A stretch of 64,000 nucleotides of DNA from Colwellia demingiae (GTDB lineage: Bacteria; Pseudomonadota; Gammaproteobacteria; Enterobacterales; Alteromonadaceae). The position numbers were made by a program, and so were the translations under genes. Below the pieces are notes generated by a model. It was not told where the DNA came from, made no database searches, and worked only from the letters and a program-made list of their open reading frames with translations. This document shows, in pieces, positions 1-64,000 of the stretch (the first letter of the stretch is position 1; each line of letters starts with the position of its first letter). The stretch spans positions 248,001 to 312,000 of the forward strand of contig NZ_VOLT01000005.1 of the NCBI RefSeq assembly GCF_007954275.1, given 5' to 3'.

Positions 1-981
1 AAAATATACGGCTGTGACGCGCGCAATAAAAGCCCCCACTATCGCTAATATTATTGCTAGCCACATTTGGGTAAACATATTGAGACTGACCACTAACCCT
101 AGCAATACAAAAACAAAAATATTGGCAATGAAACCAAGTGATTCCCATATATTATGCAGACCTGTGTGAACATCTTTTAGCTGATCATGCGCTGACTTTT
201 TAAAAAGTAATGCAGCAAACATGACTGCGACAATACCTGAAACATGGAATAAATGTTCCGCGATATAGAAGGTTCCATAAGCAAGAAACAGTGTGATAAC
301 CACCATATGAGGAACAGATGTATCAATTATTTTAACTAACAATGCCGCAATATATCCAAACACACTACCAACAATAATGCCGCCAAAAAATACTTTGCTA
401 AACGTGATAATGGCAGATGTTAGGTCTGGCTCACTTTGACCTAAAGCGATACTAAGAATAATACTAAATAAAACAATGGCTGTTGCATCATTAAATAAGC
501 TCTCCCCTTCGATTAACACGTTTAGGTCATCCGGCGCTTTTAACACTTTCAATTGACCAACCACGGCAACGGGATCTGTTGCTGAAATAACAACGCCAGT
601 TAATAATGCTGCGATAAAAGGAAAACCTGAATGAGCGATACCAAAGTAAAGAATAACAGCGATAACAAGCGTAGAAATAATCAAGCCTAGGGTAGCAAGC
701 GTTAGTACGTTCGGTAAAAATTTAAACAATAACTTACTGTTCAAAGCAAAAGCCGCTTCAAATATTAATACGGGCAATAGTATGAATAACATCAAGTCTT
801 GAAAATTACTCGCTCTCACGCCAGTATCGATACCAAACTCTACTGTAAATAAGGACAGAACAAAGCCGAGTACAACTAAGAGTAAGGTGTAGGGAATACG
901 GATGAAACGAGCGAGAACAATGGCAAATACGCCAACGGCTAAAATAAGCAATGTAATAGAAACAATCATGTGAATATTCAT
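1..981 (-). CDS. CPA1-family Na+/H+ antiporter (partial, C-terminus off the left edge)
   Basis: An open frame runs from an ATG at 981 down to base 1 with no stop, so the first 327 codons are present and the C-terminus lies outside the window. The product is strongly hydrophobic with repeated membrane helices. It carries the CPA1/NhaP hallmarks SATDPVAV (about residue 130) and GESLFNDATAIVLF (about residue 155), whose acidic residues belong to the ion-binding core. The family exchanges Na+ (or K+) for H+ across the inner membrane for pH and salt balance. Whether a C-terminal regulatory domain follows cannot be seen. The gene is followed head-on by nothing recognisable and seems to be transcribed alone. 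Family assignment is firm; ion specificity is not. Confidence 0.85.
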   Translation of the reverse strand, partial: MNIHMIVSITLLILAVGVFAIVLARFIRIPYTLLLVVLGFVLSLFTVEFGIDTGVRASNFQDLMLFILLPVLIFEAAFALNSKLLFKFLPNVLTLATLGLIISTLVIAVILYFGIAHSGFPFIAALLTGVVISATDPVAVVGQLKVLKAPDDLNVLIEGESLFNDATAIVLFSIILSIALGQSEPDLTSAIITFSKVFFGGIIVGSVFGYIAALLVKIIDTSVPHMVVITLFLAYGTFYIAEHLFHVSGIVAVMFAALLFKKSAHDQLKDVHTGLHNIWESLGFIANIFVFVLLGLVVSLNMFTQMWLAIILAIVGAFIARVTAVYF

Positions 982-1186
982 CGTTTTTTATACCCCTCTT
1001 GCATTATTATCAATTTTTTTTGAATCTTTATGAGGTATAGCTAAGCTTAGTCGATATAGCAAAATGCAGCGATTGAGAGTATGTGTTGAGTGTTTTTTGA
1101 ATTATTTTAGGTATAAAAAAGCTCCAATGATATTGAAGCTTGGGACGTCGGTGTTTTAATCGATATATAATTAGACGTTCATATCA

Positions 1187-1738
1187 CTACTTAATTAAGA
1201 CAAGTATTTCTTTAAACACTGGTATTCGGCAATCTTTAACCAGTTCAAATAAACACATTTCCAACCCTGTTAACTCAACGCCATTGTTAACGAGTTTTTT
1301 TATAGCTAAATTTTTATTATAGAGCTCACGAGAAGAAACACAGTCTGAAACTATTTGCACTTCAAATCCCATACGTTTTAGACTTATTGCTGTTTGATAA
1401 ACACAAATATGTGCTTCAATACCACAAACAATCCATGTATCTACGTTAGCCGCTTTAACCGCTTCAACAAATTGAGCGTTTTCACAACCATCAAAGGTAT
1501 ATTTTATAATGGGCTCTTGATGACCTGTAGGAGAACTAAGTAGCGAACTCAACTCATCTACTGTTGGGCCAATTTTTTCTGGATTTTGTTCAAGCCATAA
1601 AATAGGTAAATCAAGGGCTTGGACACCTTTGATAAGCTTTTCACAATTTGACACCAAAGCGTTACTTTCATGAACTAAACGCGTCAGTTTCCCTTGTATG
1701 TCGACAACAATTAAGCCGGTATTTTCTTTATTTAACAT
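1187..1738 (-). CDS. Isochorismatase-like cysteine hydrolase (YcaC type)
   Basis: The 183-residue product has the isochorismatase/nicotinamidase fold signatures: VVDIQ near the N-terminus with the catalytic Asp, a mid-protein Lys, and GIEAHICVYQTA (about residue 110) holding the nucleophilic Cys after the cis-peptide motif. The length fits small single-domain YcaC-like hydrolases. Such enzymes cleave amide or vinyl-ether bonds, and the substrate cannot be read from sequence. The ATG at 1738 has an upstream GGAA. It sits 64 bp downstream of the thioesterase gene on the same strand, so co-transcription is possible. No siderophore or nicotinamide genes adjoin it, so true isochorismatase activity is unlikely. 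Confidence 0.8.
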   Translation of the reverse strand: MLNKENTGLIVVDIQGKLTRLVHESNALVSNCEKLIKGVQALDLPILWLEQNPEKIGPTVDELSSLLSSPTGHQEPIIKYTFDGCENAQFVEAVKAANVDTWIVCGIEAHICVYQTAISLKRMGFEVQIVSDCVSSRELYNKNLAIKKLVNNGVELTGLEMCLFELVKDCRIPVFKEILVLIK

Positions 1739-1802
1739 AATCGAGTTCCTTAAGTTTATGTCTTTATAATACCCCTTAAAATAAAAATTACGCGAGTATT
1801 TT

Positions 1803-2300
1803 CTATTTATTAGGTGACATGGTATCTGGCATCAATACTGCGATAACTTGCCCTTTTGAGCAAATAACACCACCAGCTGACAACGTTATATCAACGACAA
1901 TCTTACGATCTTTAACTTGACTAAAACGACCAATTAATTCCAACTCAACGCCCTGTGGGGTTGGTGCTAAAAAACTAACATTCAACGCGCCAGTGACGAA
2001 TCTTAATGCAGGCGAACTGCCCATTTCACGATTTTGTGCAAGGTAGGCCATAGCTGACGCACTGCCCGTGCCATGACAATCAATCAATGAGGCTGTCATG
2101 CCGCCATAAACAAAACCAGGAATCGCGGTAAAAATATCAGAAGGTGTAAAACGAGCAATAGTGACGCTAGCTAACAAATCATTCTTATCAATGTGTTGCC
2201 AGTAACTTTTTAATTGGTGACCATCTTGATTGTTTTTACCACAGCCATAACAATGGCTTAATTCTTCAGGGTAACAATCTTGGAAAGCTTGTTCGTTCAT
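1803..2300 (-). CDS. PaaI-family hotdog thioesterase
   Basis: The 165-residue product resembles PaaI/THEM4-type acyl-CoA thioesterases. It starts with a CYGCGKNN cysteine-rich segment followed by a GHQLKSYW-like stretch, and it has a hotdog core with a VYGGMTASLIDCHGTGSA segment (about residues 64-81), where the helix carries the catalytic acidic residue. The family hydrolyses acyl- or aryl-CoA thioesters in the cytoplasm. It lies 138 bp downstream of a PaaK-like CoA ligase, a pairing that would let the cell both make and recycle CoA esters. The substrate is unknown. The ATG at 2300 follows an AGGTCTC stretch rather than a strong ribosome site. Confidence 0.75.
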   Translation of the reverse strand: MNEQAFQDCYPEELSHCYGCGKNNQDGHQLKSYWQHIDKNDLLASVTIARFTPSDIFTAIPGFVYGGMTASLIDCHGTGSASAMAYLAQNREMGSSPALRFVTGALNVSFLAPTPQGVELELIGRFSQVKDRKIVVDITLSAGGVICSKGQVIAVLMPDTMSPNK

Positions 2301-2381
2301 AAGAGACCTTATTTAATTTGATGAGCAACATAGACAAATAATGAGTAAAAATTTGCCTATGTTGATAGGTTTTAGGATAAT

Positions 2382-2433
2382 TTCACTTTTGATAAAGTGA
2401 TAGATAAAATCGTTGCTAAAAAGATTAGCAACG
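2382..2433 (-). terminator. Two stem-loops downstream of the PaaK-like ligase
   Basis: Bases 2411-2433 form a perfect 9-bp stem with a 5-nt loop (CGTTGCTAA / TTAGCAACG). On the minus strand the stem is followed by ATTTTATC. A second perfect 7-bp stem lies at 2383-2400. They sit right after the ligase stop codon at 2439. The U-tract is weak, so this is a probable terminator or a 3'-end stabiliser. Confidence 0.55.
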
Positions 2434-2438
2434 CTAAC

Positions 2439-3710
2439 TTAGCCAATAGGTCGTAAGTCTTCAATGACTTTGCCATCATCAGCTAATGTGCCTACCGCAA
2501 CTAATTCAACCGCACCATTAAGTTTGGTTATTTTTTTCAAACTGCTACTAATATTCTTAATTTCACCGGCAATATCAGCCTCAGAATAACCGCTACTATC
2601 CAATTCGCATTGCAAGTTCATTTGGTCATTATAATTAACCTGAGTCACTGACAAACGCATTTTAGCTATGTGAGGATAGGCTTGTCGTACTTGTTCTATT
2701 TGTTCTGCATGCACGAACATACCTTTAATTTTAGTCGTTTGGTCGGCGCGACCCAACCAACCTTTAATACACATATTAGTTCGACCACAAGCACTTTCGC
2801 TTGATTTCACTGCAGATAGATCTCCGGTAGCGAAACGAATAAGTGGGTAATCTACATTAAAACTAGTGACAACAACTTCGCCTATTTCGCCATCGGCAAC
2901 AGGCTCTAAAGTGCCTGGACGGACAATTTCTACCAATAAATCTTCAGCAATAATAAAACCATCATCACTTTTAGATTCAAAACCAATGAGGCCAACATCT
3001 GCACTCGCATAGGCTTGTAAAGTGTTAATACCAGCAGCATCAAATTCAGCTCTAAGCCCTTTAGGGAGAGCTTCGCCTGTCACTAACGCTTTGGTAACAC
3101 TTGAAATATCTCTGTTTTCCGCTTTAGCTTTATCAAGTAAAATTTTCAGGAATGATGGTGTACCGCTATAACCTTGAGGTTTTAAATGCTCAATGATATC
3201 AAGCTGCTGCTCAGTTTGCCCTGGGCCTGCAGGTATAACCACGCAACCACAAGCTCTAGCGCCTGAATCAAGAATAAATCCGCCAGGTGTTAAGTGATAA
3301 GACAAACAATTTTGCACTACATCACCAGCTCTAAACCCAGCAGCATAGAATGCTTGGCCCACACGCCACCAATCATCACTGGTATTTTCAGGATCATAAA
3401 TAGGTCCTGGTGATTGAAAAATTCTGCCTATGTTAGCCTTGCTCGCATTTAAACCACCTAGTGGTGAGTTTTTTGCTTGTAGCTTCATTAAATCTGATTT
3501 ACGCGTAATGGGAAGTTGCGCAAGCAATTCTCGGCTAGTAATTTTATCAGCATCTATATGCTGTAAAATTTGCCCATAATGCTGACATTCTTGCTTTGCA
3601 TAGGTGATAAAAGAAGGTAAACGCTCTAATAGAGACTGCTCACGTAACTCAGGGTTTTGACATTCTCTTTCGTAAAAATATTGTTTCATGGTAACTCGAT
3701 AATTTTTCAA
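2439..3710 (-). CDS. PaaK-like phenylacetate-CoA ligase family protein
   Basis: This 423-residue adenylate-forming enzyme resembles phenylacetate-CoA ligases (PaaK, usually about 430-440 residues). Visible elements are QSPGPIYDPENTSDDWWR (the PaaK counterpart of the P-loop region), the GYSGTPSFLKILLDKA segment, YASADVGLIGFES, and PLIRFATGDLS with the conserved Asp. The family activates aryl or alkyl carboxylates with ATP and CoA in the cytoplasm. No paaABCDE ring-oxygenation genes are visible, so phenylacetate catabolism is not supported, and the P-loop is not the classical SSGTTG form. Its neighbours are a thioesterase gene and an ABC uptake operon for what may be an acidic substrate. Confidence 0.75.
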   Translation of the reverse strand: MKNYRVTMKQYFYERECQNPELREQSLLERLPSFITYAKQECQHYGQILQHIDADKITSRELLAQLPITRKSDLMKLQAKNSPLGGLNASKANIGRIFQSPGPIYDPENTSDDWWRVGQAFYAAGFRAGDVVQNCLSYHLTPGGFILDSGARACGCVVIPAGPGQTEQQLDIIEHLKPQGYSGTPSFLKILLDKAKAENRDISSVTKALVTGEALPKGLRAEFDAAGINTLQAYASADVGLIGFESKSDDGFIIAEDLLVEIVRPGTLEPVADGEIGEVVVTSFNVDYPLIRFATGDLSAVKSSESACGRTNMCIKGWLGRADQTTKIKGMFVHAEQIEQVRQAYPHIAKMRLSVTQVNYNDQMNLQCELDSSGYSEADIAGEIKNISSSLKKITKLNGAVELVAVGTLADDGKVIEDLRPIG

Positions 3711-3771
3711 ATATGATCATTTCTAAATATGAAAACGTTAATTTTTCATGCTTTTTCTTATATCGTTTTTC

Positions 3772-3892
3772 ATGTACTTTCAGAAAGCAGCCAGTTCGTT
3801 CTATTTTTAGGAGATAGCGCGGAGCTTACGAATGTAAGTGAGCACTTTCGACAACAAAATCGAGTGAAATGGCAATAAGCTGGAATGTACAT
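3772..3892. repeat. 121-bp repeat element with imperfect terminal inverted repeats
   Basis: The ends read ATGTACTTTCAG on the left and, reverse-complemented, ATGTACATTCCAG on the right. The middle carries the 30-nt motif at 3816-3845 (AGCGCGGAG, a CTTAC/GTAAG stem around GAAT, then TGAGCAC). The same core occurs at 56305-56334. The element sits 4 bases past the livF-like stop codon and may also act as the 3' end of that operon. Confidence 0.6.
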
Positions 3893-3895
3893 AGG

Positions 3896-4717
3896 TTATA
3901 ACCAACGTTTACGTCTTTTATAAGACTTTAAGTTTTTAAAGCTTTTACGTTCTTCGTTGCCGCCACCTAAATAGAACTCTTTAACATCTTCATTGCTAAG
4001 TAATTGCTCTTGAGTACCATCGAGTACGATTTTACCTGACTCCATAATGTAGCCATAGTCAGCAGCCCTTATTGCATAGTTAGCATTTTGCTCAACTAAC
4101 AACATGGTAATACCTTGATCTTGATTGATTTTTTTAATAATACCAAATACTTCTTTAACGAGTAATGGTGATAAACCCATCGATGGTTCATCTAAACAAA
4201 TCATTTTAGGACGAGCCATTAATGCTCTACCAATGGCTAACATTTGTTGTTCACCACCTGATAAATAACCGGCTAGACCCGTACGTTCTTTTAAACGAGG
4301 GAAGTAATTAAACACCATTTCAAGATCTTGATTTATTTGTGAATCATTACGTGTATAAGCACCTAATTTTAGGTTTTCAATTGAGGTCATATCTTCGATA
4401 ATACGACGACCTTCCATCACTTGAATAAGACCACTACGTACAACATCCTCACCATTTTTCTTATCAATGCGCTCGCCCATAAAGGTAATATCACCTTTAG
4501 TAACTTCACCATATTCTGATTTAAGTAGACCTGAAATCGCTTTCAATGTTGTTGATTTACCTGCGCCATTAGGGCCAAGTAACGTTACGACGTCTCCTTC
4601 TGGTACATCTAATGTAACCCCTCGAAGTACTTGAATAACTTCGTCATAAACTACTTCAATGTTATTAACCGATAACATTGGTGTAGCTGTTTGAATTTTT
4701 GCTGCCGCCTGTGACAT
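3896..4717 (-). CDS. LivF-like ABC transporter ATP-binding protein
   Basis: This 273-residue ATPase carries Walker A GPNGAGKST (about residue 49), a YLSGGEQQ signature (about 152) and Walker B MICLDEPSMGLSP (about 172). The C-terminal RRKRWL extension is usual in this LivF subgroup, which often accompanies acyl-CoA synthetases. It would pair with the LivG-like ATPase to power the two permeases encoded upstream. It is the last gene of the operon, 114 bp after the binding-protein gene; a long hairpin fills that gap. A substrate other than leucine, isoleucine or valine is likely because a CoA ligase is embedded in the operon, but that is inference. Confidence 0.9.
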   Translation of the reverse strand: MSQAAAKIQTATPMLSVNNIEVVYDEVIQVLRGVTLDVPEGDVVTLLGPNGAGKSTTLKAISGLLKSEYGEVTKGDITFMGERIDKKNGEDVVRSGLIQVMEGRRIIEDMTSIENLKLGAYTRNDSQINQDLEMVFNYFPRLKERTGLAGYLSGGEQQMLAIGRALMARPKMICLDEPSMGLSPLLVKEVFGIIKKINQDQGITMLLVEQNANYAIRAADYGYIMESGKIVLDGTQEQLLSNEDVKEFYLGGGNEERKSFKNLKSYKRRKRWL

Positions 4718-4737
4718 ATGTATACTCCGTTGAAACT

Positions 4738-4791
4738 ATAACTACCCAACTTGTTGCTATTTAGCCTAATGCCAACAAGCTGAATAGTTAT
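4738..4791 (-). other. Long intergenic hairpin between binding-protein and LivF-like genes
   Basis: The arms ATAACTAnnCAnCTTGTTG and CAACAAGnTGnnTAGTTAT (4738-4756 and 4773-4791) form an imperfect 19-bp stem with a 16-nt loop. No U-run follows. In binding-protein-dependent transport operons such structures often protect the abundant binding-protein mRNA from 3' decay. That role is inferred here from position only. Confidence 0.6.
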
Positions 4792-4831
4792 AAAATAATA
4801 GAACTTTCTAATAACTATTTAATGACGAGGA

Positions 4832-6091
4832 TTAGTAACCTAACCAATCATCACGACGTTCCAATGTAACTTGTGATACTTTTTCAACTTTAACACCACC
4901 GTTTTCGTAGTTACCTTTATAGATATTTACTTGGTTAATACCACGGTGATCTTCATTGCTCCAATTAGCAGCTAAACATACGCCTTCTAGGCCTTTAGGT
5001 ACCCAGTTTTTGTTAACGTACATGCCTTTTTTAACATTTTCGCCAGTGATGCCACCGTTCTTTTTAGCCCATTCCATCGCTTCTTTCATGAAGTATGTTG
5101 AACATACGCCACGCATGTAGTGATGAACGCGCTGTTCTTCGCCTGATTTATCTGACATTTTGGAAATTTCATGTACCAATTTCATACCCGGTACATCGTC
5201 ACCCCAAAATGGTGTCATCGTTGGGAAGATGTAATCTTTGATGCCTGAACCTGCAGCATTGAACATATTTGCATCGCCACCCCAGATACTTGACATAAAT
5301 TGAATATCTACACCGACTGTGTCACAAGATTTAATTAACGACAGTACTGAACCACCTATGTTCGCAACATAACCGTAATTTGAACCAGAGCTTTTAATGC
5401 TTAAACATTGCGCTTTAAAATCACCTGGTTTCATAGAAACAACCACTGGTTGTAAAACATCAAAGCCAAGCTCTTCTGCATATTCTGCACAAGCTGCTTT
5501 AGGCGCATTTGGGAAAGGATGGTTTGCACCAATATGCGTAAATTTTGGCTTTCCTTTACTGCCTTTGCTTTTCCAATCATCCGATGCCCATTGCACTAAA
5601 CCACGACAAGCATCTGAGTAAGATGCGCCATAAAAGAAGTTATAAGGTGCAGGTTTTTTCGTATGAGGGTTTTTACCTGTAGGGTCTGTTAAATGCCCAG
5701 AATAAGACGCTGAGAAAACCGGTGTTTTATCACGAGCAACAAACGAGATTAATGCTTCAGTATCCGCTGTACCCCAACCTTGCATAGCAACCATGCCTTC
5801 GCGTGATTTCCATTTTTTATAAGCAGCAATGGCTTGTGGAACTTTATAACCATAATCAATGGTTTCAGATCTAAGTTTAGTACCGTCAATACCACCATGG
5901 GCATTTATATAAGCAAGTGAATCACGCACACCATTGGCATAATTTTTACCAACAAAAGCAGTAGGGCCTGACATGTCGGCTAAATGGCCAACAAAAACAG
6001 AATCTTCTGCTTGAACTTGGCTAGTAAAACTTAAAGCAATACAAGTAGTAATTGAACTTAGTAATAATTTTTTGTTTTTAATGCTATTCAT
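4832..6091 (-). CDS. Periplasmic substrate-binding protein of the Liv-type ABC transporter
   Basis: The start is set at the ATG at 6091, because GAGGAAC lies 6-8 bases upstream; a TTG at 6106 would overlap that site. The 419-residue product begins with a Sec signal peptide (KNKKLLLSS, hydrophobic core, then SQVQA). The mature part begins FVGHLADMSGPTAFVGKNYA and matches the type-I periplasmic binding fold of LivJ/UrtA proteins. It would deliver its ligand to the LivH/LivM-like permeases. Many Trp and Tyr residues in the predicted pocket region suggest a hydrophobic or aromatic ligand, which is a guess. A 160-bp MITE lies between this gene and the permease gene upstream. Confidence 0.88.
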   Translation of the reverse strand: MNSIKNKKLLLSSITTCIALSFTSQVQAEDSVFVGHLADMSGPTAFVGKNYANGVRDSLAYINAHGGIDGTKLRSETIDYGYKVPQAIAAYKKWKSREGMVAMQGWGTADTEALISFVARDKTPVFSASYSGHLTDPTGKNPHTKKPAPYNFFYGASYSDACRGLVQWASDDWKSKGSKGKPKFTHIGANHPFPNAPKAACAEYAEELGFDVLQPVVVSMKPGDFKAQCLSIKSSGSNYGYVANIGGSVLSLIKSCDTVGVDIQFMSSIWGGDANMFNAAGSGIKDYIFPTMTPFWGDDVPGMKLVHEISKMSDKSGEEQRVHHYMRGVCSTYFMKEAMEWAKKNGGITGENVKKGMYVNKNWVPKGLEGVCLAANWSNEDHRGINQVNIYKGNYENGGVKVEKVSQVTLERRDDWLGY

Positions 6092-6226
6092 TTGAACGTT
6101 CCTCAACTTTTTATTTAGTACTTCTTTATATAAGCAACCTGTTTATATAAATAGGTAAGCAGTATTATTTTTATGTTTATATTTACGCTTATTTTCTCGC
6201 AGTTACCTTTTTAATATCCCTATTTC

Positions 6227-6386
6227 ATACCAATCAAACTAACGAAGTGATCTTTTCAAATGGTCTAAATGTCCAAAAACATCGGTGTTTTCAATCTCAA
6301 TAGCCAGCTATTACTCAATCAAACGCCTTGTTCTTGAAAATTTACTCTCATTAAAATTTGACCTCTTTATTAATTTAATCGGTATA
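6227..6386. mobile_element. 160-bp MITE-like element inside the ABC operon
   Basis: The termini are ATACCAATCAAACTAA at 6227 and its imperfect inverse ending at 6386 (reverse complement ATACCGATTAAATTAA, 13 of 16 identical). The interior codes for nothing and has no transposase. It fills most of the 343-bp gap between the LivM-like permease and the binding-protein gene. No clear target duplication is visible. Confidence 0.6.
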
Positions 6387-6434
6387 ACTGCAATTTATTC
6401 ACCATTCATTTATCAAGTGTTTTAATAAAATCAC

Positions 6435-7508
6435 TTAGTAAGCAAATGGATAGAATTTCCAATAGTTTTTAATTTGTGTCCAACGATGCGCTATTCCTTC
6501 TGGCTCAAAAATTAAGAAGCCGATAATAACTAAGCCAATAGCCATTTCTTTGATGTAAGCTAAACCGTCAACTACCATAGGGATATTGCCCCAATCAGTC
6601 ATTTTCATTACGCCAACACCGCTCTCTAATACTTCAGGTAAGAACACCATGAAGATGACCCCCATCAAAGTACCTTTTATCGAACCTAAGCCACCGATAA
6701 TGATCATGGCTAAGAACTGAATTGACATCATGATGGTAAAACCTTCGGCCGATACATAACCTAAGTAATGGGCATATAACGCACCACCGATACCGGCATA
6801 AAAAGAAGAGATACCAAATGAAAGTAAGCGATATTTATTTAACTTTACGCCCATGATTTCAGCAGATAAGTAATGGTCACGTACAGCAACAAAAGCACGT
6901 CCATCACGGCTACGCATTAAGTTACAACCCCAGATAAACATAAAGACTAGAGAAAATAGCGCTATATAGTAAAAGCTTTGGTCGGTATCAAAAGCAAAAC
7001 CGAATAAGCTTACTGGTTCGGCCATTGAACCCGATGCACCACCAGAAAACCAATCTGCACGAGCGAAGAAATCTTCAATAATAAATTGCGATGCAAGTGT
7101 CGCTATCGCTAAATATAAACCTTTAATTCGAGCAGCTGGCGCACCAAACATCATGCCAACGCCCATGGTTAAGAAACCCGCTAAAGGAATACATAAAAAC
7201 ACTGGAATATGTAAACTTGTATTTAACCAGGCCGAGGCAAACGCACCAAAACCAAAGAAAGCACCATGCCCTAACGATATTTGTCCGGTGTAGCCAACTA
7301 AAATATTCAAACCTAATGCAGCAATGCCTAAGTAAGATATTTGAATTAATAAGGTAATAAAGTAACCATCAACAACTAACGGTGCAAAGCACAACGCTAT
7401 AATGGTAAAAATGGTCACCCAACGGATGGTTTTTGTTTCAAAAATTGTATTATCTTGTTTATAGCTAGTACGAAAATCTCCGCACGGGCGCATACTTAAA
7501 CTAGACAT
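6435..7508 (-). CDS. LivM-like ABC transporter permease
   Basis: This 357-residue inner-membrane protein has the LivM signature GLNILVGYTGQISLGHGAF (about residues 82-100), the family's conserved Gly-rich loop. The MIIIGGLGSIKGTLMG segment (about residue 270) is the coupling region. About ten membrane helices follow a hydrophilic N-terminus of about 30 residues. It would pair with the LivH-like permease. The ATG at 7508 has a good AGGAG site 6 bases upstream. The gene follows livH-like after 93 bp, in which GGCTTA/TAAGCC forms a small hairpin. Confidence 0.9.
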   Translation of the reverse strand: MSSLSMRPCGDFRTSYKQDNTIFETKTIRWVTIFTIIALCFAPLVVDGYFITLLIQISYLGIAALGLNILVGYTGQISLGHGAFFGFGAFASAWLNTSLHIPVFLCIPLAGFLTMGVGMMFGAPAARIKGLYLAIATLASQFIIEDFFARADWFSGGASGSMAEPVSLFGFAFDTDQSFYYIALFSLVFMFIWGCNLMRSRDGRAFVAVRDHYLSAEIMGVKLNKYRLLSFGISSFYAGIGGALYAHYLGYVSAEGFTIMMSIQFLAMIIIGGLGSIKGTLMGVIFMVFLPEVLESGVGVMKMTDWGNIPMVVDGLAYIKEMAIGLVIIGFLIFEPEGIAHRWTQIKNYWKFYPFAY

Positions 7509-7601
7509 AAATCACTCCTAAATAATTGTTCTTTTTATTGATATTGTTAATTAAATTACGCTAGGCTTAACTAAATTCAGCTAAGCCCAGCTAAAATTAT
7601 G

Positions 7602-8495
7602 CTATATACGTTCAATGTCTTTGGTGCCAAATAAACCGTAAGGTTTGAACCAAAGAATAATTAACAACACATAAAATGGTGCGATATCGTACATATTACC
7701 AATGTGTAAATATTGACTATCAAAAAACTCAGCGACGTTTTCTAGTACACCGATAATGAGACCACCAACAATGGCGCCAATAATTGAGTCTAATCCGCCT
7801 AAAATAACGGCTGGGAATACTTTGATACCCATAATAGAAAGTGAATCTGAAACACCGTTAACCATACCAAGCACTATCCCTGCCGTAGCAGAAACGGTTG
7901 CTGCAATACCCCAACTCATCGCAAAAACATGCTTTACAGACACACCTAGACTTTGCGAAGCTTGTTGATCAAAAGCAGTCGCTCTCATTGCTAAGCCATG
8001 CTTAGAGTGTTTAAAGAATAAATAGAACGCGACCATGATAATTAACGCGATTACCGTGCTCATTAAGTACGCCATTTCCACATTTAATCCCAAGATGTTA
8101 ATACTTTGCGTATCAAATACTTGCGGGTAACTTTGTGGGGAGACACCAAATATCCATTTCATTAACGATTGGAAGAAAATAGACAGACCGATAGTGACCA
8201 TGATCACCGAGATAATCGGCTCACCAATCATAGGACGTAGTACGACCATTTGTAATAGCACACCAAAGCCGGCCATAAATACAAGTGATAATATAAAACC
8301 TAAAAAGAATGGTAACTCTAAGTAAATCAATGACGCCCAACATACCCAGGCACCGATAAGTAAAAACTCACCTTGGGCGAAGTTAACAATTTGGGTTGAT
8401 TTATAAACCAACACAAAACACATACCAATTACACCGTACAACAAGCCAACAATAAGGCCATTGATGACTAATTGAGTTAAGAGTTCAAAATTCAT
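7602..8495 (-). CDS. LivH-like ABC transporter permease
   Basis: This 297-residue membrane protein contains YKSTQIVNFAQGEFLLIGA near residue 30, the diagnostic NFAQGE motif of LivH permeases, and FPAVILGGLDSIIGAIVGG (about residue 228), the coupling segment. The usual length of the family is 290-310. Its ATG overlaps the stop codon of the acyl-CoA synthetase gene (ATGA), which indicates translational coupling. It forms the transmembrane channel with the LivM-like protein. Confidence 0.92.
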   Translation of the reverse strand: MNFELLTQLVINGLIVGLLYGVIGMCFVLVYKSTQIVNFAQGEFLLIGAWVCWASLIYLELPFFLGFILSLVFMAGFGVLLQMVVLRPMIGEPIISVIMVTIGLSIFFQSLMKWIFGVSPQSYPQVFDTQSINILGLNVEMAYLMSTVIALIIMVAFYLFFKHSKHGLAMRATAFDQQASQSLGVSVKHVFAMSWGIAATVSATAGIVLGMVNGVSDSLSIMGIKVFPAVILGGLDSIIGAIVGGLIIGVLENVAEFFDSQYLHIGNMYDIAPFYVLLIILWFKPYGLFGTKDIERI

Positions 8496-10462
8496 GATGC
8501 TTTCCTCTGAGTTTGACTACTTGTTGATGAAACAGCACTACCATCATTTTCAATTACCGTCGCAACCTTAAGTGTCGTTTGAATACGTGAGCTACCACCA
8601 TCTTGGAAAGTAATCACTGTATCGATATCAACTATCTCTTTGTTGTCGTAAATAGACTCGATAATGTCACCATATTTGTCAGCAATAACAGTGCGTCGTA
8701 CTTTACGTGTACGTGTTAATTCGCCATCATCTGCATCAAGTTCTTTATAAAGTAAAATAAACTTATTGATTTTTTGTGCGTCAGGTAATGTCGCGTTAAC
8801 TTTTTCAACTTCTTCACTAAGCTTTTCATAAACCTCAGGTAAAGCAGAAAGACTGGTGTAGTTAGTAAAACCTAAACCTTGTTGTTCAGCCCACTTAGAA
8901 ACAATAGAGAATCGAATACAAATAATGGCGCTTAGGTAAGGTTTGTCTTTACCTAAAATAACGGCTTCACCAATAAATGATGAGAATTTCAATTTGTTTT
9001 CAATATATTGTGGTGAGTACTGAATACCATTGCTGGTTTTAGCTAAATCTTTGATTCGGTCGATAATGACCAAGTGCCCTGAAGGTTTAAAGTAACCAGC
9101 ATCACCGGTATGCATCCACCCATCAATAACATCTTCGTCATAGGCTTTTTGATTATCTAAATAACCGGTGAACATACCAACTGTTCTAGCGATAACCTCA
9201 CCAACACCTTCTTTATCAGCATTAATAACTTTTACTTCAGCAGTATCAAAAGCAACACCAACACTGTCGTAATCAACGTCATTTTCTTTGTGAACTGTGT
9301 AAGCACCACATAACTCTGTTTGACCATAAAGTTGACGTAGCGGAACACCAATAGTCTGGAAGAATCTGAATGTATCAGGACCCATAGCCGCACCACCGGT
9401 TGCCGCTGATTTCAAATTGCTGAAACCTAATCTATCTTTTAAGGCATTCATCAATAAAAAATCGGCAAACCCTGAACGTTTACCCTCTAACTGTGCTTTT
9501 TCAGAGAGTGCAAAAGCATAATCAAATAATTTTTGTTTAAGTGGCGTAGAATCCATCATACGGGCTTTAACGTCGGCTAAAATACCTTCCCAAACGCGTG
9601 GTGCAAGTAAAACAAAGTTTGGTCCAATTTCACGTAAATCAGCCATCAGTGTTTCTTGACCTTCAACAAAATTGACTATTTGACGAGCAATTAATGCTTG
9701 GCCAACGGCATAGACTTGTTCCATGATCCATGGGAGTGGTAATACAGATACATAGTTATCGCCAGGCTGGCGAGGATCAGCACGTAAATATGAACTACAG
9801 TGCTTAACAAAATTACCGCCACATAAAAAGGCTATTTTAGGTTTTGAGGTGGTGCCTGATGTAGTACAGTAAATAGCAGTTTCATCAGCATTAGTCGCAT
9901 CAACATAAGTGTCGTATAACTCAGGTGACATTTTTTCTATTGCTTGTCCCTGCTTATATATATCTTCAATGCTGATCAAACGTTTATCGTCATATTTGCG
10001 CATGCCTCGTGGATCGCAATAAACAATAAGTTTTACATCTGGAATGTCGTCGCCTAACTCAAGCAATTTATCACACTGCTCTTCGTCTTCTGCGATAACT
10101 ACAGTGGCGTTACTTTTATTAAGTAAGTAAACCACTTCTTCATGTAAGGAGTCTTGGAAAATACCGATAGAGTAACAACCCATAGAATGTGCTGCTACTT
10201 CACCCCAAACCCACTCAGGTCTGTTATCACCTAACAAGGCGATAGCTTCTTTCGGGTTAACACCTAATTTTATTAACGCTAGTGATAACCACTTAACGCG
10301 ATTGTTATAATCTACCCAGGTAAATTCGTTCCAAATACCGAACTCTTTTTCGCGCATGGCAATATCATTTGGCCAGCTTTTAGCATTTTGTCTCAGTATT
10401 TTTGGAAAAGTATCTAACTCCCCCATTTCAAAATCTTTTGTTGCTGCTTGTAAGTTAGACAT
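8492..10462 (-). CDS. Long-chain-type acyl-CoA synthetase (AMP-binding) within the ABC operon
   Basis: This 656-residue adenylate-forming enzyme has a P-loop region TTSGTTSKPKIAFL (about residue 201), a YGQTELCG motif (about 380), a GWMHTGD motif (about 450) and IDRIKDLAKTSNG with the hinge region. The P-loop is degenerate: Ser-Lys replaces the usual Gly-x, and Ala-Phe follows where Gly is normal. The length fits the long-chain ACSL/FAA family rather than the short bacterial FadD. It overlaps both neighbours (1 base with livG-like, 4 with livH-like), so it is translationally coupled to the transporter. The likely role is to trap an imported carboxylic acid as its CoA ester; the substrate cannot be read from sequence. 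Confidence 0.88.
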   Translation of the reverse strand: MSNLQAATKDFEMGELDTFPKILRQNAKSWPNDIAMREKEFGIWNEFTWVDYNNRVKWLSLALIKLGVNPKEAIALLGDNRPEWVWGEVAAHSMGCYSIGIFQDSLHEEVVYLLNKSNATVVIAEDEEQCDKLLELGDDIPDVKLIVYCDPRGMRKYDDKRLISIEDIYKQGQAIEKMSPELYDTYVDATNADETAIYCTTSGTTSKPKIAFLCGGNFVKHCSSYLRADPRQPGDNYVSVLPLPWIMEQVYAVGQALIARQIVNFVEGQETLMADLREIGPNFVLLAPRVWEGILADVKARMMDSTPLKQKLFDYAFALSEKAQLEGKRSGFADFLLMNALKDRLGFSNLKSAATGGAAMGPDTFRFFQTIGVPLRQLYGQTELCGAYTVHKENDVDYDSVGVAFDTAEVKVINADKEGVGEVIARTVGMFTGYLDNQKAYDEDVIDGWMHTGDAGYFKPSGHLVIIDRIKDLAKTSNGIQYSPQYIENKLKFSSFIGEAVILGKDKPYLSAIICIRFSIVSKWAEQQGLGFTNYTSLSALPEVYEKLSEEVEKVNATLPDAQKINKFILLYKELDADDGELTRTRKVRRTVIADKYGDIIESIYDNKEIVDIDTVITFQDGGSSRIQTTLKVATVIENDGSAVSSTSSQTQRKAS

Positions 10463-11274
10463 TAGCTAGCCTCCTTTACGGCTTCTTCTTCTATTTCATC
10501 ATCATCTTCGATACCAAGATAAGCACGTTTAACATGTGGATCAGCCATCACTTCTTCAGGTAAACCTGACATTAGCTTCTTACCAAAATCAAGCACCATT
10601 ACCTGGTGTGAAATATCCATTACTACGCCCATGTCGTGCTCAATCATCACTACCGTGATACCAAACTCTTCATTTAAATCGAGAATATAACGAGCCATAT
10701 CTTCTTTTTCTTCTAAATTCATACCAGCCATAGGCTCATCAAGAAGAATTAATTTGGGCTTTAATGCCATTGCACGCGCTAGCTCAACACGCTTACGTAA
10801 ACCATAAGACAAGGTGCCAGCTACAGATTTTCTGATATGAGAAATTTCTAGAAAATCGATAATCTCTTCACAATAACGACGGTGGGCAAGTTCTTCTTTT
10901 TGCGCAGGTGATGCCCAATATAAAGGCCCTGTTAACCAGTTATTTTTCAATAGGTGATGACGGCCAACCATGATGTTATCTAAAACTGACATGTGACCAA
11001 ACAAGGCTAAATTTTGAAAGGTGCGGCCCATACCAAGGTCTGCTCTATCATTTGGACGTAAATCAGTGACAATTTTGTCATTGAAAATAACGTTGCCCGA
11101 ATTTGGTTGATACCGTCCAGAGATACAGTTAAGCATGGAGGTTTTACCAGCGCCGTTAGGACCGATAATGGAAAATACAGAGCCACGGGGAACTTCAAAG
11201 CTAACGTCGGTTAGTGCTTTTACGCCACCGAACGCTAATGAAACGTTCTCTACTTTGAGTATTGACTCAGTCAT
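10462..11274 (-). CDS. LivG-like ABC transporter ATP-binding protein
   Basis: The start is set at the ATG at 11274, since GAGGAG lies 7 bases upstream; a TTG at 11289 would overlap that site. The 270-residue product has Walker A GPNGAGKTS (about residue 38), a LSYGLRKRVELARA signature (about 155) and Walker B LILLDEPMAGMN (about 175). The long insert after Walker A with NWLTGPLYW is usual in LivG. This is the first gene of the six-gene uptake operon. The C-terminus ends in an acidic tail rich in Asp and Glu (EDDDEIEEE), which is longer than in E. coli LivG. Confidence 0.92.
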   Translation of the reverse strand: MTESILKVENVSLAFGGVKALTDVSFEVPRGSVFSIIGPNGAGKTSMLNCISGRYQPNSGNVIFNDKIVTDLRPNDRADLGMGRTFQNLALFGHMSVLDNIMVGRHHLLKNNWLTGPLYWASPAQKEELAHRRYCEEIIDFLEISHIRKSVAGTLSYGLRKRVELARAMALKPKLILLDEPMAGMNLEEKEDMARYILDLNEEFGITVVMIEHDMGVVMDISHQVMVLDFGKKLMSGLPEEVMADPHVKRAYLGIEDDDEIEEEAVKEAS

Positions 11275-11411
11275 ACTCACACTCCTCAATTGATAAAAAA
11301 ATATATGCGTTTTTACACGCTTGAAACATCAAGACAATTTGCATCCTGCACTGTCTAATAAGCTAAATCCGTATTGCGTCTGTCATTGCGAGATACTTTA
11401 TATGTTGTATC

Positions 11412-11440
11412 TAAAAAAGAGGGGGGATATTTCCCCCCTC
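11412..11440 (-). terminator. Rho-independent terminator of the porin gene
   Basis: A perfect 8-bp stem GAGGGGGG / CCCCCCTC with a 6-nt loop (11419-11440) is followed on the minus strand by six U residues. A second perfect 10-bp stem lies just upstream at 11445-11473. This is the strongest intrinsic terminator in the window and isolates the porin from the ABC operon downstream. Confidence 0.92.
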
Positions 11441-11444
11441 AAAA

Positions 11445-11473
11445 ACGTAACAACAGAATGGGAGTTGTTACGT
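11445..11473 (-). other. Second stem-loop in the 3' UTR of the porin gene
   Basis: ACGTAACAAC (11445-11454) and GTTGTTACGT (11464-11473) pair perfectly over 10 bp around a 9-nt loop. It lies between the porin stop codon at 11488 and the terminator, and has no U-run of its own. It probably stabilises the porin mRNA 3' end. Confidence 0.6.
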
Positions 11474-11487
11474 GTACTAAGATAAAA

Positions 11488-12528
11488 CTAAAGTACGTAC
11501 TTCATTGTTACTTGTGCGTAGTTTGAATCTGCATCTAGGTTGTCCTGTCTGTACTGACCTACTTCAACACCTACCGCTAATTGCTTAGTAAGGTTTTCAA
11601 ATAAGTTAACACTCCATTGACTACTTTCTGCACCTGAAACATCAGCTTCAGCTGAACCGTAAAGCACAGTAGATCTTAATGTTTCAGTCCAGTAATGGCG
11701 GTACGCCGCTAAATAAGCTGTGGTGTCTTCAACTTTATCGCCAACAACATCGGGAGCAAAACCAACGCCAACATAGCGACCTACTTCACCTTGGTGAAAT
11801 TGAAATCTAAAATCATCTTTACCAATGGTTTTAATACGACCGGCAATTGAACCGCCAATGGCTGTTTCAGAATTACCCGACATAGTATTTACTTGGCGAC
11901 CTAAAGCAGAGAGTGAAACAGAGCCCCAGTCACCTTTTAAGTTATAACGTGCGACTACATCTGGAACACTGTCATTTGCAGTATCACCACCAGCAGTTTC
12001 AGGATTTTCTAGTGAGAATTGGAAATCACCCATAGTGTAGCGAACTTGACCTTGACGAATAAATACTAAACCTTGTGTTGCACCAGCAAAATCTGCTGAT
12101 TCAGGAATAGCACTAGTATTCATAAAGGTTGACCACGTTTGCCCTGCTAATACGTTTTTATATTTGATAAACGCATGACGAATACGAGGATGAGCAGAGT
12201 TTGATACGACTTCGTTACCGCCACCGCCCCAAAAATCCATTTCAATAAAACCCATTACTTCGCCATGGGTGTACTTCATGTTGAAACGAGTTTCATTGGC
12301 AAAGATATTAAATTGTGAAGCATCTTCAGCAAGTTTAGCACCTTTGCCAATCCAGAAAGGTCTATAGGCTACATTACCATCGACATAGCGGGCATCGACT
12401 TTGATGTACCCACCAAAAGATATTTTATCTTCATCTGATATTTTGATGTCATAACCAGCATTTGCTGCAGTTGCAGCTACAAGTAAAGGTGAGGCGAGTA
12501 GTAGTTTTTTAAATTTATTGCTAACCAT
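11488..12528 (-). CDS. Outer-membrane porin-like beta-barrel protein
   Basis: The 346-residue product has a Sec signal peptide (NKFKKLLLASPLLVAATAANA). The mature part has alternating polar/apolar strands, begins ISFGGYIKVDARYVDG, and ends in a typical outer-membrane C-terminal strand with terminal Tyr-Val-Leu. This resembles DcaP-like or other trimeric porins of Alteromonadales that admit small organic acids. It is monocistronic, with its own strong terminator. It lies upstream of the ABC operon on the same strand and diverges from the sensor kinase gene. By context it would be the outer-membrane entry route for the substrate of the ABC system; this is inference. Confidence 0.78.
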   Translation of the reverse strand: MVSNKFKKLLLASPLLVAATAANAGYDIKISDEDKISFGGYIKVDARYVDGNVAYRPFWIGKGAKLAEDASQFNIFANETRFNMKYTHGEVMGFIEMDFWGGGGNEVVSNSAHPRIRHAFIKYKNVLAGQTWSTFMNTSAIPESADFAGATQGLVFIRQGQVRYTMGDFQFSLENPETAGGDTANDSVPDVVARYNLKGDWGSVSLSALGRQVNTMSGNSETAIGGSIAGRIKTIGKDDFRFQFHQGEVGRYVGVGFAPDVVGDKVEDTTAYLAAYRHYWTETLRSTVLYGSAEADVSGAESSQWSVNLFENLTKQLAVGVEVGQYRQDNLDADSNYAQVTMKYVL

Positions 12529-12666
12529 TGCTATTTCCCTTGTTATATTTGTTATTTTATTTGAACTTATTATGTGTGTTTTATGTCAACCGAAGTCAGG
12601 TTTACCTAATCATCATAAGCCAGTACAAAAATGTAACAATCGGAAATAAGACTTAGCACCTAGCAC

Positions 12667-12724
12667 CTAGTCCTTTGGTCGTAGAAAATAACTCATTCAA
12701 AGACTAGTCCTTAAGTCATAGAAA
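12667..12724. promoter_or_regulatory. Pair of 21-bp direct repeats in the porin/kinase divergent promoter region
   Basis: CTAGTCCTTTGGTCGTAGAAA at 12667-12687 recurs at 12704-12724 with 18 of 21 bases identical, offset by 37 bp. The pair sits 139 bp upstream of the porin start and 79 bp upstream of the kinase start. Direct repeats a few helical turns apart are the usual layout for a dimeric activator. The LuxR-type regulator at 16.6 kb is the natural candidate, but that is not proven. Confidence 0.5.
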
Positions 12725-12802
12725 TATAGAGGTTTTTATTTAAAGAAATATGTTAAATTTAACAGGTGATAAGTAGTTGAATAGTTAAGTAGGTTTAATA
12801 TT

Positions 12803-15292
12803 ATGTTTGCGAATTGGTTGCTGGTTAGCGTTAGTATTGGCTATATAGGTCTGTTGTTTCTTATTGCTCATCTAGGTGGGAAATATCGTAATAAACTAGA
12901 AGCAAAGCAACAAACAATTATCTATGCCTTATCTTTAGGTGTTTATTGTACTTCCTGGGGTTTTTTAGGTACGACAGCACAAGCTGCTAATCACTCTTTT
13001 ACTTTCCTTTCTGTTTATTTAGCGCCCATTGTACTGTTTGTTTTTGCTTGGCCTTTCATTCAAAGAATTATAAAAACCAGTTTAAAGCTCAAAATCACCT
13101 CTATTGCCGATCTGTTATCAGCACGCTTTGGTAAATCGCAAACCTTAGCCATTATTATTACCTTAGTCGCCTTAATAGGCACCATGCCCTATATAGCGCT
13201 GCAGCTAAAAGCAATTGTTAATTCTTATCAAATATTACAAGAAACTCAAGACCTACCTATTTGGCAAATCGGCTTAGTCGTTAGCATTATCCTTGCTGTT
13301 TTTACCATTATTTTTGGCATTAGAACGATAGACATAACCGAGCGTCACCCAGGAGTGATGATAGCTATTGCCTTTGAATCGCTGGTGAAGTTAATTGCCT
13401 TTCTTTTAGTTGGTTTATTCGTCAGCTTTATTATTTATGACTCACCTATGGATATTTGGGAATTATCAAAAGATCAGTTTGATATTGAAAAACAGTTTGA
13501 GTTTAGTAACCTTTTTGGTTTGTTTGGCATGTTAATCATCGTCATGTCAGCTTTCTTATGTTTGCCAAGACAATTTCAAGTGATGTTTGTTGAAATAAAA
13601 GATAAAAAAACTAGCGGTATGGCAAGGTGGGTTTTACCGGTTTACTTACTTATTTTTGGTTTTTTTGCCGCTGTTCTCGGCTTAGCTGGTAATTTAAATT
13701 ATGGCAGTTCTCTCGCTGCAGATGCTTATGTACTATTCTTGCCTGCTTTGGATGGCCAAGTGTGGTTATCTTTATTTGCCTTTTTAGGCGCTGTTTCAGC
13801 AGCAAGTTCGATGGTTATTGTTTCAACTATTGCTCTTAGTACCATGCTCAGTAATGAGATTGTGTTTCCGGTCATGTTTAACTTTTCACGCCAAAAGCAA
13901 CAAGACTTTAATCACTTTCAATTACAGTTATTGTTCATCCGTAAAACACTGGTACTGCTGGTTATTTTTCTAAGTTATGGCTTGTTATTGGTATCACCTC
14001 CCGATGCATTATCATCATTAGGCGAAGTCGCTTTTGGCGCAATAGCTCAAATAGGTCCAGCTTTATTTGTCGCATTTTATTGGCGTAGAGCAACACTGTC
14101 GGGTGTGCTTGCAGGGATAATTTGTGGTTTTACTATTTGGACGGTATTTAATTTAATACCTCAATTAGGCATATATGCCCACCCTTTAGAAAACACAGAC
14201 TTACCTAAAACGACCGTAATAACCCTTATTGGTTTACTCATTAATGTTATCGCGCTATGGCTTGTTTCTTTGGGTACAAGACAAAGTATTCGAGAGCAAA
14301 TGCAAAGTGAATTTTTCTATAAAGACAGAAAAAAAATCAAGTGGAGTTTACCAACACAACCCAAAGTAGACATTGTAGAGTTAGAGCTTTTAGTGGCTAG
14401 ATTTATAGGTGAAGAAAAAGCAACCAAGTGCTTTGAAAAGTTTCATTCAATGAATCAGACTAAGGACAACAAAAAATTTAATGAAGCGATATTGTTTCAT
14501 GCAGAAAACACCCTTGCCCGTGTCTTAGGATCAGCCTCAGCAAAGTTGGTCACGTCTCTGGCGATTAGTAGCCGCGGCATGGCCTTTGATCAAGTCGCTA
14601 AGTTGGTAGAGGATAACTCAACTCAACAATTAGAGTTTAGTCGCACGGTATTACAAAGTGCTATTGAAAATGTGAGCGAAGGCATTTCAGTTATCGATAG
14701 CGAGCTAAAGTTAGTTGCTTGGAATAAGCAATACTTAGATATTTTTAGCTATCCTGAAGCATTTATTTATATTGGTTGCCCTATCAGTCAGCTAATACAT
14801 TTCAATTTAAGTCAGCAAGGTTATTTTGCTAAAGATATTGATTTACGCGTTAAAAAACGTATTCAGTATATTATGGAAGGTAGTCGCCATAACACTGAAT
14901 ATAAGCTAAAAAACGGTAAAAACATTCGTATAGAAGGCAGTCCAATTCCCGGTGGTGGTTTTGTGATGATATTCTCTGATATTACCCAGTATCGTCAGAC
15001 AGAAGAAGTATTGAAAGAAGAAAATACTGATCTTGAATCAAGGGTACAATTTCGCACTGCCGAGCTTGAACAGGCTAACAAAGAGTTGGCGCTTGCTAAC
15101 CATGAACTAATACAAGCACAAACCAAAGCAGAACAAGCACACGTTAAGAAAAGTCAGTATTTAAAAGCGTGTAGCCATGATTTATTACAACCGCTCTCAG
15201 CCGCAAGATTATTTTCTTCTGCAATATCTTTAAGTCCAAGAGTCAGTAATGAAGAACGAGAACAAATCAAAAAAATAGATAATTCTTTATAA
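12803..15292 (+). CDS. CrbS-like hybrid sensor kinase, N-terminal part (SSS transporter, PAS, dimerisation domain); ends at an in-frame TAA
   Basis: The 829 residues begin with a sodium:solute-symporter domain (about 1-500, some 13 membrane helices). A cytoplasmic linker, probably the STAC region, follows (about 520-620), then a PAS domain (about 640-735), a coiled coil (about 745-785) and the start of a HisKA domain with phospho-acceptor His792 in CSHDLLQPL. Translation stops at TAA 15290-15292, 38 codons after that His. The same frame continues for another 354 codons with ATPase and receiver domains, so the stop splits one gene. Intact proteins of this architecture are the CrbS/CbrA-type sensors of carboxylate supply, about 1130-1180 residues long. 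As written the protein lacks its catalytic domain. Confidence 0.85.
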   Translation: MFANWLLVSVSIGYIGLLFLIAHLGGKYRNKLEAKQQTIIYALSLGVYCTSWGFLGTTAQAANHSFTFLSVYLAPIVLFVFAWPFIQRIIKTSLKLKITSIADLLSARFGKSQTLAIIITLVALIGTMPYIALQLKAIVNSYQILQETQDLPIWQIGLVVSIILAVFTIIFGIRTIDITERHPGVMIAIAFESLVKLIAFLLVGLFVSFIIYDSPMDIWELSKDQFDIEKQFEFSNLFGLFGMLIIVMSAFLCLPRQFQVMFVEIKDKKTSGMARWVLPVYLLIFGFFAAVLGLAGNLNYGSSLAADAYVLFLPALDGQVWLSLFAFLGAVSAASSMVIVSTIALSTMLSNEIVFPVMFNFSRQKQQDFNHFQLQLLFIRKTLVLLVIFLSYGLLLVSPPDALSSLGEVAFGAIAQIGPALFVAFYWRRATLSGVLAGIICGFTIWTVFNLIPQLGIYAHPLENTDLPKTTVITLIGLLINVIALWLVSLGTRQSIREQMQSEFFYKDRKKIKWSLPTQPKVDIVELELLVARFIGEEKATKCFEKFHSMNQTKDNKKFNEAILFHAENTLARVLGSASAKLVTSLAISSRGMAFDQVAKLVEDNSTQQLEFSRTVLQSAIENVSEGISVIDSELKLVAWNKQYLDIFSYPEAFIYIGCPISQLIHFNLSQQGYFAKDIDLRVKKRIQYIMEGSRHNTEYKLKNGKNIRIEGSPIPGGGFVMIFSDITQYRQTEEVLKEENTDLESRVQFRTAELEQANKELALANHELIQAQTKAEQAHVKKSQYLKACSHDLLQPLSAARLFSSAISLSPRVSNEEREQIKKIDNSL

Positions 15293-16357
15293 ATAGCAAA
15301 TAGCTTGTTGCTTGATCTCAATGAAATAGCACGTATTGAAAGTGGTAATATCACGCCAACTATTGAGCCCATTGAAATCAAAGAACTTTTCACTATGTTA
15401 GCCAATGAATTTAATGCATTAACAGATGAATATCATGTAGAGTTTCATTGTAAAATGAGTAAAATTTATGTGGCGAGTGACATCACTTTACTGGCAAGAA
15501 TTGTACAAAACTTTCTCAGTAATGCCTTTCGTTATGCTCACAAAGGTGACAAAAAAATCCAGAGTAAAGTATTGTTGGGTTGTCGAAGACAAGGTAATGA
15601 AATATCTATCCAAGTTTTTGACAACGGCCCTGGCATTCCAATAGACAAACAACAGCAAGTTTTTGACCAGTTTACTCAATTAAACAATAGCAATGTTATG
15701 GGCCCTAAAGGGCTTGGCTTAGGACTAAATATCGCCCAAAGTTTGGCAAAAATTCTTGAGCACAAAATTGATTTAAAATCGAAACCAGGTCATGGTTGTT
15801 TGTTTAGTGTTAATGCACCGATAACGCTAGCACCTATGGCAAAGGAACAGGTATTACCTCCTGCGAGTATGAGTTTACATGGGGTTGGCGTATTGTGTAT
15901 AGACAATGAGCCCGCAATACTTGAAGGCATGTCTAAATTATTAACTGCATGGCAATGTCAGGTTTTCACCGCTGTTGACGCCCAGCAAGCCAGAGAGCTT
16001 TATGCAAAACACGAAGATGAAATTGATATTTTGCTGGTAGATTATCAACTAGACGGTTGCCAAGACGATAACATTATTATGGCTACTGATATGCTGATCA
16101 GTGAAAGGAGTAACAGTTCATGTTCCATTGAGCCCGTCAATGGTATAGGGCTTATTAAACAATTAAGAGCAATGAGTCCCTATGCACTGCCTGCCATTCT
16201 TATTACCGCAACTACAGGTGAAAACCTGATGGCGTTAACTAAACAGCATAATATTGGCTATTTACGCAAAATAATCAGACCCCTTGCGTTACGTGCTTTA
16301 ATGAGCTCGTTACTCACCGAAGAACTCGCAAAGAATTACTCACAAAATAATACATAA
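15293..16357 (+). pseudogene. C-terminal part of the CrbS-like hybrid kinase (HATPase and receiver), cut off by an in-frame stop
   Basis: This is the same reading frame as the N-terminal part, resuming directly after the TAA at 15290. It encodes the rest of HisKA (SLLLDLNEIARIESG), a HATPase domain with N-box QNFLSNAFRYA, G1 DNGPGIP and G2 GLGLGLNIAQ, then a receiver domain with the phospho-acceptor in ILLVDYQLDG. A TTG at 15305 is the first possible restart but has no visible ribosome site. No residues are lost and there is no frameshift, so a single CAA, AAA or GAA to TAA change (or a read error) explains the split. The catalytic motifs are intact, which suggests a recent mutation, read-through, or a sequencing error. 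Confidence 0.8.
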
Positions 16358-16415
16358 AAAAGTACTGTATGTGAGTATTCTTGTTATACGCAGAGACAAT
16401 AAATCAGGATAAGGG

Positions 16416-16510
16416 CTTGGTTGAGTACTTGGTTGATAACTTGATTGAGTGCTTGATTGAGTGCTTGATTGAGTGCTTGATTAAGTGCTTAATTGAATGC
16501 TCGAACGAGT
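16416..16510. repeat. 12-bp tandem minisatellite, eight units
   Basis: Units of consensus CTTGATTGAGTG run from 16416 to 16510. The three central copies (16440-16475) are identical, and the outer copies diverge by 1-5 bases. The array lies 58 bp after the kinase stop. In one plus frame it is open throughout (repeat unit Leu-Ile-Glu-Cys) and ends in TAA at 16511, giving a 43-codon ORF from a TTG at 16381 with no ribosome site. Confidence 0.85.
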
Positions 16511-16527
16511 AATAAGCTGGGTATTGG

Positions 16528-16564
16528 GATTGAGAGCAACACAGCCTTGCTGTATTGCTCAATC
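16528..16564. other. Stem-loop between the convergent kinase and response-regulator genes
   Basis: GATTGAGAGCAACACAGC (16528-16545) pairs with GCTGTATTGCTCAATC (16549-16564) with a 2-nt bulge and one mismatch around a 3-nt loop. No U-run follows on either strand, so it is a hairpin between convergent genes rather than a classical terminator. Confidence 0.6.
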
Positions 16565-16597
16565 AACAACAGTGGGTATTAACTTAAAGCATTGGTA

Positions 16598-17248
16598 TCA
16601 CTGACCAAAAGTGCTTTGATTTAATTGCAATTCATTTAAAGTGATCACCGCTTGAGTTCGATTTCGTACACCCAACTTTAAAAATATAATGCTCGCATGA
16701 CTCTTGATAGTAGATTCTGATGTGCCAAGTTGAGACGCTATTTGCTTGTTAAGTAAACCATCAGCAAACATTAATAAAATTTCATGTTGCTTAGGGGTTA
16801 AAGACGCAATTTTGTCATCAATTTTATTGACTTTTTCATTCGGATTAAACTCACCATCAGGTGTCCATAATGTACCATTAAGTACTTCTTTTATGGCAAC
16901 GACCATTTTAGGAACAGGCGTCGATTTAGGAATGAAACCAGCAGCACCAAAACTCATCGCTTTATGAATAGTCTCTTTATCTTCAAAGCCAGAAATAACC
17001 ACGATACCTAAGTCAGGGTGTGAACGTCTAATACTAATTAAACTGTTAAAACCATGTGCACCTGGTATATCTAAATCAAGCAAGAGTAAATCAGCTTTTT
17101 CTTCACTTTCTAAATGTAGTTCAAGCTCAGGAATATTTTGAGCGTCAACAATTTTGGCACTAGTGAAGTGGGATTTTAGCGTGATGGTTAATGCTTGGCG
17201 AAATAGAGGATGATCGTCAGCCAATATTATTTTCATGTTATCGAACAT
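16598..17248 (-). CDS. NarL/LuxR-family response regulator, probable partner of the CrbS-like kinase
   Basis: The start is placed at the ATG at 17248, because AAGGA precedes it by 11 bases; the ATG at 17260 abuts that site. The 216-residue product has a receiver domain with ILADDHPLFRQ at the N-terminus and the phospho-acceptor Asp in LLLLDLDIPG (about residue 55). A LuxR helix-turn-helix follows (LTPKQHEILLMFADGLLNKQIA, split here only for naming: recognition region near residues 150-200 with TIKSHASIIFLKLGV). It is convergent with the hybrid kinase gene, the usual arrangement for CrbS/CrbR pairs. CrbR in Vibrio and Pseudomonas activates acetyl-CoA synthetase; here the local targets may be the porin and ABC operon. 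Confidence 0.88.
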   Translation of the reverse strand: MFDNMKIILADDHPLFRQALTITLKSHFTSAKIVDAQNIPELELHLESEEKADLLLLDLDIPGAHGFNSLISIRRSHPDLGIVVISGFEDKETIHKAMSFGAAGFIPKSTPVPKMVVAIKEVLNGTLWTPDGEFNPNEKVNKIDDKIASLTPKQHEILLMFADGLLNKQIASQLGTSESTIKSHASIIFLKLGVRNRTQAVITLNELQLNQSTFGQ

Positions 17249-17485
17249 AATTAAATCCATCCTTCAGCCGACTATGATTATTATAATATCGGCTTATTTT
17301 TTATTAAATGAAAACTTTTACTGTTACAAATACAATAACAAAGTCTGTATAAAGCTGCTAGGGAGATTTTTAATTTATCTTCGGTGCGTTTACAAAACCA
17401 TCGCAATATTATCTATAATTATTCACTGAGTTTACTGCGTTATTACGTGAGTAGTCACGTGAGTAATGACCTAATTTAATTGATG

Positions 17486-18415
17486 TTATTCTTTTGGATT
17501 TAATAACTCGGCATGATCTAGTACTAATTGTTTTAAGTATTGCCAAACGGTATTTACATGTGATAACCGTTTGCTTTCGGGATGAGTAACCAACCAGAAA
17601 CTTCTGCTAATAGTAATATCTTGGCTATGTAGTTTAATGAGATTTTTGTCTTGATCAGCAAGAAAACAGGGAAGAATTCCAATACCTAAACCACTTTTAA
17701 TCGCAAAGTATTGGCTGATAATACTAGTGCTACTAAAATTTGCTTTTAACTCGCCAGCTAAGTAACGGTCTAACTCTTTTATATAAGAAAGCTGATCGGT
17801 AAATATTAGATTATCTACATAAGTAACCCACTTATGTTCGGCTAAATTGTCAAGGGTTATGCCTTGCGGGTATTGCTTAAAGTTATGGTCTAGACACTTA
17901 TCTAGGTAATCCTGATGTGCGTAAAGTTGTAATTTATAATCGCAAAGTTTTGATACTATCATCGAAGTACTTTTAGGACGCTCTACTGCAATAGCGATAT
18001 CAGCTTCATTTCTACTGATTTTCACATAACGTGAAAAGAGTAATAAATGTACATCAATATTAGGATGTTGCTGTTGTAATGGTAATAAGTTGGGTGAAAC
18101 AAAAAAGTTACCTAACGCTTCTGTTACCCCAATGCGAACTAAGCCACAATTTTCTTCATTGTTATTATGTATGTTAGATAGTGCATGTTGTGCATCCTGC
18201 TCCATTTTGCATGCTGATTTAAGTAACATTTCGCCATCAGGCGTTAATACATGACCGTCTTGCGTTCGGTCAAATAGTTTTGTCGCTATACTTTCTTCTA
18301 ACTTATGCAAACGCCTAGACACAGTAGAAGCATCCATCGTTAAGCGTTTAGCCGCTGTTGAAAGTCGCTCGGCACGAGCAACCTCAAGAAATATTTTAAT
18401 ATCATCCCAATTCAT
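17486..18415 (-). CDS. LysR-family transcriptional regulator
   Basis: The 309-residue product starts MNWDDIKIFLEVARAERLS, followed by the LysR winged helix-turn-helix (AAKRLTMDASTVSRRLHKLE, about residues 21-40) and a C-terminal effector-binding domain with type-2 periplasmic fold. It diverges from mmsA with 137 bp between the starts, where a TTGCA-N4-TGCAA palindrome lies. It is therefore probably the local regulator of mmsAB, whereas Pseudomonas uses an AraC-type MmsR for this. The effector is likely a valine-pathway intermediate; that is inference from position. Confidence 0.88.
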   Translation of the reverse strand: MNWDDIKIFLEVARAERLSTAAKRLTMDASTVSRRLHKLEESIATKLFDRTQDGHVLTPDGEMLLKSACKMEQDAQHALSNIHNNNEENCGLVRIGVTEALGNFFVSPNLLPLQQQHPNIDVHLLLFSRYVKISRNEADIAIAVERPKSTSMIVSKLCDYKLQLYAHQDYLDKCLDHNFKQYPQGITLDNLAEHKWVTYVDNLIFTDQLSYIKELDRYLAGELKANFSSTSIISQYFAIKSGLGIGILPCFLADQDKNLIKLHSQDITISRSFWLVTHPESKRLSHVNTVWQYLKQLVLDHAELLNPKE

Positions 18416-18444
18416 CTACTTAGTCTACTCTTTCTAGAATGCCA

Positions 18445-18458
18445 TTGCAAAAATGCAA
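18445..18458. promoter_or_regulatory. LysR-type operator palindrome upstream of mmsA
   Basis: TTGCAAAAATGCAA is a perfect 5-bp inverted repeat with a 4-nt spacer that contains the T-N11-A pattern of LysR boxes. It lies between the divergent LysR and mmsA starts, with a further GTTGCAC half-site nearby at 18464-18470. Confidence 0.5.
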
Positions 18459-18552
18459 AGCGCGTTGCACCTATGCTTATTGTGACAACATTAATAAAGG
18501 CCTATCTTGCTTATAGAGATTTTATATTTTCAATTTATTAATAGAGGTTGCT

Positions 18553-20055
18553 ATGAGTATTACTGAAGTTCCACTAATCATTAATGGTAAAAAAGTTCGT
18601 TCTCAAACTACAGAATGGTTGGATGTTTTAAATCCTGCCACTCAAGAAGTTGTTGCTCGTGTACCCGTTGCAACGCCTGAAGAAGTTGAATTAGCTGTTC
18701 AGAGTGCACACACTGCATACAAGTCTTGGTCTAGAACCTCTTTAACTAATCGCATGCGTATAATGGTAAATTTTGCACATTTGGTGCGTGAAAACACTCA
18801 AGAGCTTGCTGAGTTAGTAACACTGGAACATGGTAAAACATTACCAGATGCTGAAGGCGAAGTAGGTAGAGCGCTAGAAGCCATTGAAAATGCTTGTTCA
18901 GTAACTCGCTTACAAATGGGTGATATGGGTAATAATGTTGCTACTGGTGTAGACACTTATACCTTACATAAGCCACTTGGCGTAGGTTTAGGTATTACCG
19001 CTTTTAATTTCCCATTAATGCTAGCAGCCTTTATGTTTCCGCCTGCCATTGCTTGTGGTAATACTTTTGTGCTTAAACCTTCAGAGCAAGCTCCTTCTTC
19101 AACAGTACGTTTTGTTGAGCTTGCTATTGAAGCAGGTTTACCAGCAGGCGTTATCAATGTTGTTCACGGCGGTCCTGATGCAGTTAATGCGTTAATTGAA
19201 CATGAACACGTGAAAGCAGTATCTTTTATTGGCTCAACTCATGTTGGTACGCATATATATAATCATGCGAGCAAGCACGGAAAACGAGCACAATCTATGA
19301 TGGGTGCTAAAAACCATATGGTTATCATGCCTGATGCAAATAAAGACAGAGCCATTAATGATTTATTAGGTTCAGCTTTTGGTGCAGCGGGTCAACGTTG
19401 TATGGCTAATCCTGTAACTATTTTAGTCGGTAAAGCGCGTGACTGGTTACCTGAAATCGTTGAACGCGCGAAGTTAATGAAAGTAGGTCCTGGCTCTCAG
19501 CGTGATGCTGACTTAGGCCCGGTAGTATCACCTCAAGCTAAAAAACGTATTATAAGTTTGCTTGATAGTGGTGTTGAGCAAGGTGCTACCATGTTAATTG
19601 ATGGCAGAGACTGCCAGGTAGAAGGTTATCCAAATGGTAACTTTGTTGGTCCAACGTTATTTACCAATGTTACTACTGACATGGATATTTATACGCAAGA
19701 GATCTTTGGCCCTGCGTTATGTGTTTTAGAAGCCGAAACTTTAGAACAAGCCATTGAAATTATTAATGCCAATCCTAATGGCAATGGTACGTCTCTTTTC
19801 ACCTCATCAGGTTGGAATGCGCGTTTATTTGAAAATGAAATTGATGTTGGCCAAGTAGGTATTAACGTTCCTATTCCAGTGCCTGTAGCATTCTTTAGCT
19901 TTACCGGTTCAAGAGCTTCGAAATTGGGTGACTTAGGACCAAACGGTAAACAAACAGTTAGTTTTTGGACGCAAACTAAGTCAGTAACAACACGTTGGTT
20001 TGAACCAGATCATGAAGATGGTTTGAATGTTCACACTACTATTAGCATGAAATAA
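18553..20055 (+). CDS. mmsA: CoA-acylating methylmalonate-semialdehyde dehydrogenase
   Basis: This 500-residue aldehyde dehydrogenase matches MmsA. The N-terminal [20 protein letters not shown] is characteristic, [20 protein letters not shown] (about residue 155) is the cofactor-binding loop, and the catalytic Cys lies in GAAGQRCMA (about residue 285). The enzyme converts methylmalonate semialdehyde to propionyl-CoA with NAD+ and CoA, the last step of valine and thymine degradation. The length is typical (about 498). The ATG is preceded by AGAGG. mmsB follows after 104 bp. Confidence 0.95.
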
Positions 20056-20083
20056 AGTAGTAACTATTTCTCGATAAGAAATT

Positions 20084-20120
20084 CTCGACGATACATTTTT
20101 ATAGATAATTTATTGTCGAG
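20084..20120 (+). other. Hairpin in the mmsA-mmsB intergenic space
   Basis: CTCGACGATA (20084-20093) pairs with TATTGTCGAG (20111-20120), including one G-U pair, around a 17-nt AT-rich loop. No T-run follows, so the two genes can still be co-transcribed; it may adjust mmsB expression or mRNA stability. Confidence 0.45.
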
Positions 20121-20159
20121 TATTCTTGAATATTATTTTGAAGAAAACAGGAGTACGTC

Positions 20160-21050
20160 ATGGCGAATATTGCTTTTATAGGTTTAGGAAATATGGGTGG
20201 CCCAATGGCCATCAACTTAGTTAAAGCCGGACATCAGGTTTGTGTTTTTGATTTATCAGAGCAAGCTGTTGCTCAAGTGGTAGAGCAAGGTGCAACAACA
20301 AAATCACAAGCCAGTGATTGTGTTAAAGATGCTGAATTTATTATTTCAATGCTTCCTGCAGGCAAACATGTCGAAGCCGTCTATTTAGCAGAAAATGGCT
20401 TAATTAATCATATCGCCAAAGGCGCTTTGGTTATTGATTCATCTACCATTGATTCTGCTACGTCAATCAAAGTTGGTACTGTATTGTTAGAACAAGGTAT
20501 TAATTTTATTGATGCTCCTGTTTCTGGCGGTGTTGGTGGTGCAATCGCCGGTACTTTAAGCTTTATGGTTGGTGGTAGTGAAGCTGATTTTAATCAGGCT
20601 AAGCCCGTATTAGATAAGATGGGTAAAAATGTTTTTCATGCTGGTAATCATGGCGCTGGTCAGGTAGCTAAAGCCTGTAACAACATGCTGTTATCTGTAT
20701 TAATGTTAGCAACGTCTGAAGCTTTGCAATTGGGTATCAGCAATGGTTTAGATGCATCAGTATTGTCAAATATTATGAGTAGTAGCTCAGGCAGTAACTG
20801 GACACTTGATGTCTATAACCCCTGCCCTGGTGTGATGGAAAATGTACCATCATCTAATGATTATCAAGGTGGCTTTATGGTTGACTTGATGGCTAAAGAT
20901 TTAGGCTTGGCGATGGATACTGCGGTAAAGAGTCACTCATCAACACCGATGGGAGCGTTGGCACGTAGTTTATATGCCATGCACGCTGCCAATGGCAATG
21001 GTGCTAAAGATTTCTCCAGTGCGTTTAATCTTTTCAATCAATTAAAGTAA
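20160..21050 (+). CDS. mmsB: 3-hydroxyisobutyrate dehydrogenase
   Basis: This 296-residue enzyme begins with the NAD-binding motif IAFIGLGNMGGPMAINLVKAG. It has the beta-hydroxyacid-dehydrogenase substrate motif APVSGGVGGA (about residue 120) and the catalytic Lys in AKACNNML (about residue 171). It oxidises 3-hydroxyisobutyrate to methylmalonate semialdehyde, the substrate of the mmsA product just upstream. The ATG follows CAGGAG. The length matches family members (about 295-300). A terminator follows at 21111. Confidence 0.95.
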   Translation: MANIAFIGLGNMGGPMAINLVKAGHQVCVFDLSEQAVAQVVEQGATTKSQASDCVKDAEFIISMLPAGKHVEAVYLAENGLINHIAKGALVIDSSTIDSATSIKVGTVLLEQGINFIDAPVSGGVGGAIAGTLSFMVGGSEADFNQAKPVLDKMGKNVFHAGNHGAGQVAKACNNMLLSVLMLATSEALQLGISNGLDASVLSNIMSSSSGSNWTLDVYNPCPGVMENVPSSNDYQGGFMVDLMAKDLGLAMDTAVKSHSSTPMGALARSLYAMHAANGNGAKDFSSAFNLFNQLK

Positions 21051-21110
21051 TACCTATTTCATTAATTTATTCTTTTGGGAATAATTAATTTTGCTATTAC
21101 AAACAACTCA

Positions 21111-21139
21111 AAGGCCGATATATTATGTATCGGCTTTTT
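21111..21139 (+). terminator. Terminator of mmsAB
   Basis: GCCGATA (21114-21120) and TATCGGC (21128-21134) form a 7-bp stem around a 7-nt loop, followed by TTTTT. It lies 61 bp after the mmsB stop codon. Confidence 0.85.
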
Positions 21140-21572
21140 AATTTATTCGTGGTCCGAATCGTTAACAATTCATTAGCTAAATCATTACCTAAATCATGAC
21201 CTAATTCAGAAATAATAACGCCTGCCCTAGTCATAACTCTCCACCCTTTTCTATCACTTATCTCTAAATAATTTCCAAATTATCTCTGTAAAACCATACT
21301 TCCACTTAATCTCTTCCACACATTGTGTTGGAATAAGCCTTGCTAAATTGACTCAATTCAATACATATTTCAAACCTAAACCATACTAATCTCCCCTTAT
21401 TCATTAGCGCTAACTCATTACCCACTAACAATTAATTTAATTAGCTCCCCTAAAATTAGAGCTGCCAACCCCACCTCTTTTGTTAATAAAATAAATTAAA
21501 CAATTAACACTTGTAAATGATAATGATTACCATTAGGATCTGCGTTCTTTTACAGTTACAATTTTAAACATA
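21140..21572. other. Non-coding stretch upstream of the siderophore receptor
   Basis: No gene is supported here. A degenerate 12-bp tandem repeat of three units (GCTAAATCATTA, CCTAAATCATGA, CCTAATTCAGAA) lies at 21176-21211. The last 60 bases hold the Fur box and the receptor promoter. The rest is AT-rich with no recognised structure. Confidence 0.6.
21515..21533 (+). promoter_or_regulatory. Fur box of the TonB-dependent receptor
   Basis: AAATGATAATGATTACCAT matches the 19-bp Fur consensus GATAATGATAATCATTATC closely, with the TGATAATGATTA core. It lies 40 bp before the receptor start codon, where Fur would block transcription in iron-replete cells. Confidence 0.8.
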
Positions 21573-23786
21573 ATGAATAATAAAATGATAAACAACAAAA
21601 TCTTAAACATGAAAAAAGTGTCTTTAGGCACAGTACTTATCTCATCACTTGTTAATCAAGTTTCAGCACAAGACGTACCTGATATTGGTTATGAGTCAGA
21701 CACAATAGAACATATCGCAGTTTCTGGCAGGCCAATGAGTGATATTGACAAACCTTCCACGGCAGCAACCAAAATGGATGTATCTATCAAAGATACCGGC
21801 CGTTCTATGATGGAGCTTGATGCTGATGATTTAAAAATGCGCGCCCTGCAAGATGTCAGAGAAGCTTTCAATTATGTTGCTGGTTTTAGAGCCAATGGCC
21901 CCGCGGATCGTACCTACATAGCACGTGGTTTTTCAACGAGTATAGACAATGTAATGGTCGATGGTTTACGTTCATTACAAGGTGGTGAAGGTGGTACGGG
22001 CTCTAAATTACCGAGTACCTTTAATGCAGAAAACACTACCTTCCTTCGTGGCCCTGAAGCAATTCTTTATGGCGCTGGTGTGGCTGGTGGTTTAATTAAT
22101 ATTACCAGTAAAAAACCTCAAACTACGGCTAGAACATCCATTGGACTTAATAACCGTAGCTATGCATCAAGTGATACCGGTAATTTCAAACGTAATGACA
22201 CCAGCTTTAACTTAGATAGTACTGGCCCAATAACAGATGAAAGTGTGTTATATCGCGTATTAGCACAATACACTCCTTCAGGTGACCACTTTCAAGATGG
22301 TCGAGAAATTGAAGAACTGTTGTTCGATGCCGCTTTAAGTTTCGAACTTGGTGAAAACACCACTATATTACCTCGCTTTGAAAGAACCGATCGTAAACGT
22401 ACTGGCGGCAGTGGTTATGCCGATGGTGTATTTGAGTCAACATTTGCATCAGGTGAAGTGACTACTTACGGCAAACCTATTAATCGTGGTAAGTATTACG
22501 GTAGCCCGATAGATAAAGGTGAAAATGAATCAACAAGCACTAGTGTACTGATCAAACATCAAATAGCTGAAGATTGGAAACTTGCTGCGAACTTCCGCCA
22601 TAATGAAACCACTTCCAACGCCTTAGATTTGTACATTTCTGATTCATCAGCATTAGAAAATGAAGTAGGTAAAGATCTCGTTAATCGTAAATGGGTATAC
22701 TCTGCGGGTGATGATAGCTATAACTTATTTGATATTAACTTTGAAGGTAAAGTAGAAACCGGTAGCATTAAACATCATTTACTTGCTGGTTATAACTATC
22801 GAGATATGGACATTAAATTTGCGCGTAGTTTTCAAGATAGCGCAGATGCTGTTGGTAAGAATCCAATTTCAGCCTCAAATCCAGATCAGCAAGTCACTGG
22901 TCCTATTCCTGATGGTCTTGTTGATAGTCCAGCCAAACCACGCACCCAAACCGATACTAATATTTACTTAAAAGATCGTATAAGTATAGGTAACACTACG
23001 ATAGCCGCTGGCCTTGCTTATGTTAAACAAGATCAAGAAGAGTTAAGTAGTGGTGAAACGATCGCTTCCAGCTTTGACGATACGCTTTGGGACTTAGGTG
23101 TTGTACAAAAAATTAATAGTGATATTAATGTCTTTGCTACTTATAGCCGTGCATATGAACCCGTTAAAGGTCGCTATATTGTCGAGTATGGTAATGGAAA
23201 AATAGACTATAAACCTGTTGAAGGTAATAACTATGAGTTAGGAATAAAGGGTGATTTACTTAATAACAATTTAACTGCCGCAGTTACATTATTTGCCTTA
23301 GACCGTAGTAACAGCACTAAATTTAATCGAGGTGATGACGGTTGGGAGTTATTGCAACTTGATGGTAAAAGTTTTGAATCAAAAGGCGTTGAAGTTGATG
23401 CAGCAATGTACTTTACGCCAAAATTTAATAGTAGTTTAAGTTACGCCTATACTGACGCACATGACACTGTAGGTGACGATAAAGGTGTTCAATCGAATAA
23501 TACACCTAAACATGCGGTATCACTGTGGAACAACTACACCTTTGATAAAAACATCAGCTTTGCGCTTGGTTTACGTTATGAGTCTGAACGTAATGACGGA
23601 GACTATAAAATAAAGAGTTATTTTGAAGCTGATGTTGGTGCGTATTACAAAGCAGACGATTGGGATGCGGCATTGGTTGTTAATAATGTGCTTGATAAAA
23701 ACCGAGTTGAAGCGGGCGCTAACTGGGTTACGGTTCAGCCTAACACACCTAGAGCGGTTAACTTGTCACTAAACTATCACTTCTAA
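21573..23786 (+). CDS. TonB-dependent siderophore receptor (PiuA/Fiu-like)
   Basis: The 737-residue product has an N-terminal signal region ending in QVSAQ, then a TonB-box-like EHIAVSG. The plug domain spans about residues 60-180 (MELDADDLKMRALQDVREAF, RGFSTSIDNVMVDGL, FLRGPEAILYGAGVAGGLIN), followed by a 22-strand beta-barrel ending in an aromatic residue (NYHF). It imports ferric siderophores across the outer membrane using TonB energy. The adjoining piuC gene and Fur box point to a catecholate-type receptor of the PiuA/Fiu group. The first ATG at 21573 gives a long signal region; ATG codons at codons 5 and 13 are alternatives. Confidence 0.93.
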   Translation: MNNKMINNKILNMKKVSLGTVLISSLVNQVSAQDVPDIGYESDTIEHIAVSGRPMSDIDKPSTAATKMDVSIKDTGRSMMELDADDLKMRALQDVREAFNYVAGFRANGPADRTYIARGFSTSIDNVMVDGLRSLQGGEGGTGSKLPSTFNAENTTFLRGPEAILYGAGVAGGLINITSKKPQTTARTSIGLNNRSYASSDTGNFKRNDTSFNLDSTGPITDESVLYRVLAQYTPSGDHFQDGREIEELLFDAALSFELGENTTILPRFERTDRKRTGGSGYADGVFESTFASGEVTTYGKPINRGKYYGSPIDKGENESTSTSVLIKHQIAEDWKLAANFRHNETTSNALDLYISDSSALENEVGKDLVNRKWVYSAGDDSYNLFDINFEGKVETGSIKHHLLAGYNYRDMDIKFARSFQDSADAVGKNPISASNPDQQVTGPIPDGLVDSPAKPRTQTDTNIYLKDRISIGNTTIAAGLAYVKQDQEELSSGETIASSFDDTLWDLGVVQKINSDINVFATYSRAYEPVKGRYIVEYGNGKIDYKPVEGNNYELGIKGDLLNNNLTAAVTLFALDRSNSTKFNRGDDGWELLQLDGKSFESKGVEVDAAMYFTPKFNSSLSYAYTDAHDTVGDDKGVQSNNTPKHAVSLWNNYTFDKNISFALGLRYESERNDGDYKIKSYFEADVGAYYKADDWDAALVVNNVLDKNRVEAGANWVTVQPNTPRAVNLSLNYHF

Positions 23787-23791
23787 AAAGC

Positions 23792-23816
23792 ACTTCTAGA
23801 ATATATTTCTAGAAGT
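23792..23816 (+). other. Stem-loop after the siderophore receptor
   Basis: ACTTCTAGAA and TTCTAGAAGT (23792-23801, 23807-23816) form a perfect 10-bp stem with a 5-nt loop. No U-run follows. A second stem, TTAATCTG/CAGATTAA, lies at 23863-23890 just ahead of piuC. They may set unequal expression of receptor and hydroxylase within one transcript. Confidence 0.55.
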
Positions 23817-23909
23817 ACATGCTAACCAATAACTTTACATTTAATTAGGCAAACACACGTCCTTAATCTGTCAGCGAATAGGCAGATTAAAGAGGCGTTT
23901 ACAAAAATC

Positions 23910-24581
23910 ATGATCACAAAACTACCTCAAGTTCTTTCCGAAAAACAAGTGGCTTCTATTATTCAATTGATTGAACATGGCAGCTTTACTAGTGGAAAAG
24001 ATACTGCTGGCTGGCATGCAAAAGCAGTAAAAAACAATCTGCAATGGCAAGGAGAGTCAGAATTAACTGAACAAATACAAACAGGCATACAAGGAGCGTT
24101 AACACAGCATCCACAATTTACCAGCGCTGCTTATGCAAAGTCGATGATGCCATTTATTATTAGCGAATCCACCCTAGGTGGTGGCTACGGCAATCATATT
24201 GATGATGCACTCATGGTAAACGAGACCGTATTACGAACAGACATTTCATGCACACTATTTTTAACACCTCCTCAAGATTACGAAGGCGGTGAACTGGTGA
24301 TGAATTTATCAGGAATGGAAATGGCATTTAAGTTAAATGCTGGTGACGCCATCATTTATCCAAGCACCACCTTACATCGTGTAAATCCCGTGACTTCTGG
24401 CTCAAGAAAAGTAGCCTTAACGTGGATTGAAAGTCATATTCCTCAAGCGTCACAACGTGAAATTTTATCTGATTTGGACTGTGCCCGTAAAGATATTATG
24501 GAGTATCATGGTAAGACGGATGCGTTTGATCGTATCACCAAAACACATGCAAATTTATTACGCCAATGGGCGATGACCTAA
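23910..24581 (+). CDS. piuC: PKHD-type Fe(II)/2-oxoglutarate hydroxylase PiuC
   Basis: The 223-residue product matches PiuC/YbiX (usually 220-230). It starts MITKLPQVLSEKQVASI and has the facial-triad motif HIDDA (His and Asp, about residue 97) and the distal His in TTLHRVNPVTSGSRKVALTW (about residues 150-169), with Arg for 2-oxoglutarate binding. These proteins are paired with TonB-dependent catecholate receptors in many gammaproteobacteria; the hydroxylated substrate is not known. It follows the receptor gene after 123 bp and is probably co-regulated by Fur. Confidence 0.92.
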   Translation: MITKLPQVLSEKQVASIIQLIEHGSFTSGKDTAGWHAKAVKNNLQWQGESELTEQIQTGIQGALTQHPQFTSAAYAKSMMPFIISESTLGGGYGNHIDDALMVNETVLRTDISCTLFLTPPQDYEGGELVMNLSGMEMAFKLNAGDAIIYPSTTLHRVNPVTSGSRKVALTWIESHIPQASQREILSDLDCARKDIMEYHGKTDAFDRITKTHANLLRQWAMT

Positions 24582-24656
24582 TAATTTTTTAATAGGGAAA
24601 AAAAACGCGTTAACTTAGAAGAGTTTTGTTAACTATTTAATTTAGGTATTAAAGTT

Positions 24657-24687
24657 GGGTATTAAATGAATATTTCACTTAATACCC
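24657..24687. terminator. Shared stem-loop between convergent piuC and fadD
   Basis: GGGTATTAA and TTAATACCC pair perfectly over 9 bp (24657-24665, 24679-24687) around a 13-nt AT-rich loop. It lies between the two stop codons and may end transcription from both sides, although neither strand has a clean U-run. Confidence 0.5.
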
Positions 24688-24726
24688 GATCAGAAATTCA
24701 AATGTTAGTTTACATAAAACTAAAGG

Positions 24727-26367
24727 TTATCTTAACTCTCTGCGCAATAATTTACCGACACTCGATTTAGGGATTTCATCAATAAAGACCACATGTTTAG
24801 GCGCTTTATATGCAGTTAAGCCTTGGCGACAAAACTTGATGACATCTTGTTCGGTAATATTTGTATCTTCTGAGTCTTTATCAGTAACAATGAAAAGCTT
24901 AACCGCTTCACCTGTTTTCTCATCATCAACACCGATACAGGCCGACTCTAATATACCCGGCATTTTGGCCACTTCAGCTTCAATTTCATTCGGATAAACA
25001 TTAAAACCTGAAACATTAATCATATCTTTTATTCGATCTACAATATGAAAAAAACCATGTTCGTCGAGCATAGCAACATCACCTGTTTTGAAATAACCAT
25101 CATCGGTCATACATTCAGTGGTTGCTGCAACATTATTCCAATAACCCGACATCACTTGCGGGCCTTTAGCACATAGTTCACCCGATTGGCCTTGTTCAAC
25201 ACTATTTCCCATCTCATCACGAATTGAAATATCCGTATTTGGTACTGGAACACCAATACCTGGAACATCTTCAGTGTGATCTACGCTACCAAAATTTAAC
25301 GTTAAAATAGGTGAGGTTTCTGATAAACCATAGCCTTCTTGCAGTTTAACACCGGTAACTTGTCGCCATTTATCAGCCACCGCTTGCTGAACTGCTGCGC
25401 CGCCGCCAATGCAAAGTTTCAATGAGGAGAAATCAACATCTTCAAAGCCCGGCGTATGTAATAAGCCGTTATATAAGGTGTTCACGCCAGTAAACATAGT
25501 CGCAGGTGTATTTTTCCAAACCTCAACAAAACTGGCCATATCGCGCGGGTTAGTGACTAAAACATTTTTAGCGCCAAAGCTAAAATAACTTAGCGTATTC
25601 GCCATCAAAGCAAAGATGTGGTACATCGGGATAGCAGTGATAACAATGTCATTACCGTAATCAATATGAGCTTTGGCAAATTCTTTATATTGCAAAATAT
25701 TGGCAATTAAATTGCCATGGCTAAGCATTGCCCCTTTAGATAAACCTGTAGTACCACCGGTATATTGTAAGAAGAGTAAATCATCTTGGCACAGAGCTGG
25801 TTCATTCAAGCCAAGCGCTTTACCCTGCTCGAGTGCATCAGTGAAACTGACGGTGTTAGTTAAGCGCTTATCTACAGCAGCACAAGGTAAGCCCTTATTG
25901 ACTAAGTCATCTAAATCAACAGTGATAATATTCTTAATGGCAGTATTGTCTAAAATTTCGGCTAACATTTCGGTTGACGGGGAGAAGATTATAATCGTAT
26001 CAACTTGCGCATCATTAAGTTGGTGTTCTAACTCTCTTGGGGTGTACATAGGATTAACATTGACTTGTACACCACCGACACGAATGATGCCCCACATGGC
26101 TATCGGGAAACATAAGGTATTAGGACACATCAGCGCCACACGATCATTTTTAACTACGTTTAATTCATTTTGCAAAAATGCGGCGAAATCACGCGATAAT
26201 TCATCTACTTGCTCAAAAGTAAGTTCAGCACCAAAATTACTGTAAGCGGTGTTCTTCTGATATTTTGCTGTGGTTTGTTGCAGCAAATCCGTTAACGAAG
26301 AGTAACGGCTTAAATCGACAGTATGTGCCACATTTTCGGGATAATTGGTAAACCAAGATTTAGTCAT
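24727..26367 (-). CDS. fadD: Long-chain fatty-acid-CoA ligase
   Basis: This 546-residue adenylate-forming enzyme has the P-loop YTGGTTGLSKGAMLSH (about residue 187), GYGLSETSP (about 347), GYFKTGD (about 425) and the FadD signature DRIKDMINVSGFNVYPNEIE (about residues 440-460). The C-terminal Lys lies in PKSSVGKLLRREL. It converts fatty acids to acyl-CoA with ATP. It is the last gene of the minus operon YCF48-like, RND, aldehyde dehydrogenase, fadD, so it would activate the acid made by the aldehyde dehydrogenase. A second acyl-CoA synthetase of a different family sits in the ABC operon at 8.5 kb. Confidence 0.92.
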   Translation of the reverse strand: MTKSWFTNYPENVAHTVDLSRYSSLTDLLQQTTAKYQKNTAYSNFGAELTFEQVDELSRDFAAFLQNELNVVKNDRVALMCPNTLCFPIAMWGIIRVGGVQVNVNPMYTPRELEHQLNDAQVDTIIIFSPSTEMLAEILDNTAIKNIITVDLDDLVNKGLPCAAVDKRLTNTVSFTDALEQGKALGLNEPALCQDDLLFLQYTGGTTGLSKGAMLSHGNLIANILQYKEFAKAHIDYGNDIVITAIPMYHIFALMANTLSYFSFGAKNVLVTNPRDMASFVEVWKNTPATMFTGVNTLYNGLLHTPGFEDVDFSSLKLCIGGGAAVQQAVADKWRQVTGVKLQEGYGLSETSPILTLNFGSVDHTEDVPGIGVPVPNTDISIRDEMGNSVEQGQSGELCAKGPQVMSGYWNNVAATTECMTDDGYFKTGDVAMLDEHGFFHIVDRIKDMINVSGFNVYPNEIEAEVAKMPGILESACIGVDDEKTGEAVKLFIVTDKDSEDTNITEQDVIKFCRQGLTAYKAPKHVVFIDEIPKSSVGKLLRRELR

Positions 26368-26473
26368 GTGCTTTCCTTAAGTAACTCGCTTTGTTTAGAA
26401 TATAGTAGAACAAGCATCAAAACAAAACAGTATTAAATAGTAAATTGTTGTCGTCATTTTTATTGTTAAATGT

Positions 26474-27889
26474 CTAACGGATAAATAACTTATAGACAAG
26501 TTGATGAATTTTTTTGCCAAACGGTGGAAACAATAGTGATCCCAAGCTAATTCGTCCTAGTGAAAGTACCGCTTTACCATGCGAGAAGGTTTTGAAACCT
26601 TCACTACCGTGATATTGCCCCATACCTGATGCACCAATACCACCAAAAGGTAAATCGTCATTGATAACATGGAACGCAGCATCATTAATACAAACACCAC
26701 CGGCATGAGTATTAAGTAAAATATTCTGCTGAAATGTTTTATTAAAACTGCAAATATACAAGGCAAGCGGTCTAGGTTTACTATTGATATAAGTAATCGC
26801 TTCATCAATTTTTTTATAACCAATAATGGGCAGTAACGGGCCAAAAATTTCTTGCTGCATCACGCTCATATCGTCATTAACTTTGGTCAGAATTGTTAAT
26901 GGCATTTTTCTCGATGAACTATTATGACTGCCTGGAATTAACGGGATGATATTGGCACCTTTGTCTTTAGCATCCGTTAATAAACTATCAATGCGCGCTT
27001 TCTGTGCCTCATTGATGATGCAGGTGCAATCAACATTATCCTGAGTATTGGGGTACATGTTTTGATAGGCCTCTTTAAACGCTTGCGTTAGCTCTACTAC
27101 CTTATTCTCTGGGCAAAAGATGTAATCTGGCGCAACACACGTCTGTCCTGAGTTAAGGGTTTTGCCTAAAATCAGTCGGCTAACTGCGGTTTTTATATCA
27201 ATGTCGTCATCAATAATCGTAGGAGACTTGCCGCCTAATTCTAAGGTGACCGGTACTAGATTCTCTGCTGCGGCTTTCATAACCAATTTACCAACGCAGG
27301 TAGAGCCGGTGAAGAATAAGTGGTCAAAAGCTACACTTGAAAATGCTGCGGCTATATCAGCTTCACCACAAACAATGGCGACTTTTTTTTGAGGAAATTT
27401 GTTAGCCACTAATTCAGCCAACAAAATATTGGTATTCGGCGTATATTCGCTCATTTTTATCATGGCGGTATTACCCGCGGCTAATGCAGTGGTTAATGGC
27501 CCAAAAGCAAGAAACACAGGGTAATTCCACGGCGCGATAATGCCAACCACGCCTTTGGGTTGAAAAATAACCTTACCTTTTGCTGGTTGAAATAATATGC
27601 CGATATGTTTTTTTTCAGGTTTCATCCAAGCTTTTAATTTTTTTATCGCGTAGTTGATCCCCATAACCGTACTAAGGATATCGCCCAGCTTGGTATCATC
27701 AGCACTTCGGTGGCCAAAATCTTCGCTCATTGCGTCAATAAAGGCTGCTTGATTATCGACAAGAATCGCCTTTAATTTTGTTAAGTCGCTTATACGATCT
27801 TGGTAACTTGGGTAAGTGTTACTAGCAAAATGTTCTTTTTGTTGTAAAAAAGTTTCCTCTAGTGCTTTTTGTGATGTAATTTCAGTCAT
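26474..27889 (-). CDS. Aldehyde dehydrogenase, coniferyl-aldehyde-dehydrogenase type
   Basis: This 471-residue aldehyde dehydrogenase belongs to the short class-3-like group annotated CalB. Visible motifs are IIAPWNYPVFLAFGPLTTAL (about residue 115), FTGSTCVGKLVMKAAA, ELGGKSPTIID with the general-base Glu, and GQTCVAPDY with the catalytic Cys. Its C-terminus is hydrophobic (ISLGSLLFPPFG then HQLVYKLF), as in membrane-associated fatty aldehyde dehydrogenases. The start overlaps the stop codon of the RND gene (TAATG), so the two are translationally coupled. In this cluster it would oxidise the aldehyde released by the GMC dehydrogenase; a long-chain aldehyde is more plausible than coniferaldehyde, by context only. 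Confidence 0.88.
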   Translation of the reverse strand: MTEITSQKALEETFLQQKEHFASNTYPSYQDRISDLTKLKAILVDNQAAFIDAMSEDFGHRSADDTKLGDILSTVMGINYAIKKLKAWMKPEKKHIGILFQPAKGKVIFQPKGVVGIIAPWNYPVFLAFGPLTTALAAGNTAMIKMSEYTPNTNILLAELVANKFPQKKVAIVCGEADIAAAFSSVAFDHLFFTGSTCVGKLVMKAAAENLVPVTLELGGKSPTIIDDDIDIKTAVSRLILGKTLNSGQTCVAPDYIFCPENKVVELTQAFKEAYQNMYPNTQDNVDCTCIINEAQKARIDSLLTDAKDKGANIIPLIPGSHNSSSRKMPLTILTKVNDDMSVMQQEIFGPLLPIIGYKKIDEAITYINSKPRPLALYICSFNKTFQQNILLNTHAGGVCINDAAFHVINDDLPFGGIGASGMGQYHGSEGFKTFSHGKAVLSLGRISLGSLLFPPFGKKIHQLVYKLFIR

Positions 27890-30252
27890 TATTTTTTAGT
27901 CCGATGAGAGCCAATATTAAGTAACCAAGCGATAGCAGGGATAAGAGTAAGTGCACCTAACATGTTAAAAATAAACATAAAGGTGAGTAATATACCCATA
28001 TCAGCTTGAAATTTTATAGGTGAAAATACCCAAGTGGCGACGCCAATAGCTAAGGTTATGCCAGTAAAAGCAACCGCTTTACCGGTTTGATTTAAAGCGT
28101 AGCGGTAGGTCATGTACAGGGATTTTCCTTGACCAAGGGCTTCTTTAACTTTACTGAAGATATAAATGCCGTAATCAACGCCAATACCTACTCCTAACGC
28201 AATAACAGGTAAGGTTGCTACTTTTACGCCGATGCCTAATACCCCCATTAAACCTTGACTCATAATGCTGGTTAAAATTAACGGAGTGATGATACAAATA
28301 ACGATTCGGCCACTTCTAAAAGTGATTAAACAAATAATAATAACGATAGAGTAAACCCAAAGTAACATTTCAGTTTCTGCTTCTTCAATAACCATATTGG
28401 TAGCAGATTCAATCCCTGCATTACCCGCAGCCATCAGAAATTCAATGCCCTCAATTTGATTTTCAGTATTAAATTTTTCTACTGCCTTAACTACATTATC
28501 AAGAGTTTGCGCTTTATGATCATTGAGGAAAACAAGTACTGGCACCATTGAGCAGTCTTTATTCATCAACCCTTGTGGAGTTTTAGACAAAGAAGCATTG
28601 GTCATTAATTGGTTACGGTTTAAACCGTACCATTTTAACGATCCTTCATTCATACCAAAGAGACCAAACTTTGAAACATCAGCGACTGATTTAACCGCTT
28701 GAACGCCTGCAACATTGCGTAATTGCCATTGGAATTGATCTACCCAAACCAGTGTTTGATATTGAGCACACTGTTCGATATCAGTTTTGACCATGATGAC
28801 AAACAAGTCTGTACTGGTACTGTAATTATCAACTATATAGGCATTATCTACGTTATAACGTGAGTCAGGTCTTAGCTCTGGCGCGCCAGCATCTAAGTCA
28901 CCAATTTTCATCGATTGTGAAAAATATAAACCAAGAATTAGACAGCACATGCCAACAACTAAGGCTATTTTTGCCAGTGGTGGTTTAGCGAAGTTTTTAA
29001 ATAAGCTTTCTACAATACCTGTTTTGTGGGCAGATTGTTGTGCGTACTTTAAGCCCGCAGGTGAAACACCGATATAACTCATTAAAATGGGTAAAGCGAT
29101 TAAATTGGTCACAATAATAATGGCAACACCAATACTGGCAGCGATGGCTAATTCTCGAATGACCGCTATATCTATGATCATCAAGGTAGTAAAACCGATG
29201 GCATCACTAACTAATGCCGTTATGCCTGCGATATAAAGTGAACGGAAAGCCAGCTTGGCCGAATCAATATTACTTGCGCCGGTTACACTATGATGAATGA
29301 TGGAGTTAATAATCTGTACGCCATGACTCACACCAATGGCAAAGACTAAAAATGGCACCAACATAGAGTAAGGGTTAATGCCAAAACCCAGTAAATTGAG
29401 AATACCTAATTGACAGAACACGGCAAAAATTGAAAAAACTAAAACAGATATTGTGCTACGTAAACAACGTGAATAAAGCCAAAGTAAAGCAAAAGTAATA
29501 AAAACGGCTAATACAAAAAAAGCTACAACTTGTAAAGCGCCATCAATTAAGTCACCAACAACTTTTGCAAAGCCAACTATACGTATGCTGACATTTTCAC
29601 TGCTGTATTTGTCTCTGATTTTCTCTTCCAAAACGCTCGATAATTCTCTGTAATCTAGCGGTAAACCTGTTTCAGGGTTTATGTCTTGTAATGGCGCGAT
29701 AATAATAGCTGATTGAAAGTTGTTAGCGACAAGCACACCAATTTGTCCTGACTTGAACACATTTGCTTTAACACGTTCAATCATTTCTGCAGAGCCATCA
29801 TAACCGTCAGGAATAACAGCACCACCAACAAAGCCTTCTTCTGTGACTTCTTGCCAGCGAACATTGGGCGTCCATAATGATTTTAAACCATCGCGACTTA
29901 TGCCGGGGATGAAGAAAACTTCATCAGTTACTTCTTTTAACGTTTGTTGAAAGTCCGCATTGAAAATATCACTGTCCTTATTATCGACATGCGTATTTTC
30001 CACAACAATACGAATGACGTTGCCTAAATCAGCGAGTTCTTTTTTATAAGTTAGAAAATTAGTTACATAAGCATGAGAGCCGGGGATCATTTTAGTGAAA
30101 CTAGCTTCAGGTTTAACCTTAACGGCTTGTAGAGTTAGCAAGGCGATACAAGTGATGATTATTGTCATCATCAGTGCACGATGTTTAAACACAAAGTTTT
30201 CTATTATTTGTTCTAATGTGCTCGGTGAGTGTGAGTTTTTTTTATTAGACAT
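27889..30252 (-). CDS. RND/MMPL-family transporter
   Basis: The start is placed at the ATG at 30252, which has AGGAG 7 bases upstream; an earlier in-frame start at 30306 would overlap the previous gene. The 787-residue product has the MMPL layout: one helix, a large periplasmic domain, a block of five helices, then the same again (12 helices in total). The first helical block ends near residue 430 and the second near 780. Acidic residues of the proton relay are plausible in VSDAIGFTTLMI and VGIDYG-like segments (ALGVGIGVDYGIYIF). Members move hydrophobic molecules such as lipids, hopanoids and sterols. Its neighbours suggest a carrier working with DUF1302/DUF1329 proteins. Confidence 0.88.
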   Translation of the reverse strand: MSNKKNSHSPSTLEQIIENFVFKHRALMMTIIITCIALLTLQAVKVKPEASFTKMIPGSHAYVTNFLTYKKELADLGNVIRIVVENTHVDNKDSDIFNADFQQTLKEVTDEVFFIPGISRDGLKSLWTPNVRWQEVTEEGFVGGAVIPDGYDGSAEMIERVKANVFKSGQIGVLVANNFQSAIIIAPLQDINPETGLPLDYRELSSVLEEKIRDKYSSENVSIRIVGFAKVVGDLIDGALQVVAFFVLAVFITFALLWLYSRCLRSTISVLVFSIFAVFCQLGILNLLGFGINPYSMLVPFLVFAIGVSHGVQIINSIIHHSVTGASNIDSAKLAFRSLYIAGITALVSDAIGFTTLMIIDIAVIRELAIAASIGVAIIIVTNLIALPILMSYIGVSPAGLKYAQQSAHKTGIVESLFKNFAKPPLAKIALVVGMCCLILGLYFSQSMKIGDLDAGAPELRPDSRYNVDNAYIVDNYSTSTDLFVIMVKTDIEQCAQYQTLVWVDQFQWQLRNVAGVQAVKSVADVSKFGLFGMNEGSLKWYGLNRNQLMTNASLSKTPQGLMNKDCSMVPVLVFLNDHKAQTLDNVVKAVEKFNTENQIEGIEFLMAAGNAGIESATNMVIEEAETEMLLWVYSIVIIICLITFRSGRIVICIITPLILTSIMSQGLMGVLGIGVKVATLPVIALGVGIGVDYGIYIFSKVKEALGQGKSLYMTYRYALNQTGKAVAFTGITLAIGVATWVFSPIKFQADMGILLTFMFIFNMLGALTLIPAIAWLLNIGSHRTKK

Positions 30253-30256
30253 AAGC

Positions 30257-31444
30257 TTACTCCTTTTCCTTAATCGGCCATTGTGAGATACCGAATTGGC
30301 CAGCAAGAATTAACAAGTTTTCTTTCACTACAACACTCGAAAGTGCGGCGCCTGAAGGATGCTTTTTAATATTCAGTGTTGCTAAATTTTCAGGATCGAA
30401 ACTAACAATTACGCCACCATGACCAACTAAGTAAGCGTTACCTTGCTTAGAAAAATTACCGCCGAGCAAACTAGTACTGCTTGGCAATTTTTTATGCTGC
30501 CAATGCCCCCCACCATCAAGGGATACCATGATGTTTCCTTGTAAGCCAAACGCGACAAGTTGTGTTTTATTTTTCGTTGAATTGATTTTGTCAGTGACGG
30601 GGTTATTGATAGTATTGGCGAGAATACCGAATAAACTCCCCGAATAAGGTAATGTCATTACCGACCATGTTTGGCCGATATCTGTAGAGTAAAAACCGGT
30701 GCCATTTTCACCAACAATATAGAGTTGGTCATCCGATGTAGCTATAACAGCATTAAGATGAAAACTATCGGGGTTATCAAGTTGATTGCTCACCAATTGC
30801 CAAGTCTCACCAGTGTCATTACTACTGAGTAATATACCGTAAGCGCCAGTGGCAAATAAGGTATCATTCGACGTTCTAGCAACGGATAGCAGCGGTTTAT
30901 TCGGTCCAGATTTTAATTCTAATTGGTTGTCTTCAATAGCAAAGGCTAAATCATCAAGTTGGTAAGTTAATTCTTCAAGTTCATCTTCATCCTGAGCTTT
31001 TAATATGACTTGCTCTAAGGATTGATATTGCTGTTTCAATTGCGTAATTTTGAATTGTGTTATCTCTTTTCCCGTAAACACTTTGCGCCATGTCGTGCTA
31101 TTACTATCAACTTTAAGAATAACACCATCATGCCCGACTGCAATTTTGCTACCATCAGAGAGAATAGTGACATCGGTTATAGCAACACTGACAGGCGATT
31201 GTTGCTGCTGCCAACTATCATCATTTTGCCAATTGATAATATGCCCACGTTCGCCTACGACTAGAATAGCGTCATTATTTGGCGTCATCGCCATCAGCAC
31301 ACTTTTATTGGCTAATGCACTTGCTTTAGCTGGTAATTCCAATAAATCGGAGGAGCTATTTGCCTGAGCTACATTAAAGAATGAACCCAGAAAAGTAATG
31401 AACAATAAGCTCATCACACCACAGTCGATATAGGGTATACGCAT
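30257..31444 (-). CDS. YCF48/BNR-repeat periplasmic protein
   Basis: The 395-residue product has an N-terminal signal peptide (LLFITFLGSFFNVAQA) and then repeated beta-propeller blades of the YCF48/BNR type. Recurrent motifs are GERGHIINW, GHDGVILKVD, GAYGILLSSNDTGETW, GENGTGFYSTDIGQTW and GLQGNIMVSLDGGGHW. A helical insert rich in Gln/Glu lies at about residues 140-180. Proteins of this type are regularly encoded beside RND, DUF1302 and DUF1329 genes in gammaproteobacteria, probably as assembly or scaffold factors in the periplasm. It is the first gene of the four-gene minus operon. Its exact role is unknown. Confidence 0.82.
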   Translation of the reverse strand: MRIPYIDCGVMSLLFITFLGSFFNVAQANSSSDLLELPAKASALANKSVLMAMTPNNDAILVVGERGHIINWQNDDSWQQQQSPVSVAITDVTILSDGSKIAVGHDGVILKVDSNSTTWRKVFTGKEITQFKITQLKQQYQSLEQVILKAQDEDELEELTYQLDDLAFAIEDNQLELKSGPNKPLLSVARTSNDTLFATGAYGILLSSNDTGETWQLVSNQLDNPDSFHLNAVIATSDDQLYIVGENGTGFYSTDIGQTWSVMTLPYSGSLFGILANTINNPVTDKINSTKNKTQLVAFGLQGNIMVSLDGGGHWQHKKLPSSTSLLGGNFSKQGNAYLVGHGGVIVSFDPENLATLNIKKHPSGAALSSVVVKENLLILAGQFGISQWPIKEKE

Positions 31445-31584
31445 AGAAAACCTAATAAGTAAAAAATTTATACTTATTAGTATTGATGAATAAAGTTAAC
31501 TTGAGAGGTGTTAAACGTGCCAAATGATTATCTTTGCAACACAGCTAATCTTTGAGTTCGTTTTTAGTAGAACTGTTCGAAGGG

Positions 31585-32610
31585 TTACGTTTTTTTGCTT
31601 TGTCGGTATTCACCAGGTGTTTGATTTGTCCAACGTTTAAAAGCACGGTTAAAGTTGCCTACGCTCGAAAAACCAACCAAATAGCCAATTTCACTCAAAC
31701 TTAAATGTTGCTGCACAATGTAATCCATCGCTAATTTTTTACGGGTACTTTCTAATATTTCTTTGTAACTTGTGCCTTGCTCTTGTAGTTTTCGTTGTAA
31801 ATTACGTAAACTCATTCCTAGGTCTTCAGCTATGACTGTTTGTGAAGGAGCACCTAACGGCAATAAATCAAAGATTTTATTTTTGATTACATGGCTTAAA
31901 TCATTTTTATCAATCCTTGCCATGAATTCATCAAGCATTTTTTCGTGACTATGCGTAATTAAAGGGTTGCCACACATTAGCTTTTCTTGTGCTTGCTCAA
32001 AATTAAAAATAATAGCGTTTTTATCGCTATTAAATTCTATGTCACAATTGAAAAACGCTTCGAGGTAAGTCACATCATGAACAGGTTTTTGATAAGCAAA
32101 ACAGATCTTTTCAGGTGAGAAATCTAAAGTTACCAACTCTCTAGCAAAACGGATAATGGTCGCTAAAAAGGTTTCGACTGTTGCAAGTGATAATACCGGA
32201 CGATTAGTTCCCTCATAAGTAAAAATATTCATTTCAAAAACTAATTGGTTATTACTCTCGTAGGTAACTAATTGGCAAGTATTTGAAACTACACGTTTAT
32301 AATGAGCTATTCGGTCTAGAGCATCCTGTAATGTGTTAGAAGACATCATGGCATAACCAAGCGCATGAAACATACCGGGATGGAATTGTTCCGCAATTAA
32401 AATAGAAAAATCATGTCGTCCTAATTTCTTATTACAATACTCTATTAAGTTATAAAACTTTTCGGCAGCAATACGAGATTCTTGGTCTGTCATAACATCT
32501 TGAGAAATATTACATTCTTTAAGTGCCGTTGTAAGATCAATCTGGTGAGCTTCCATTGCCCTTGAAATCGGGATCATCCAGCCAATCAACGTTGAATAAT
32601 AATCTTGCAC
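31585..32610 (-). CDS. AraC-family regulator with Arabinose_bd (OruR-type) N-terminal domain
   Basis: The start is placed at a GTG at 32610 with AGGAA five bases upstream; the upstream ATG at 32679 adds 23 residues of unusual sequence. The 341-residue product has an effector domain (about 1-200, with RIAHYKRVVSNTC) and a C-terminal AraC helix-turn-helix (SQTVIAEDLGMSLRNLQRKL; SEIGYLVGFSSVGNFNRAFK). Regulators of this subgroup respond to fatty or hydroxy acids and other hydrophobic compounds. It sits between the two divergent operons of region 4 and probably controls both. No operator was proven, but an inverted repeat lies at 32703-32736. Confidence 0.88.
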   Translation of the reverse strand: MQDYYSTLIGWMIPISRAMEAHQIDLTTALKECNISQDVMTDQESRIAAEKFYNLIEYCNKKLGRHDFSILIAEQFHPGMFHALGYAMMSSNTLQDALDRIAHYKRVVSNTCQLVTYESNNQLVFEMNIFTYEGTNRPVLSLATVETFLATIIRFARELVTLDFSPEKICFAYQKPVHDVTYLEAFFNCDIEFNSDKNAIIFNFEQAQEKLMCGNPLITHSHEKMLDEFMARIDKNDLSHVIKNKIFDLLPLGAPSQTVIAEDLGMSLRNLQRKLQEQGTSYKEILESTRKKLAMDYIVQQHLSLSEIGYLVGFSSVGNFNRAFKRWTNQTPGEYRQSKKT

Positions 32611-32702
32611 TGCGTTTCCTATAATTTGGGACCTATCTATATTACGGGGTTTGCACGAAATGACAACAGGTTGGCACATTTAGCGAAATATTAAACTGTT
32701 CA

Positions 32703-32736
32703 TTGTCGTAATGTAATGATGAAACGAACATTACAA
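32703..32736. promoter_or_regulatory. Inverted repeat in the AraC/DUF1302 intergenic region
   Basis: TTGTcgTAATGT (32703-32714) faces ACATTACAA (32728-32736) with a 13-nt spacer, 34 bp before the DUF1302 start codon. It is a plausible binding site for the adjacent AraC-type regulator. Confidence 0.4.
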
Positions 32737-32769
32737 TAAGTATTATAACGATAATAATAGGCGAATAAT

Positions 32770-34611
32770 ATGCTAAATAATAATCACAAAATCAAACCAT
32801 TAGCTCTGGTTGTCGCTATGGCGCTTAGTGCGTCATCAGCGCACGCTGTAGACTTTAATTTTGGTGAAGACGATGACATTTTATTGCAAATAAATTCTCA
32901 ATTGGATATTGGTTCAAGCTGGCGACTAGGCGATGCTGACCCACGATTTATTGGTAAAACTAACGGTGGAACTGGCGCTACAAGTACCACAGATGATGGG
33001 AATTTAAACTACTCAAAACATGATGCCTACTCGCAAATAATTAAAGGTGTGCATGATATTCAATTAAGCAAAGGGGATTTTGGTGCTTTTGTGCGTTTTA
33101 AGTATTGGTATGACTATGCACTTGAAAAGAGTGATGTTAACCATGGCAATTCGAACAATGGCTATATCCCAAATACGCCATTAAGTGATGATGGTTTTGA
33201 AAATAATACTAAATTTTCTGGCATCACTTTATTAGATGCTTATGTTTATGCCTCGTTTGATTTAGGCGAAACCCCGGTAGACATTCGCTTAGGTCGACAG
33301 GTGGTTAGTTGGGGAGAAAGTACTTTTATTCAAGGAGGCATGAATTCATCAAACCCTTTTGATGTCGCGGCCCTAAGACGCCCAGGTGCAGATTTAAAAG
33401 AAGGTATTTTACCTGTTGGAATGCTTTACGGTAACCTTGGTCTCACTGAGAACCTAAGTGTTGAAGCTTTTTATCAATACGAGTGGGAAAAAACTCAAAT
33501 TGATGGTTGTGGTACCTATTTTTCAGGTGCTGATTTTGCAGCATCGGGATGTAATTATGTTTCAGTAGGCCCTTTAGGAGACCAAGCGGGACTGGCTGCA
33601 GGCTTTGTCGCTGAAAGAGAAGCGGATGTTGAACCGGATGACGGTGGTCAATATGGTTTGGCCGCACGTTATTATGCTGAAGAATTAAATGATACCGAGT
33701 TTGGCGTGTATTACATGAACATCCATTCACGCCTGCCGCTTATTAATACTGTTCGCACTAGCATTCCCACTGCGACAGGAAATGCAGCCCCCGTTTTTAT
33801 TCCTAGCGCTCTCGACCCAACAGGCGGCTCTTTATCTGCATTGAATCCTGGTTATGACATTGAATTCCCGGAAGACTTAAAGTTTTACGGGGTTAGCTTT
33901 GCTACCAATGTTGGTGGTGTAGCACTGTCAGGTGAAGCCTCTTATAAACCTGATACTCCGGTACAGATCAGCGGTCCAGAATTACTCAACGGCACGTTAT
34001 CTGAAGCGCCCTTTTTACGCTTTACCCCAAGAGTTACCGCCGTTGGTTATGGTGAAGAGGTGAAAGGTTGGGACGAGTTTGATGTAACCCAATTGCAGAT
34101 GACCGCTATTCAATTTTTTGAAAACACCATGGGGGCTTCACGAGTCACAGTTATTGCCGAAGTAGGCATGATTTTAACTGATGGCGTTGAAGACTCTGAT
34201 CAACATTATGGTAGAAACTCAGTCTTTGGGTTGGGGGATTTTGGTGGTGAAAGCGCTCTTAATTGTACCAACCTTGTCGGTGCAGGCGTGTTATCGGGCG
34301 ATTGTCGCACTGATGGTTTTGTTACTGATAGTGCATGGGGTTATCGCATGCGTGCTGTTTGGCAATATTCTGATGTATTTGCCGGTGTATCTTTAAAACC
34401 AACTCTCTCTTGGGCACATGATGTTAGCGGTTACTCGCCAGATCCCGCCCAACAATTTCATGAAGGACGGAAAAACCTAGGCTTTTCTTTAGAAGCAGCA
34501 TATCAGCAAAAATATACCTTCACCGTAGGTTACAACAACTATTCAGGTGGTAGTCATAATATTCTGGAAGATAAAGACTTAGTCTCGTTGTCATTTGGCA
34601 TTTCATATTAA
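32770..34611 (+). CDS. DUF1302-family outer-membrane beta-barrel protein
   Basis: The 613-residue product has a signal peptide (LALVVAMALSASSAHA). The mature chain is Gly/Asp/Tyr rich with alternating strand patterns and closes with SLSFGISY, an outer-membrane C-terminal strand. Motifs usual for DUF1302 are RLGRQVVSWGESTFIQGGMNS (about residues 175-195; cited in part) and the NLSVEAFYQYEWEKTQ segment. The family is found beside DUF1329, RND and YCF48-like genes. It is probably the outer-membrane channel or docking protein of a hydrophobic-compound carrier. It starts the plus operon and is followed by DUF1329 after 30 bp. Confidence 0.87.
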   Translation: MLNNNHKIKPLALVVAMALSASSAHAVDFNFGEDDDILLQINSQLDIGSSWRLGDADPRFIGKTNGGTGATSTTDDGNLNYSKHDAYSQIIKGVHDIQLSKGDFGAFVRFKYWYDYALEKSDVNHGNSNNGYIPNTPLSDDGFENNTKFSGITLLDAYVYASFDLGETPVDIRLGRQVVSWGESTFIQGGMNSSNPFDVAALRRPGADLKEGILPVGMLYGNLGLTENLSVEAFYQYEWEKTQIDGCGTYFSGADFAASGCNYVSVGPLGDQAGLAAGFVAEREADVEPDDGGQYGLAARYYAEELNDTEFGVYYMNIHSRLPLINTVRTSIPTATGNAAPVFIPSALDPTGGSLSALNPGYDIEFPEDLKFYGVSFATNVGGVALSGEASYKPDTPVQISGPELLNGTLSEAPFLRFTPRVTAVGYGEEVKGWDEFDVTQLQMTAIQFFENTMGASRVTVIAEVGMILTDGVEDSDQHYGRNSVFGLGDFGGESALNCTNLVGAGVLSGDCRTDGFVTDSAWGYRMRAVWQYSDVFAGVSLKPTLSWAHDVSGYSPDPAQQFHEGRKNLGFSLEAAYQQKYTFTVGYNNYSGGSHNILEDKDLVSLSFGISY

Positions 34612-34641
34612 TTATAGTGTAAACACATTAAGAGAGTCATC

Positions 34642-36003
34642 ATGAAAAAATATATTACAACCGCAAGTTTACTGATGTTATCACTGGTAACGAGTGCTGC
34701 ATTTGCAAAAGTTAGCCCACAAGAAGCGGCTAAATTAGGTAATACGCTAACACCATTAGGTGCTGAAATGGCGGCCAATGCGGCCGGAACTATCCCTGCA
34801 TGGACAGGAGGATTAACCAGTAAAAACTCAACTAAAAGTAAAGATTCAGGACGTCCTGAAAATCCTTTTAATCAAGACAAACCATTATTTGAAATAACGC
34901 GTGCTAATTTTAATGAGCACAAAGAAAACTTAAGTGCTGGTCAAATTGCGATGTTTGAAAAATACGCAGATTATAAAATGCCTGTTTATAAAACCAGAAG
35001 AACAGCCGCTTATTCAAATGATCTTTATGATGTTATTAAGAAAAATGCGACAACCGCAGAACTAGTGCAATCAGGTAATGGTGTCGAAAATTTTGAGACA
35101 ACGATACCTTTTCCTATTGCACAAAATGGCTCTGAAGTTATTTGGAACCACATCACCCGTTTTCGTGGTGGCACAGCTAAACGTTTTACTACCACTATTC
35201 CAGTGCAATCTAATGGCTCATTTGTACCCGTTAAAATGAATGATCAGTTGGTATGGCCTGAGTTTTTAAAAGGCGGCCGTGATGCTAAAAAAGATGACAA
35301 TATTTTGTTTTATTATCTTTCACAAATTACCGCGCCTGCTCGTTTAACGGGCACCGCTTTATTGGTGCATGAAACCATGGATCAAGTGAAAGAAGCGCGT
35401 AAAGCTTGGGTTTATAACTCTGGCCAACGACGAGTTCGCCGTGCACCAAACGTTGCTTATGATGGACCTGGTCAAGGTACTGATGGTTTAAGAGCCTCAG
35501 ATAACTATGACATGTATAACGGTGCTCCTGATCGTTATGACTGGAAATTGGTGGGTAAAAAAGAGCTTTATATCCCATACAACTCTTATAACTTACTTGA
35601 TACCACTGCAAAGTATGATGATTTAATACAAAAAGGCCATTTGAATACTGATTATTTACGCTACGAGTTACACCGTGTTTGGCAAGTGGAAGCAACGCTG
35701 AAAGAAGGTTCAAGACATATTTATGCGAAACGTACCTTCTTTATTGATGAAGATACATGGGGCGCCTCTGTTATTGATCAATACGATGGCCGTGGTCAAC
35801 TATGGAAACTATCTGAAGCACATAACATTCAATTTTATGATGTTGATACCCCATGGATGGTTGCTGAAACGCTATATGACTTAGACTCTGGACGTTATCT
35901 AGTAACAGGGTTAAGTAATGAAGAACCAACCTTCATGATTTGGGGCAAAAAAGTAAAAAGAAAAGACTTTTCTACCTCTGCACTTAGACGTTTAGGACGT
36001 TAA
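34642..36003 (+). CDS. DUF1329-family (LolA/LolB-like fold) periplasmic protein
   Basis: The 453-residue product has a cleavable signal peptide (ITTASLLMLSLVTSAAFA) and the DUF1329 N-terminal hallmark AAKLGNTLTPLGAEMAANAA, then GTIPAWTGGL. Further family motifs are NHITRFRGGTAKRF and the C-terminal DVDTPWMVAETLYDLDSGRY. The fold of the family is related to LolA/LolB lipoprotein carriers, an open beta-sheet that holds acyl chains. It is therefore a plausible periplasmic shuttle between the RND protein and the DUF1302 barrel. It is co-transcribed with the DUF1302 gene. Confidence 0.88.
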   Translation: MKKYITTASLLMLSLVTSAAFAKVSPQEAAKLGNTLTPLGAEMAANAAGTIPAWTGGLTSKNSTKSKDSGRPENPFNQDKPLFEITRANFNEHKENLSAGQIAMFEKYADYKMPVYKTRRTAAYSNDLYDVIKKNATTAELVQSGNGVENFETTIPFPIAQNGSEVIWNHITRFRGGTAKRFTTTIPVQSNGSFVPVKMNDQLVWPEFLKGGRDAKKDDNILFYYLSQITAPARLTGTALLVHETMDQVKEARKAWVYNSGQRRVRRAPNVAYDGPGQGTDGLRASDNYDMYNGAPDRYDWKLVGKKELYIPYNSYNLLDTTAKYDDLIQKGHLNTDYLRYELHRVWQVEATLKEGSRHIYAKRTFFIDEDTWGASVIDQYDGRGQLWKLSEAHNIQFYDVDTPWMVAETLYDLDSGRYLVTGLSNEEPTFMIWGKKVKRKDFSTSALRRLGR

Positions 36004-36026
36004 TCTCAATGTAATTAGTCTCATAA

Positions 36027-36057
36027 ATAGGGTAGATATTAACCATATATACCCTAT
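36027..36057 (+). other. Stem-loop between DUF1329 and GMC genes
   Basis: ATAGGGTA and TACCCTAT (36027-36034, 36050-36057) form a perfect 8-bp stem with a 15-nt loop and no U-run. It may attenuate read-through or stabilise the upstream message. Confidence 0.5.
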
Positions 36058-36118
36058 ATAAAGTGCACATTCTTAAGCGTGTTTTAAGCATGAATAGTAG
36101 AAATTTAAGGTAACGTAT

Positions 36119-37738
36119 ATGAATAAATCGCAAGGTAACGAGTTTGACTACATTATAGTTGGAGGAGGCTCCGCGGGCTGTGTTTTGGCGAATAGATTAA
36201 CTGAAAATGGTAAATTTACTGTCTGTTTATTAGAAGCAGGTAGCGATAATAACTCTATGTTAGTCAAAACCCCGGGGGCATTTTCAGCCTTTATGTTTTT
36301 GAAAAAATTCAATTGGAGTTTTGATGCTAAACCTAGAAAGGATATTCGTAATGGTGACCCTCTCTTTGTACCTCGAGGACGTGGTTTAGGCGGCAGTTCA
36401 GCCACCAATGCCATGCTTTATATACGTGGGCAAAAACAAGATTATGACCATTGGGCAGAACTAGGTAATGATGGCTGGTCATTCGACGATATTTTACCTT
36501 ATTTCAAGAAATCGGAAACCAATAGCCGTGGCGAAAGTGAGTTACACGGTGGTGACGGTCCCTTACAAGTAACTGATCGCCCTGCTTTCTATGAGATCAG
36601 TAAACGATATATTGAAGCTAGCCAACAGGCTGGTTTCAAAGTTACCGATGATTTTAATGGTAGTGATCAAGAAGGTGTCGGTTATTACCAGTGCACGATA
36701 AAAGATGGCAAGCGTTGCTCTGCAGCTCACGCCTATTTGTTGCCCGTATTGTCTAGACCTAATCTTACCGTATTAACCCACGCACAAGTGAGTAAGGTAC
36801 TACTAAAAGACAAACAAGCTTATGGTGTCGATGTTTATGTTAAAGGCGCAAAGAGAACCTTAACAGCAACTAAAGAAGTCATTTTAAGTGGTGGAAGTAT
36901 CGCTTCACCACAGTTATTAATGTTATCGGGTATTGGTGATAAAAGTGAGCTGACACAACATGGTATTGATTGTGTACATGAACTTAAAGGCGTTGGAAAA
37001 AACTTACGAGAACATGTAGATGCCTGTGTATTAGTCAAAAGTAAAAAAACAGATGGTTTTACCCTATCGGTTACAGGTTTGCTGAAAATGGTACCTGATG
37101 CCATGAAATATCTCACAGGTAAAAAAGGTAAACTTGCCAATAGCATTTTAGAAGCGGGTGGCTTTATCAAGTCGAATGACAACGAAAACAGACCTGATAT
37201 TCAATTGCATATGCTGCCGTTATTATATGACGACAATGGTAGAGATTTGAAACTTTTATCACAGCATGGATTTTCATGTCATGTTTGTGTGCTACGCCCT
37301 GAAAGTACTGGTACTGTGTCATTAAAATCAGCTCGCTATCAAGATGCTCCAGAGATAGATTTCAACTTGTTTTCTGATAAAGAAGGTAAAGACAAAACAG
37401 TATTAATTAATGGTATGCGTCAGCTGCGTAAAATATTAACTGCACCTGCATTAGCACAACATTATGAAAATGAGGTCCATCCAGGTAATGCTTTTGAAAC
37501 GGATGAACAAATTTTTGCTAAAGCCAAAGAGCGTATCGGCACCGTTTTTCATCCTGTTGGCACCTGTAAAATGGGCAACGATGAAATGGCTGTAGTTGAT
37601 AATCAGCTCAAAGTTCACGGCATTGATAAACTAAGAGTAATAGACGCTTCTATTATGCCAACACTGACTAGTGGTAATACCAACGCACCTACTATGGCTA
37701 TTGCTGAAAAAATTGCAGATATGATGCTGACACATTAA
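36119..37738 (+). CDS. GMC-family alcohol/choline dehydrogenase-like flavoprotein
   Basis: The 539-residue flavoprotein begins with the FAD dinucleotide motif DYIIVGGGSAGCVLANRL. It has GMC signature 1 (GRGLGGSSATNAMLYIRG, about residue 85) and signature 2 (GGSIASPQLLMLSGIG, about residue 257), then HPVGTCKMG with the catalytic His (about residue 480) and SGNTNAPTMAIAEKIA at the C-terminus. This group includes AlkJ, which oxidises long-chain alcohols to aldehydes and passes electrons to the quinone pool. No signal peptide is present. Context (aldehyde dehydrogenase and FadD across the divergent promoter) favours an alcohol rather than choline as substrate. Confidence 0.9.
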   Translation: MNKSQGNEFDYIIVGGGSAGCVLANRLTENGKFTVCLLEAGSDNNSMLVKTPGAFSAFMFLKKFNWSFDAKPRKDIRNGDPLFVPRGRGLGGSSATNAMLYIRGQKQDYDHWAELGNDGWSFDDILPYFKKSETNSRGESELHGGDGPLQVTDRPAFYEISKRYIEASQQAGFKVTDDFNGSDQEGVGYYQCTIKDGKRCSAAHAYLLPVLSRPNLTVLTHAQVSKVLLKDKQAYGVDVYVKGAKRTLTATKEVILSGGSIASPQLLMLSGIGDKSELTQHGIDCVHELKGVGKNLREHVDACVLVKSKKTDGFTLSVTGLLKMVPDAMKYLTGKKGKLANSILEAGGFIKSNDNENRPDIQLHMLPLLYDDNGRDLKLLSQHGFSCHVCVLRPESTGTVSLKSARYQDAPEIDFNLFSDKEGKDKTVLINGMRQLRKILTAPALAQHYENEVHPGNAFETDEQIFAKAKERIGTVFHPVGTCKMGNDEMAVVDNQLKVHGIDKLRVIDASIMPTLTSGNTNAPTMAIAEKIADMMLTH

Positions 37739-37753
37739 TTAAGGAAAGAACCC

Positions 37754-38020
37754 ATGTTTAATTTTATAATACACAGTACTAAAGCGTTACTTGCAGGTTT
37801 ATGGATAATGGCAATACTAGGTTTGGTATCAATATCGCCTCTACCCTCAGAATACCAACTTTATCTTTTAGCCTTAGCCGGTATTGTACTTTTAGTACAC
37901 CTTATTGAGTTTTTTGCGATGAAAACTAAAGTAAAAAGTAAAAGCAATATTGAAATAAGCTTTGTTCAAACGATGCTTTGGGGTTTTGGTCATTGGCTGC
38001 CTTTACTTAAAAGTAAGTAA
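37754..38020 (+). CDS. DUF1145-family small membrane protein
   Basis: The 88-residue product has two predicted membrane helices (about residues 7-28 and 35-55) and the C-terminal DUF1145 motif FVQTMLWGFGHWLPLL. The function of the family is unknown. It begins 15 bp after the GMC gene, with AAGGAAAG upstream, so it belongs to the same operon and may be a membrane partner of that dehydrogenase. Confidence 0.8.
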   Translation: MFNFIIHSTKALLAGLWIMAILGLVSISPLPSEYQLYLLALAGIVLLVHLIEFFAMKTKVKSKSNIEISFVQTMLWGFGHWLPLLKSK

Positions 38021-38039
38021 TCGATTAGCTGAATTACTT

Positions 38040-38072
38040 AACCACATTTAGGAAACTGGATGTGGTTTTTTT
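38040..38072 (+). terminator. Terminator of the DUF1302-DUF1329-GMC-DUF1145 operon
   Basis: AACCACAT (38040-38047) and ATGTGGTT (38060-38067) form a perfect 8-bp stem with a 12-nt loop, followed by a run of T. It lies 20 bp after the DUF1145 stop codon. Confidence 0.9.
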
Positions 38073-38176
38073 AATGGTATTGGTATTACTATTCATGACA
38101 ACAAAACACCTGTAATCTATTACAATAATAATGAACGAAATCAATAGATTTAAAATATCTTAGTCTGCAGTTAAAT

Positions 38177-38200
38177 ATAGTTTATTCATGAATAGACTAT
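38177..38200. promoter_or_regulatory. 24-bp palindrome upstream of the TDT transporter
   Basis: ATAGTTTATTCATGAATAGACTAT is a palindrome with a single mismatched pair, and its central 12 bp TATTCATGAATA are perfect. It ends 25 bp before the GTG start, close to where a promoter -10 or operator would lie. The binding protein is unknown. Confidence 0.5.
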
Positions 38201-38225
38201 TTTAACAAACAAGGAGAACAACGCA

Positions 38226-39350
38226 GTGGCGAATGTTGAAAATCAACAACCTGAATTAAATAAAGAGATCGGCCCAAACTGGTTTGCTTCTGTAATGGGG
38301 ACAGGCATTATTGCTAATGCAGCTGTTGGTTTGCCTATGGTGGGTCAGCATCTAGGCCAATTCGGACTTGTGATCTGGGTTATTGCGTCACTTATGTTAA
38401 TTGTAATGCTGCTACTAAAGACGGTTCAAACAATTACCAACCCTCATATTATCAAACGTCAATTTAACGATCCTGTGATGGCACAATTTTTTGGTGCGCC
38501 GCCAATGGCGCTACTAACTATTGCCGGCGGAACATTATTATTTGGACATCATTTTTTTGCACAAGAAACATTGATGGTAATTGCTTGGAGCCTATGGATA
38601 ATTGGCACAATTGTGGGGATGATGACAGCCGTTATTATCCCTTATCGACTTTTTACTCATCATGAAGTACGTGGAGATGCTGCCTTTGGCGGTTGGCTTA
38701 TGCCAGTAGTTCCACCCATGGTATCAGCAGCAATAGGGGCGATGTTCATTCCCCACGTTCAAGATACGTTATTACAACAAACCCTTCTCTATGCTTGTTA
38801 TGCAATGTTTGGTACTAGCTTAATCGCAGCAATGATTATCCTTACCTTAATCTGGGGACGATTAGTACACTCAGGTACTTCAGGCGGCGCACGCGTACCA
38901 ACATTATGGTTGGTGTTAGGACCACTAGGACAATCTATCACTGCAGCAGGGGCTTTAGGCGCAGTTGCCTTAACCGTTGTTGAACAACCCATTGCGGGTA
39001 GTTTGAATAATATGGCTATTTTGTATGGCGTTCCCGTATGGGGCTTTGCATTTTACTGGTCAATTTTAGCAAGCTTTCTGACATTACGTGCACTACGTAG
39101 AAAAATGCCTTTTGCACTCACTTGGTGGGCATTTACCTTCCCTGTGGGCACTTGTGTAACAGGTACTACCCAGTTAGCCTTACATACTGGATTGCCTGCA
39201 TTTGAATGGGCTGCGGTTATTTTATTTGCAGGGCTACTATGTGCTTGGGTTATCGCAGCATTGGGCACGATTAAAGGCCTTAAGACTGGGCATATTATGA
39301 AAAACCCGGTGAGCTCTCCTGTCATCATTGCCAAGAAAGGCCCCAGATAA
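38226..39350 (+). CDS. TDT-family transporter (TehA/SLAC1-like)
   Basis: The 374-residue membrane protein starts with GTG, supported by AAGGAG 9 bases upstream. It has about ten helices and the TDT hallmark NWFASVMGTGIIANA near the N-terminus, with FPVGTCVTGTTQLALHTG towards the end. The family includes tellurite-resistance TehA, malate permease Mae1 and the SLAC1 anion channel, with a conserved Phe gating the pore. The substrate could be a dicarboxylate, sulfite or another anion; no neighbour settles it. It is transcribed alone, behind a palindrome that may be its operator. Confidence 0.88.
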   Translation: MANVENQQPELNKEIGPNWFASVMGTGIIANAAVGLPMVGQHLGQFGLVIWVIASLMLIVMLLLKTVQTITNPHIIKRQFNDPVMAQFFGAPPMALLTIAGGTLLFGHHFFAQETLMVIAWSLWIIGTIVGMMTAVIIPYRLFTHHEVRGDAAFGGWLMPVVPPMVSAAIGAMFIPHVQDTLLQQTLLYACYAMFGTSLIAAMIILTLIWGRLVHSGTSGGARVPTLWLVLGPLGQSITAAGALGAVALTVVEQPIAGSLNNMAILYGVPVWGFAFYWSILASFLTLRALRRKMPFALTWWAFTFPVGTCVTGTTQLALHTGLPAFEWAAVILFAGLLCAWVIAALGTIKGLKTGHIMKNPVSSPVIIAKKGPR

Positions 39351-39483
39351 TAACGTTTACTATCGGCGTAATAATCTAGCACTAAATATGGACACTCAAA
39401 GGCTTCTTAAAAATTTAGTGAGTGTTCGTATTACTTCAATAATATATACGCGCAAAATAATTAACGCTCAGAAGACACAAATA

Positions 39484-41745
39484 TTATTGAAAGAGTGCTC
39501 TATTATGTTTATGCCACGCTAAATAATCATGAGTAATCATTGGTTTTGCAATTAAATAACCTTGAATTGAGTCAATATGCATAGTTTTAAGTATCTCGAA
39601 TTGCTCTAATCCTTCAACGCCTTCAGCAACCACTGAAATGTTAAGACTTTTTGCCAAGCCTATTATCATTTGTACGATACTAAAACCAGATCCATCATCT
39701 AAAACTTTATCAATAAAACTTTTATCAATTTTCAATTCTTTAACCGGAAAAGCACTTAAGTGTGCCAAGGAAGAATATCCGGTGCCAAAATCATCTATTG
39801 AAAATATGAACCCCTTCTCTTTGAGTTCTTCCATTTGTTGTATCGTATTATCTATATCACCTGACAACATTGACTCGGTAATTTCTAACTTAATTTGTGA
39901 TGATCGTATATCGAAATCATTAATGGTATTAAGTAACTCGGTTTTTAAAGTAGATGAGTTAAATTGACATTGGCTTATGTTGATTGAAACATTAAAAAAC
40001 TCATCAATCATATTCTCAGCACTAAGTTCATTAATTAAGAAACAAATATCCCTTAGTACAATATTTTGTAATTGTTGAATTAGCCCATATTGTTCGGCAA
40101 TGGATATAAACTCACAAGGTGGTATTACTCCCTTACTTGGGTGATGCCATCGAATGAGCGCCTCCGCTCCAACAACCCCGCCTAATGCACTTATTTTAGG
40201 TTGAAAATAAGCACAAAACTCACCACAAGCTATCGCTCTAACAATATCAGTTTCAAGCTCAATCTGCTTTTCTAGTAACGTTTGTAATTTAGGATCATAG
40301 AAACTATAACTATTACCTCCTTTCGTTTTAGAACGGTACATTGCTGTGTCTGCAAACTTCAATATATTCTCTGTTACTGAGTTTTCAGTATTTATTAAGC
40401 AAATACCAATACTACAACTTACTTGAAATGCAAAACCCTCTACTTCAAATTTTTCATGGAATACACTTAGTAGTTTTTGAGCAACTATTTCTGCTTCGAT
40501 ATTAGCTTGTTTATTATCCTCACCAATATACTCCAACAAAAGAATAAACTCATCGCCCCCAACCCTAGCTAAAGTATCAGATGCTCTTATTACTGAGCTC
40601 AGTCTTTTAGATAATTCAATTAAAATTTTGTCACCAGCACTATGTCCTAATGAGTCATTAATTCTTTTAAATTTATCTAAATCCAAAAATAATAAGGCAC
40701 CCGTTTTATAGGTGCGTTTTATTCTCTCTACACACATTTTTAACCTTTCGTTGAGCATTCTCCTGTTAGGAAGGTTGGTTAAGGGGTCAAAAAAAGCTAA
40801 CTTTTCTACTTCTTTTTCGGCCGTCCTTCGAATAGTAATATCTCTAGCCATCCATACAACATGCCTTTGAGATGGGTTATTTTGATGATAGTGCTCAATA
40901 GGAGCAGTTCTTCCTTCAAAGATAATTTTACCGTTTTTAACTTCAAGCTGATATTCAAAAACTTGAACATCATTAGTCTCTAACGTTTTTTCGATTACTG
41001 CCATAATCGGCTTAGAATCCTTTTCGGGTAAGACATCTTTTACATTTTTTTTAATTAGTTTACTTTGCGAGTTATATAACAATTCATCAGATGAGCCATA
41101 AATATCAGTATATTCGCCCTTTTCACTTAAAATTAAGATTAAGTCTGGCATTACTTTAGTAAAAGCCATAAATTTTTCATTACTTTGCTGCAAATCAACA
41201 ATGAGTTGCTTAACTTTAAGTGACTCAACATTCTTTTCTAATGCAATGCTAGAAAAGTTCACGAAGTAATCAATTAACTCTAAGTCTTTCTTTGATGGGG
41301 CTTTAGGATAACTGTGGTAGATGACAAAGGTACCAAGAATCTTTGATTGTGTTGAAATAATAGGAGTTGACCAGCATGATTTAAGGCCAAAGCTTAATGC
41401 AAGTTCTTTTAAATCTGTCCATAAGGGTGATGTTGCAATGTCTTCAACAATTACGCGGGATTTTCGATATACGGATGTCCCACATGACCCTACATTTGGT
41501 CCTATATGCACTCCACTTATTAACTGACAATATTTATAATCGATATTTGGTGCTGCACGATGAAAAAGCTGATCTCCCTTTAACGATAAGATTGAACATC
41601 TTGCCGATTTATCCTCAATAGTTTCTTCAATAGATAAACAAATATCGTTAAGAATTTCATTTAAAGGCGTACCTAATGCAATTTTAGATAATATATTTTG
41701 TTGATGATCTAATAATCTACTTAACTTAACTGTGTCCATGTCCAT
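39484..41745 (-). CDS. Cyclic-di-GMP protein with GAF, PAS, GGDEF and EAL domains
   Basis: The 753-residue protein has an N-terminal GAF domain (about 15-170, with VGSCGTSVYRKSRVIVEDIA), a PAS/PAC segment (about 190-310), a GGDEF domain with intact RVGGDEF (about residue 400) and an EAL domain with EALIRWHHP (about residue 535). DFGTGYSSLAHLSAFPVKELKIDK at about 655-678 is the catalytic-loop region. Both active sites look complete, so it could both make and break c-di-GMP, switched by the sensory domains. There is no membrane helix, so it is cytoplasmic. The start is uncertain between ATGs at 41745 and 41739. Confidence 0.9.
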   Translation of the reverse strand: MDMDTVKLSRLLDHQQNILSKIALGTPLNEILNDICLSIEETIEDKSARCSILSLKGDQLFHRAAPNIDYKYCQLISGVHIGPNVGSCGTSVYRKSRVIVEDIATSPLWTDLKELALSFGLKSCWSTPIISTQSKILGTFVIYHSYPKAPSKKDLELIDYFVNFSSIALEKNVESLKVKQLIVDLQQSNEKFMAFTKVMPDLILILSEKGEYTDIYGSSDELLYNSQSKLIKKNVKDVLPEKDSKPIMAVIEKTLETNDVQVFEYQLEVKNGKIIFEGRTAPIEHYHQNNPSQRHVVWMARDITIRRTAEKEVEKLAFFDPLTNLPNRRMLNERLKMCVERIKRTYKTGALLFLDLDKFKRINDSLGHSAGDKILIELSKRLSSVIRASDTLARVGGDEFILLLEYIGEDNKQANIEAEIVAQKLLSVFHEKFEVEGFAFQVSCSIGICLINTENSVTENILKFADTAMYRSKTKGGNSYSFYDPKLQTLLEKQIELETDIVRAIACGEFCAYFQPKISALGGVVGAEALIRWHHPSKGVIPPCEFISIAEQYGLIQQLQNIVLRDICFLINELSAENMIDEFFNVSINISQCQFNSSTLKTELLNTINDFDIRSSQIKLEITESMLSGDIDNTIQQMEELKEKGFIFSIDDFGTGYSSLAHLSAFPVKELKIDKSFIDKVLDDGSGFSIVQMIIGLAKSLNISVVAEGVEGLEQFEILKTMHIDSIQGYLIAKPMITHDYLAWHKHNRALFQ

Positions 41746-42029
41746 AGTCTATATTCCATTATAGATTTTAATTAAATTGTTTCTAATCAATAAGAAACAT
41801 CATAAGCATCAAAGTCTTAAATGCGCTAAAACTGAGATTTATCCTTATATCTCCATGATACATCAAAAGGCAGTGTTTGGCAGGAGAACATCCTTAAAAA
41901 CACCTGTTTCACACTTATAAAATCAGTTATGTCATTGCGATATAGGCAGGAATACCTGACCATATAATTTGTAGAAAATGCTAGGTCCAACCTGCGTTCA
42001 AATAGCTAACTGACTTTATGAGTAATAAA
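41746..42029. other. Gene-free gap upstream of the GGDEF/EAL gene
   Basis: No ORF or clear structure is seen. Bases 41932-41963 resemble a decayed copy of the common GTCATTCCCGCG-type intergenic repeat, with CAGGAATACCTG surviving; this is too degenerate to annotate. Confidence 0.4.
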
Positions 42030-42812
42030 TTAACCCTCCGCCTTTAAATCGATAGAATTCATGAATAACCTTGGGTCCTCTATTTTTTCTAGCATTGAAG
42101 TCTCAGGTAAACAATCATCATCAACGTAATCAACATAATCACCAGTCGAATCAAAAACTAACATATCCAGCGCTAAACGATCTAATCCGTATATACCTCG
42201 ATGGATCATGTCAGCCGAAAAAACTAACAAGTCGCCCGCAGCTAACTTAATTTTTTTACCGGTAGAGAGGCCTTCACTACTCACTCTGCCCTTTTCTTCT
42301 TGTCGGACATCAAATTCTTCCTCATTATCCCATCGTTTGTGTGTTCCTGGCACCAATTCCATGCCAAGTTCATCAAATAAAGGAATTCGAAAATGCACTA
42401 CTTGCGTCTCCTGAATGACCTGTTTTTGATCTTCAACGTCATAGTCATATTGACAGTCTCGATGCCAAAAATCTTTTTGTAGAGGATTAACGGGGTTAAA
42501 AAATAACTGGGTATTCATAAAAGCTGGATTAGCCGCCATCACAGAATCGACAATGTTCATTATTTTTTTTGAACTAATAAAGTTAAAAAGCTTCACCCGA
42601 TCGTCATACGCTAAGTACTGACTTCCCGTTATTAAAGAAGAGTTGAACGCTTCTTCTTGATAAAACTGTTCGTTGTCTTTTTTCCATGCTTCATGGAATT
42701 TTAATATGACTTTTCTAAGTGCTGAAATTTCAGCCGCATTAAAATAATCTCTAATGACAAAGTAACCTTGTTCGTGATAACTACTATTTAATTGACACCG
42801 ATTTTCAACCAT
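42030..42812 (-). CDS. Phytanoyl-CoA dioxygenase (PhyH) family protein
   Basis: The 260-residue product has the PhyH start QGYFVIRDYFNAAEISALRK and the Fe(II)-binding HRD motif in FWHRDCQYDY (about residue 116). The distal His lies in DMIHRGIYGLDRLALDM (about residue 205), with an Arg for 2-oxoglutarate. These are Fe(II)/2-oxoglutarate oxygenases; bacterial members hydroxylate diverse small molecules, and this substrate is unknown. It is transcribed alone, and no biosynthetic genes adjoin it. Confidence 0.87.
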   Translation of the reverse strand: MVENRCQLNSSYHEQGYFVIRDYFNAAEISALRKVILKFHEAWKKDNEQFYQEEAFNSSLITGSQYLAYDDRVKLFNFISSKKIMNIVDSVMAANPAFMNTQLFFNPVNPLQKDFWHRDCQYDYDVEDQKQVIQETQVVHFRIPLFDELGMELVPGTHKRWDNEEEFDVRQEEKGRVSSEGLSTGKKIKLAAGDLLVFSADMIHRGIYGLDRLALDMLVFDSTGDYVDYVDDDCLPETSMLEKIEDPRLFMNSIDLKAEG

Positions 42813-43284
42813 TTACACCCTTTGCCTCCACTTTAACTTTCTTATAAGAATAATATTTACTGAGCCGCTAACTTTTATGTCAAAAGCTCTAGCCTCAAAG
42901 TGACTATTAACGTTGTCAGGAATAAGGGACGATTTTGATATATTAAAGGGCACTCAATAGACATAACTTAGTTAATTCTATCTTAAGAATTATAAGCTAT
43001 TTAAACTGGCTTTATCACTTAATTCACCCTGCTAAAAATCATCAATTTACTCCGACAATCGAACGCTGACCGTGAGTAACACAAACAAAGTGATATCAAA
43101 GGAAGTTATGAAAGAAAAAGAAGGGGAATAACGGGGATAGTAACTAAAGATAAATAATTAAAATATCCTTAGTTACTTTTCATGCTGATAAACCATTTAA
43201 GGTGTATCTCATTACTTTAATGTTCCAAAGTACATGATTCAACACTAAGATTTCATTATTTTAATATTGTCATTATGACCAATA
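42813..43284. other. Gene-free gap between PhyH and the small lipoprotein
   Basis: No gene is supported. A 7-codon ORF with a good ribosome site (AAAGGAAGTT, then ATG at 43108, stop at 43131) lies just ahead of a hairpin at 43140-43180. The rest is AT-rich without recognised features. Confidence 0.4.
43140..43180 (+). terminator. Terminator-like hairpin in the PhyH/lipoprotein gap
   Basis: GTAACTAA (43140-43147) pairs with TTAGTTAC (43169-43176), and GATA (43149) with TATC (43164), separated by an A-C mismatch, before TTTT on the plus strand. It stands 9 bases after a 7-codon ORF. No plus-strand gene is known upstream, so what it terminates is unclear. Confidence 0.5.
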
Positions 43285-43527
43285 TTAATTAGTGATGTCA
43301 TCTTTCATTTTTCGAGCGAATTCATCGGCATGGTCTTTACTATATTGACGTTCAGCTTCGGTGTTACATATTTTTTTACTAATACGTGTACCGGTCACCT
43401 TAACGTTTCTACATTCATAACCAGATTTTTTTTGTGCTGCGCTAAGTTGACTATCATCTCCCTGCTTATCAGTATTGCTACATGCAAATAAAAGCGTAGA
43501 TAACGTAACTAATATAATAGTTTTAAT
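43285..43527 (-). CDS. Small lipoprotein, 80 residues, apparent ATT start
   Basis: A frame too short for usual ORF lists encodes a lipoprotein signal (KTIILVTLSTLLFAC, lipobox LFAC, lipidated Cys16) and a mature part with four motifs: GYECRNVKVTGTRISKK, an ICNTEAER stretch, and two Cys (39 and 54) that may pair. A similar arrangement (VTG-x-R-I followed by a C-x-T motif) is common in small secreted proteins of Alteromonadales. A stop TAA lies one codon before the ATT at 43527, and no ATG, GTG or TTG occurs before the signal peptide. An AAGGGA ribosome site lies 7 bases upstream of the ATT. Either ATT is the start codon or the start was lost by mutation. Confidence 0.6.
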   Translation of the reverse strand: MKTIILVTLSTLLFACSNTDKQGDDSQLSAAQKKSGYECRNVKVTGTRISKKICNTEAERQYSKDHADEFARKMKDDITN

Positions 43528-44052
43528 TTAAAGTTCCCTTTAAGTTAAAGATATTCATGATTATTTCCTAACCAGACTGCCAAACATTAATCATTATCAA
43601 TATGATTGTCAACTTTCGATTTAAGATTGTTTATTTAAACGTAATCAAAGCCTATTGCAGTTAAAAAACATTCAAAACAAGACAAATAAAATCACTTATA
43701 GCCCTATATAATTTATTCTCTTATTAACGGATTAACATCACTTGAAGAGGAGTGAAAATGGGCGTTATCGTTTTTCATGTTGCGTAATTGATACCAATAA
43801 ACTGATATTGAGTAAAGCTATGCAAATAACTATTCTTACATGAGAGAAAAGAAAGCTATGTACTAAAATATCGGCTCCATCCCCCTATATCTAAAAATCT
43901 TATCGCTTGATCTCCTCCTCAATATAACAACTTAGTAATGATGAAAACTCATACTTTATGAGTAGATTCATTTCATCCTTTTGGTCTACATCTGCACAGG
44001 GAGATTAATAATATAATACCGCTGAGTCTTTCAGTTATATAAAGGGAATAAA
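43528..44052. other. Gene-free gap upstream of the cytochrome gene
   Basis: No gene is supported. GAGGAG followed by ATG at 43758 opens an 8-codon ORF (stop at 43787) that could be a relic. Base 43791 begins ATACCAAT, resembling a MITE end but without a partner. The cytochrome promoter must lie in the last 100 bases. Confidence 0.4.
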
Positions 44053-44436
44053 ATGAAAAGCAAGATATTGGGTATGTCAATTTTAGCAGCGACTATCTCT
44101 TTTACTTCATTAGCGGAAGGTAATAATGAAGTGATGATGCAAGCAGCAGGGCAAGAAATTTTTAAAAAGTGTAGTGCATGTCACTCAACCGATACTAGCA
44201 AAAATACATTTGGTCCTAGTTTAGTTGGTGTTATAAACCGCAAAGCAGCATCTCTTCCTCGTTTTGCTTATTCTGAAGCATTACAGAAGTCAGGTCTAAC
44301 TTGGACAGAAGCAAACCTTCGTCGATGGATGGCAGGTAATGATATTTTAGTGCCGGGTACTCGTATGCGTCATGTGCAAATTACTGACCTAGCTGAACAG
44401 AACTATTTATTGGCGTACCTTAAATCATTAAAGTAA
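44053..44436 (+). CDS. Class I c-type cytochrome
   Basis: The 127-residue precursor has a signal peptide (ILGMSILAATISFTSLAEG) and one haem site C-S-A-C-H (residues 40-44). The distal ligand is probably Met105 in PGTRMRHV. FGPSLVGVINRKA and YSEALQKSGLTWTEANLRRWM are the usual cytochrome c2/c550 segments. It is a soluble periplasmic electron carrier. The gene stands alone with its own terminator, so its electron partners are unknown. The ATG follows AAAGGGAATAAA. Confidence 0.92.
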   Translation: MKSKILGMSILAATISFTSLAEGNNEVMMQAAGQEIFKKCSACHSTDTSKNTFGPSLVGVINRKAASLPRFAYSEALQKSGLTWTEANLRRWMAGNDILVPGTRMRHVQITDLAEQNYLLAYLKSLK

Positions 44437-44458
44437 TGATGAGTGTTTTATCACGATG

Positions 44459-44497
44459 AAAAAAGAGCTTTGACGTTGATTTTAAAAGCTCTTTTTT
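44459..44497 (+). terminator. Terminator of the cytochrome c gene
   Basis: AAAAGAGCTTT (44461-44471) pairs with AAAGCTCTTTT (44485-44494) around a loop of about 13 nt, followed by more T. It lies 23 bp past the stop codon. Confidence 0.9.
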
Positions 44498-44596
44498 AAT
44501 ATAAAAACATGTCATTTAGAGAATGTAAACTTTCAACCATAATGCCTAACCCGCTTAATTATGATTAGTTAGTGAACAGCATTTAATAATATGCGA

Positions 44597-46378
44597 TCAC
44601 CATTCCCGCAATTGTTGCATTTCTTTCAATCGTCCACGTTGCATCACCAATGCTTCAAATAAATCATCCACTGACGAGTTATCTGAACTTAATCCCGGTA
44701 ACGCAATATTCGCTTCAGCGAAAAAACGTTTCTGAATGTTATCTTCTGGCTCAAGCCAAGCGACTTGCCACCACTGTTGAATTCTTTCTTTTGCTTGTTT
44801 CAGTTTTTTTTCGGTTGGTAATTTATCGCTTTTCTGATTATTAATTTTTCTATCCGTTGGCAGTAAATTCCATAAATCATTATTCGGCCAACGTGCAAAA
44901 GGCATGCTGTGATCAATGTCGTACTTTTGTTTTAATGGTTTTGCCGACCATACACATCGAATCTGTTCTTGCTGATTATGTTTTAAACTTTGCTGTAGCT
45001 TTAACTCATCAAAGCGCTTACGTACTTCGGTTGTTGTGCGTTTAGGCTCTTCCCACTTTAACACTTGGTATAAGTGGTATTGATTTTCTGGTGATTTATA
45101 TTGGCTATTGCCTGAATAACTCGCCATGGTTTTTACCCATTCACTGACTAATACAGGTTCAATCCAGCACGCGTAACGGTTGAACGCCAACCACGTTGAC
45201 TCAGGTAATGAAAACTCCCCCCACTGTTCTAATGTTTGTAAATCAAGGAAGATACTGTCTTTTGCTTTAACCGTTTTACTGGCAACTTCAAAAACAGTCT
45301 TATCGCTGTTAGGCTGGGTGATAAAACGACATGGCATTGTTTTAATATTGCTAACGGCTGCCGATATTGTTTTATATAGCGCTACAGCAGTATCACCGGT
45401 AAATATATTTCCAATTCGATAATCAGAGGCTTGTAGCTTGGTTAATTTATGCCAACCATTAGGCTTCATAAAGCCCATGTTGGAATTTTTATTAGGCGTT
45501 TGATGTAAGTTATGTTTATCAATTAAGTCTTTATATTGGTGACACCAGTAAAGCGCAACTAGCCCTATGGGTAAGATCACTCTGTCACCGTCTCTACTTG
45601 ACTCTCGTCTTAGCACTGATCCAGGATGTCCATCGGCAATACGCAGTAATACTCGAAGCAAGGCAAGTTTATGTGTGGCCGATTTACCGTCATTAATTGC
45701 GACATGGCGAATGAATGGAAAAGCACCCGTGCCGTCATCTGGCATTTGTAATACGACTGTTTGCCACGAAACGTGATTTCTACCGAGTTTATCGTCTTCT
45801 TTCTGGGTTTCTAATTTAGTGAATAACCCAACATTGTTTGCTAACTGCTTTAATTCATCAGCGCATACGGTATGCATTTTACGTGTAATGCGCTCTTCGT
45901 CGGTATGTCCGTGACGAAGTGAAATGACGAGGTTACCGCCCGGCTTTAACAGGTTAGCTAATTTACGAATTGAGCGTGCACGATCACTTGCAGGGATATG
46001 CATCCATACTGCACTTAATAGTATTAAGTCGAAACTGACTTCTTGCTTGGTGATGGTGCTTAATGCAGGTAATGAATCAGTTAGCCATTTTACGTTAAGG
46101 CCTGTGGTTTGGCGTGCGCCAATATCTGCAAGTATGTTGGCCGGCTCTACAGCAAAGACTTGAATGCAATTTTCAACGCCATGTTCTTTAACCGCTAATT
46201 CAGCAAAGTGTTTAGCATCGCGTCCCGAGCCCGCACCTAAATCGAGAATTCGTGCATGTGAATTATTTATAATGGCTGGCAAAAATTGCGACCAGCTTTT
46301 ATGTACCTGTTCAAATGACTTTGAAAGATATTGCTCGGCTAATTTATTTGCATTTTCATTATAAAATTGTGGTGACAA
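44597..46378 (-). CDS. Methyltransferase-HNH nuclease fusion protein
   Basis: The 593-residue product has three parts. Residues 1-210 are a class I SAM methyltransferase (motif I ILDLGAGSGRDA at 44-55, acidic loop AVEPAN, motif IV region LILLSAVWMHIP, post-motif LLKPGGNLVISLRHG). Residues 220-450 are an uncharacterised, partly helical domain starting KSATHKLALLRVLLRIADG. Residues 470-530 are an HNH-type nuclease domain (CVWSAKPLKQKYDIDHSMPF with DIDH at 487-490, then WNLLPTDRKINNQKSDKLP). The start is TTG at 46378 with AAAGGAA upstream. I know of no such standard fusion. A modification-plus-cleavage enzyme of a defence system is plausible but unproven. Confidence 0.8.
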   Translation of the reverse strand: MSPQFYNENANKLAEQYLSKSFEQVHKSWSQFLPAIINNSHARILDLGAGSGRDAKHFAELAVKEHGVENCIQVFAVEPANILADIGARQTTGLNVKWLTDSLPALSTITKQEVSFDLILLSAVWMHIPASDRARSIRKLANLLKPGGNLVISLRHGHTDEERITRKMHTVCADELKQLANNVGLFTKLETQKEDDKLGRNHVSWQTVVLQMPDDGTGAFPFIRHVAINDGKSATHKLALLRVLLRIADGHPGSVLRRESSRDGDRVILPIGLVALYWCHQYKDLIDKHNLHQTPNKNSNMGFMKPNGWHKLTKLQASDYRIGNIFTGDTAVALYKTISAAVSNIKTMPCRFITQPNSDKTVFEVASKTVKAKDSIFLDLQTLEQWGEFSLPESTWLAFNRYACWIEPVLVSEWVKTMASYSGNSQYKSPENQYHLYQVLKWEEPKRTTTEVRKRFDELKLQQSLKHNQQEQIRCVWSAKPLKQKYDIDHSMPFARWPNNDLWNLLPTDRKINNQKSDKLPTEKKLKQAKERIQQWWQVAWLEPEDNIQKRFFAEANIALPGLSSDNSSVDDLFEALVMQRGRLKEMQQLREW

Positions 46379-46549
46379 TCGCGTGTTCCTTTCGCGTTGG
46401 TGGATTTATCATTGTGATATTCTGACACAGGCACCATCAAATAACAGTTGTGCTTTGTCAATAAACAGTACGATAAATCAACAATACAATCCTAAACTAA
46501 ACAAATAGTTAGCTTAAATCACAACGATTGGGGTGAGATATAAAACGAA

Positions 46550-46580
46550 AAAAGGCCGATACATTACGTATCGGCCTTTT
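46550..46580 (-). terminator. Terminator after tRNA-Leu
   Basis: GGCCGATAC and GTATCGGCC (46554-46562, 46568-46576) pair perfectly over 9 bp around a 5-nt loop, followed by TTTTTT on the minus strand. It closes the transcript that contains tRNA-Leu and probably secG. Confidence 0.92.
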
Positions 46581-46598
46581 ATAATAATTTAAATCTAG

Positions 46599-46683
46599 TG
46601 GTGCGGATGGGGGGACTTGAACCCCCACGACCTAAGTCACCAGCCCCTCAAGCTGACGCGTCTACCAATTCCGCCACATCCGC
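46599..46683 (-). tRNA. leuU: tRNA-Leu (anticodon GAG)
   Basis: The reverse strand folds as a type-II tRNA: acceptor arms GCGGATG / CATCCGC, a D-arm around GGAATTGGTAGACGCG, anticodon loop TTGAGGG between CAGC and GCTG, a long variable arm, T-loop GTTCAAGTC, discriminator A and an encoded CCA at 46601-46599. The loop gives anticodon GAG, matching E. coli leuU, which also lies after secG. Its 5' end is 55 bp from the secG stop. The 3' end faces the methyltransferase-nuclease gene. Confidence 0.97.
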
Positions 46684-46738
46684 GCAATACTAGATTTTTT
46701 AACTTTTACGAGTAACTAAATTGAGGTTTAGTTAAAGC

Positions 46739-47143
46739 CTAGTCTGGAACGTTGCTATTTTCTTCTTTCTTAGCAGGTTCGTCAGATGCAGGTACATCAC
46801 TGTTTTGAACAGCAGGTAATGTAGTTGCTTCAAGACTTTCACTAGGAATAGCATCAACCGCTTGGTCAGCAGGAACAGCTAAGTTATTCCACTCGTCAAC
46901 AGACTTAGTGCGGTTAGCTGTTAAGTTACCTAAAATTAAGCTGATAACAAAAAAACCTACTGCTAAATACGTAGTTGCTGATGTTAGGAAGTTACCTGAA
47001 CCACCTGAACCAAAAACAGTGGCAGAAGAGCCAGCACCAAAAGATGCGCCCATATCTGCGCCTTTACCTTGTTGAATTAACACTAAACCAATTAGGGCTA
47101 AAGCAATTAGTACGTAGACTATAATTAATACTTGATACAACAT
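46739..47143 (-). CDS. secG: Preprotein translocase subunit SecG
   Basis: The start is placed at the ATG at 47143 (GGAAA upstream); an in-frame start at 47170 would overlap tpiA. The 134-residue product has two membrane helices (about residues 2-20 and 55-75) and the SecG motif LIQQGKGADMGASFGAGSS. An acidic tail (about residues 90-134) is longer than in E. coli SecG (110 residues) and Ala/Pro/Glu rich. SecG assists SecYE and SecA in protein export. tpiA ends 3 bases upstream, so the two are in one operon. tRNA-Leu follows downstream. Confidence 0.95.
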   Translation of the reverse strand: MLYQVLIIVYVLIALALIGLVLIQQGKGADMGASFGAGSSATVFGSGGSGNFLTSATTYLAVGFFVISLILGNLTANRTKSVDEWNNLAVPADQAVDAIPSESLEATTLPAVQNSDVPASDEPAKKEENSNVPD

Positions 47144-47145
47144 TT

Positions 47146-47916
47146 CTATTTTCCTTTCGCTGCAGAACAAATAATTTTAAATTGTTCCGCTTTTAAACTA
47201 GCACCGCCGATAAGACCACCGTCTATATCAGTTTGTGCGAATAGTTCTTCACAGTTAGCTGCATTAACGCTGCCACCGTAAAGTAATGGTACTTTATTCG
47301 CCACTTGCTCACTTTGTTGAGCTAGAAATTGACGAATAAACTGATGTGTTTCTTGTGCCATTGCACTAGATGCCGTCTTACCTGTTCCTATGGCCCAAAC
47401 TGGCTCATAAGCAATAACAACATCTTTAAATTTCTCTATGCCTATTTCATCGATAACTGGCTGAATCTGTGCTGATAACACGGTTTCAGTTTCTCCGGTT
47501 GCTCGTTCTGCTTCGCTTTCGCCAATACATAAGATTGGTGTTAAGCCTGCATTTAATGCAGCATGAACTTTTTTAGCAACTTGAGTAGACGTTTCTTTAT
47601 AGATACTTCTACGCTCAGAGTGACCAACTATTACATAGTTAATGGCTAAGTTTTGCAACATAGCAGTGGATACTTCACCTGTGTAAGCACCACTTTCATG
47701 TTCACTCACATTTTGTGAGCCTACATGGATAGCTTCATTTAAGTTAGCTACTTTTATTTTCTGATTAAGTTCAGATAAATATGGGAAGCTAGGACAAATA
47801 ACCACATCAACGTGTGATGATAGTTCAATATCTGCCAACCCTGAAACCATAGTATCAACTAGGGCTGAGTCACCGTTCATTTTCCAATTTGCGGCTACAA
47901 TTGCTTGTCTAGTCAT
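47146..47916 (-). CDS. tpiA: Triosephosphate isomerase
   Basis: The 256-residue enzyme begins VAANWKMNG with the catalytic Lys. It has VGHSERRSIYKE with the catalytic His (about residue 96), AYEPVWAIGTGKTAS with the catalytic Glu (about residue 168) and LLYGGSVNAANC with the phosphate loop. It interconverts dihydroxyacetone phosphate and glyceraldehyde 3-phosphate. The glmM-tpiA-secG order is the Pseudomonas/Alteromonadales arrangement; in E. coli tpiA lies elsewhere. It begins 263 bp after the glmM stop. Confidence 0.97.
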   Translation of the reverse strand: MTRQAIVAANWKMNGDSALVDTMVSGLADIELSSHVDVVICPSFPYLSELNQKIKVANLNEAIHVGSQNVSEHESGAYTGEVSTAMLQNLAINYVIVGHSERRSIYKETSTQVAKKVHAALNAGLTPILCIGESEAERATGETETVLSAQIQPVIDEIGIEKFKDVVIAYEPVWAIGTGKTASSAMAQETHQFIRQFLAQQSEQVANKVPLLYGGSVNAANCEELFAQTDIDGGLIGGASLKAEQFKIICSAAKGK

Positions 47917-48111
47917 TTATACCTCTTAGCCTAGGTTATTATCTTATGACTTCAGTTAATATTTAAATGGAGTCATTGCTAAAATGAAGCCGCGAGATAG
48001 TAACTAACCTGCGCAAAAGATACAAGTATTTAACACATATCTTTTACTAGTTGCAGTTTTTTTATACTTATCGCGGTATTTAGCACAATATAGTGATTAA
48101 TGTACGCTTTA

Positions 48112-48147
48112 CTCTCTTATGGTTATTTCAGTAACAACCTAAGAGAG
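48112..48147 (-). other. Stem-loop between glmM and tpiA
   Basis: CTCTCTTA then GGTT (48112-48124) pairs with AACC then TAAGAGAG (48136-48147), with one bulged base. No U-run follows on the minus strand, so it may stabilise the glmM message or slow read-through into tpiA. Confidence 0.5.
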
Positions 48148-48179
48148 CCATAATTAATAAGAATGATTAATAGCTTTAA

Positions 48180-49517
48180 TTAATTAACAAGTTTCACTAG
48201 ATCAGCAATTTTGTTAGCCAATAAAGTTACTTCATCCATATCTGGACCTTCAACCATTACACGAATAAGTGGTTCTGTACCTGATTTACGAAGTAACACT
48301 CGACCGCGACCCGTTAGTGTTTCATTAACTTCATCAACAGCAGCTAATACATCAGCATCATTTAAAGGATTATTTTGCCCCGAAAAACGAACATTGACAA
48401 GAAGTTGCGGAAGCATAGTTAGGCCTTGGCGTAACTCAAATAACGATTTTTCTTGTTTAGTTACCGCAGTAAGTACGTTAAGAGCGGCAATAATACCATC
48501 ACCAGTAGAGGTGTGGTTAAGGTTAATAACATGGCCTGAGTTTTCTGCGCCTAACTGCCAACCTTTTTCTCTTAATAACTCCATTACATGGCGGTCACCA
48601 ACATTACTGCGAACAAATTCGATATCTAATTCTTTTAAGGCTAATTCTAACCCCATATTGCTCATCAGGGTACCAACAACGCCCCCTTCTTTTCGACCAG
48701 ATTTTAAATCGTTACACGCGATGATATAAATGATTTCATCACCGTCAATAACATAACCCGTGTGGTCAACCATCATAATACGATCGCCATCACCATCAAG
48801 AGCGATACCTAGATCTGCCTTATGTTCAACAACAGCTTTGCTGATTGCTGCCATAGATGTTGCGCCACAATCCTTATTTATATTGGTTCCGTTAGGCGAA
48901 GTGCCTATTTCAATAACCGTTGCACCTAATTCACGAAATACATTTGGCGCTATGTGGTAGGTAGCTCCGTGGGCACAATCAACTACGATAGTTAAATCTT
49001 TCAATGAAATTTTGCTAGGGAAATTACTTTTACAAAATTCGATATAACGCCCTGCAGCATCATTAACACGACTCGCTTTACCTAGTTTTGCTGATTCAAC
49101 ACAACCCATTGGATTATCTAATTCAGCTTCAATAGCTAATTCAACCGCATCAGGGAGTTTTTCCCCGGTATTAGAAAAGAATTTGATGCCATTATCATAG
49201 AAAGGATTATGCGACGCACTAATAACAATGCCGGCTTCGGCTCTGAATGTTTTAGTAAGGTAGGCAATACCCGGAGTTGGCATAGGTCCAAGAAGACCGA
49301 CATCGATACCTGCAGCTGAAAATCCAGCTTCAAGTGCTGATTCAAGCATGTAACCTGAGATACGCGTATCTTTACCAATAATCACCTTTTTAGTGCCTTG
49401 ACCGGCGAGTACTTTACCCGCTGCATAACCTAACTTCATCACGAAATCTGGTGTTATTGGGTATTGCCCAACTAAACCACGGATACCATCGGTACCAAAA
49501 TATTTACGATCTGACAT
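48180..49517 (-). CDS. glmM: Phosphoglucosamine mutase
   Basis: The 445-residue enzyme begins [14 protein letters not shown]. It has the phosphoserine loop [20 protein letters not shown] (Ser about residue 102), the metal-binding loop [14 protein letters not shown] (about residue 240), the sugar loop GAENSGHVI and the phosphate loop [15 protein letters not shown] near the C-terminus. It converts glucosamine 6-phosphate to glucosamine 1-phosphate for peptidoglycan and LPS. The length is standard. It follows folP by 105 bp in the conserved ftsH-folP-glmM order. Confidence 0.98.
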
Positions 49518-49622
49518 ATTTTTCCTTATATACTTACTGTATAGCTTTATTTATTGCAGCAATTTCCGTTAGATCTTCGTTAAGTTTACCTAACTTATTG
49601 TACTTTTTACTGCAACTGACCA

Positions 49623-50480
49623 TCACTGGTATTTAGCTGTTATGGATAATACTTTTAGGGCATCAACAGTTTCTTTAACGTCATGCACTCGAATTATACT
49701 AGCGTTTTGCTGTGCGGCTATTATAGCGGTAGTTAAACTACCTGCAAGGCGTTCATCAACATTACGCGCTAATAAATTGCCTATCATTGATTTTCTCGAT
49801 GTTCCTGATAACAGTGGTAAACCTAAATCACTAAATTGGTTTAGTTGTGCAAGTAATTGATAATTTTGCTCCAACGTTTTACCAAAGCCAAAACCGGGGT
49901 CTAAAATCAGACGTTCTCGGTTTATACCTGCTTGCTCACATACACTAATTCGGTCAATGAAAAACTGCTTAATGTCGCCAATAACATCATCATATTGAGG
50001 ATTCTGTTGCATTGAACGTGGTAAACCCTGCATATGCATTAAACAGATGGGCACATTACTCTGTGCTAATACAGCTAAACAACCTTCATTTTGTAATGCT
50101 CGAACATCATTAATAATATCAGCGCCATGAGCGATTGCTTGTGACATTACTTCCGCTTTACTCGTATCGATTGACACCTTGATATCAAAATTTGATTTGA
50201 TCGCTTTAAGTAAGGGAATAACGCGTGCTAACTCATCCTCTTCACTCACATCAACAGCGCCTGGGCGCGTGGATTCTCCGCCGATATCAATAATATCAAC
50301 ACCGTCGATTATCATTTGTTCGACTTGCGCTAGTGCCTTATCAAACGTAGCAAACTTTCCTCCATCAGAGAATGAGTCAGGAGTAACATTTAAGATCCCC
50401 ATCACTTGAGCCTGGATCGTTATTTGCTGCTGAGCTTGCTCTTGGTTCGCATTATTAGATGAAAAATTATCTTGTGTCAT
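49623..50480 (-). CDS. folP: Dihydropteroate synthase
   Basis: The 285-residue enzyme has MGILNVTPDSFSDGGKF (pABA/pterin loop 1), IIDIGGESTRPGAVDV (loop 2), DPGFGFGKTLEQNY and GTSRKSMIG with the conserved Lys/Arg, and a terminal RVHDVKETVDAL. It joins p-aminobenzoate to 6-hydroxymethyl-7,8-dihydropterin diphosphate in folate synthesis and is the sulfonamide target. A Gln-rich, non-conserved stretch of about 26 residues precedes the core. It follows ftsH by 114 bp, with a terminator-like stem between. Confidence 0.97.
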   Translation of the reverse strand: MTQDNFSSNNANQEQAQQQITIQAQVMGILNVTPDSFSDGGKFATFDKALAQVEQMIIDGVDIIDIGGESTRPGAVDVSEEDELARVIPLLKAIKSNFDIKVSIDTSKAEVMSQAIAHGADIINDVRALQNEGCLAVLAQSNVPICLMHMQGLPRSMQQNPQYDDVIGDIKQFFIDRISVCEQAGINRERLILDPGFGFGKTLEQNYQLLAQLNQFSDLGLPLLSGTSRKSMIGNLLARNVDERLAGSLTTAIIAAQQNASIIRVHDVKETVDALKVLSITAKYQ

Positions 50481-50538
50481 TTTAGTCTTTTCTTTCTGTG
50501 TTTATATATGAAAGGTAAATAACCTGAACTCTGCATAT

Positions 50539-50575
50539 GAAAAAGCCTCGGTATTTACAGTAAATAACGAGGCTT
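50539..50575 (-). terminator. Stem-loop between ftsH and folP
   Basis: AAGCCTCG / CGAGGCTT (50543-50550, 50568-50575), extended by TATTTA / TAAATA with a G-A mismatch, encloses a 3-nt loop. On the minus strand TTTTT follows. It lies 19 bp after the ftsH stop, yet folP continues on the same strand, so it is probably an attenuator that lowers folP-glmM expression relative to ftsH. Confidence 0.75.
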
Positions 50576-50594
50576 TAATAATTTTATGAACATC

Positions 50595-52577
50595 TTAGCT
50601 TGCTGGTGTGTCACCACTTGGCTTAGTTGTATCAGGTTTTACTTCACTAGATTTTTCAGTATCAGTATTCTGCTCAGTATCTTCACTAGTCACTTCAACA
50701 TCTGCAGCTTCATTACCTTTACTATTGTCAGAGTTAGAGTTTGAACTATCTTTCTCTTCCCAACCTGCTGGTGGACGAACAGTCGTTCTTGCCATTAAGT
50801 CATCAATCTGTAAAGCGTCAATCGTTTCATACTTCATCAAACAATCTTTCATGGCGTGTAAAACGTCCATATTTTCTTTGATTAAGTCTTCTGCACGCTG
50901 ATAATTACGATTAATAACTTCTTTGATCTCGCTATCAATCTCTTTTGCAGTTTCATCAGACATATGCAGTGATTTTGCAGAAGTGCGACCTAAGAATACT
51001 TCACCTTCTTCTTCAGCGAACAACATAGGACCCATTTTTTCAGATAAGCCCCATTGCGTTACCATTTTGCGAGCAATGTTAGTCGCTCGTTCAATATCGT
51101 TTGAAGCACCAGTAGAAACTTTATCACTACCGTAAATAACTTCTTCAGCAACACGACCGCCGTATAAAGAAGAAATATTACTTTCTAGATGTTGCTTAGA
51201 ATGGCTAAATCTATCTTGCTCTGGTAAGTACATAGTTACACCAAGGGCACGACCACGAGGAATAATACTCACTTTATAAACAGGATCATGATCCGGCACT
51301 AAACGACCAATGATTGCATGCCCCGCTTCATGGTAAGCAGTCATTTCTCTTTCTGACTCACTCATTACCATTGATTTGCGTTCTGAGCCCATCATTATTT
51401 TATCTTTGGCTGCATCAAATTCTTTCATGCTAACTACGCGACGTGCAGTACGGGCAGCACATAAAGCCGCTTCGTTCACTAAGTTAGCTAAATCTGCACC
51501 AGAGAAACCTGGAGTACCACGTGCAATAACTTCAGCTTTAACATCATCACCTAGTGGTACTTTGCGCATATGCACTTTAAGGATTTGTTCACGACCACGA
51601 ATATCAGGTAAACCAACAGTTACTTGACGGTCAAAACGACCAGGACGAAGTAATGCAGGGTCTAATACGTCAGGACGGTTAGTTGCGGCAATAACGATAA
51701 CGCCTTCATTACCTTCAAAACCGTCCATTTCAACTAACATTTGGTTAAGTGTTTGCTCACGTTCATCATGACCACCACCCATACCAGCGCCACGTTGGCG
51801 ACCTACCGCATCTATTTCATCGATAAAGATAATACAAGGAGCCGCTTTTTTAGCTTGTTCGAACATGTCACGTACACGAGATGCACCGACACCAACAAAC
51901 ATTTCAACAAAGTCAGAGCCTGAAATAGTAAAGAAAGGTACTTTCGCTTCACCGGCAATAGCTTTCGCTAATAAGGTTTTACCCGTACCTGGTTGACCAA
52001 CAAGTAAAATCCCTGATGGAATACGTCCACCCAGCTTTTGAAAACGGCTAGGTTCACGTAAGTAATCAACTAATTCAGCAACGTCTTCTTTAGCTTCATC
52101 ACAACCAGCCACATCGGCGAAAGTCGTTTTGATTTGCTCTTCACTAAGTTGGCGTGCTTTAGATTTACCGAAAGACATGGCACCTTTACCGCCACCACCT
52201 TGCATTTGACGCATGAAGAAAATCCATACACCAATAAGTAAAATCATAGGGAACCATGAAACGAAGATGGTTGTTAAGAAACTCGTTTCTTCAGGTAATT
52301 TACCCTCAGCACGAACACCTTGTTTAACAAGATCGTTTATTAAATCACGATCATAGCCACCAGGTATAACGGTTTTGTATGCTTCGCCACTACGCTTTTC
52401 ACCCGTGATTACGCCATTTCTATCAACACTCGCATCGCGAATCTGTCCTTGACGTACATCCTGAATAAAGCGGGTGTAATCCATTTGTTGATCTTCTGTG
52501 GTATTTGGAGAAAAACTCTGAAATACACTCATCAAAACAACTGCAATAACTAACCATAAAATAAGATTTTTCGCCAT
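50595..52577 (-). CDS. ftsH: ATP-dependent zinc metalloprotease FtsH
   Basis: The start is placed at the ATG (AKNLILWLV follows) at 52577; a TTG nine bases earlier is possible. The 660-residue protein has two N-terminal membrane helices (about 4-22 and 105-125) flanking a periplasmic domain, an AAA+ module with [13 protein letters not shown] and [15 protein letters not shown], the second region of homology, and the zinc motif YHEAGHAI. The C-terminal tail after PPAGWEEK is Ser/Asn/Asp/Glu rich and longer than in E. coli. FtsH degrades membrane and regulatory proteins such as LpxC. It follows rlmE in the conserved order. Confidence 0.97.
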
Positions 52578-52734
52578 ATCGCTCAACTTAATGACCTCTT
52601 GTGATATTTAAAATATTTATTATAATAAATCTATACTAGTCTATTGTGCCTAATTTACTACAATTCAAGGCTAGTCGCTATTTAACTTTAGTCGCCAGTA
52701 ACAACTAGTTACAACTTACCCTAGTCTAATGTTA

Positions 52735-53364
52735 CTAACCTTTGTAGCCAGTAGCCACTAAATATACCTCTCTCGAACGTGCTCTTGAAGATTCTGGCTT
52801 GCGAGTTTTTACCGCTTTAAATACTGCTCGTGCCGCTTTCATATAATCTTCAAAGCCTGCACCCTGAAATACTTTTACCACAAATGCGCCATTAGGTTTT
52901 AATACTTGGCTACACATATCTAGTGCTAACTCAACTAGATACATACTACGCGCTGAATCAGCACTTTCATTACCAGTCATATTTGCCGCCATATCAGACA
53001 TGACAACGTCAATGTTTTTCCCGTTTATACGAGTCAATAATGCATCAAGTACTTCTTCTTCTCGAAAGTCACCTTCGAGAAAATCAACACCTACAATGGC
53101 ATCCATAGGTAAAATATCACAAGCAACAACCTGCCCCTTATCACCTACAACTTTAACGGCATATTCTGACCAACCACCTGGAGCTGCGCCTAAATCGACA
53201 ACTTTCATACCTGGTTTAATCAATCTGTCTTTAATATTGATTTCTTCAAGTTTAAAAACTGCGCGTGAGCGTAAACCTAAACGTTGTGCTTTTTTTACGT
53301 ATTCATCATCAAAGTGTTCATCTAACCAACGTTGACTACTCGCTTTGTGTTTTTTATTTGCCAT
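52735..53364 (-). CDS. rlmE: 23S rRNA (uridine-2'-O)-methyltransferase RlmE
   Basis: The 209-residue enzyme (E. coli RrmJ/FtsJ, also 209) has the SAM motif [36 protein letters not shown] and [17 protein letters not shown]. These supply the K-D-K-E catalytic residues, including Lys about 38, Asp about 125 and Lys about 164. It methylates U2552 of 23S rRNA. The gene diverges from yhbY as in E. coli, but here a 266-bp MITE-like element fills the shared promoter region. ftsH follows after 157 bp. Confidence 0.96.
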
Positions 53365-53419
53365 GGTTTTTCTTACTCATCTAACTTTAAACGCGTTTAA
53401 TTATTTAACTATTAGTATC

Positions 53420-53685
53420 ATACCAATTCTAATAAATTTATTCCCTACTCAGAGCTATGTCAGGGAAGTTAGAATAAATAAATTTTGTATTGGTCTAGTT
53501 ACTCTAGACCTAAATAAATTTATGAAATTATCACTTACCTGACAAGCTCCCGGAGGGCGAGTTTAAAAGGTTTATATGCTACTTTATTGATTTTGACAAG
53601 GGAATAACCATTCTCTTCAATCAATACCTTGCCTCTAAGCCTTTAAATTCTCGCTGAGTAGGAAAAAACTTAATAGACTTGGTAT
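53420..53685. mobile_element. 266-bp MITE-like element, copy 1
   Basis: Left end ATACCAATTCTAATAA at 53420 and right end TTAATAGACTTGGTAT at 53685 are inverted repeats (14 of 16). The interior matches the reverse complement of 55317-55591 over nearly its whole length, including GACAAGCTCCC, GATTTTGACAA, TCTTCAATCAAT and CCTTGCCTCTAAGCC. There is no coding capacity. It lies in the rlmE/yhbY divergent promoter region. Confidence 0.8.
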
Positions 53686-53745
53686 TAATCACTAGATAAG
53701 GGTAAAATGGCGGCAATTCAAGGCAACAGATAACGAAATTTAGTA

Positions 53746-54042
53746 ATGAGCTTAAACAAAAAACAAATTCAGCACCTTAGAGGCGTAGCACACCCTTTAA
53801 AACCAGTAGTTTTACTTGGCAATAATGGCTTAACAGAAGCGGTTGTAGCCGAGATTGATTATGCACTTAATCACCATGAGTTAATCAAGGTGAAAATCCC
53901 AACAGATGATAAAGAAACTAAAGCGTTAATCGTTGAAGCTATTTGTCGTGAAACCAAATCAACCCAAGTACAAGTGATTGGTAAGACTTTAGTTATTTAC
54001 CGTAAAAGTGAAGAAAATAAAATTAGAATCCCTAAGATTTAA
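53746..54042 (+). CDS. yhbY: RNA-binding protein YhbY (CRM domain)
   Basis: The 98-residue protein starts MSLNKKQIQHLRGVAHPLKP, then VVLLGNNGLTEAVVAEIDYAL with the conserved GxxG-like loop, HHELIKVKIP, and ends with VIGKTLVIYRKSEE. This is the whole CRM RNA-binding domain, equal in length to E. coli YhbY (97). It associates with the large ribosomal subunit precursor. It is divergent from rlmE. A bidirectional terminator follows. Confidence 0.95.
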   Translation: MSLNKKQIQHLRGVAHPLKPVVLLGNNGLTEAVVAEIDYALNHHELIKVKIPTDDKETKALIVEAICRETKSTQVQVIGKTLVIYRKSEENKIRIPKI

Positions 54043-54065
54043 TTTTACCTTTGCTTTGCAACCAT

Positions 54066-54095
54066 AAAAAATGACAGCAATTGCTGTCATTTTTT
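54066..54095. terminator. Bidirectional terminator between yhbY and the Arc-like gene
   Basis: A perfect 30-bp palindrome (AAAAAATGACAGCAA and its complement) gives a 14-bp stem with a T-run on both strands. It serves yhbY on the plus strand and the Arc-like gene on the minus strand. Confidence 0.93.
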
Positions 54096-54113
54096 ATGCC
54101 GCTTAAGAGCCAT

Positions 54114-54314
54114 TTACTTTTTTACAGTCTCAGCCTCTTCAACAATAGTGACCACTTTTTGAATCAGCTTCACTCGGCCTGAATCAACCAAAGCTTTTCT
54201 TAATACATATTCAATTTGAGCATTAACGCTGCGTAGCTCATCATCAGACCATCGCTGCATTGCTGCTAAAACCTCAGGGTTAATTCTAAGTGGGAAGCTC
54301 TTTTTAGCTGCCAT
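54114..54314 (-). CDS. Arc-like ribbon-helix-helix DNA-binding protein
   Basis: The 66-residue protein begins AAKKSFPLRINPEVLAAMQR, where the FPLRI strand and two helices (about 12-25 and 28-44, DDELRSVNAQIEYVLRKALV) form the ribbon-helix-helix fold of Arc/MetJ-type repressors. It is too small to carry a sensor domain. It lies 67 bp downstream of the SPFH gene on the same strand. Arc-like proteins of this group are often encoded with SPFH-domain proteins, so it may regulate or be co-regulated with that gene; the target is unknown. Confidence 0.82.
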   Translation of the reverse strand: MAAKKSFPLRINPEVLAAMQRWSDDELRSVNAQIEYVLRKALVDSGRVKLIQKVVTIVEEAETVKK

Positions 54315-54381
54315 TATATTTCCTATTAATACCTAAACGATTAATAATTAAAGGGTTAACAACTGAACAATACCTAATAAA

Positions 54382-55227
54382 TTAATATAAACTGCCCGTA
54401 TTCACTACCGGTTGAGTACTTTTATCACTACATAACACTACCAATAAATTACTGACCATGGCTGCTTTACGCTCTTCATCAAGTTCAACAATACCTTTTT
54501 CTGATAGTTGACTCAATGCCATCTCTACCATCCCTACAGCGCCATCAACAATCAGTCTACGTGCAGCTATAATGGCAGAAGCTTGTTGTCTTTGCAGCAT
54601 AGCATTAGCGATTTCTGGCGCATAAGCTAAATGACTAATACGTGCTTCGTGTACTCTAACGCCCGCTTTCCCTAATCGTTGCTGTATTTCTATTTTTAAT
54701 GCTTCAGAGACTTCTTGTGGATGGCTACGTAATGCAACTTCATCACCTTCATGTTGATCATAAGGATAACTAATCGCCATATTACGTAAAGCCGATTCAC
54801 TTTGAATATTTACAAAACTGATATAATCGTCCACTTCAAAAGAGGCCTCTGCAGTATCATCTACCGACCATACAACTACAGTAGCTATTTCAATAGGATT
54901 ACCATGATTATCATTCACTTTCATCTGGTTGGATTCAAAGTTTCGAATTCGCAATGAAATATTCTTACGCATAAACAGAGGAATAGTCCAACGTAAACCG
55001 CTTGCCTTTACCGAGCCAACATAGCTCCCAAAGAAAGTCATTACCTTCGCTTGGTTTGGTTGCACCATAAAAAAACCAGGAATTGCTGCCACAGTCACTA
55101 TAAATACAAGTACAGTGACTATTTCTATATTGCCTATCGCAGCTTGACTAACAATAAATGCCGCAGCGGCTAACAAGACAATAAAAATACCGTAACCGTT
55201 AATTGAAAAACCTATATTCTCGTTCAT
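54382..55227 (-). CDS. SPFH/Band-7 domain membrane protein
   Basis: The 281-residue protein has two N-terminal membrane helices (about 9-28 and 32-52) and then an SPFH domain: [40 protein letters not shown] and [20 protein letters not shown], ending in a short coiled region. Relatives of this kind form oligomeric membrane microdomains that steer proteases such as FtsH (HflK/C, QmcA). The ATG at 55227 has GAAGGAG upstream. It precedes the Arc-like gene. The pair plus yhbY lies between two inverted MITE copies. Confidence 0.88.
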
Positions 55228-55316
55228 GCTAACTCCTTCGAATGAATTAAAGTGATATCATTTTGATATCACAAAAGAGTACTATTGATCTCGCTACTTT
55301 GCAAGACGATTGTTTT

Positions 55317-55591
55317 ATACCAAGTCCATTAAGTTATTTCACACTCAGCGAGAATAAAAAGGCTTAGAGGCAAGGCATTGATTGAAGAGAATAGTTATTC
55401 TATTGTCAAAATCAATAACGCTGTATGTAAGCCTTTTGAACTCGCCCTTGGGAGCTTGTCAGAAAAGCAATAACTGCACGAATCTGTTAGATATAGAATG
55501 ACTATACCAGCACAAATGTCATTTGTTATAACTTCTCTGACATAGCTCTGACATAGCTCTGAGGAGGGAATAAATTTAATGGAATTGGTGT
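55317..55591. mobile_element. 275-bp MITE-like element, copy 2 (inverted)
   Basis: It starts ATACCAAGTCCATTAA at 55317 and ends TTAATGGAATTGGTGT at 55591. It aligns with copy 1 on the opposite strand almost throughout. A duplicated CTCTGACATAG segment near 55543-55565 explains most of the 9-bp length difference. No transposase is encoded. It fills most of the 504-bp gap between the SPFH gene and greA. Confidence 0.8.
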
Positions 55592-55641
55592 TACATAAAA
55601 ATCAGGCTACTTTGATTATTGCTCATTTAAGTAACGCCCAC

Positions 55642-55676
55642 AAAAAAGGCCGAAAACATGACGTTTTCGACCTTTT
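55642..55676 (-). terminator. Terminator of greA
   Basis: AAAAGG-C-CGAAAAC and GTTTTCG-A-CCTTTT (55644-55657, 55663-55676) pair with one C-A mismatch around a 5-nt loop, with a T-run on the minus strand. It lies 56 bp past the greA stop. Confidence 0.9.
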
Positions 55677-55731
55677 ACCTAAACAACGATAGCAGTATAA
55701 AATACCTTAATCGCTGTTTAAAAGTATTGCG

Positions 55732-56208
55732 TTAGATATGCTCAACGGAAACAATTTCATACTCTACTACGCCACCAGGAATAGTTATTTCAATTTCACT
55801 ATCAACTTCTTTACCAATTAAACCGCGGGCAATAGGTGAGTTAACTGAAATACGACCTGTTTTAAAATCAGCTTCATCATCGCCAACAATTTGATAAGTC
55901 ACTTCAACTTCGGTATCAAGGTTCAATAACGTAACAGTGGTGCCAAAAATAACTTTGCCATGGTTAGGTATTGCCTTTACGTCAATCACTTGTGCGTTAC
56001 ATAAGCGACCTTCGATATCTTGTATACGACCTTCACAAAAGCCCTGCTCTTCTTTTGCAGCATGATATTCGGCATTTTCTTTTAAGTCGCCGTGCTCACG
56101 AGCAGTGGCAATATCTTTAACAATGCGCGGACGCTTTTCTGTTTTTAACACTTTAAGCTCTGCGTGTAATAGATCAGAGCCACGAAGGGTCATTGGGTAT
56201 TTAGTCAT
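55732..56208 (-). CDS. greA: Transcription elongation factor GreA
   Basis: The 158-residue protein has the GreA N-terminal coiled coil (about 10-75, with the acidic tip in [22 protein letters not shown]) and a C-terminal FKBP-like domain ([33 protein letters not shown]). It rescues backtracked RNA polymerase by stimulating transcript cleavage. The length matches E. coli GreA. It lies downstream of carB as in Pseudomonas. A 30-nt structured repeat sits between carB and greA. Confidence 0.97.
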
Positions 56209-56304
56209 AATTTTTATCTTTTCTTTCTATATTTTAGGTAAGAATAAAATATTTATTCAAATAAATATAAGTAACGAAGCTAGTTTATGTGATAGCTAGG
56301 CGGA

Positions 56305-56334
56305 AGCGCGGAGTTGACGAATGTCAATGAGCAC
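56305..56334. repeat. 30-nt structured repeat, copy 2
   Basis: AGCGCGGAG, a TTGAC/GTCAA stem around GAAT, then TGAGCAC: the same motif as 3816-3845, where the stem reads CTTAC/GTAAG. The flanks TAGCT-GGA and TCC-AGCTA (56293-56349) can extend the hairpin in this copy. Confidence 0.65.
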
Positions 56335-56343
56335 GTCCAACAA

Positions 56344-56371
56344 AGCTAACACTTAAAATAGCAAGTTAGCT
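56344..56371 (-). terminator. Hairpin after carB
   Basis: AGCTAAC and GTTAGCT (56344-56350, 56365-56371) pair perfectly over 7 bp around a 14-nt loop; on the minus strand TTGTT follows. It lies 8 bp past the carB stop. As a terminator it is weak. Confidence 0.55.
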
Positions 56372-56378
56372 GTTTTAT

Positions 56379-59300
56379 TTACAACGTGTTATGCAACTCT
56401 TGCACGGTACGTACAGTACTCATTTCATCGGCAGAATGAGCCATACAGCTAGCAAATGCAGCATTTAATGTCGTTGTGTAAGCCACTTTATAACGTAATG
56501 CACCGCCACGTAATACTTTTGAATCTTCAATAGCTTTACGACCTTCAGTGGTATTAATAATATAGCTGTATTCACTATTTTTGATTCTATCAAGAATATG
56601 TGGACGACCTTCATGTACTTTATTAACACGACGAACCGGAACGCCCGCTTCACGTAAAATCACTTCAGTACCGTGAGTTGCATCTATATCATAACCCAAA
56701 TCAACCATGATTTTAGCTAATTCTAGCACACGTTTTTTATCACTATCACGTACAGAAATTAATGCGCGACCTGTTTTAGGAACAGATACACCAGCGCCTA
56801 GGTTAGCTTTAGCATAAGCTTCTTCGAACGTATCACCTACGCCCATTACTTCACCTGTTGAACGCATTTCTGGTCCAACTAAAGGATCACTACCATGAAA
56901 CTTGTTAAACGGTATCACAACTTCTTTAACAGAGAAATACTTCGGAATAACTTCCTTGGTTATGCCCTGCTCTTTCAGTGATTTGCCCGCCATTACGCGT
57001 GCGCCGACTTTAGCAAGTGGTACTGATGTTGCTTTAGAAACAAACGGAATGGTACGGGCAGCACGTGGGTTTACTTCAATGATATAAACTTCATTGTCTT
57101 TAACCGCCATTTGCGTATTCATTAAACCAATAACACCTAGCTCAAACGCTAAATCTGTTACTTGCTTGCGCATCACATCTTGAATTTCTTGGCTTAAGCT
57201 ATAAGCTGGTAATGAACATGCGCTATCACCTGAGTGAACACCGGCTTGTTCAATGTGCTGCATAATGCCGCCAATTACAACGTCAGTGCCATCACAAACT
57301 ACGTCAATATCAACTTCAATCGCATCATCAAGGAAGTGATCAAGTAATACTGGCGAATCATTAGAAACACTTACCGCTTCTGTCATGTAACGACGTAAGT
57401 CGTCTAAGTCATAAACGATTTCCATCGCTCGGCCACCTAATACATAAGATGGACGTACAACTAACGGGAAGCCAATACCTTCGGCTTTAGCCATAGCTTC
57501 TTCTATTGATGTTACTGTGGCATTTTCAGGTTGCAATAAACCTAAACGGTCAACGGCTTGCTGGAAACGTTCTCTATCTTCAGCTCTATCAATAGCATCT
57601 GGAGAAGTACCAATGATTGGTACACCAGCCGCTTCTAAAGCACGTGCTAATTTAAGTGGTGTTTGACCACCGTATTGCACAATAACGCCTTTAGGTTTTT
57701 CAATACGAACAATTTCCAGTACATCTTCAAAAGTAATTGATTCAAAGTATAAACGGTCTGAGGTATCGTAATCGGTAGAAACAGTTTCAGGGTTACAGTT
57801 AACCATGATAGTTTCATAACCATCTTCACGTAGTGCTAATGCAGCATGAACACAACAGTAATCAAATTCAATACCTTGACCAATACGGTTAGGGCCACCA
57901 CCTAAAATCATAATTGATTCTTTGTCGGTCGGGTTTGATTCACATTCTTCATCGTAGGTTGAATACATATAAGCCGTATCAGAGCTAAACTCTGCCGCAC
58001 AAGTATCAACACGTTTGTAAACTGGATAAATATCTGCATTATGACGTTTTTTACGTACTTCAGCTTCAGACACACCAATAAGATCGGCTAAACGAGAATC
58101 GGCAAAACCTTTACGCTTAAGTTTACGTAGATACTCAGGGTTTAATATTTTTAAACCGCCTTCGATAACTTTTGCTTCTTCTAAAACAATGTCTTCTATT
58201 TGTACTAAGAACCAACGATCAATCATTGTTGTTCTATAAACGTCTTCAACGGTTAAACCTAAACGGAAAGCGTCAGCTACATACCAGATACGGTCAGCAC
58301 CTGCTTCTTGAAGCTCGTGCATTATTTTGGTTTTAGCACCCGGCTGAGTTACATCAACAATAGAATCAAAACCATTAACGCCAACTTCTAAGCCACGTAA
58401 TGCTTTTTGCATAGATTCTTGTTGGTTACGGCCAATAGCCATTACTTCACCAACAGATTTCATTTGCGTAGTTAATCTGTCTTCTGCGCCAGCGAATTTT
58501 TCAAAATTAAAACGTGGGATCTTAGTTACTACGTAATCGATGGTTGGTTCAAATGATGCTGGTGTTTTGCCACCAGTAATATCATTACTTAACTCATCTA
58601 GCGTATAACCTACCGCTAACTTAGCCGCGATTTTAGCAATAGGGAAACCTGTTGCTTTTGATGCTAATGCTGATGAACGAGATACACGTGGGTTCATCTC
58701 GATAATAACCATACGGCCAGTTTCAGGACAAATACCGAACTGTACGTTTGAACCACCTGTTTCAACACCAATTTCACGTAATACCGCTAAAGAAGCGTTA
58801 CGCATAATTTGGTATTCTTTATCAGTTAATGTTTGCGCTGGTGCAACAGTAATTGAATCGCCAGTGTGGATACCCATAGGGTCAATGTTTTCAATCGCAC
58901 AAATAATGATACAGTTATCATTTTTGTCGCGAACCACTTCCATTTCATATTCTTTCCAACCGATTAATGATTCATCGATTAGTAATTCTGATGTTGGAGA
59001 AAGGTCTAAGCCACGCGTACAAATTTCATCAAATTCTTCGATGTTGTATGCGATACCGCCACCGGTGCCACCCATGGTAAATGAAGGACGTATAATACAA
59101 GGGAAACCTAGTATTTTACTTGCCGCGTGCGCTTCTTCAATAGTATGTACAATCTCAGCATTTGGCGTATCAAGGCCAATCGCTTTCATTGCTTTATCAA
59201 AACGAGATCTGTCTTCTGCTTTATCAATTGCGTCAGCAGTAGCACCAATCATTTCAACATTAAATTCTTTTAGTACGCCTTTGGCTTCAAGTTCTAAAGC

Positions 59301-59594
59301 ACAGTTTAATGCGGTTTGACCACCCATAGTAGGTAGCACAGCACAAGGACGTTCTTTTTCAATAATATTACGTACAACTTCCCAGTGAATTGGTTCGATA
59401 TAAGTCGCATCGGCCATATCAGGGTCAGTCATTATCGTTGCCGGGTTAGAGTTAACTAAAATAACTCGATAACCTTCTTCACGAAGTGCTTTACACGCTT
59501 GAGCGCCAGAATAATCAAACTCACAGGCTTGGCCAATAACGATTGGACCTGCACCTAAGATCAAGATACTTTTTAAATCAGTACGTTTTCCCAT
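56379..59594 (-). CDS. carB: Carbamoyl-phosphate synthase large subunit
   Basis: The 1071-residue enzyme has two homologous ATP-grasp halves (carboxyphosphate about 1-400, carbamate about 550-930). They are recognised by [20 protein letters not shown] and [18 protein letters not shown], paired with [14 protein letters not shown] and [15 protein letters not shown], and by [13 protein letters not shown] and [14 protein letters not shown]. The C-terminal MGS-like allosteric domain (about 935-1071) holds the ornithine/UMP site. It makes carbamoyl phosphate for pyrimidines and arginine. It follows carA by 28 bp. Confidence 0.98.
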
Positions 59595-59622
59595 TATTTT
59601 CTCTCTTCTCTTGTCTGTCGGT

Positions 59623-60798
59623 TTAAGCGTTGTTTGATTTGTAGGTTTTGATCAAGTCAATAAAGTGATCAAATAACGGCGCTGCATCGTGTGGACCAGG
59701 ACTTGCTTCTGGGTGACCTTGGAAGCTAAATGCTGGTTTATCTGTGCGATGTATACCTTGCAATGAATCATCAAACAATGATTTGTGCGTTACGGTTAAG
59801 TTACTTGGTAAGTTAGCTTCATCAACAGCAAAACCGTGGTTTTGTGAAGTAATCATAACGACATCACGTTCTAAATCTTTCACCGGGTGGTTAGCACCGT
59901 GATGACCAAACTTCATTTTAACTGTGCTTGCGCCACTTGCTAGGCCAAGTAATTGATGACCTAAACAAATACCAAAAACAGGTGTTTCTGTTTCTAAGAA
60001 TGTTTTAATCGCAGTAATAGCGTAATCACATGGCTCTGGGTCACCAGGTCCATTTGATAAGAAAATGCCGTCTGGATTCATAGCCAGTACTTCACTTGCT
60101 GGTGTTTGTGCAGGTACCACGGTTAATTTACAACCACGGTCAACTAACATACGCAGGATGTTATGTTTAGCGCCAAAATCGTAGGCTACAACATGGAATT
60201 CAAATTTTTCTGGTTGAGTAAAACCTGTACCGGTGTTAGCACCATTGCTTAAATCAAGAGTCCAGCTACCACTCGTCCATTCATATTGTTCTTTAGTAGA
60301 AACAACTTTCGCTAAATCCATGCCCTTAAGACCTGGAAAAGCTTTTGCTTTTGTTAGTGCATCAGCTTGTAGAGTTTCATCGCTACTGTCATCAAGTGTT
60401 AAGATGCAGCCATTTTGTGCACCTTTCTCACGTAAAATTCGTGTTAATTTACGTGTATCAATATCCGCAATACCTAAAATGTTATTAGCAATTAAGTAAT
60501 CACTTAAATTTTGTTCATTTCGAAAGTTACTAGCAAGTAATGGCAAATCACGAATAACCAAGCCTTTAGCAACAATGCTATTTGACTCTTTATCTTCGCT
60601 ATTAGTACCAGTATTACCGATGTGCGGGTAAGTCAGGGTAATAATTTGCTCTGCATATGATGGATCGGTAAGAATTTCCTGATAACCTGTCATAGAAGTG
60701 TTAAATACCACCTCCCCAACAGCCGACCCTTGTGCACCAATTGCGGTGCCTTTAAAAACAGTGCCGTCTTCAAGCACTAAAATAGCAGATGTAGCCAA
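59623..60798 (-). CDS. carA: Carbamoyl-phosphate synthase small subunit
   Basis: The start is a TTG at 60798 ([11 protein letters not shown] follows), because GGAGG lies five bases upstream and homologues begin there; an in-frame extension to 60885 is not homologous. The 391-residue glutamine amidotransferase has an N-terminal small-subunit domain with [13 protein letters not shown], and a class-I amidotransferase domain with the nucleophile in [12 protein letters not shown] (about residue 270) and QGHPEASPG with the catalytic His-Glu pair. It supplies ammonia to CarB. A TGTAC-N5-GTACA palindrome lies in its leader. Confidence 0.95.
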
Positions 60799-60869
60799 TG
60801 TAACCTCCAAAGAAGAAATAAACGTAAACGCGCATGTAACAGCAAGTGCTCCATGCATTTGCTTTTTAC

Positions 60870-60884
60870 TGTACTTCCCGTACA
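60870..60884. promoter_or_regulatory. TGTAC-N5-GTACA palindrome upstream of carA
   Basis: A perfect 5-bp inverted repeat with a TTCCC spacer lies 72 bp upstream of the carA start codon. A TTGACA (minus strand, 60892-60897) directly upstream gives a candidate -35, so the palindrome lies in the spacer of a possible promoter. The regulator is unknown; it does not match ArgR or PurR boxes. Confidence 0.35.
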
Positions 60885-61089
60885 AAAATAGCTGTCAAAA
60901 ACTGCTTTTCAGCTAAATTTTTGACAAAATCCACTTATTTTACGCTTGTACTTTACTTTCGTCTAGTAATAAAATGTAAAAACTCAGTCTTTTCTACCTT
61001 TTCCTAGCTTTTACTAGTCAAAGGTCTGAAAAGACAACTTATCTATAGTGAAATTTCGCCAATACCTAGATGTTAACTAAGTATTAACA

Positions 61090-61896
61090 TTAATCTTTTA
61101 ATCCGAGTACGTCTTGCATATCATAAAAACCAGCGTCAGCATCTTTTAACCAAAATGCTGCTCGCATAGCGCCGAGAGCAAATGTCATTCGTGAGCTAGC
61201 TTTATGAGTAATTTCAAGTCTTTCTCCTAAATCGGCAAAAAATGCAGTATGTTCACCAACAATATCGCCTGCTCTAACGGTTGCAAAACCAATAGTTTCT
61301 CTATCACGCTCTCCGGTTATGCCTTCACGCCCATAAACAGCAACTTTATTTAGGTCACGTCCTAATGTATCGGCAATGACTTGTCCCATTTTGACAGCAG
61401 TCCCAGACGGTGCATCTTTTTTAAATCGGTGATGCGCCTCAAAAATTTCTATATCAGTATAGTCGCCAATGGCTTTTGCGGTAATTTGCAATAACTTAAA
61501 CATTAAGTTAACGCCTACACTGGTATTAGGGGCTAAGATGACCGACATAGTTTTACCCGCTTGTTCAATAACCTGTACTTGCTCATCAGAAAAACCTGTC
61601 GTCCCTATGACTAAGGCTTTTTTGTTTTCGTTACACCAAGTAAGGTTTTCTAGCGTCGTTTCTATCGAGGTAAAGTCAATAAAAACATCTGCAGAAGCCA
61701 ATTGAGCTAACGCTGTTGATGTTTTAATACCAATGGCACCAATACCCGCCAACTCACCCAGATCAAAATCGACAAAAGATGAACTGGTACGTACGCTACC
61801 ACCAACTAATTCGATACTTGCATGCTCATGAGCTGCTTGAATTAAATTGCGTCCCATACGTCCACTGCAACCTAAAATAGCTACTTTTACTTTCAT
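61090..61896 (-). CDS. dapB: 4-hydroxy-tetrahydrodipicolinate reductase
   Basis: The 268-residue enzyme begins [20 protein letters not shown] with the dinucleotide-binding loop. It has [25 protein letters not shown] and [19 protein letters not shown] with the catalytic His and Lys (about residues 155-160). [15 protein letters not shown] and [13 protein letters not shown] complete the family pattern. It reduces hydroxy-tetrahydrodipicolinate in lysine and diaminopimelate synthesis. It precedes carA by 291 bp, matching dapB-carA-carB order in Pseudomonas. Confidence 0.97.
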
Positions 61897-61999
61897 ATTG
61901 TTCTCTACTGTTCATTTGATAAGAGCGGAAACCGCCGATAAATTTAATTAAATTCTTGCTACTACCTATTCGCAACACCCTATTAGTAATGAATAGGTG

Positions 62000-62419
62000 T
62001 CACCAATCAAGTGGCTCAGTTAATGTTAACGAGCTATCAAGCTCATGAGAAATAACATTAATAATTTTCAATGCCCCTTCACTGTCTAACACATGGTAAA
62101 TCGCAGTAAAGTCAGCAAAGACTTGCCCCTGGCCATCGATAAAATCCCAATCTATGCACACTAAATATAACTGTTTACTGACTTGCTCGAAAGACGCTTT
62201 CTTCGCAATAATATCACTCGTCTTCGCTTCTTTAAGTTGAGTGAAGATAGAACCAAATTCTTGGATACAATCAGATGGGCTTGAAAGTAAAATTATTTTA
62301 TCAGGTGTATTTAGTGTGCATGGTAAGTGATAACAACGGCTTACTTCATTAATATCATAATGAATAAATGCATTTTGATAACGTTTAAAGAGTTCTTGTA
62401 ACTTGATATCAATTCGCAT
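62000..62419 (-). CDS. NTF2-like small protein of unknown function
   Basis: The start is the ATG at 62419 (RIDIKLQELFKRYQ follows), with GGTGAG 10 bases upstream; a GTG at 62434 would abut that site. The 139-residue protein is predicted to fold as helix plus beta-sheet in the NTF2/SnoaL pattern: FKRYQNAFIHYDINEVSRCYHLPCTLNTPD, here cited as the segment at about residues 9-38, and a late strand pair CIDWDFIDGQGQVFADFTAIYHV at about 86-108. No catalytic residues are recognised. It lies between dapB and the fklB-type gene on the same strand. Confidence 0.6.
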   Translation of the reverse strand: MRIDIKLQELFKRYQNAFIHYDINEVSRCYHLPCTLNTPDKIILLSSPSDCIQEFGSIFTQLKEAKTSDIIAKKASFEQVSKQLYLVCIDWDFIDGQGQVFADFTAIYHVLDSEGALKIINVISHELDSSLTLTEPLDW

Positions 62420-62485
62420 AAAAAATTTACTCACCCTTGCTGGTTAAAATTAACCATAGCTGCGTTACATCAATTAGTTTTAGCT

Positions 62486-62513
62486 TAAAAAAAAGCCCTC
62501 AATTGAGGGCTTT
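62486..62513 (-). terminator. Terminator of the FklB-type gene
   Basis: A perfect palindrome (AAAGCCCTCAA / TTGAGGGCTTT, 62492-62513) is followed by eight T on the minus strand. It lies 16 bp past the stop codon. Confidence 0.93.
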
Positions 62514-62529
62514 CATTATAATACGATAT

Positions 62530-63141
62530 TTATTTGATGCTTAATAATTCAACATCAAAAACTAACGTAGCATAAGGAGGTATAGCACCTTGAGAACCGC
62601 GCTCGCCGTATGCTAAATCATAAGGGATAGTTAATTTCCACTTACTGCCTTCAGTCATTAACTGTAGTGCTTCAGTCCAACCAGCGATAACGCCGTTTAC
62701 TGGGAATTCAGCTGGTTGGCCACGCTCAACAGAACTATCAAAAACATCACCGTTAGCAAAAGTACCGTGGTAATGAACACTTACAGTGCTTTCAGCTGAA
62801 GGTTTTTCACCTTCACCTGTAGTAATTACTTCGTACTGTAAACCAGACTCAGTTACAGTAACTTCATCACGCTTAGCGTTATCAGCTAAGAATATTTCGC
62901 CTTCAGCTGAAGCTTCTTTAGCGGCAGCTTGTTCTTGTTCTTGTAATTTTTTAGAAATTATAGAAAAAGCATCGTTTAAATCTTCATCTGAAACTTGGCT
63001 AGCCACATCAGCAAGAGCATCAGCAATACCAGCTTGTACAGCAGTGATATCAAACTCTTTAAAAGGGTTATTGCGAAGTTGGTCACCTAATTGACGACCT
63101 ACGCCATAACTAACACGTTGTTCAATAGTATCAAAACTCAT
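62530..63141 (-). CDS. fklB: FKBP-type peptidyl-prolyl isomerase (FklB type)
   Basis: The start is the ATG at 63141 (SFDTIEQRVSYGVG follows), matching E. coli FklB, with GGAG upstream; a start at 63171 adds ten residues with no homology. The 203-residue protein has a helical dimerisation domain (about 1-95) and a C-terminal FKBP domain: VHYHGTFANGDVFDSSVERG, EFPVNGVIAGWTEALQLM and YGERGSQGAIPPYATLVFDVELL. It lacks a signal peptide, so it acts in the cytoplasm. It catalyses proline cis-trans isomerisation. Confidence 0.92.
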   Translation of the reverse strand: MSFDTIEQRVSYGVGRQLGDQLRNNPFKEFDITAVQAGIADALADVASQVSDEDLNDAFSIISKKLQEQEQAAAKEASAEGEIFLADNAKRDEVTVTESGLQYEVITTGEGEKPSAESTVSVHYHGTFANGDVFDSSVERGQPAEFPVNGVIAGWTEALQLMTEGSKWKLTIPYDLAYGERGSQGAIPPYATLVFDVELLSIK

Positions 63142-63357
63142 TGGTATATAAACTCCAGACTGTACTGTCATTTTATTGATTAGTTTTTTGTAAACTTTAC
63201 TTTTAAAGTTAACTAAATTAATCGAAGGTTTAAAATTATCGCGATTCTAGCATAAAAGCTTTAATGCGAACAACTTGAAATTACCACCTGACCCGAGTAA
63301 TTATCAGTAAACGTCACCAGACAATAAAAGCCTAAATAATGCTAGGTACATATAAAT

Positions 63358-63392
63358 AAAAAAGCTAATTACTTTAAGGCAACTAGCTTTTT
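63358..63392 (-). terminator. Terminator of putP
   Basis: AAAAAGCTA and TAGCTTTTT (63359-63367, 63384-63392) form a 9-bp stem around a 16-nt loop, with a T-run on the minus strand. It lies 31 bp past the putP stop codon. Confidence 0.85.
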
Positions 63393-63402
63393 AGACAAAC
63401 GA

Positions 63403-63419
63403 TTTAATAGACTTGGTAT
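63403..63419. repeat. Solitary MITE end
   Basis: TTTAATAGACTTGGTAT contains all 16 bases of the right terminus of the element at 53420-53685. No second end is found within 300 bp on either side. It lies between the putP stop codon and its terminator. Confidence 0.55.
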
Positions 63420-63422
63420 ATG

Positions 63423-64000
63423 TTATTTATGATGTTCTAACATTTCATCAAACTTAGCACTGATACTCTCTTCTACTTCAGGTGATAGTTTGCTTACGAT
63501 ATAAATCGCTAATGAACAAATAATAAAACCAGGAACTATTTCATACATAACAGCACTAAGCGCTTGTCCACCGATGGTGATAGTTGCATAAATCCAGATA
63601 AGTACTGTTACTGCGCCACTAATGATGACAGCTAAAGCGCCATTACGGGTCATACCTTTCCAATATAAACAACCAATAATGACAGGTCCGAAAGCGGCTC
63701 CAAATCCAGCCCAAGCATTACTTACTAAACTTAATATACTACTGTCACGATCGTACGCTAAATAAATAGCGACCAATGCAACAATCAATACTGAAATTCG
63801 GCCGACTAAAACTAATTGTTTTTCACTGGCATCTTTATGTAAAAAGGCTTGATAGAAGTCACCCGTAAGTGAACTTGAAGTCACTAGTAATTGAGATGAT
63901 ATAGTACTCATGATAGCCGCTAAAATTGCCGCCAGTAAAAACCCTGCTATTAATGGGCTAAATAATAGTTGGGATAGTACAATAAAAATAGTTTCTGCAT
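63423..64000 (-). CDS. putP: Sodium/proline symporter, C-terminal part (runs off the right edge)
   Basis: The frame is open from base 64000 down to the stop at 63423, so only the last 192 codons are present. The sequence (ETIFIVLSQLLFSPLIAGFL, then AAILAAIMSTISSQLLVTSS and GRISVLIVALVAIYLAYD) follows E. coli PutP closely, including the MSTxSxQLLV helix that contributes to Na+ and proline binding. NAWAGFGAAFGPVI and MTRNGALA are also family-typical. It imports proline with Na+. The start and the remaining membrane helices lie outside the window. Confidence 0.93.
   Translation of the reverse strand, partial: AETIFIVLSQLLFSPLIAGFLLAAILAAIMSTISSQLLVTSSSLTGDFYQAFLHKDASEKQLVLVGRISVLIVALVAIYLAYDRDSSILSLVSNAWAGFGAAFGPVIIGCLYWKGMTRNGALAVIISGAVTVLIWIYATITIGGQALSAVMYEIVPGFIICSLAIYIVSKLSPEVEESISAKFDEMLEHHK

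Follow-up and report, generated by a model that had tools for sequence, protein, structure and literature searches.

A methyltransferase-HNH nuclease fusion at a variable tRNA-Leu site of Colwellia demingiae: a candidate mobile defence enzyme

What might be the work of a protein that joins, in one chain, a methyltransferase of the small-molecule type to an HNH nuclease, and how did its gene come to lie beside a tRNA gene? The gene belongs to Colwellia demingiae and lies in the window analyzed here, a stretch of 64,000 nucleotides of contig NZ_VOLT01000005.1. We call it MT-HNH, for methyltransferase-HNH fusion; this label, like the cluster labels c1 and c3, is our own.

The gene, its domains, and its site

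MT-HNH is a single-copy gene in its own 5.2 Mb genome. It reads on the minus strand from a TTG codon at 46378, with an RBS-like AGGAAC in front, to a stop codon at 44597; a plus-strand reading of 44597-46378 was dropped, its translation having 56 stops. The features of the gene and its site are as follows.

44053..44436, plus strand: cytochrome c, 127 aa, resident border of the site (99% identical and in the same place in sister genome G033)
44502..46542, no strand: variable stretch, about 3 kb of other DNA standing in its place in G033
44597..46378, minus strand: MT-HNH fusion gene, 593 aa, TTG start, stop included (Pfam)
44600..44788, minus strand: C-terminal helices, residues 531-593, W593 invariant
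44789..45013, minus strand: Cas9-type HNH nuclease domain, residues 456-530, with D489, H490, and N513
45014..45742, minus strand: middle domain, residues 213-455, with the motif S-A-T-H/Y-K-x-A-L-L-R; SBD-like fold tentative
45743..46378, minus strand: class I SAM methyltransferase domain, residues 1-212, with D46, G48, G50, E78, and W125-M126-H127
46379..46465, minus strand: conserved upstream block (TTGACAAAG..., GCGAAAGGAACACGCG), common to homologues elsewhere, likely promoter and RBS
46599..46683, minus strand: tRNA-Leu(gag), resident border of the site, upstream of MT-HNH

Pfam profiles match both ends of the protein, and none matches the middle domain up to an E value of 1. At the N terminus, Methyltransf_23/25 match residues 24-159 (E 2e-11), together with Methyltransf_11/12/31 and weaker kin, and the closest folds are METTL6, CmoM, and UbiG, which act on RNA or small molecules; we take the enzyme to be UbiE-like. 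DNA base methyltransferases carry (N/D)PPY or PC at motif IV. This motif was looked for in MT-HNH and is absent, W125-M126-H127 occupying the motif IV place in 46/46 aligned homologues. At the C terminus, HNH_4 matches residues 483-521 (E 2e-7), the HNH domain of Cas9 is the best match to residues 456-530 in both sequence and structure, and the D-H...N catalytic residues and fold of an HNH_4/Cas9-type nuclease are present, by comparison with the SpCas9 residue numbers; domain and profile searches of the protein found no match to the other parts of Cas9. None of the 46 aligned homologues departs from MT-HNH at the SAM-site or HNH residues.

The initial annotation, made from the letters alone, had placed at 44597-46378 a 593-residue fusion with DLGAGSG as motif I, WMHIP at motif IV, a middle domain without clear relatives, and DIDH and WNLLP/KINNQKSDKLP segments of an HNH nuclease at the C terminus, lying 3' of a tRNA. 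All of this agrees with the profile matches and with the tRNA-Leu(gag) on the same strand, as do its reading of the methyltransferase as a small-molecule type and the expected conservation of the HNH residues. It did not mention the minus strand or the TTG start.

Matches to MT-HNH occur in 53 of 99 relative genomes, about 22 of which, its own included, hold full-length or nearly full-length copies (the G048 copy, counted as nearly full length, reaches residue 545 only). Since dN/dS is in addition 0.05-0.09 (12 comparisons, with dS saturated), the reading frame is more than a chance ORF, and its methyltransferase and HNH domains are under strong purifying selection.

The window can be matched in sister genome G033 as far as 44501 and again from 46543 on, 3 kb of other genes lying in between, and the relative-genome search found no MT-HNH match in G033. 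Because G033 lacks MT-HNH and keeps the cytochrome 99% identical at the same site, the cytochrome is not part of the insert. The earlier view took the place between tRNA and cytochrome to be typical of mobile cargo. MT-HNH does lie at a variable site; the cytochrome is a resident that we rejected as cargo. About 160 bp past the cytochrome terminator, G033 has the start of a SauUSI-like gene (first 31 codons, 74%, E 1.5e-10) directed towards the tRNA, and the bases upstream of this start are 76-82% identical over 71-84 bp to two of the four copies compared. This remnant indicates that an island with such an end once occupied the window's site in this lineage, and we infer that MT-HNH and the SauUSI-like end once stood there together. 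The window itself, searched from 42800 to 44600, shows no trace of a SauUSI-like gene. Its MT-HNH copy would be the left end, still preserved, of an island that has decayed and that had the layout MT-HNH > cargo < SauUSI-like gene.

The interval between tRNA-Leu(gag)/secG and the cytochrome (44502-46600; L171-L190) is a variable hotspot, holding other genes in G033 and an apparent type I restriction-modification operon in G026. Extra copies, 55-60 nt long, of the tRNA-Leu(gag) 3' end occur in G020, G002, G024, G030, and G006, in the last two on other contigs.

Distribution, movement, and island neighbours

Among the 99 relatives, the closest MT-HNH copies are at most 83% identical to that of the window. 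A scan of named genomes confirmed at least 533 of at least 596 pattern matches, and the best 80 were kept as named loci. The half of the protein comprising the middle and HNH domains matched in 10 of 369 Gammaproteobacteria, over a long stretch in 6 (own included); the frames of these six are 472-632 aa long and include the methyltransferase, that of G286 with a stop. Of the 62 plasmid records that match MT-HNH, 10 span 80% of it or more, the hosts being Pseudoalteromonas, Azospirillum, Roseomonas, Sphingobium, Sinorhizobium (3 pieces), and HL-AS2 (split form). Three phage records match, in the methyltransferase part only; in one locus, Escherichia phage phi458 (L236), a methyltransferase homologue (35%) lies near an integrase and overlaps an upstream gene of 194 aa with no assigned function.

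A comparison of 20 full-length relatives (L021-L040) places the gene at the window's site in one, G007; a copy at a contig edge in G004 lies there too. None of the window's neighbours was found beside the other full-length copies in this set, save GGDEF paralogues in three. MT-HNH, on this evidence from genome comparison, moves horizontally and sits at different chromosomal places in related Colwellia. Even at the shared tRNA-Leu site, MT-HNH of G007 is only 74% identical to that of the window (DNA) vs 94% for the secG/tRNA flank, and the two copies were therefore probably acquired or replaced separately.

Several copies are internally deleted and keep both gene ends (L044, L045, L056 and L052, L055), two deletion junctions being common, by eye, to copies from different genomes. 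These copies look MITE-like, a reading that was dropped: one junction (L044, L045, L056) falls, by eye, at a short GATATTG-type repeat, and transposition could not be demonstrated. Tandem arrays or single units of a 24-bp sequence (approximately GTAACTTCGGGAATGACGAAGGGC) lie upstream of MT-HNH copies or remnants in L026, L044, L045, L052, L053, and L055, and upstream of SauUSI-like (c1) genes in L191 and L193; any such unit was found in 15 of 201 loci, counting stray single matches and duplicate loci. The 5.7 kb contig G001:C85 (L055) seems to carry two or three successive units, each made up of an array, an MT-HNH remnant, and further genes.

Homology between MT-HNH copies covers the upstream block and the open reading frame and, by eye, mostly ends at the stop codon, the exceptions being some 30 bases between the window and L025 and one downstream gene common to L023, L028, and L029. 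Beyond the stop, 36 of 52 named loci (L061-L112) have a gene of 150 aa or more that starts within 600 bp and runs in the direction of MT-HNH; in 4 of the other 16, a SauUSI-like gene comes first. Genes downstream of MT-HNH matched PADLOC profiles (E<=1e-5) in 16 of 20 cases vs 3 of 10 outer controls (one ExoI-like, one a TPR match). A first set of 10 slot genes from 7 loci, chosen by eye as recurrent or defence-looking, gave nine matches (E1-E2, RT-associated MBL, MzaB, MzaC, LmuA, LmuB, AriA/PtuA-like, HamA, and Cas3e), a NERD protein remaining without one. The second set, the 10 first downstream genes in list order from new clusters, skipping a serine-recombinase-like gene in L068, gave seven (PDC-S20, dGTPase, PDC-M68A, WYL, HamA, PDC-M65A, and MkoC), of which the WYL and dGTPase matches are not defence-specific; L069, L076, and L078 had no match. 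The neighbourhood thus bears out the expectation of defence genes near homologues, and MT-HNH in its relatives often travels with antivirus genes. Some fused plasmid copies have no annotated defence neighbour in an incomplete gene table. The idea that the fused gene generally stands alone was given up, since the Pseudoalteromonas THAF3 copy adjoins a dGTPase and a nuclease-related-domain gene and the Azospirillum copy two HNH genes.

The SauUSI-like gene, which lies outside the window, combines PLDc_2, ResIII, and DUF3427 (Pfam) and matches mREase_IV at E 9e-212 (PADLOC), as determined on one copy, L074. It is present in the flank of 19 of the 80 named loci (the best 80 of at least 533 confirmed): 16 downstream and convergent (L089 by a contig-edge piece only), 1 downstream and co-directional, and 2 upstream. 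The remaining 61 flanks lack a DUF3427-type gene of this kind, 58 having no match and 3 another helicase; 9 of the 80 cover less than 3 kb downstream of MT-HNH. Among the 99 relatives there are 13 full-length copies (identity >=68%), nine of them within about 10 kb of a full or remnant MT-HNH sequence and four elsewhere (G024, G033, G064, G069); G085 has the pair in divergent orientation. At synonymous sites, the last-codon windows of the SauUSI-like gene (16 copies) are the most conserved of 988, unlike the 3' end of MT-HNH.

Exchange of nuclease partners

The methyltransferase family also occurs apart from the HNH fusion. In six of eight PLD-helicase-type loci, fetched by a looser match to the SauUSI-like helicase, a methyltransferase homologue lies just upstream of the helicase on the same strand (L205, L206, L208, L209, L210, L216); it overlaps the helicase or lies within 5 bases of it in five and, in L210, precedes a broken-off helicase start. 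L204 and L211 have no methyltransferase homologue. The helicase of L208 (1390-4320) ends in a Peptidase_S24 (LexA-like) domain (E 1e-10). An SBD-HNH gene stands beside the stand-alone methyltransferase in three of four methyltransferase-fetched loci (L047-L050; broken in L048), the SBD having been identified on the L050 protein (E 3e-31 to SBDHga1). In L047 and L050 the row runs stand-alone methyltransferase, cold-shock-Excalibur protein, SBD-HNH nuclease, with domains checked on L050. Middle-domain-HNH genes adjoin stand-alone methyltransferases in L232, L248, and L230, the methyltransferase of the last being only 20% identical.

Among 369 Gammaproteobacteria, 13 stand-alone methyltransferases were found at E<1e-10, and 6 have such a nuclease in the flanks covered, at most about 1.5 kb on each side (with one gene between in L249 and L257, and convergent in L251); in those flanks the other 7 have none, and three of these (L252, L254, L255) form a starred clade of their own. 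A tree of 39 methyltransferases, whose details are unsure owing to long branches such as L230, requires four changes for the PLD partner and three for the middle-HNH partner, starred branches forcing three of each, and three changes for the fused forms, two of them forced. The nuclease partner of this family, by the tree, has been switched several times. SauUSI itself is reported to be active as a single polypeptide (PMC3874153), so that a methyltransferase is not needed for it.

Possible functions and comparison with known systems

MT-HNH is very probably a defence nuclease. Our best explanation, which we advance tentatively and as a little short of an even chance, is a single-chain, horizontally moving restriction-type enzyme whose unconventional methyltransferase licenses its nuclease. 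The HNH domain would cut invading, unmarked DNA; the middle domain would read DNA; and the methyltransferase would set a non-canonical methyl mark on nucleic acid of the host or on the feature that the nuclease recognises. Such a mark would keep the nuclease off self, in the manner of restriction-modification with a UbiE-like enzyme instead of a DNA base methyltransferase. This logic is suggested because the methyltransferase is constant, the nucleases are interchangeable, and the fused gene occurs without its usual neighbours. Weighing against the explanation are the activity of SauUSI as a single polypeptide, the 7 of 13 stand-alone methyltransferases with no such nuclease in the flanks covered, the fused plasmid copies lacking annotated defence neighbours, the 61 of 80 flanks without a SauUSI-like gene, and the 16 of 52 loci with no close co-directional gene. 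That the methylation is a self mark is possible, and we hold it with slightly greater doubt. The defence or nucleic-acid-modifying role proposed initially is thus supported in part.

The main rival, somewhat unlikely in our judgement, is a modification-dependent (type IV) nuclease, in which the middle domain reads a phage DNA modification, HNH cuts, and the methyltransferase serves either as an accessory, altering or capping the modification, or as a SAM-sensing gate, and leaves no mark on the host. The methyltransferase family pairs with nucleases of type IV character, PLD-helicase (compare the SauUSI-like neighbour) and SBD-HNH, and among the matches listed the sole structural match outside HNH is the SBD of ScoMcrA. 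That match is weak, however (rmsd 6.1), and the profile comparison is not significant (E 0.14). Searches of residues 213-593 against the PDB, which barely probe the middle domain, so that a missing match carries no weight, gave no Foldseek match at E<=0.001 and 38 sequences at E<=10, all aligning around HNH. With an alignment that is not secured, K237, invariant in 46/46, fits the Arg/Lys position of the His-Arg/Lys pair (H116, R117 in ScoMcrA), residue 236 is H or Y in 20 aligned rows, and Gly302 seems to take the place of the cavity Pro (P165). The own genome has no DndC, which exceeds its cut-off in 6 of 99 relatives, only one of which (G015) has a full or nearly full-length MT-HNH; a phosphorothioation link was accordingly dropped. 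The type IV reading also leaves the constancy of the methyltransferase unexplained. Two further explanations are each quite improbable. As a selfish gene, MT-HNH would spread by its HNH domain like homing endonucleases, with defence genes as passengers; its many sites within one genus, its internally deleted copies with both ends kept, and the 24-bp arrays upstream of some copies fit this picture, but homing does not need a methyltransferase, no defined ends or target duplications were seen at the window's site (the sole comparison with a gene-free genome), and synonymous sites at the 3' end are no more conserved than elsewhere in the gene (rank 252 of 472 windows), for which reason we also rejected that end as a recombination site. 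A role outside defence, as an enzyme that modifies RNA or small molecules and has a nuclease-like domain for repair, would suit the closest methyltransferase folds and the copies without annotated defence neighbours, but sits poorly with the pattern of cargo and partners and with the patchy distribution, those 6 long middle-HNH matches in 369 class genomes.

If, as in the restriction-type reading, the methyltransferase protects its host, restriction-modification logic would here use a mark from a methyltransferase class that, to our knowledge, is not known for DNA restriction, and that is found time and again beside nucleases of which some are known to act alone. The repeated pairing of methyltransferase and nuclease suggests an undescribed discrimination of self and foreign DNA. 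A broader proposal, which we consider rather unlikely, is a new branch of restriction in which a constant small-molecule-type methyltransferase acts as licence, protecting nucleic acid by a non-canonical methyl mark, the nuclease is swapped (PLD-helicase, SBD-HNH, middle-domain-HNH, fused HNH), and, in Colwellia and its kin, the fused form and a convergent SauUSI-like gene bracket an exchangeable defence slot. The bracketed slot would also be a place to look for more defence genes in marine bacteria.

No published description of the fusion was recognised in a partial survey of titles and abstract beginnings, which does not prove its absence from print. PD-Lambda-5, grouped with HEPN systems in excerpts of the literature, was rejected as an equivalent. 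The methyltransferase domain matches positions 278-447 of the PADLOC profile of MADS Mad2 (E 7e-14), but that match spans residues 28-214 only, leaving the middle and HNH parts outside, and Cas9 resembles MT-HNH in its HNH domain alone. SauUSI-type (PLD-helicase-DUF3427) type IV enzymes are neighbours in some MT-HNH islands, and their looser relatives pair with its methyltransferase family, yet they have no domain in common with the fusion. The SBD-HNH enzymes (ScoMcrA, SBDHga1) join a sensor domain, with its weak fold match to the middle domain, to HNH, and partner the methyltransferase family in three loci; their HNH, however, is of another subfamily (HNH_2), the sequence similarity is not significant, and the MT-HNH host lacks DndC. 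Type IIG/IIC restriction-modification enzymes use DNA methyltransferases of the N6/N4 or C5 type, and their nucleases mostly have other folds. MT-HNH is like them a self-contained mobile gene with methyltransferase and nuclease (HNH_4) in the same chain, and differs from them in having a UbiE-like methyltransferase whose motif IV reads WMH, and in its Cas9-type HNH.
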